A stretch of 20,019 bases of DNA from a virus, in IMG/VR virus record IMGVR_UViG_3300046516_000051, positions 1 through 20,019 of that record; one strand, given 5' to 3'. Position 1 is the first letter of the stretch; each line of letters begins with the position of its first letter. The notes beneath the pieces were generated by a model, which made no database searches, had not been told where the DNA came from, and saw nothing but the letters and a program-made list of their open reading frames with translations. A program made the position numbers and the translations under genes. Positions 1 through 20,019 of this stretch are shown here, in pieces.

Positions 1-1
1 C

Positions 2-361
2 CTCAACCTTACTCAGCTTGGCGTCACCAGGGATGTCTTCTCCATCGTCGGCACTGGTACCGTTCTCTTTCATGTCACCGCGTTGGAAAGCAACGGCACT
101 TTCCAGAACTTTAACTTCAGCAGCGTTTTGACGAACGGCCAGAACGGCTTCGACTTCAAGGCCATCAACGGTGAGAAGATCTGGGACATGGATCTTGTCG
201 TAGCCGGTGGCAGCATTACTGACTTCGAACACTTTCGTATCGATGTAGCTCCTGCCGCTGCGGTTCCCGGTCCAATTGCCGGTGCCGGGTTGCCGGGTCT
301 TATTGCGGCGTGCGGTGCGCTGTTCGGTCTGCATCGTCGTCGGCGTAATCGTCTAGCCTGA
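2..361 (+). CDS. Secreted protein with PEP-CTERM-like anchor (3' part only)
   Basis: The reading frame is open from the left edge of the window, so the N-terminus and any signal peptide are missing; 119 codons remain before TGA. The visible body is a polar, beta-rich segment without a recognised enzymatic motif. The last ~35 residues have the three-part layout of a C-terminal sorting signal: a Pro-Gly motif (VPGPIAGAGLPGL), a short hydrophobic helix (LIAACGALFGL) and a basic end (HRRRRNRLA). This is the rhizobial variant of PEP-CTERM/VPLPA-CTERM tails, which in the classical families are handled by an exosortase and lead to surface or exopolysaccharide-associated location; that role is inferred here. 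A TTG at base 83 could be called as a start but is internal. A hairpin terminator follows 22 bases after the stop. It may be a host gene flanking a prophage or a phage cargo gene. Confidence 0.72.
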   Translation, partial: LNLTQLGVTRDVFSIVGTGTVLFHVTALESNGTFQNFNFSSVLTNGQNGFDFKAINGEKIWDMDLVVAGGSITDFEHFRIDVAPAAAVPGPIAGAGLPGLIAACGALFGLHRRRRNRLA

Positions 362-383
362 TTGCTCCCAGTAGTCTCGCGTA

Positions 384-416
384 TAGGCCACCCTGGCATC
401 ACGCCACGGTGGCCTA
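384..416 (+). terminator. Rho-independent-type terminator after the PEP-CTERM-like gene
   Basis: A 9-bp perfect stem (TAGGCCACC at 384-392 with GGTGGCCTA at 408-416) continues, after one C/C mismatch, into a 4-bp inner stem (TGGC/GCCA) closed by a 5-base loop. It is followed by AATTTAT, a weak T-tract. It lies 22 bases after the stop at 361 and just before the promoter at 430, so it insulates the two units. No T-run follows on the minus strand, so it probably works mainly in the plus direction. Confidence 0.7.
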
Positions 417-429
417 ATTTATGACTGAT

Positions 430-458
430 TTGACACGGGTGCCAGACTGGCCTATGAT
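430..458 (+). promoter_or_regulatory. Sigma70-type promoter for the two plus-strand genes
   Basis: A perfect -35 hexamer TTGACA (430-435) is separated by exactly 17 bases from TATGAT (453-458), a 5/6 match to the -10 consensus. Transcription would start near 464-467, leaving a leader of only about 20 bases before the ATG at 485. Such a match in a GC-rich genome is unlikely by chance and is the only strong promoter-like sequence I noticed in the window. Confidence 0.8.
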
Positions 459-472
459 GGATTTGTCCATCA
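455..472. promoter_or_regulatory. Palindrome overlapping -10 and start site (possible operator)
   Basis: TGATGGA-TTTG-TCCATCA is a perfect 7-bp inverted repeat with a 4-base spacer. It covers most of the -10 box and the predicted transcription start, and ends two bases before the Shine-Dalgarno. The placement is what a repressor that blocks RNA polymerase would need. Alternatively, the RNA form is a small 5' hairpin. No regulator gene is in the window to pair it with. Confidence 0.45.
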
Positions 473-473
473 C

Positions 474-480
474 AGGAGGT
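474..480 (+). promoter_or_regulatory. Perfect Shine-Dalgarno deciding the start at 485
   Basis: AGGAGGT lies so that AGGAGG is 5 bases from the ATG at 485. This fixes the start there and excludes the in-frame GTG at 479, which lies inside the Shine-Dalgarno itself. Confidence 0.85.
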
Positions 481-484
481 GACC

Positions 485-766
485 ATGTCTGACAAGCCTA
501 GCCTACGCGACCGCCGCCGCACCGAAGCGCGTGATGCGCTTTATCGTGCGATGGAGCGCCGCGACCAGCTGATCGACAAGCTGGTCCGCAACGCCACTCA
601 CATCAAGACACTGAAGCAGACGCTCAAGCGCCTCAACATCGTTGACGACATCAAGGTATCAACGGTGCGCGCCTCGGTGGCCGAAGGCCGGATACTGGAG
701 CCGCTGGAGATCGATACCGGCATCGCCCACGATGACGACATGCCAGACCTGACAGGTGTGGCATGA
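485..766 (+). CDS. Small charged helical protein, function unknown
   Basis: A 93-residue soluble protein whose start is fixed by AGGAGGT at 474-480. Residues ~5-55 are strongly basic and alternate charges in a pattern expected for a long helix or coiled coil (RDRRRTEARDALYRAMERRD, then KLVRNATHIKTLKQTLKRLN). The C-terminal ~35 residues are acidic (EPLEIDTG, HDDDMPD). No signal peptide, membrane segment or Cys is present. I do not recognise a family. The basic-then-acidic layout would suit a small nucleic-acid- or protein-binding factor, but that is only a guess. It is the first gene of a two-gene unit, and its TGA overlaps the ATG of the papain-like gene by four bases, so the two are translationally coupled. 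Confidence 0.8.
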   Translation: MSDKPSLRDRRRTEARDALYRAMERRDQLIDKLVRNATHIKTLKQTLKRLNIVDDIKVSTVRASVAEGRILEPLEIDTGIAHDDDMPDLTGVA

Positions 767-1200
767 AGGTCGTCATCACCGACGGCGGTCGCGCCGCCGC
801 AGGCTACAAGGGCGGCGCAGGCGATTGCGTCGCTCGCTCCATCGCCATCGTCGCCGGGCTGCCGTACAGCGTCGTCTACGACCGGCTTGCCATTGGCACT
901 GGCACCCAGCGCAAGTCCAAGCGCAGCACGCCACGCGGCTTCACTGCCGCCAAGGGCATCAACGTGCGGCGAAAATGGTTCAAGGACTACATGACAGAGC
1001 TTGGCTTTGTCTGGACGCCAACCATGGGTATCGGCACCGGCTGCAAGGTGCATCTGGCTGATGGCGAGCTGCCCATGGGGCGCCTCGTCGTGGCGGTGAG
1101 CAAGCACTACACCGCCGTGATCGACGGCGTGATCCATGACACGCATAACCCGCAGCGTGAGGGTAAGCGGTGTGTCTACGGGTATTTTTCAAAGCCCTAG
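763..1200 (+). CDS. Papain-like Cys/His/Asp protein (phage-type, putative peptidase or amidase)
   Basis: A 145-residue protein resembling a family seen in alphaproteobacterial phages and prophages. The visible elements fit a papain/C39-like fold: GDCVARSIAI near the N-terminus puts a Cys (C22) at the start of a helix, and late in the chain SKHYTAVIDGVIHDT puts a His (H115) and an Asp (D126) on what read as adjacent beta strands. C22-H115-D126 would be the catalytic triad. The substrate is unknown; cleavage of a phage or host protein or an amidase role are both possible. It has no signal peptide, so it should act in the cytoplasm. The start ATG overlaps the preceding TGA (ATGA), and a hairpin terminator begins five bases after the stop. 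The family assignment is from recalled pattern, not a search. Confidence 0.75.
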   Translation: MKVVITDGGRAAAGYKGGAGDCVARSIAIVAGLPYSVVYDRLAIGTGTQRKSKRSTPRGFTAAKGINVRRKWFKDYMTELGFVWTPTMGIGTGCKVHLADGELPMGRLVVAVSKHYTAVIDGVIHDTHNPQREGKRCVYGYFSKP

Positions 1201-1204
1201 CAAA

Positions 1205-1243
1205 CAAACACCGCCTTGGCCGGGGAGGCGGGGGCGGTGTTTG
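1205..1243. terminator. Bidirectional terminator between convergent units
   Basis: An 11-bp perfect stem (CAAACACCGCC at 1205-1215 with GGCGGTGTTTG at 1233-1243) encloses a 17-base GC-rich loop. On the plus strand it is followed by CTTTAGTCT, and on the minus strand by TTTGCT, so both T-tracts are short. An alternative inner hairpin CGCCT/AGGCG is possible. It lies between the end of the plus-strand unit (1200) and the end of the long minus-strand unit (1304). Apart from it, I see nothing in 1201-1303. Confidence 0.75.
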
Positions 1244-1303
1244 CTTTAGTCTGCCCGAAGGGAAGAATGGAGAAACATCATCCATTACGATGATGCGTCC
1301 AGC

Positions 1304-1606
1304 CTAGCGCAGCCGGTCAGGCCCGGCAACATGCTTATTCGCCTCCAGAGCCTCCGCTGGTTTAACAGCCGGTTCTGTGGCGTCGATGTAGACCGGGTTC
1401 TCGATGGTGAACATTTCCAGACCATCGCGCAGATAGACGTGCGAGATGCCGTCGGCGCGGACGGTGATGTAGACGATCTGTGCCGGGTTGACCCACACGA
1501 CCCGCGTGACAAGCCCCTCGCTGTCGCATTGCGTAAGCTGAAGCAGCCGGATGGCGGCAGCTCGCTCGATCGGAACGGTCCTGATGTCGTCAGTCGATGC
1601 AGGCAT
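1304..1606 (-). CDS. Small FlbD-like protein, function unknown
   Basis: A 100-residue protein and the last gene of the minus-strand unit. The centre (residues ~33-72) reads as short beta strands with the pattern VWVNPAQIVYITV, DGISHVYLRDGLEMFTIENP. It recalls small FlbD-like proteins, where a conserved N-P is followed by I-x-x-I, a dG turn and a final strand. The resemblance is structural only and gives no function. The C-terminal ~25 residues are likely disordered. The ATG has a GAGGA Shine-Dalgarno four bases upstream and overlaps the end of the lipoprotein gene by 17 bases. It has no signal peptide or membrane helix. Confidence 0.7.
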   Translation of the reverse strand: MPASTDDIRTVPIERAAAIRLLQLTQCDSEGLVTRVVWVNPAQIVYITVRADGISHVYLRDGLEMFTIENPVYIDATEPAVKPAEALEANKHVAGPDRLR

Positions 1607-1787
1607 CTGTCCTCGTCGTGGTGGTGCGGGTGCGGCCCAGCACGGTGATGTCGGTGACCCGGCGTTCGGTGTTTACCGTGCCGCCACGACATTTGACGAC
1701 AGGCACCTCGACGTCCTCGACCCAACGGCCCGCCCGGCAGCCCGTCATCAGCAGGCCAGTCAGCAGTACCATGGCGAGGCGTTTCAT
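1590..1787 (-). CDS. Small lipoprotein (possible outer-membrane spanin or surface factor)
   Basis: A 65-residue protein starting MKRLAMVLLTGLLMTGC: two basic residues, a hydrophobic stretch and a lipobox (LMTGC) with the lipid-accepting Cys at residue 17. The mature part is only 49 residues, with two further Cys residues and a run of Thr/Arg near the end (TRTTTTRTDAC). Its ATG overlaps the stop of the upstream membrane-protein gene as ATGA, which is why I prefer it to the in-frame TTG at 1802. A small membrane protein followed by a small lipoprotein at the end of a late operon resembles an Rz/Rz1 spanin pair. Against this, it is not proline-rich as Rz1 proteins usually are, and the partner lacks a long periplasmic coiled coil. 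A lysis-timing, superinfection-exclusion or moron role is equally possible. Confidence 0.72.
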   Translation of the reverse strand: MKRLAMVLLTGLLMTGCRAGRWVEDVEVPVVKCRGGTVNTERRVTDITVLGRTRTTTTRTDACID

Positions 1788-1981
1788 CTTGTTGGCTGAC
1801 AATTAGCGACGAGGTCCGAGATCAGCTTATCGCGCCGCAGACCGTGTTCGTTGACCGAATACAATAGCCCGGATGTCATGATCAGGAACAGCACGTTGAC
1901 CAGGACCAGAGCCAGCGCCAGCGGCCTGTCCTTTAGGCCGTCGGTGACAGAGCTGATGATCTTGCCGGTGGTCTGGATCAT
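1784..1981 (-). CDS. Small one-helix membrane protein (holin-like candidate)
   Basis: A 65-residue protein with one clear transmembrane segment at about residues 22-46 (LALALVLVNVLFLIMTSGLL), a 20-residue N-terminal part ending in DRP, and a charged C-terminal tail (RRDKLISDLVANC) that may form a short amphipathic helix. The start chosen overlaps the preceding TGA as ATGA; the longer frame beginning at 2059 has no such support. Rhizobial phages carry similar small proteins near their lysis genes, which makes a holin, pinholin or inner-membrane spanin role reasonable, but no endolysin lies beside it. The single helix and short tail do not discriminate between these. Confidence 0.72.
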   Translation of the reverse strand: MIQTTGKIISSVTDGLKDRPLALALVLVNVLFLIMTSGLLYSVNEHGLRRDKLISDLVANCQPTR

Positions 1982-3342
1982 GTGTACGGCGCTGTCGGTG
2001 GCGTGAAATTGGCGGTCCACATTGCCTTGCCTTTGACAATACGGAACTCGTCCATGCATTGGTACCCACCGTTATATCCCCCGGTATTCCAGTAGCCCCA
2101 TATTATGGCGCCGCTGTTGCTTGGGAATGGCTGCGACGAGGCCTGGGTGGATTGCAGTATACCATCCTTGAAGCCGTAGAACGTGGTGCCTTTGCGAACG
2201 AGGGCGCGGTGCGACCACACGTTGGGAGTAAATGGTCCGAGATTTAAGCTGCCAACAACATTCCAGCTTGCTTGGTCATTTGAGCCATAGGCATACAAAG
2301 TCCCGGCGCTTGCGTAACCTATCAAGAATGGCTGGTAGACAAGCTGGCCACTATCTCTCACCAATGTCGGGCGACTATCGACTCCGTCTAGACGATAGTC
2401 CCACCAATCAATCGTCAGGTCGCCATAGCCAAAGTTAAAGTCTTCGCTGTTCCCGAAATAAAAGTATGAGCTGTTGTAATCAACGTACAGCGATTGACCG
2501 AATTTGGCGGTGCCACTTATTTGCGATACGCCAGCGACACCGGCATTGCCCTTTGCATATACGGAGCTGTCTGGAAATGTTTGCGCCCCCGGTGTGCCGT
2601 CGCCGTGCAGCAGCAGCACAGTGTGGTATTGGGAATAATCCGGGATGGGACCATACGGTGTTGTTGGAGGAGAGAAATTAGATACCCATCTGGCAACGCC
2701 TTTGCTGAAACGGATTTGATCCATGTAGCCCTGGTAGTGGGTCGTCCACGGGCCAAAGTACAATCCGCCATTGCCCGTATAAAGCGGTAGCGCGGATGTC
2801 CACGTCGCTACTTGCGTGCCGTTCTTGAAGACGAGAAATGTATTGCCGTTGCGAACGACTGCAAAATGGTTCCACACATTGTACTGAAGCGCGCCGCAAT
2901 TAACGCCGCTGGCAATGTCCCATGTACTGTTGTTGCTCGACATGTAAACGAGCCAGTTGCCAGCACTTGAATAGCCAAGAAGGAACGCCTGTGGATTGGT
3001 GTCGGCACTTCGCCTCACAAAACAAGATTGATCGGAGGCGGCAGTCCTGTACTCCCACCAATCGATTGTAAAATTGCCGCTACCAAAATCAAAGTCGGTG
3101 CTATTCGGCATGAACAGATAGCTGCCGCCCGGCAGATACATCGAGCCAGCGCCAACCTTGCTGGTGGCACTGATCTGCGTCGTGCCGTATGGAGTGCCAA
3201 CACGCCGCTGCGTCGCGCCTATTCCCTTGTTGAGAAAGGTGCCGTCGTCAAACGACAGCAGCAGTGTGGTGTAGCCGTCGTTGCCGGTGGGACTGCCACC
3301 GGACGCGCTCATGCCAAGCGAGGGATTGACCCCCGACAGCAT
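1978..3342 (-). CDS. Tail fibre/adhesin with tandem LamG-like lectin domains
   Basis: A 454-residue protein made almost entirely of two homologous concanavalin A-like (Laminin_G_3-type) domains, residues ~24-230 and ~239-453. The copies line up through their length: YTTLLLSFDDGT / YHTVLLLHGDGT at the start, FTIDWWEYR / LTIDWWDYR in the middle, NVWNHFAVVR / NVWSHRALVR, and the closing strand MDQIRFSKGVARW / MDEFRIVKGKAMW followed by NFxPPTxPY. These beta-sandwich domains commonly bind carbohydrates, and phage particles often carry them for receptor or capsule contact. There is no signal peptide, as expected for a virion protein. It follows the short fibre gene with a one-base TAATG overlap, so the pair may form one fibre with this protein as the distal, sugar-binding part. 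Receptor identity is unknown. Confidence 0.85.
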   Translation of the reverse strand: MLSGVNPSLGMSASGGSPTGNDGYTTLLLSFDDGTFLNKGIGATQRRVGTPYGTTQISATSKVGAGSMYLPGGSYLFMPNSTDFDFGSGNFTIDWWEYRTAASDQSCFVRRSADTNPQAFLLGYSSAGNWLVYMSSNNSTWDIASGVNCGALQYNVWNHFAVVRNGNTFLVFKNGTQVATWTSALPLYTGNGGLYFGPWTTHYQGYMDQIRFSKGVARWVSNFSPPTTPYGPIPDYSQYHTVLLLHGDGTPGAQTFPDSSVYAKGNAGVAGVSQISGTAKFGQSLYVDYNSSYFYFGNSEDFNFGYGDLTIDWWDYRLDGVDSRPTLVRDSGQLVYQPFLIGYASAGTLYAYGSNDQASWNVVGSLNLGPFTPNVWSHRALVRKGTTFYGFKDGILQSTQASSQPFPSNSGAIIWGYWNTGGYNGGYQCMDEFRIVKGKAMWTANFTPPTAPYT

Positions 3343-3986
3343 TACCGGAAGTCCGGCTGGAACGAACAGAAGGCCAGATTGATACCGGCAAAATACGAAT
3401 ATGAGATGGCGTCCCTGGCGCCGTTAGCCGACAGCGTTGGCTTGACGCCGCCGGGGAAGATCCACTGGTTGCCCCACGTCGTGATCGAGGCCCCGGCGGC
3501 GTTGGCGAAGAGATAGATCAGCCCCTTCTGCGATTTCACGTTGACCGGGTTTGCCAGGGTGCGGCCAGCCGCCGTGACCGACACGGAAAAGTCTATGCCG
3601 GTGGAAAAGTCGCAAGTGATCGTCCCGCTGGTATCCACGATCGTGACGGGACCAGCCGCGCTCCACAGCGTGCCGCTGGTGACCATCCTGGATTGCGGAT
3701 TGTTGGACAGATACTCCGCCAGCGTTGCTGCCGTGACAGCGGACGCTGCAGCTCTCGTCGTGTCGGTCGGATGGACGTGATCTTCTCTGGAGTACTTGAT
3801 CGAGCTGCCGGGCAATGCCGGTGAGGCGTTGATGAGCGGCAGCGCCACTGAGGCATCGAGTGTGCCAGAGCTGCCGCCGTAGGTTGTCCACTTCTCGCCA
3901 TCCCAGGTGTAGACCGGAAGCCCTGGAGTGGGCGTGGCCGGAAACTTTTGGCCTACGACAGGAGCGGCTGGAAAATCAAAGGCCAT
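3342..3986 (-). CDS. Short tail fibre protein sharing N-terminal module with the collagen-like fibre
   Basis: A 214-residue protein. Residues 1-38 (MAFDFPA...[13 protein letters not shown]) are nearly the same as the start of the 507-residue collagen-like fibre, including similarity at DNA level, so both probably dock on the same virion site or assemble on the same partner. A short REDHVHPTDT motif near residue 70 is also shared. The remaining ~130 residues look like beta-rich fibre sequence with no enzymatic motif (SGTITCDFSTGIDFSVSV; TTWGNQWIFPGGVKP). The last third resembles the end of the larger fibre in style (a short beta domain after the stalk). A GAGGTGAG Shine-Dalgarno precedes the ATG. 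It is followed by the LamG gene with a one-base overlap, so this may be the base and stalk and the LamG protein the tip. Confidence 0.82.
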   Translation of the reverse strand: MAFDFPAAPVVGQKFPATPTPGLPVYTWDGEKWTTYGGSSGTLDASVALPLINASPALPGSSIKYSREDHVHPTDTTRAAASAVTAATLAEYLSNNPQSRMVTSGTLWSAAGPVTIVDTSGTITCDFSTGIDFSVSVTAAGRTLANPVNVKSQKGLIYLFANAAGASITTWGNQWIFPGGVKPTLSANGARDAISYSYFAGINLAFCSFQPDFR

Positions 3987-3989
3987 AGC

Positions 3990-4292
3990 TCACCTCAACA
4001 GTCTGCTGCGTTGGACGTTGGCTGCCGCCGTTATCTGAGTGGCGGCGGATGTCATCTCGTTTCGGAAGCTTTCGATGGCGGCGCCATTGCCCCTGGTAAC
4101 TTGGGCATTCTCGACCAGCAGCAGCGGCAAGAAACTCACGGCGCAGCCCCAGTGGTCGATGTCCTTGGTCGATTGCGGATCTTTGCCGCGAAGCAACTGC
4201 CACCAGGGACACTTGTGGCAGACCTCGCTCATGTCCTTCCGGTGCAGCGGGCAGACCAGACCGGGTTCAGCGTGCGGGATCTGCGCCATCAT
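3990..4292 (-). CDS. Cys-rich small protein (putative zinc-binding), function unknown
   Basis: A 100-residue protein of a kind I associate with rhizobial phages. A metal-ligand-like cluster is visible in the N-terminal part: C14-x2-H17-x7-C25-x2-C28, followed by the WW pair (CHKCPWW) and a further Cys at 50 (DHWGCA). A zinc knuckle or ribbon is the simplest reading. The hydrophobic stretch FLPLLLV (residues ~54-60) is too short for a membrane helix, and the C-terminal half is helical (GAAIESFRNEM). Its ATG overlaps the upstream stop as ATGA and has AGGA five bases before it; a second ATG at 4289 is possible. It lies between the two fibre groups and might be a non-structural assembly helper, but no function can be assigned. 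Confidence 0.78.
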   Translation of the reverse strand: MMAQIPHAEPGLVCPLHRKDMSEVCHKCPWWQLLRGKDPQSTKDIDHWGCAVSFLPLLLVENAQVTRGNGAAIESFRNEMTSAATQITAAANVQRSRLLR

Positions 4293-4615
4293 TGTTTTCC
4301 TAGTGCCGGTGGCGCCCTGCGGCGCGGGTCTAGTGGATGGTACGGGTCATCCGGCCTCTCCTCCGGTGGAGGGGGAGCCGCCGCTTCCCAGGCATCGAGC
4401 AGCCACTGGTATGGCGCAAAGCTGTCGATCTCGATGTTGGGTTCTCGGAGGTTGTCATAGGGATCCTCATCGACAAACTCGATGACGCCCTTGTGCTTCT
4501 CCTCGCTCCACTGGATGGCGTGGATGGTGTGGTCAACCTCGGTGCAGTCAACGCTGCGGCCTACGCCGTCAACGAACACCATGTTGTCAGACGGGATTAC
4601 TGTTGCCGTTTTCAT
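4289..4615 (-). CDS. Small tail-fibre-region protein, possible assembly chaperone
   Basis: A 108-residue acidic protein. The first ~70 residues are beta-rich (TATVIPSDNMVFVDGVGRSV, IHAIQW, GVIEFVDED) and end in a helix-like YQWLLDAWEAA, followed by a disordered proline- and charge-rich tail (APPPPEERPDDP). A short strand-rich start, the AIQW motif and a final PYxxxLDxWEA helix resemble several small proteins near phage fibre genes that act as or are annotated as fibre assembly factors. I treat this as a hint only. It overlaps the 3' end of the cupin gene by 29 bases and the next gene by four (ATGA). AAGGA lies eight bases before the ATG. Confidence 0.75.
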   Translation of the reverse strand: MKTATVIPSDNMVFVDGVGRSVDCTEVDHTIHAIQWSEEKHKGVIEFVDEDPYDNLREPNIEIDSFAPYQWLLDAWEAAAPPPPEERPDDPYHPLDPRRRAPPALGKQ

Positions 4616-4925
4616 GCTCCGGTTCCTTGGCTAGCTTCTTGGTGATGTGTACCGTTCGCGCATTGTCTTCGAGGCCTATGATCTCGTGCGGAAAGCCAGC
4701 GAAAGTATCAAGCACGGTGCCGCTCTCGTGTATGCCGTTCTCCACGGCGCCGTTCTCCATTATGATCCTGATCAGTACGCGCCCTCTGGCAACGATGATG
4801 ATATGAGACGTTGCATCATCGTGATTGTGCATCGGCAAGCAGTCACCCGCCTTTTGATAGTCGTACATCAGCAACTGTAGGTCGCCTATCTTGGCTCCGT
4901 TGATGACCGGCATGCCCATACTCAT
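4587..4925 (-). CDS. Single-domain cupin protein
   Basis: A 112-residue small beta-barrel. Cupin motif 1 is visible as CLPMHNHDDATSHIIIVARG with H33, H35 and H41, and motif 2 as FAGFPHEIIGLED with H80; the Glu usual in motif 1 is not at its normal place. A metal site of mainly His ligands is therefore possible. Reaction unknown: small cupins range from sugar-modifying enzymes to dioxygenases and binding proteins. The start at 4925 forms TAATG with the stop of the hydroxylase gene, with GGAG eight bases upstream; the longer frame from 4952 would overlap the hydroxylase for no visible reason. It has been placed directly after the 2-oxoglutarate oxygenase, so both may act on the same fibre or receptor-related substrate; this is inference. 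Confidence 0.82.
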   Translation of the reverse strand: MSMGMPVINGAKIGDLQLLMYDYQKAGDCLPMHNHDDATSHIIIVARGRVLIRIIMENGAVENGIHESGTVLDTFAGFPHEIIGLEDNARTVHITKKLAKEPEHENGNSNPV

Positions 4926-5494
4926 TAGCGCAACTCCGGTCCCGCCACCCACATAACGAGTGATCGCCGCACACCTTTCGTCACCGGCCTCACCTCGTGA
5001 ACGATCTCAGAGCGAAAGAACGTCGCCATGCCCCGCATACGCGGCATGGTAACTGGTGTGAGGTTGTGCGGGTACAGCCACAACTCGCCGCCCTCGTAGT
5101 CTTCAGGTTTCGACAACTGCAGGCTCATGCTCAGCTTGCGGTGATGATCGGTGTACTTGCCGTATGTACAGTCTGCATGAGAGCAGTAGCGGCCACCGTC
5201 GTATTCGGTCAGTTGTAGGTTTTCGATGGTCGTTAACTCCAGGTGGAAGTGCTTGTTGACTTGGTAGACCGCATCATCGAGAGCGGTGTAGAGCCACTCA
5301 ATCTCAGGCTTAGGCATCAACCAATCGATTGTGCTGTCCCTCTGCTCAGGATTAACCTTGCCAGCGTCAACCTTGCCAGCGTGTTTATTGTCGCTCCACA
5401 GCGCATCAATCTTGTCCAACTCCTCCGCAGCGAACACTTCAGACGAAGCAACCCACGCTTGGCGCGGATACGTTTGTAGCTTCCACATAGACAT
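4925..5494 (-). CDS. 2-oxoglutarate/Fe(II)-dependent dioxygenase, prolyl 4-hydroxylase type
   Basis: A 189-residue enzyme with the double-stranded beta-helix signature of the 2OG-Fe(II) superfamily: H106-A-D108 (YCSHADCTYG), the distal iron ligand H166 (SEIVHEVRPV) and the 2-oxoglutarate-binding arginine R176, ten residues later (TKGVRRSLVMWV). The strand motif RKLSMSLQLS and YEGGELWLY are characteristic of the P4H/PKHD branch. Such enzymes couple oxidative decarboxylation of 2-oxoglutarate to hydroxylation, in the P4H group of proline or other side chains. The N-terminal ~60 residues form a cap, with a small tandem duplication (AGKVDAGKV). It starts three bases after the glycine-rich collagen-like gene with only a weak Shine-Dalgarno, and precedes the cupin with a one-base overlap. 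Its position next to Gly-X-Pro-rich fibres suggests those as substrate; alternatives are another virion or host protein. Confidence 0.88.
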   Translation of the reverse strand: MSMWKLQTYPRQAWVASSEVFAAEELDKIDALWSDNKHAGKVDAGKVNPEQRDSTIDWLMPKPEIEWLYTALDDAVYQVNKHFHLELTTIENLQLTEYDGGRYCSHADCTYGKYTDHHRKLSMSLQLSKPEDYEGGELWLYPHNLTPVTMPRMRGMATFFRSEIVHEVRPVTKGVRRSLVMWVAGPELR

Positions 5495-5496
5495 GT

Positions 5497-6090
5497 TCAG
5501 CTTGTCGTCACTTGCACGTAGCCAGGACTACCGGCACTTCCAGGACTACCCCAACCGCCAGTGCCACCAGGACTGCCTGGATTGCCATTCTGAATTGGCA
5601 CACCAGGGCTTGTATGCCAGTAACCAGGGGCACCTGCTGCACCGGCAGCACCATACATGCCAGCAGCTCCAGCAGTGCCAGCAGCGCCTACAACAACGCT
5701 GACACCTGTGCGTGGTTGAAGCGTGCTGCTGCTGCGTTGATACGTTGCGGTACCGGCAGCTTGGAATGATGATGCACCACCAGGACCACCAGCACCGCCT
5801 GGGCCACCAGCACCTCCTGCACCGCCACATCCGGGAGGAACATAGTATGCCGCCATACCCGGCCAGTACTGACAATTAGCGGGCGTCCACACGCCAACTC
5901 CGCAAGAGCAGTTGTAAAATATAGGATAGCTACCGGGTGTCCCGGGTGACCCGGGTGATCCTGGTGTTCCAGATGATCCTGGTGTGCCGTTCACAACATT
6001 GGCGGCGACGGCACGATAATTATTCGGCACGATAAATGACGCAGGGCCATTGATCATGCTTGTCCCAGTTATGATGGCGAAGCCTCTCAT
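5497..6090 (-). CDS. Glycine-rich collagen-like fibre tip/adhesin
   Basis: A 197-residue protein of low complexity. Gly-X-Y runs occur at about residues 35-55 (GTPGSPGSPGTPG), 89-106 (GGAGGPGGAGGPGG), 135-156 (GAAGTAGAAG) and 169-190 (GSPGSAGSPG). In the first and last runs proline falls mostly in the Y position. Between them lies a Cys-containing aromatic segment (NCSC at 60-63, C73, C88) and a beta-like stretch. Two readings are possible: a collagen triple helix, or the polyglycine-II sandwich found at the tips of some phage fibres such as the T-even gp38-type adhesins. The position after the large collagen-like fibre (TGATG overlap) supports a tip or accessory role. It may be the substrate of the hydroxylase encoded next. 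Function is inferred from composition and position only. Confidence 0.82.
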   Translation of the reverse strand: MRGFAIITGTSMINGPASFIVPNNYRAVAANVVNGTPGSSGTPGSPGSPGTPGSYPIFYNCSCGVGVWTPANCQYWPGMAAYYVPPGCGGAGGAGGPGGAGGPGGASSFQAAGTATYQRSSSTLQPRTGVSVVVGAAGTAGAAGMYGAAGAAGAPGYWHTSPGVPIQNGNPGSPGGTGGWGSPGSAGSPGYVQVTTS

Positions 6091-7613
6091 CAGCCCAGGC
6101 TCGCGTTGACCGCCACAAGTTGCAGCAGTGTGTGGGTTGCATCAAAGACAGAATAGCTCATCACGCTCCACTTGTTGGCGATGGTGCCGATAGTGAACGC
6201 CGTATCACCGTCGCAGCAGTAGCCGTTCGATGTCAGACCGCTGAGCGTGCGGCTGCCGGTGGCGTCCTGTTTGATGGCGATCAGCCCATCGGTGCCGACA
6301 ACCGGCGTCTGCAAATAGCCAAGGGTGCGATTGCCGCCCATTGAGTTAAGCCTGAAGTTGCGGCCAATTCCCCCACTTGAACCGCCCGGCACAACAATGG
6401 TGGCGGCGTCCGTCAGCAATACCCATGAGGTGTCGGGCGGAGGCGGCACGTTGGCGGCAACCTTGGCGTCCACATACTGCTTGGTTGCGGCGTGAAGAAG
6501 CGCCGTGGGATCTGCACCCAGCGTTAAAAAACCGGACATGGTATCGCCGGTCTTGCTCACGAAATTGTTGATGTCGGGCTGCGGGCAGGCGACAATCCAC
6601 TGGCCGGGCGGGCCGGACGGGTCAATGTAAAACACATAAAGCAGCCCGCTATCACTCTCCCACCAAAGCGTGCCGGGCAGCGGATTGGCCGGGGCAACGT
6701 CCATGATGACAATGCCGGAACCACCCGTGGTTTTGTCATCGACATATTTTTTGGTGGCGCTGTGCAAATCTATTGTTGGTGCGCCGGACAGCGTCAGCAG
6801 GCCGGTCATGACGCCACCGGACTTGGCGACCAGCGAGGTGTCGCTGGGGTGAACGTGGTCTTCCCGCGAATAGGCTGTCGCGGCGCCCGGCGCAGCCACT
6901 CCGTTCATCACCGGGTTGACGGTGCTGGGCGCCAGACCAAGGTTGGCGCGGGCAGTGGCGTAATTTGTCAAACCGGCAAGGTTCTCCGACTTGAGCATGT
7001 CACCGGAGCCGGAACCGGCTGGTCCGGTTGCTCCGGTGGGTCCGGTAGGTCCAGGGCTGCCCTGTGGCCCGGGGGGTCCGGTCAATCCAAGGGGTCCGGT
7101 CTGCCCAGGCACCCCCTGGTCACCCGGGTCACCCTTGTCCCCCTTGTCGCCCTTGACGCCCTGCGCCCCAGTCGATCCAGAGGGGCCAGCAGCGCCGGTC
7201 GAGCCGGATGCCCCGACTGGCCCCTGGGGTCCAGGCGGTCCTGGAGGCCCAACGGCGCCAGCAGGCCCAGGCCCGCCAGACATATCAACGTATCGCTTGG
7301 TGGCCGCCTGCAAATCCAATGATGGATCGCTAGCCAATTCCAGCACGCCGGTCATGACGCCGCCAGACAGGGCCAGCCGTGACGTGTCGCTGGGGTGGAT
7401 ATGATCCTCTCTGGAGAACTGAAACGAGATGCCCGGCAGGCCCGGCGTTTGATCCATTAGCGGGATAAGCAAACCGGCGGCGCCGGGCGCCGCCACGATG
7501 CCGCCATAAGTCGTCCACTTCTCGCCGTCCCAGGTGTACTGGGGCACACCGGATATTCCCGGCGAGGGATACCTGTCTCCGATTGCTGGCGATGCCGGAA
7601 AATCGAAGGCCAT
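6090..7613 (-). CDS. Collagen-like tail fibre protein
   Basis: A 507-residue fibre. Residues 1-38 form the shared docking module (MAFDFPA...[13 protein letters not shown]). A stalk repeat follows ([29 protein letters not shown]; ~68-110), then an uninterrupted Gly-X-Y stretch from residue 113 to 199 (29 triplets) with KGDKGD ion-pair motifs and Y-position prolines at 115, 124, 127, 163, 169, 181 and 187. Two more stalk repeats (~250-294 and ~354-385) flank a segment also found in the preceding fibre (LWW..DSGLLYV..., [10 protein letters not shown]). The last ~110 residues are a beta-rich end domain. Collagen-like triple helices in phage fibres give thin rigid trimeric rods; trimerisation here is inferred. 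The stop overlaps the next ATG by one base. Confidence 0.88.
7014..7277 (-). repeat. Coding Gly-X-Y (collagen) repeat tract
   Basis: 264 bases encode 29 unbroken Gly-X-Y triplets inside the 507-residue fibre. The DNA is a degenerate 9-base-type repeat (GG-glycine codons every third codon), so slippage or unequal recombination could change stalk length. The GDKGDKGD block and GPP triplets fit a stable triple helix. Confidence 0.85.
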
Positions 7614-7617
7614 CTGA

Positions 7618-8850
7618 TCAACTCTTCTTCGCGAGAATTAGATCAACGTACTGAACCTGGAGCGCGACTGAGTGAGCGTGCGGCTGACCGCCAGCGCCCC
7701 CAGCAACGCCAGAGGTGAGCGCCGGGCAGTCAATGGTGTAGAGCGCGGTAGAGTACACAAAGTATCCCCAGATGCCGCCAGGGTTGTTCTCCTCGAACAC
7801 GCCATACGGAATGGTATGCTTGTGTTCGGCCATCTGCGACGAGGCCAGTGTGGCGCCGCTCGTTGCGTTCTGACTGAACACAGACGAGAACGGCGTGGCG
7901 CCGCCAGCGCCACCACCCGCAGTGCTGACGATGCGAAGCGCCTTGTCGTGATGCGTGGTGACCTGGACCCATCCGGTTGGCGCTGCCGCCTGATAGAACG
8001 GCAGCGTGGTGTCGGTCGGAAACGGCGGCGGGACGACGATGGAGGCGATAGCAGCGGCAATGTGATCGTCTACATATTTCTTGCTGACTGCCTCGTCATC
8101 GAACGTCGGCGGTTCATGCACATGCAGCGGTCCGGTCATGCTGTCGCCGCTGCGCAGCACCAGCGTGCTGATGTCGGGCTGTGGACAGGCGATAACCCAC
8201 TGCGGCGGACCGTTCAGATCATTGTATCGGACATAAAGTAGTCCGGAGTCTGTATCCCACCAAAGCGTGTTATCGCGTGCTGCCGCAGGCGCCCCGTCTG
8301 ATGTCTGCAATATTGTATCGGCGTATTGCTTGGGCACAGCTTGCAGCGTGCCGGTCGGATCACCGGACAGCGTCAGCAGGCCGGTCATGGTGTCACCGGC
8401 CTTCAGAACGAACATCGATGACTGATTGAGAACCCACGTCGTCCAGACGCCGCCAATCTTCATGCGGACATAGACGGGACCGTTTGGATCGGTCAGGTCG
8501 CGGGCCTCGATAATAATCGCGCCTGGAGATGCCCAGTAGGCGATGCCAGCAAAGGCGTGGTTGGCGACGGGTGCATTGGTGGCGAGGATGTCTGAATAGA
8601 ACGAGCCAGCCATCCACGAATAGCTGTCGTAGTTGTCGATATGCTGGAGCATCTTCTCGGCGGATAGATTATTCAGGGCGCCGTCTGCGGTCGACGCACC
8701 CGTGCCACCAGCAACGATAGGCCGTGGCGTGTTCAGATCCCGCTCAACGTCATGAACGAAAGAGTTGTACTTCTCGCTCTCAATCGTCGTGTCTGGAATG
8801 CCCTCGGTGCCGAGAGGTATGTGATAAATGTTTGAGCCGTCGCGTGGCAT
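7618..8850 (-). CDS. Tail fibre protein with collar-like C-terminal tip
   Basis: A 410-residue fibre, first of the fibre group. The N-terminal ~60 residues hold an attachment-like region with the motif [18 protein letters not shown], which is common at the start of phage fibre stalks. Stalk repeats of the form [14 protein letters not shown]...KQYAD occur at ~155-185 and ~235-265, with a shared module [14 protein letters not shown] and [10 protein letters not shown] between them. The C-terminal ~130 residues match phage tail-collar/tip domains: [31 protein letters not shown], the His pairs EHKHT and HAHS, and the final strand [11 protein letters not shown]. In other phages the His pairs bind metal ions in the trimeric tip; the same is likely here. 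It begins eight bases after the last ejection-protein gene, with an AGGGGG Shine-Dalgarno. Confidence 0.87.
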
Positions 8851-8858
8851 GTCGCCCC

Positions 8859-10967
8859 CTATTCCGGTAGCCGGTATTTGCCGGTCCAGGGGACATAGCC
8901 CCGTCGCCCTAGATTGTACTGCGCGATGCGGTCAGCGATTTGTGTCACCTCGGGGCTTTCTTTTGCCAACAGCACCTTGGCGATAGCATCGCGCTGACTT
9001 TCGCTTTGCCCCTTCGAGGCGCGAAGACCAAACTCGTAAGCGTTGCGGATGAAGCCGCCAGGGTTGCCGTGTGCGGCATTAGTTATCATGCCGACGACTT
9101 CGCCGCCTGCCGGTGCCGACGCCATGTCGGCGAGGTTCTCGGCGGTCGCTGGGCCACCCAGCGCCGCCTTCGAGGTGCGCTGCATTTCCTCTTCGCGATT
9201 AAGGAATTTTCGGAGCTGATCGGGCTGCTCCACGCCCTTAATTACCTGACGCGGCCCCTGGTACAGCGACAGCCGGTCCAGCTCTGCTTCACCCTTCGGG
9301 GATTTCTCTCGCAGGATGCCGGGATAGTTGCCGGTCTTTTCCAATGGCTCGCGCACTGCATCGGCGTAGCCAATGCGGACGCCCTGCTGTTCGGTTGGCG
9401 GCATTCCCTCAAATGCACGAAGCGTGTCGTCTGGCCGCCCCCGTGTCACCATCTCGCGTCCGGTTTGAACCGCATCCTTCACCGCCATTGGGCCAGCGAA
9501 CTCTCGCCTTGCCTCGGCGTAGGCCGGGTTCATGGCGTCGACTTGTTCCAGCAGCCGGTTCTTCATGCCGACGAGAGCAGCGCCACGATTGGTCATTTTG
9601 CCGGTGATTGCGTCAGTCTCTTTTTCAATCAGCCCGTCCAGCCCCACTTTGAGAGTGTGGATGGTCTTCATGTTCGGTACGCCGCTGATGATCGGATCGC
9701 CAGCCTTGTCAAAGCCAGTAATCGCCGCTTCCTCTGGATTAAACGGCGTGCCGGTCCCGGCATTCCTGATGCGCTGGACAGCGACGCCTTCTCTGATGCC
9801 AGCCTTGGCCTCCGGCGTCGTGAAAATATCTTTCATGACGTCATTCCAGACCGGGTAACCGGGGTTCATGGACTTTTCATAAAGCGGGCCAGCGTTGGTC
9901 TCGGCCTGCTGTACCAGCCCCTCCTGCGCGGCCTTCGCAGTGGTCGGCGCACCAAGCGCCTTGCCTACCTCGCTGCCGACACGATACGGCATGCCAAGGT
10001 CGCGGGTTGTCAGCGCCTCAGTGACACGCTCGCGTGCCGGTCCAGGCTGCTTGGCGACACCGGCAAGGCCGCGCTGGCCTTCCTTGCCGATTGCATCCGC
10101 TATCGTGTACCCAGTCTGCCCAGAGGCATGAGCGTCGGCAACCTTCTGGAGGACTTGCTCCATCGTCTGGCCGCTGTCGCGAGCCATCTTCTCGACTTGC
10201 TCGATGGAGACGTTGTCAGCGGCGCGCAGCCGTGACATCTGCAAGATCCTGCCACCCCAGTTGAGGACAGGCGCAACAGCCGGAAGCACAGCCGCCAAAC
10301 CACCGCCCAGGACGCCACCCATCTTGGCATGAGCAATGCGCTCTTCGGCGGTGTTGCCTTCGCCAGCGCCAGCAGCGCCGCCAAAGCCAATGCCCTTTAC
10401 AACATTCAGGCCGTACTGACGGGCCGCCTCTTCACCCTTTGTTGCTCCAGCCAGGGCCGTGGCCCTGGGGCCGCCAAACACGCCAGCGCCGCTGGACAGG
10501 CCGCCGGTCAGTTCAGCGGCGCCACCCCAAAAGCCCTTGGTACTTTCGCGGGTCTTTCCCGCGTACAGGTCGGACAACGCCTTGGCGTAGTTATAGCCCT
10601 CGCCAATATCGGTGGTGCCGTGCCGGTACATCTCGATGGGCGTCGAAAGCGCAGCCAGCCCCTCGTCGGTCCAGTTCATGCCGGAGCCAAGACCGGCCCG
10701 CGTGGTGTAGTCGGACACCCCACCTAGCGGGGCGCCTGCCTTCAGGGCGCGATCATATGTCTCGGTGGCAGCCTGCTGATACTTGTCGGGCGGGGGCGCT
10801 ACAGGCGCCTGTGGCGGCGCCACGCGAAACTGCGCCCAGGCGTCCGGCTGCCCTGGCGCTGGCACCACAGTCGGCGGCTGGTCGCGCATGTCCGGCGACA
10901 TCGTTGCCGGAGCTGGCAAACGAGGGTCGCGGAATTGTGCCCAGGGATCTTCGCCGTCTGCCATCAT
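8859..10967 (-). CDS. Large internal virion/ejection-type protein
   Basis: A 702-residue soluble protein. The N-terminus holds two copies of a short motif, DPWAQFR (7-13) and DAWAQFR (42-48), separated by Pro-rich linker. A Gly/Ala-rich hydrophobic region follows (GFGGAAGAGEGN, then MGGVLGGGLAAVLPAV at ~215-235), which could insert in a membrane, and the rest is mainly helical (EQVEKMARDSGQTMEQVLQK). Length, helical content and position right after the transglycosylase-bearing protein and before the fibres fit the third ejection protein of short-tailed phages (P22 gp16 / T7 gp16 position), which is released through the tail and helps DNA cross the envelope. I see no catalytic motif. Two ATGs occur in tandem: the first overlaps the upstream stop (ATGA), the second (10964) is better spaced (6 bases) from AGGAG and may be the true start. 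Confidence 0.8.
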   Translation of the reverse strand: MMADGEDPWAQFRDPRLPAPATMSPDMRDQPPTVVPAPGQPDAWAQFRVAPPQAPVAPPPDKYQQAATETYDRALKAGAPLGGVSDYTTRAGLGSGMNWTDEGLAALSTPIEMYRHGTTDIGEGYNYAKALSDLYAGKTRESTKGFWGGAAELTGGLSSGAGVFGGPRATALAGATKGEEAARQYGLNVVKGIGFGGAAGAGEGNTAEERIAHAKMGGVLGGGLAAVLPAVAPVLNWGGRILQMSRLRAADNVSIEQVEKMARDSGQTMEQVLQKVADAHASGQTGYTIADAIGKEGQRGLAGVAKQPGPARERVTEALTTRDLGMPYRVGSEVGKALGAPTTAKAAQEGLVQQAETNAGPLYEKSMNPGYPVWNDVMKDIFTTPEAKAGIREGVAVQRIRNAGTGTPFNPEEAAITGFDKAGDPIISGVPNMKTIHTLKVGLDGLIEKETDAITGKMTNRGAALVGMKNRLLEQVDAMNPAYAEARREFAGPMAVKDAVQTGREMVTRGRPDDTLRAFEGMPPTEQQGVRIGYADAVREPLEKTGNYPGILREKSPKGEAELDRLSLYQGPRQVIKGVEQPDQLRKFLNREEEMQRTSKAALGGPATAENLADMASAPAGGEVVGMITNAAHGNPGGFIRNAYEFGLRASKGQSESQRDAIAKVLLAKESPEVTQIADRIAQYNLGRRGYVPWTGKYRLPE

Positions 10968-13948
10968 TGGCTCCTAGGGACGGTGCCGATATTGCCATCA
11001 GGCAAAACAATCCGGCGGCCCGGCGGCAGCTTCATTGCGTCCGCCGGGGTAGCCACCCTCTCGGGCGGCTTAGCCTGTTCTTTTGCGTAGTCCTCCTTGG
11101 CGTAGGCGTCGGTCAGGCTCTTGACGATTGCCATGCCTTGCGTGCCCACCGTGCTGCCGACGGCATCAACCATGTTGTGGCGTCGCTGCGACTTGATGCG
11201 GAGATCCTCGTCGGTGTCGCCAAGTCGCGGGATGAATGGCGGCAGATTGCGCATTGCTTCTGATGGCGAAACGGCGGCGCCGCTCACTCGCGTCAGGAAG
11301 CCCGCACCCCAGTTGCCGAGAGCGTCTTCTGACGTGTGATAGTCCTGCGAGGTAAGCGTGCGTCCGACTATCGGAATGTTTGCCTTGGCGACTTGCTCTG
11401 GATCGGTCAGCGCCTTGCCGTAGCCGAGATTGTCGACCGTCTGGAGGTCGGCCTTGCTCCGCATGACAAACTCGACGCCCTTCTGCTGCTCCGCCGACAT
11501 CTGTGGCTGCGGCGAGCCCGGCGCGAGCTTGTACTCAGTAGCCCCTGGCGGACGCTCATAACGTGCGCCCTGGCTTTCGAACTTGTCTGGATCATTGATC
11601 TTCTTTTGCAGCTCTTGGATGCGAAGCGCGGCTTCTTGTTTTGCCTGATCACGCGGAGTGCCGGTCTTGTAGATCTTCTCTTCGAGATCAGCCTGGGCAT
11701 TTTGAATATCCACCCTTAGCTTCGCGATATCGAGCGGGGCCTTGGTCGCAGTTGCCTGCTTGATCTCGGTATCGATGCGATCATTGAGTTGCTTGATGGT
11801 GCGATCCGGTGCTTCGCGAGTAAACTTCGCGTACTCTTTGTTGTATTCCAACCAGCCATCGCGCCGGTTGATGTAGTCAGCTTGGTTCTGCTGCTCGCGC
11901 TCCTTGCGGTAGCCTTCCTCGGTGTCAAACACCGACTTGTAATAGGCCCGCGTTCCCTCGGTGATGTTCGGGTTGTTCATGATCTGCATAGCGTTAGCCT
12001 GCGCCTTCGACAGACCAAGCTGAGCGGGGCGTACCGGAGCCGGTCCCGGCGGTTGCATTTCCTGCTCCGACGCGGGCGGGATCGGTGCCCGCGACGGCGG
12101 CATGTCAGGCGCGGGCTTGATGCCTTGCGAGGTGTCCTGCGAAGGCGGCGGTGCCTGCGCTGCCTGCGGTGCCTGCGGCGACGGGAACATGCCGACATCG
12201 GGCCGGAAGCCCGGCGCAAGCTGGGCGGTAGGCCCGGCGAGCGGCGGTACGTCGCTAGCCGTAGGCGGCCCAGAGGTCGTCGGGGACGGTGAAGTCCCCG
12301 CTTGGGTAGGGTCCGGCGGTGGTGGCGGCACCTCCGGGGCCGGTTGTGGCTGGCCGACGAGGCCTTTGGTGATGGCGTCGCGGCGCTCCGCCGCCGACGT
12401 CTCCAGGCCGCCCAGCGCGCCCATGGGCTGCAACCCAGGCTGCGGCGCATCGGACAGCACGGGAGCGCCACCGCGACCGTCCAGCGAGGCCGTGGCGCGG
12501 AATGGCGAGCCGGGCTGGCGACCGCCGCCCTTGACCAGCTCCAGCAACCTGGCGTCGGAGCCTTGTGGCTGCTCCTCAGCAGCCGGGGCCTGTGGCGTCT
12601 CGTTCTGCGCCAGCAGCGCCATGGTTACGGCGTCGCGAGGGTCGGGTTGTCCGGGTGAGGGTTGTGCCCCCGCGACGCTTGCGCCACCGCCTCTTCCACC
12701 TCCAGGGCTATTGACGGCAACGCCTTCAGTGCCGGGCTCAGCGCCAACATCCCGCGCCAGCCGGTTCATGTAGTCCTGGCCGTATTTCGCGACCGTCAGG
12801 CGGCCATGCGCGTCGGTGGCACCAAGATTGTACATGCCTCGGTCGCCGCCATACCAATTGCGCGCCGCGCCTTCCTCGCCGTACTTCTTGACGGCGTCGC
12901 CGAACTGCTGGCGAAACTGAATGTGTTGCGCGTTGGGATTATTGAGAAACTCCTGCGGCGTCATCTTGTAGCCAAGCGCCGCCTGGGTGCGTTCCGGGAT
13001 TTCGTTGCTCATCACCTGAAACTTGCCGAGAGCGTTGCCGCCCTTAGTGGCAATGCCAACTTCGCCATACGGATTGCGCGATCCGCCGCTCTCGATCCCG
13101 GAAATGGCGCGTTCCCGCGCCTGCATCCTCGGGTCGTCCATCGGGCCGACAAACGGCCCTGGACCCGGCACTGGTCGCTCTTCCGGCACTTCCGGCACCA
13201 GCGGCTCCTCCTGAGAGGTCATCGCCACTCGCTGCTCGTTGCCGGTAGGCGGCGTGAACGCCGTAGTGCTGATCAGATCCCGGTCGGCAAACTGCGATCC
13301 CGGCGTGTACGGCGGCGCGACGCTCTCGGTTGCTGGCGGCCCGGTATCCGGCGCAGCCGCCACCGTCTGCGGCGCGATGCGTTCTGTCGCCACTGCCCTG
13401 GCTGGCCCGGGAGCTGGCGGCGGCATGAAGCGGTCCGCCACGGCAGCGTTGCCGGTCGCTGGTTGGATCGGTGGCGCAGGCGGTCGCATGTCAGCGGTCA
13501 CCGGCCACGGTGGCACGAATGTGGCGTTGGGATTGCCCTGCGGTTCAGCGGAAGACTGCGGTGCCGGTGCTGACGCTGGTGCTGGCGCTGGTGCTGGTGC
13601 TGGTGCTGGTGCTGTAGGAGCCCTTGGTGTCGCGTATGGCGAGGTCACCGGAGCTGGAGCGGGCACTTCCTGCTGAACACTTGGCGTGTAGGTGCCCGGC
13701 ACCTGTGGCAGCTTGGCTTCGGCGGCCTTCTGCTGCGCCGCCATCCTGGCCAGCATGAAGTCATGCACACCCTCGTTGAAGCTTTCGCCGAGATAGGTCA
13801 GGCCCTCGCCCTTGTTCTTAGGAAACGGCTTCTGCTTGCTGGCCAAGGCTGCAGCAATAGCGCGGCGCTGCTGCAGCTCTTGGGCGTTGAGCCCGGTGTT
13901 GCCGCCCCAGATAAACTGACTTGGGATCAGATCTTCTGCGCCTGCCAT
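10964..13948 (-). CDS. Ejection-type virion protein with lytic transglycosylase domain
   Basis: A 994-residue protein in four parts. Residues ~1-80 are helical. Residues ~85-270 are Pro/Ala-rich and disordered, including an (AP)n run. Residues ~275-400 look like an SLT lysozyme-like domain: the catalytic Glu is E286 in SGIESGGSRNPYG, followed by GNALGKFQVM and ARNWYGGDRG, as in goose-type/Slt70 transglycosylases. Residues ~400-640 are again Pro-rich, ~650-790 form a charged helical or coiled-coil region (EKIYKTGTPRDQAKQEAALR), and ~820-990 are a compact conserved-looking end. The enzyme would cut the glycan strands of peptidoglycan locally during DNA entry, as the SLT domain of T7 gp16 does. 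It begins two bases after the S74-bearing gene and overlaps the next by four. Unlike an endolysin it is far too large for simple lysis. Confidence 0.83.
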   Translation of the reverse strand: MAGAEDLIPSQFIWGGNTGLNAQELQQRRAIAAALASKQKPFPKNKGEGLTYLGESFNEGVHDFMLARMAAQQKAAEAKLPQVPGTYTPSVQQEVPAPAPVTSPYATPRAPTAPAPAPAPAPAPASAPAPQSSAEPQGNPNATFVPPWPVTADMRPPAPPIQPATGNAAVADRFMPPPAPGPARAVATERIAPQTVAAAPDTGPPATESVAPPYTPGSQFADRDLISTTAFTPPTGNEQRVAMTSQEEPLVPEVPEERPVPGPGPFVGPMDDPRMQARERAISGIESGGSRNPYGEVGIATKGGNALGKFQVMSNEIPERTQAALGYKMTPQEFLNNPNAQHIQFRQQFGDAVKKYGEEGAARNWYGGDRGMYNLGATDAHGRLTVAKYGQDYMNRLARDVGAEPGTEGVAVNSPGGGRGGGASVAGAQPSPGQPDPRDAVTMALLAQNETPQAPAAEEQPQGSDARLLELVKGGGRQPGSPFRATASLDGRGGAPVLSDAPQPGLQPMGALGGLETSAAERRDAITKGLVGQPQPAPEVPPPPPDPTQAGTSPSPTTSGPPTASDVPPLAGPTAQLAPGFRPDVGMFPSPQAPQAAQAPPPSQDTSQGIKPAPDMPPSRAPIPPASEQEMQPPGPAPVRPAQLGLSKAQANAMQIMNNPNITEGTRAYYKSVFDTEEGYRKEREQQNQADYINRRDGWLEYNKEYAKFTREAPDRTIKQLNDRIDTEIKQATATKAPLDIAKLRVDIQNAQADLEEKIYKTGTPRDQAKQEAALRIQELQKKINDPDKFESQGARYERPPGATEYKLAPGSPQPQMSAEQQKGVEFVMRSKADLQTVDNLGYGKALTDPEQVAKANIPIVGRTLTSQDYHTSEDALGNWGAGFLTRVSGAAVSPSEAMRNLPPFIPRLGDTDEDLRIKSQRRHNMVDAVGSTVGTQGMAIVKSLTDAYAKEDYAKEQAKPPERVATPADAMKLPPGRRIVLPDGNIGTVPRSQ
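13566..13613 (-). repeat. Hexanucleotide microsatellite coding for Ala-Pro
   Basis: Eight tandem six-base units, six of them ggtgct and two variants (gacgct, ggcgct) as read on the plus strand, give an alternating Ala-Pro run at about residues 112-128 of the transglycosylase-bearing protein. The run is in frame and probably a flexible but extended linker; six-base units keep the frame if the number changes. Confidence 0.85.
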
Positions 13949-13949
13949 G

Positions 13950-15443
13950 TTATGCAGCCCTCAAAATGTTGCCCATGACCATGCCGTGGTCGAGGTACTT
14001 GATGCCGCCGCGTTCGGTGACCGCCTCTGGGATGATCTTCTCGACATCCTGCGCCATCGGGCCAATGTGCCGTGTCGAGTTTGGATCGCGCTTGAAGCTG
14101 TAGGAGTAGATCGGCAGCTCATCGTGATCGGCCTCCTGCGGACGCAGGATCGAGCCGGGCTGGTCGTGATCGGCGTCAGCGACCGCTGACGGGTGAGCGA
14201 ACACCGTGCCAATCTTTTTGATGTTCTCCTTCTCGCGGCGGTCCGACATCCCCATCATGCCCATGCCGCCCTTCAACAGGCCGCCAGCGAGGCCGTAGAT
14301 GCCCGCCATCTGCTGTTGATAGTTTTGGTTCTGCTGCTGATAGATCGACATGTCCTGGCTGAAGCGATTGTTGATCAGGCCAGCGACATCGGTGGTCGGG
14401 ATCTGGTTGTTCGGCGTGTTGACGAAATTCGGGTTGCTGATCTGCGAACCGCTGATCAGCGAGGAGATCTCGTTGATGGGCTGATTGCGCAGCGCATACT
14501 GCTCATTCATGTACTGGTTGCGCGCCATGTTCTGCGCGTTGAAGCTGGTCTGCGCCTGCGCCACCTGGGCGGCGAGACCGGCGTTGCCGAAGTCGGCCCG
14601 GCCTGCTGCCTGCTGGTAGTTCTGGCTCTGCGCCTGATTGGCGAATGTGCCAATGCCCTGCTGCTCGTTGTAGGCCTGCTGCTGCGCTTGGTTCTGGAAG
14701 CCCGCCTTCTGGGCCGCCATGTCCATCATGCGCTGCTGCTCGCTACCGGCCTGACCGACAGCGGCGAAGCGGGCGTCGTTGGCCTGCCGATTGTAGTTGT
14801 CCATCGCCGACGTGTAGGCCTGCGAGCCGTAGCGGATGCCCTGGTCGGCGAGCTGCTGAGTAATGCCCTGCTTCTCGATGGCGAGCTGCGGGTTCATCCG
14901 CGCCATCAGGCTGTCCTCGACCCGCTGCCGATCGGCGCTGAAGTTGTCGGACGGCCCGTAGGTCTGCGTTACAGAGTTGGGATCGCCGTAGCCGCTGGCG
15001 AAGCTGCTCTGCTGGCTGCCGACATCGCCGAATGTCGTCGCCGCCTTGGGGACGCCGCTGATCTGATTTGGATCGGCAGCGGCTGGCGCACCCGACAGAT
15101 CGATGTCTTTCGACAGCAGATTACCCAGCCGGGCGCTCTGGGTATTGGCCAGCCCGGCCATGTTGAACTTGCTGGCGTCAGTCTGGTCCTTGATGGCCTG
15201 CTGCTGCTCAGACAGCGTCTGCGTCGCCGTGAAGGTCGGAATGTTGATGTGCGTGCCGGTATACGGATCGGTCCAGTCGTAATTGCCGGTCACGTCGTAG
15301 TTCAGCGACCCATCCGGCGTGATCTGGTTGGTGTTGTTCAGGAACGCATTGCTGATCGCCGTCGCGACATTGGTGGATGTCGAGGCCGCAGCAGTCTGTC
15401 GAGGATCTGGTGCTGGAGGCGGTGACGGTGCCGACTTACCCAT
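13950..15443 (-). CDS. Ejection-type virion protein with C-terminal S74 intramolecular chaperone
   Basis: A 497-residue protein. The N-terminus MGKSAPSPPPAPDPRQTA followed by NAFLNNTNQITPDGSLNY is typical of a family found beside the ejection genes of many podoviruses. The centre (residues ~170-360) is Gln/Asn/Ala-rich and helical (QRVEDSLMARMNPQL, QQLADQGIRYGSQAYTSAM, RNQPINEISSLISGSQI). After a glycine-rich hinge the last 98 residues are an S74 (endosialidase-type) chaperone domain: SDRREKENIKKIG starts at S400, with K405 five positions on, the spacing of the Ser/Lys pair that self-cleaves in tailspike proteins; RHIGPMAQDVEKIIPEAV and YLDHGMVMGNIL complete it. The domain normally helps trimeric tailspikes fold and is then released. 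The stop of the preceding gene abuts its ATG. Confidence 0.83.
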   Translation of the reverse strand: MGKSAPSPPPAPDPRQTAAASTSTNVATAISNAFLNNTNQITPDGSLNYDVTGNYDWTDPYTGTHINIPTFTATQTLSEQQQAIKDQTDASKFNMAGLANTQSARLGNLLSKDIDLSGAPAAADPNQISGVPKAATTFGDVGSQQSSFASGYGDPNSVTQTYGPSDNFSADRQRVEDSLMARMNPQLAIEKQGITQQLADQGIRYGSQAYTSAMDNYNRQANDARFAAVGQAGSEQQRMMDMAAQKAGFQNQAQQQAYNEQQGIGTFANQAQSQNYQQAAGRADFGNAGLAAQVAQAQTSFNAQNMARNQYMNEQYALRNQPINEISSLISGSQISNPNFVNTPNNQIPTTDVAGLINNRFSQDMSIYQQQNQNYQQQMAGIYGLAGGLLKGGMGMMGMSDRREKENIKKIGTVFAHPSAVADADHDQPGSILRPQEADHDELPIYSYSFKRDPNSTRHIGPMAQDVEKIIPEAVTERGGIKYLDHGMVMGNILRAA

Positions 15444-15905
15444 CTAGTAATTCCCTGGATTGACCCCTGGCGGCAGCAGCTGCTGTGCGAGCGGTGTGGG
15501 CGCGACATTTGGCGCACCGGGTTGCGGCCCTGCTGGCATTGGCGTGCCCGGTGTTGGAAGCATTCCGCCGCCCGGTGGCGGGGTCAGCGCCGTCGGCGCC
15601 ATACCGGCCTGACCCGGCATGCCCGGTGGCTGCATCCCAGGCATGGCGTTGGCTGCACCCATGCTGGCGCCCGGCGGCGGCATGCTTGGCCCGGCCAGAT
15701 TATTCGGCGGACGCGACAGCGCCGGGTTTGGCTGCATCTGGCCGCCCTGCTGCCCCAGACCCGGCGGCACTTGTGTGCGCGGCGGCGGGTTGGCGACGTT
15801 CATCAGCGCCTGAGTGATGGCGTTGCGCTGCATCCCGGCTGGGTTGGCGGGGCCTGTCGAAGGCGCCGTGGCGCCCACCCCCATCGGATTGGAATAGTCG
15901 ATCAT
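15444..15905 (-). CDS. Pro/Gly/Met-rich disordered protein
   Basis: A 153-residue protein with strong compositional bias: after a short helical piece (MQRNAITQALMNVANPPP, residues ~25-42) nearly everything is Pro, Gly, Met, Ala and Gln with PPG and PGM motifs, ending LAQQLLPPGVNPGNY. No Gly-X-Y register is kept, so it is not collagen-like. It is probably disordered and may be a virion-internal linker, scaffold or assembly factor; I cannot assign a function. Evidence that it is real is the ATGA overlap with the acetyltransferase stop and the immediate abutment of its own TAG to the next ATG, with low-complexity coding but no interruption. Confidence 0.7.
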   Translation of the reverse strand: MIDYSNPMGVGATAPSTGPANPAGMQRNAITQALMNVANPPPRTQVPPGLGQQGGQMQPNPALSRPPNNLAGPSMPPPGASMGAANAMPGMQPPGMPGQAGMAPTALTPPPGGGMLPTPGTPMPAGPQPGAPNVAPTPLAQQLLPPGVNPGNY

Positions 15906-16378
15906 GCGGCATCCTCCAGCTCGGCATCAGTCTCGTGGTGCCGGTATCGCTTGTTGACCTTGTTCTCGCACCAGTCCTCGTAGGTGAGCAGGCACAGCAC
16001 GCCGTCCTTGTCGCGGCCAAACATGCGCGGCACCTTGACGAACGTGTAATTGAAGGCAGCGAGCTGGCGCAGCAGGCGCTCATTCTCGATGGGCACCCGC
16101 ATCAACGTCATCTGCACGCCGCACTGGATGAACGGATAGCGATACACTCGCGCCAGCGTCTCGCGGGTCAGCCATCTGGCGTCGACAGCAGCGCCGCTCA
16201 TTTCGATCAGTCCGGCCTCGGCGTCGTAGTTGTGGTAGACCATGCCGCCTATCAGGGCGCCGTCGCGCATCACGCCAATGGCAGTGGCGTCGAGCGGGAA
16301 GCCCCGACGACAGTGCGGGATCATCTGCGCCACAAAACCGGCGACCAGCTGATCGGCTCCATACAGATACGTCAGCAT
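15902..16378 (-). CDS. GNAT-family N-acetyltransferase embedded in virion operon
   Basis: A 158-residue protein recognisable as the phage branch of the GNAT fold. The N-terminal strand-helix region (residues 1-25) is followed by AIGVMRDGALIGGMVYHN, where the beta-2/beta-3 hairpin lies, then GLIEMSGAAVD, ARWLTRETLARVYRYPF, and a C-terminal part with ENERLLRQLAAFNYTFVKVP, MFGRDKDGVLCLLTYEDW. The acetyl-CoA-binding P-loop of canonical GNATs (Q/RxxGxG/A) is not obvious, so activity is uncertain. Similar genes sit between the tail-hub and ejection genes of many alphaproteobacterial podovirus-like elements, which suggests acetylation of a virion or host target, unknown so far. It begins two bases after the upstream stop and ends in ATGA. 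Confidence 0.83.
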   Translation of the reverse strand: MLTYLYGADQLVAGFVAQMIPHCRRGFPLDATAIGVMRDGALIGGMVYHNYDAEAGLIEMSGAAVDARWLTRETLARVYRYPFIQCGVQMTLMRVPIENERLLRQLAAFNYTFVKVPRMFGRDKDGVLCLLTYEDWCENKVNKRYRHHETDAELEDAA

Positions 16379-16380
16379 TG

Positions 16381-16887
16381 TCAGCCCCAGATGTTTGGCG
16401 GCGGCGGTCGCGCTGCCACAGCTGCTGATGCCGCCTGATTAGCGGCCACCCGTGCCGCAATGGCGTTGCGGCGTGCGTCCAGATCGTACTTGCCGCCCTG
16501 CGCCCAGATCCGCAGCGCCTCCGGGTCGACCGTGCCGCGCTTGTCGCCGTAGCTCTGATTGACCGGCAGTGGCCCGCCGTAGACGCCATCGCCCCGCGTC
16601 ATCTGCGTTGGGTCCATGTACTCGCCGGGCATCCGCGAGGCCTCGACGGTGTCGCGGCCAATGTGATGACCGGCGGTCCAGTCGGCGACGGCCTTCTCCG
16701 ACGGCGCCCAGCCATGAACGTAGCCGGGCGCAAACAGCCCACCCATCGCGCCAACTGGGTCATAGTTCTGGTAGACGCTGTTCGATTGCGGCGGAGGCGC
16801 GTTCGGGTCAACCGGCAGCGCCGCAGGGTCTACTGCGGGATCGACCGGGACCGCCGGGATCTCTGGTATCGCTGGCGCTGAAGCCAT
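16381..16887 (-). CDS. Virion-region protein with disordered N-terminus, function unknown
   Basis: A 168-residue protein. Residues 1-35 are Pro/Ala/Val repeats (PEIPAVPVDPAVDPAALPVD) and look disordered. Residues ~40-125 hold an acidic, aromatic-containing part (NYDPVGAMGGLFAPGYVHGW, GHHIGRDTVEASRMPGEYMD). A helix (LDARRNAIAARVAANQAAS) precedes a short C-terminal motif ending PPPPNIWG. I do not recognise a domain. AGGAG lies six bases before the ATG chosen; an in-frame TTG two codons upstream directly abuts the Shine-Dalgarno and is unlikely to be used. The position after the tail hub and before the GNAT suggests a small tail completion or needle-like accessory role, but the sequence does not show one. 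Confidence 0.72.
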   Translation of the reverse strand: MASAPAIPEIPAVPVDPAVDPAALPVDPNAPPPQSNSVYQNYDPVGAMGGLFAPGYVHGWAPSEKAVADWTAGHHIGRDTVEASRMPGEYMDPTQMTRGDGVYGGPLPVNQSYGDKRGTVDPEALRIWAQGGKYDLDARRNAIAARVAANQAASAAVAARPPPPNIWG

Positions 16888-16896
16888 AGCCAACTC

Positions 16897-18546
16897 CTAG
16901 ACGTTTACGCCAAGACGCTCGAAGGTTGCGCTGATCGAAATCAGCTCCACCACTGGTGTGGCGTGCTGCGCCACGGTCACCTGACAGATCGGCGCGTGCG
17001 AGAACCCGGTCTCGCCGATCGACACCCAGCCAGTGTTGCGCACCACGGGCGCAAACAACGCCGCCGCCTGATCCCACAGCGCGTGCCCTAATGGCGGATC
17101 TGTTCCCCACAGCCCCTGGTCCCACACGTCTGGGATGCCAGGATCAGGACCGGCCTGTGGCGGGATCGGGATCTTGACGACGTAGTCGGTGCATGCCGAA
17201 AGCTGCGGGACGAACGGCTGGCCGGGCACCGACGAGAACGTAGCGCGGGCCTGATGCCAGACCACGGTGGCTGCAGTCTGCTGAAACATCTCCCAGCCGC
17301 CCACCATGACAGCGGTGTACGGATACTGGTTGTCGTCGTAGCCGGTGCGGTTGGCCTCCATGATCTTGCCGGTCTGAGTGCCGAAGAACATGCGACCGTG
17401 CAGATAGATCCAGCACAGCGCGTCCCATCCAGTGATACGACCCCAGGCGCCTGTGGCGCTGTTGGCGACGCCAACATACTGCTTGCCCTCCGGGCCGCCC
17501 GGCCACGTCGTGATGACGCCACCCCACTCGTCCCACTTCTTCATCTGCCAGGGAAACGTATTGCGTGTGGTCACCATGTCCCGCCATGTGGACTTGATGT
17601 TGCGGGTCAGGCTGGCGAGGTCGAGCTGGTCCTGCGTCTTGGTAATAGCCTGAGATACCGGAACGATGCCGTCGACCGTCGCTATCAGCAGATCGCCGCC
17701 GATCGACATGTGGGCGTTCTGCCCCATCGGCTTGCTGATCTGGTAGCGGCCCTCTTGCCGCCAGTTGGTGGCCACCGACGGGTCACCGCCACTGAATATG
17801 AGCAGCTCACCCTGGTCGGTAGCGAAGACGCATTTGTCGTCGGTGCCGTCGCCTGCATCTATTGACCATGTCGCGCCAAACAGCAGCTTACCGCCCCTGG
17901 TGGCGGCGCCGGACAGCGGGATCATCAGCAGCGCGCCCTGGATAGCATTGAGGGGCAGATACCAAGCGTTCATCGATTGGTATTCGATGAAGAACAGCCG
18001 GTTGCGATACTTCCAGACATAGACGAGATCCCGGCCATGCTCGACGGCGCTGTCTATCGGGCCGTTGATCTCGTCATTGGTCAGCTTAGTCCACGTCGTA
18101 CCGTCAAACCGCAGCGGCGGGTCGCCACCGCTGTCAGTCACCGCGACCATCCAGTCGCCGCCCTGATTGGACAGTTGGGTGGCGGAATAGTTTCCTGACG
18201 ACATCCCGGCCACGACCTCCTGCGGGAAGCCCGACACCGACACGTCGTAAAGCTTGCTCTGATTGGCGGCGAAGATCTTGTCGTTGCCGTAGGAGATGTA
18301 TTCAAAACCAGAGATGACCGGCTCGACCTCGGGCAACTGTGCCCACCGCACACTGCCACCACGCAACTTGACTCCGCGCAGTGTCGGCACCCAGTTGTCC
18401 AGACGAATGGCGCCGCCCGGCTGCATGTAGGTAAAGTTCTCGCTCTCGATGATGCCGCGTGTTGGCGCCGGGAACGTCATGGTCTGATAGTGCTGCGCCA
18501 CCTCCGGCTGCACCGGCACCCGTTTAAAGGCTTGATGTCCACTCAT
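16897..18546 (-). CDS. Tail hub/stabilisation protein (P22 gp10-like role)
   Basis: A 549-residue, beta-rich protein with no signal peptide. It opens with a tail-attachment-like segment (FPAPTRGIIESENFTYMQPG, LDNWVPTLRGVKLRGGS) typical of the large proteins that close the portal or form the nozzle in short-tailed phages. Repeated strand-turn units of propeller type follow (GFEYISYGNDKIFAANQSKL, GGDWMVAVTDSGGDPPLRFD, YVWKYRNRLFFIEY, GGDLLIATVDGIVPVSQAI). The C-terminal ~100 residues form a separate beta-rich end domain. In P22 the corresponding protein, gp10, binds below gp4 and stabilises packaged DNA, and T7 gp12 plays a similar role. The assignment is from order and sequence style. It overlaps the adaptor gene by four bases (ATGA). 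Confidence 0.83.
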   Translation of the reverse strand: MSGHQAFKRVPVQPEVAQHYQTMTFPAPTRGIIESENFTYMQPGGAIRLDNWVPTLRGVKLRGGSVRWAQLPEVEPVISGFEYISYGNDKIFAANQSKLYDVSVSGFPQEVVAGMSSGNYSATQLSNQGGDWMVAVTDSGGDPPLRFDGTTWTKLTNDEINGPIDSAVEHGRDLVYVWKYRNRLFFIEYQSMNAWYLPLNAIQGALLMIPLSGAATRGGKLLFGATWSIDAGDGTDDKCVFATDQGELLIFSGGDPSVATNWRQEGRYQISKPMGQNAHMSIGGDLLIATVDGIVPVSQAITKTQDQLDLASLTRNIKSTWRDMVTTRNTFPWQMKKWDEWGGVITTWPGGPEGKQYVGVANSATGAWGRITGWDALCWIYLHGRMFFGTQTGKIMEANRTGYDDNQYPYTAVMVGGWEMFQQTAATVVWHQARATFSSVPGQPFVPQLSACTDYVVKIPIPPQAGPDPGIPDVWDQGLWGTDPPLGHALWDQAAALFAPVVRNTGWVSIGETGFSHAPICQVTVAQHATPVVELISISATFERLGVNV

Positions 18547-19250
18547 GGCGTCGGCACCGGCCAGGGATAGGAAACTCCAGCACTGACCGAGATCGGCGAC
18601 CGTCCGGCGATGATCGGCGCGGGCTTGTCACCGCCCATCACCATCAGCAGCGCGTCGCCGTATGTCCCCATATCTTCGGCATACGGCGACCCCTTCTGAG
18701 CCTTCCACTGCCAAATCATGCCCAGCTTGTGGATACGATCGCCCAGGATGAAGCTGTCACCGTCATCGAGAAACGTGTCGCCAACGCCACCGGAAAACAG
18801 CTTGATGCAGTTCTTCTGGAGGTACGGAAACGACGCCGTTTCAGCGGTGCCAAGCACTGGGACGATATGCATCTGGCCGCCCATCATCGTCCACTCGCCA
18901 CGGCTGTCGCTGTAGTTCCTGGCGCGACGGTTCGTCCACTCGTCAACGTCAGGAACGAAACGCATCGGCGCCACCAGAGTGGAAGAACGCCAGACGTTGG
19001 ACGACAGCAGCATGCGCCTAAAGTCGGTAGGTAAGGTCCAGGCCGTGGTGACGCCGTCGCCGGTAACCACTGCGTTCTTGGTCAGTTGTGTCCACTCACG
19101 GGTGTCGTAGGCGATCTTCTGCGCCACCTCGTTGGCCAGCGTCAGCATCTCCGACATGGTTCGGTTGGTGCTGATTGCCGAGAACACCGACGGCGGTATC
19201 GCCACGCCGACGGTTAGGCAGACATCCTTGACCACCGACAGTAACGACAT
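18543..19250 (-). CDS. Head-to-tail adaptor (gp4-like)
   Basis: A 235-residue protein. It begins with a helical segment (LLSVVKDVCLTVGVAIPPSV), then MSEMLTLANEVAQKIAYDTREW, the helix-and-loop signature seen in phage adaptor or head-closure proteins, followed by a beta-sandwich-like part with LPTDFRRMLLSSNVWRSS, DEWTNRRARNYSDSRGEWTM and IWQWKAQKGSPYAEDMGTYG. This pattern is familiar from alphaproteobacterial prophages and fits the role of P22 gp4 or T7 gp11: a ring of subunits that attaches the tail to the portal. Its gene lies directly before the tail hub, as it does in those phages. It overlaps the preceding gene by one base (TGATG). Confidence 0.83.
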   Translation of the reverse strand: MSLLSVVKDVCLTVGVAIPPSVFSAISTNRTMSEMLTLANEVAQKIAYDTREWTQLTKNAVVTGDGVTTAWTLPTDFRRMLLSSNVWRSSTLVAPMRFVPDVDEWTNRRARNYSDSRGEWTMMGGQMHIVPVLGTAETASFPYLQKNCIKLFSGGVGDTFLDDGDSFILGDRIHKLGMIWQWKAQKGSPYAEDMGTYGDALLMVMGGDKPAPIIAGRSPISVSAGVSYPWPVPTP

Positions 19251-19966
19251 CAGGCAACTTTCTGCTGGGCCTCGTTAGCCATTCGCACCAGGGTCTTGCG
19301 GTTCAGCGAGCCATGCGGCGCGTGGCCGGTATTAGTCTTAATGAAGTCGCGCAGCATCTCCGGCGTCATGTGGTCGAACGGCCCGCCAGTCCTTTCGCCG
19401 TCCTTGTCGGACATGTCGGCGAGGGCTTTGGCATCGTCTTCGAGGATCTGATTGCGTGCCCGCAGCGCCTCCAGCTCCGCCAGCACCTCGGCGGTCGGTG
19501 CGCCAAGCTTGGCTTCGGCGATGAACTCGATGGCCTTGTTCTTCAGGTCGCGGCCATACGACCCCAGGTTCTTCAGCTCCTGGCCGTCGACATGGGCGAG
19601 CGCCTCGGCGGTGTAGATGTTGAGCGCCCGCAACTCGGCCCGGCGAGCCTCGGTGAGGAACGGCACATGCGTGAGCGGCGTGCCGCTCTTGGTCTGCATG
19701 GTGTGTTCCTTGAATTGCCGGTACTGGCGGGGAAATCGTTCGGCGTAGGTGATCGCGATCTGCTCCTGCGTCGCGTCATCGTTGCCCCAGTGCGAGAAAG
19801 CCAGCGCCGGGAAAACTGAAACATTGCGTGATCCGGCGAAGCGGATCTCGCAGATCTCCATGTCGTCGTAGATCGGACGGCCTTCCTTGACGGAGCGGCC
19901 CTCGTTCTTGACGGCGTGATGCTTGAACAGCGCAACGATGGTGCTGTCTGGATCTCTGGTAGCCAT
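19250..19966 (-). CDS. Conserved-looking phage head-region protein, function unknown
   Basis: A 238-residue protein. The first half is soluble alpha/beta (IVALFKHHAVKNEG, YDDMEICEIRF, EQIAITYAERFPRQYRQFKE). A helix-hairpin-helix-like element (LRALNIYTAEALAHVDGQEL with NLGSYGRDLKNKAIEFI, residues ~110-150) is followed by a charged coiled-coil-like helix (AEVLAELEALRARNQILEDD). The last ~45 residues resemble an HeH/SAP-type DNA-binding helix-extended-helix (TPEMLRDFIKTNTG, RKTLVRMANE). It could bind DNA in the capsid or act as scaffold-like or decoration factor; in other podoviruses this slot lies after the capsid gene. Gene start is preceded by GGAG. The major capsid, portal and terminase genes would be expected beyond the right edge. 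No function can be assigned from sequence. Confidence 0.75.
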   Translation of the reverse strand: MATRDPDSTIVALFKHHAVKNEGRSVKEGRPIYDDMEICEIRFAGSRNVSVFPALAFSHWGNDDATQEQIAITYAERFPRQYRQFKEHTMQTKSGTPLTHVPFLTEARRAELRALNIYTAEALAHVDGQELKNLGSYGRDLKNKAIEFIAEAKLGAPTAEVLAELEALRARNQILEDDAKALADMSDKDGERTGGPFDHMTPEMLRDFIKTNTGHAPHGSLNRKTLVRMANEAQQKVA

Positions 19967-20019
19967 TGACGATGTCTCCGTCTGAGGGAATGTGAAAGCA
20001 AGCGAGAGGCCGCCTGCGT
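19967..20019. other. Short right-edge gap without visible feature
   Basis: Only 53 bases lie upstream of the last minus-strand gene. Reading on the minus strand, GGAG precedes the ATG; I see no promoter hexamers, hairpin or tRNA. The transcript for the 18.7-kb minus-strand block probably enters from outside the window. Confidence 0.5.

Follow-up and report, generated by a model that had tools for sequence, protein, structure and literature searches.

Introduction

Few unexplained accessory genes are as common in marine phages as those for 2OG-Fe(II) oxygenases, and their presence is usually explained by host metabolism. The phage oxygenases of PHROG_61, found in cyanophages and pelagiphages, have been reported to resemble the human prolyl hydroxylase EGLN3 (PMC12774648). 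Published ideas on their role concern control of 2OG and nitrogen (PMC3037559), and no sequence-based substrate proposal was found in the literature searched. Outside phages, related enzymes include the PKHD-type hydroxylases YbiX, PiuC and Sbal_3634, the Pseudomonas prolyl 4-hydroxylase (P4H) that acts on EF-Tu, the chlorella-virus enzyme vCPH and the Bacillus P4H. Among viruses, Mimivirus codes for a collagen-like protein together with modifying enzymes (L230 and R699), which act on lysine (PMC9546862). On the side of possible substrates, the gp38-type polyglycine-II (PGII) adhesins (Salmonella phage S16, PP01) are small Gly-rich tail proteins adjoining fibre genes (PMC12892980). We found no earlier proposal of a phage prolyl hydroxylase working with collagen or fibres in the open-access literature searched. 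Here, we analyzed a window of 20,019 nucleotides from a soil phage in which such an enzyme and glycine-rich tail-fibre proteins are encoded together.

Results

The features of the gene row are listed in Table 1. A preliminary description of this DNA had placed a prolyl-hydroxylase-type gene directly beside two collagen-like fibre genes, and this arrangement is real, with correct coordinates and lengths and with genes that overlap or nearly abut. The stop codon of the 507-aa fibre and the ATG of the 197-aa protein overlap by one base (TGATG), two bases separate the stop of the latter from the start of the oxygenase, and the oxygenase stop again overlaps the ATG of the cupin-like gene by one base (TAATG). 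The 214-aa protein downstream has the N-terminal region of the 507-aa fibre (MAFDFP...) in common with it and is 50% identical to fibre residues 1-95 (identical record G001). The same gene set is also present on five other contigs.

Table 1. Features of the fibre cassette in the window
Feature	Position	Strand	Basis
454-aa protein, two LamG-like lectin domains, cassette end	1978..3342	-	PF13385 7e-23
214-aa protein, downstream in fibre cassette	3342..3986	-	N-terminal region common to 507-aa fibre
Cupin-like protein, 112 aa	4587..4925	-	Cupin_1 E 0.0099, below cut-off (weak)
2OG-Fe(II) oxygenase, 189 aa, prolyl-hydroxylase/PKHD type	4925..5494	-	PHROG_61, PF13640; H106, D108, H166, R176
Gly-rich protein, 197 aa, several Gly-X-Y runs, 15 Pro-Gly sites	5497..6090	-	repeats, no fold obtained
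Tail fibre, 507 aa, collagen-like segment	6090..7613	-	PF01391 52.2 bits; PHROG tail-fibre matches
30 unbroken Gly-X-Y triplets, fibre residues 113-202	7008..7277	-	sequence
Tail fibre protein, 410 aa, upstream of collagen-like fibre	7618..8850	-	phrog_24210 tail fiber 1e-15

The enzyme is a member of the 2OG-Fe(II) oxygenases, as it matches PF13640 with 53.2 bits (cut-off 27 bits, E 6e-14) and PHROG_61 with an E-value of 1e-24. The HxD...H triad and the basic 2OG-binding residue, which had been described as intact, are invariant in all 14 aligned sequences; this alignment proved too heterogeneous to be scanned for patterns, and smaller sets took its place. An AF2 model (pLDDT 83) supports a protein-prolyl-hydroxylase fold, since the top PDB matches in Foldseek are prolyl hydroxylases (E 2.5e-10), and the predicted fold class thus agrees with the preliminary description. 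The best of them are a Dictyostelium PHD, the Pseudomonas putida P4H with EF-Tu (second), PHD2 and vCPH, with the Bacillus P4H also among the matches. By sequence profile the order is different: the PKHD enzymes are nearest (E 9e-20) and have the same HxD/H/Arg layout, followed by the Pseudomonas P4H, vCPH and the Bacillus P4H. However, PKHD-type hydroxylases have 225-243 aa and another genomic setting, whereas in the window protein, with 189 aa, nothing follows the oxygenase domain, and its best score for the PKHD/YbiX equivalog is 49.8 bits against an NCBIfam cut-off of 143. Identity to relatives found outside its own phage species is at most ∼43%.

Collagen-type P4H enzymes use a Lys as ligand of the 2OG C5-carboxylate. 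The window enzyme has Arg at this position, as in PHD2 and PKHD enzymes, and this Arg is invariant in its relatives. It therefore does not belong with collagen-type P4H by its ligand, and neither does it by a Y-preferred proline substrate, because the triplets of the 507-aa fibre have 12 prolines in X and 7 in Y. The Pseudomonas P4H, vCPH and the Bacillus P4H are like it in fold and probably in reaction class, although they are only about 20% identical to it, and it has Arg in place of the collagen-type Lys.

The Gly-X-Y repeats reported for both fibre-row proteins are far above chance. The run of the 507-aa fibre was counted here as 30 triplets, whereas none of 2000 shuffles contained one longer than 7, and the 197-aa protein has 30 triplets in runs of at least four (shuffle maximum 13). 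The fibre belongs to Pfam Collagen (PF01391; gathering cut-off 27.2 bits), whereas the 197-aa protein stays under the same cut-off (21.4 bits). A concentration of proline in the Y position had been claimed for both; it holds for the 197-aa protein, in which 15 of the 18 prolines of the Gly-rich part stand just before Gly, but not for the fibre, where the listed Y prolines exist and are outnumbered by those in X. The 197-aa protein also has two GGPGG and many S/T-Pro-Gly sites, and its ratio of Pro-Gly per Gly (0.36) is the highest among all oxygenase-linked Gly-rich proteins. Its homologues were found only inside this phage species, its AF2 model, built without relatives, is unusable (pLDDT 31), and it shows no profile match to Gly_rich_2 (PF21722), which is matched by Gly-rich proteins of relatives. 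Like the gp38-type adhesins it is small, Gly-rich and encoded next to fibre genes, and PGII-like Gly-rich runs are plausible; in contrast with those adhesins, it lies inside the fibre row, not at its end, and it matches none of the adhesin families by sequence.

Gly-rich fibres are also common without the enzyme, and it is their proline content that differs. In the discovery set, consisting of TFA-adjacent (PHROG_7759-type) Gly-rich proteins, proline amounted to 5.0% with the enzyme and 1.6% without it (p=4e-8), a difference that was significant in all three GC bins open to comparison. The replication set, composed of new loci with <15% of 7-mers in common with the discovery set, gave 4.4% and 2.4%, respectively (p=1.8e-6). 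The combined set contained 85 (enzyme) and 122 (no enzyme) dereplicated Gly-rich phage tail proteins, the two groups having been collected mostly through separate searches. Within their Gly-rich part, proline reached 5.3% near the oxygenase versus 2.9% without it (p=1.5e-14) and was the most changed of the 20 residues; outside that part no difference could be observed (p=0.26). The enzyme-linked protein was richer in proline in 39 of 43 matched pairs. X-Pro-Gly increased 3.3-fold with the enzyme and proline without a following Gly ∼1.5-fold, PGG and SPG ranked as the top two of 958 tripeptides compared, and GGPGG was found in 27/85 proteins with the enzyme versus 3/122 without it. The motif NTP..SP.QGN.GG was rejected as a target signature, as it is present both with and without the enzyme.

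The proline effect survived normalisation to background proline and was retained at GC>0.5 with equal background (7.6% vs 3.9%, p=1e-3); under the strictest dereplication p weakened to 4e-5 to 8e-3. Phylogenetic regression gave t=7.6 (ML lambda) and 4.7 (lambda 1), and 13 of 14 independent phylogenetic pairs were in favour, on a phylogeny from a ∼120-aa protein that has few supported branches and leaves two independent pairs when only these are used. In the podovirus family of the window, enzyme-free Gly-rich proteins were not poorer than enzyme-linked ones elsewhere (proline 5.5% vs 4.9%; PG 0.071 vs 0.048), with a background proline that was also high (7.1% vs 3.8%). Taken together, these comparisons support, in two sets, the view that presence of the enzyme accompanies more Pro-Gly sites in adjoining Gly-rich tail proteins. 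The nearly twofold proline, mostly before Gly, suggests that these phages chemically modify their own host-binding proteins.

The oxygenase recurs in tail cassettes, including those of several cultured phages, and PHROG_61 members thus resemble the window enzyme in both profile and position. Cultured phages with the cassette include the Pelagibacter phages HTVC023P, HTVC033P and HTVC008M and Synechococcus phage S-RSM4. On the other hand, many cultured-cyanophage relatives adjoin uvsW or replication genes, not fibres, several relatives lie outside tail cassettes, bacterial chromosomal relatives (mostly Rhodobacteraceae) are not beside Gly-rich genes, and within the podovirus family of the window the enzyme occurs in one lineage. 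Among 78 loci from one oxygenase subclade, 62 have a Gly-X-Y or Gly-rich protein within five genes; over 63 lineages, about half have one close to the enzyme. We rejected simple co-occurrence as evidence because, of 32 control tail cassettes, most of which lack the enzyme, 26-27 have such proteins as well.

In cultured cyanophages and Roseobacter phage CRP-6, we also observed a fused collagen lysyl-hydroxylase/glycosyltransferase adjoining Lys-rich collagen fibres. It looks like the animal-type pathway of collagen lysine hydroxylation and glycosylation in one protein; examples are gp162 of S-PRM1 and gp58 of CRP-6.

Discussion

The gene order, intact site, fold, recurrence in tail cassettes and Pro-Gly excess make it somewhat probable, in our view, that the tail-cassette prolyl hydroxylase acts on X-Pro-Gly sites of Gly-rich fibres or adhesins from the same gene row. 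The favoured candidate target in the window is the 197-aa protein, and the collagen-like 507-aa fibre is the second. Synthesis of the enzyme would occur late and be coupled in translation to that of its substrate, and the nascent chain would be hydroxylated before assembly; Gly-rich helices may then be stabilised or hydrated, or receptor-facing loops altered. The pairing of hydroxylase and fibres that had been proposed thus stands as to fold and the replicated Pro-Gly excess, and is not supported as to collagen Y-proline as the specific substrate.

That specific reading, in which the enzyme would hydroxylate Y prolines of the 507-aa triple helix like animal collagen P4H and raise its thermal stability, is weak, because phages of the window's own family have collagen fibres but lack the enzyme, and its vicinity is not enriched in collagen runs. 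The survey suggested earlier turned out against it: such runs occur near the enzyme in 13 of 63 lineages and in 5 of 32 control tail cassettes (p=0.78). Proline in true collagen runs did not differ with the enzyme, and Y-position proline across phage true collagens was rejected as a signature of collagen modification (p=0.95). A 30-triplet run with seven Y prolines does lie in the same gene row, the fold matches include vCPH and the Bacillus P4H, and the latter hydroxylates (PPG)n with a preference for Y (PMC8968730). However, the fibre prefers proline in X, like bacterial collagens that have no hydroxylase (PMC3368898), and Arg replaces the Lys of collagen-type enzymes, so we regard this reading as unlikely.

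A host target for the enzyme, such as EF-Tu as for the Pseudomonas P4H, or an effect on 2-oxoglutarate levels in infection, with its place in the tail cassette being incidental, is also unlikely. The second fold match, the relatives outside tail cassettes and the 2OG modulation proposed for cyanophage 2OG oxygenases (PMC3037559) would fit such a role, but it does not predict a rise of Pro-Gly confined to the Gly-rich part of adjoining tail proteins, and the gene row overlaps structural genes. Finally, co-inheritance or a shared habitat of enzyme and proline-rich Gly-rich proteins, with the proline difference reflecting ancestry, is unlikely as well: although the tree holds few well-supported independent switches, the two sets differ in search origin and podovirus controls are proline-rich without the enzyme, the effect withstands phylogenetic regression, matched pairs, GC matching and background normalisation; it is seen in the Gly-rich part alone and is greatest at Pro-Gly.

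We tentatively propose that many phage lineages hydroxylate X-Pro-Gly of Gly-rich receptor-binding proteins and that fibres gain Pro-Gly sites with the enzyme. The Mimivirus case is similar in that a virus codes for both collagen-like protein and modifying enzymes, whereas the window enzyme is prolyl-hydroxylase-like and its host is a bacterium. The sequence-level tie to Pro-Gly in Gly-rich tail proteins offers a concrete, testable substrate for these oxygenases and shifts their likely function towards recognition of the host. Should this hold, phage adhesins would carry hydroxyproline, which is not normally looked for in virion proteomics, and recombinant fibres produced without the enzyme would be without it. 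Bacteriophage adhesins would then undergo a post-translational modification whose signature can be read in the sequence.

Gene organization and assignment of the oxygenase

The window is one complete IMG/VR virus record of 20,019 bases, and five more contigs carry a 100% identical oxygenase in the same gene neighbourhood. Its gene content is podovirus-like, with PHROG_5107 and PHROG_6013 tail genes and a Peptidase_S74 protein, followed by the fibres. The three closely spaced genes of the preliminary description (a 507-residue collagen-like fibre, a 197-residue Gly-rich protein and a 2OG-Fe(II) oxygenase) were confirmed: the fibre stop and the ATG of the 197-residue protein have one base in common, and the oxygenase starts two bases past the stop of the latter. 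No promoter-like site was found between these packed genes. The Gly-X-Y runs were well beyond the shuffled-sequence expectation.

Both Pfam and PHROG assigned the enzyme to 2OG-Fe(II) oxygenases, and the active-site residues named previously (H106, D108, H166 and R176) were invariant across a 14-sequence alignment. An AF2 model built from six sequences (pLDDT 83) best matched protein prolyl hydroxylases, that is, Dictyostelium PHD, Pseudomonas P4H, PHD2, chlorella-virus vCPH, algal P4H and Bacillus P4H; by sequence profile, the nearest proteins were the PKHD enzymes YbiX/PiuC. Arg occupies the position of the collagen P4H Lys, a difference that we take to bear on whether the enzyme is of the collagen P4H type. 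That PHROG_61 resembles human EGLN3 has already been published, without a substrate (PMC12774648).

At the contig edge, one ORF has a C-terminal end that is Pro/Gly-containing, hydrophobic and Arg-rich. This end resembles bacterial PEP-CTERM-type sorting signals, and the ORF is possibly a host-derived gene.

Collagen-like fibres and the oxygenase

It had been proposed that the enzyme hydroxylates Y-position prolines of the neighbouring collagen-like fibres. So far as our survey reached, this collagen-specific claim fails the test set for it in the preliminary description: related phages carry such fibres and lack the enzyme (in the window's own phage family, 27 related records are without a PF13640 gene, and collagen fibres scoring over the Pfam cut-off occur in two of the related records searched), runs of at least 10 triplets within five genes were not commoner near the enzyme (13 of 63 dereplicated oxygenase lineages vs 5 of 32 control tail cassettes, for which the anchor was PHROG_7759, a small tail-cassette protein termed TFA; p=0.78), and Y-proline of true collagens did not depend on enzyme presence (p=0.95). 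Within the window, the claimed Y-position bias held for the 197-residue protein, in which 15 of 18 prolines of the Gly-rich region precede Gly, but not for the fibre (12 Pro in X, 7 in Y). Pro in X over Y is the usual pattern of bacterial collagens (Ghosh et al., PMC3368898).

A better candidate phage collagen-modification system than the window is found in other phages. In Synechococcus phages S-PRM1, S-CAM9 and S-8S55, a fibre with 55-59 triplets is followed by two window-type oxygenases and then a 613-621-residue protein, which combines a procollagen-galactosyltransferase-like GT25 domain with a PLOD glucosyltransferase domain of LH3 type (PF25342, as low as 4.5e-48); alignment of the S-PRM1 protein to Mimivirus L230 revealed a lysyl-hydroxylase-like domain. 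A protein of this kind is also encoded by Roseobacter phage CRP-6, two genes past a fibre with 99 triplets. Except in L549, collagen-like fibres rich in Lys stand a few genes at most from these fusion proteins; the fibres have 55-99 triplets and, in those measured, 26-44% Lys in Y. Lys in Y was 26-47% in five fibres linked to GT25/oxygenase proteins vs 0-24% (median 0) in 20 other phage collagens (p=2e-4). The fusion proteins look as if cultured bacteriophages had a pathway for the hydroxylation and glycosylation of collagen lysine.

Other long collagen-like proteins were also observed. On the L266 and L264 contigs, a very long Lys-rich collagen-like protein, a 746/763-residue GT4+GT25+2OG (OGFOD2-like) protein and the prolyl-hydroxylase-type oxygenase adjoin one another. 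The giant proteins of L212 (870 and 1019+ residues; an open frame of 3528 residues in the full record) adjoin a glycosyltransferase/FkbM methyltransferase protein and an oxygenase.

Features of the window and of the surveyed phage loci (L-numbers)
Feature	Locus	Position	Remark
PHROG_5107 and PHROG_6013 tail genes	window	16897-19250	
Cupin-like gene, 112 aa	window	4587-4925	start inside oxygenase stop codon (overlap); no PHROG match
ORF at contig edge	window	2-361 (+)	
GT25/PLOD/lysyl-hydroxylase-like 2OG fusion, S-PRM1 gp162	L087	7552-9396	
Same fusion, S-CAM9	L433	6543-8384	
Same fusion, S-8S55	L434	6552-8417	
Same fusion, CRP-6 gp58	L548	7926-9695	
Same fusion	L549	1835-3766	short fragment without fibre
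Very long Lys-rich collagen-like protein	L266	1-6465	stretch holding a protein of 261 triplets
Very long Lys-rich collagen-like protein	L264	1-6540	stretch holding a protein of 105 triplets
Two giant Gly-X-Y proteins	L212	3068-12539	Ser/Thr-rich
PHROG_7759, ~120 aa	L217	3385-3741	
PHROG_7759, ~120 aa	L211	6578-6943	

Proline in Gly-rich tail proteins

These tail cassettes regularly contain Gly-rich proteins with short runs of Gly-X-Y, whether the enzyme is present or absent; the composition of these proteins differs between enzyme-positive and enzyme-negative loci. In the discovery set, Pro made up 5.0% of the Gly-rich part of TFA-adjacent proteins with the enzyme at most five genes away vs 1.6% where the locus lacks it (p=4e-8), with the same direction in all three comparable GC bins. 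The hypothesis was fixed in writing ahead of replication on new loci from further scans, leaving out proteins with at least 15% of 7-mers common to the discovery set, and the difference was reproduced (4.4% vs 2.4%, p=1.8e-6; Pro-Gly per Gly, p=4.9e-6).

When all non-collagen proteins were combined (85 with and 122 without the enzyme), Pro was the most changed residue (p=1.5e-14), followed by Asp, which was depleted (8e-7). Beyond the Gly-rich part, Pro showed no change (p=0.26). With the enzyme, X-Pro-Gly rose 3.3-fold, Gly-Pro-Gly 2.75-fold and other Pro contexts about 1.5-fold. PGG and SPG ranked first two in a scan of 958 tripeptides, and GGPGG was present in 27/85 enzyme-linked vs 3/122 enzyme-free proteins.

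Among pairs matched by TFA similarity, 39 of 43 had the same direction, contrary to the GC gradient. The effect was kept in phylogenetic regression (t=7.6 with ML lambda, 4.7 with lambda 1). Of 14 independent pairs 13 agreed, on a weak tree in which well-supported branches carry only two pairs. Its sign was stable over region definitions and dereplication levels (Pro p from 2e-17 to 2e-3). Loci were cut at 6-10 kb, so that the enzyme may have been missed in some loci labelled negative; such mislabelling would make the effect look smaller. In the window's own family, the enzyme-free podovirus controls were rich in Pro (5.5%, against a background of 7.1%), and the effect would not be seen from them alone; it held in the subset at GC>0.5, where background Pro was equal (7.6% vs 3.9%, p=1e-3). 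The Gly-rich part of the 197-residue protein contains 12% Pro vs 7.9% in other minus-strand ORFs of the window. Its Pro-Gly density was the highest among all enzyme-linked proteins, and was exceeded by that of L142 and L160, both of them podovirus controls that lack the enzyme.

PHROG_7759 stood beside Gly-rich tail proteins in at least 26 of 32 lineages and is likely a partner or chaperone of Gly-rich adhesins.

Proposed function

Pelagibacter phages HTVC023P, HTVC033P and HTVC008M and Synechococcus phages S-RSM4 and S-CAM8 are among the cultured phages in which the enzyme and Pro-containing Gly-rich proteins share one cassette. Most likely, the Gly-rich tail proteins and the enzyme are co-translated, and the enzyme would most likely hydroxylate Pro before Gly in these proteins; X-Pro-Gly is the motif class preferred by P4Hs, as cited in PMC8968730. 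PGII-type Gly-rich helices have been seen in gp38 adhesins (PMC12892980), and hydroxyproline could stabilise or hydrate helices of this kind, or may instead alter receptor loops.
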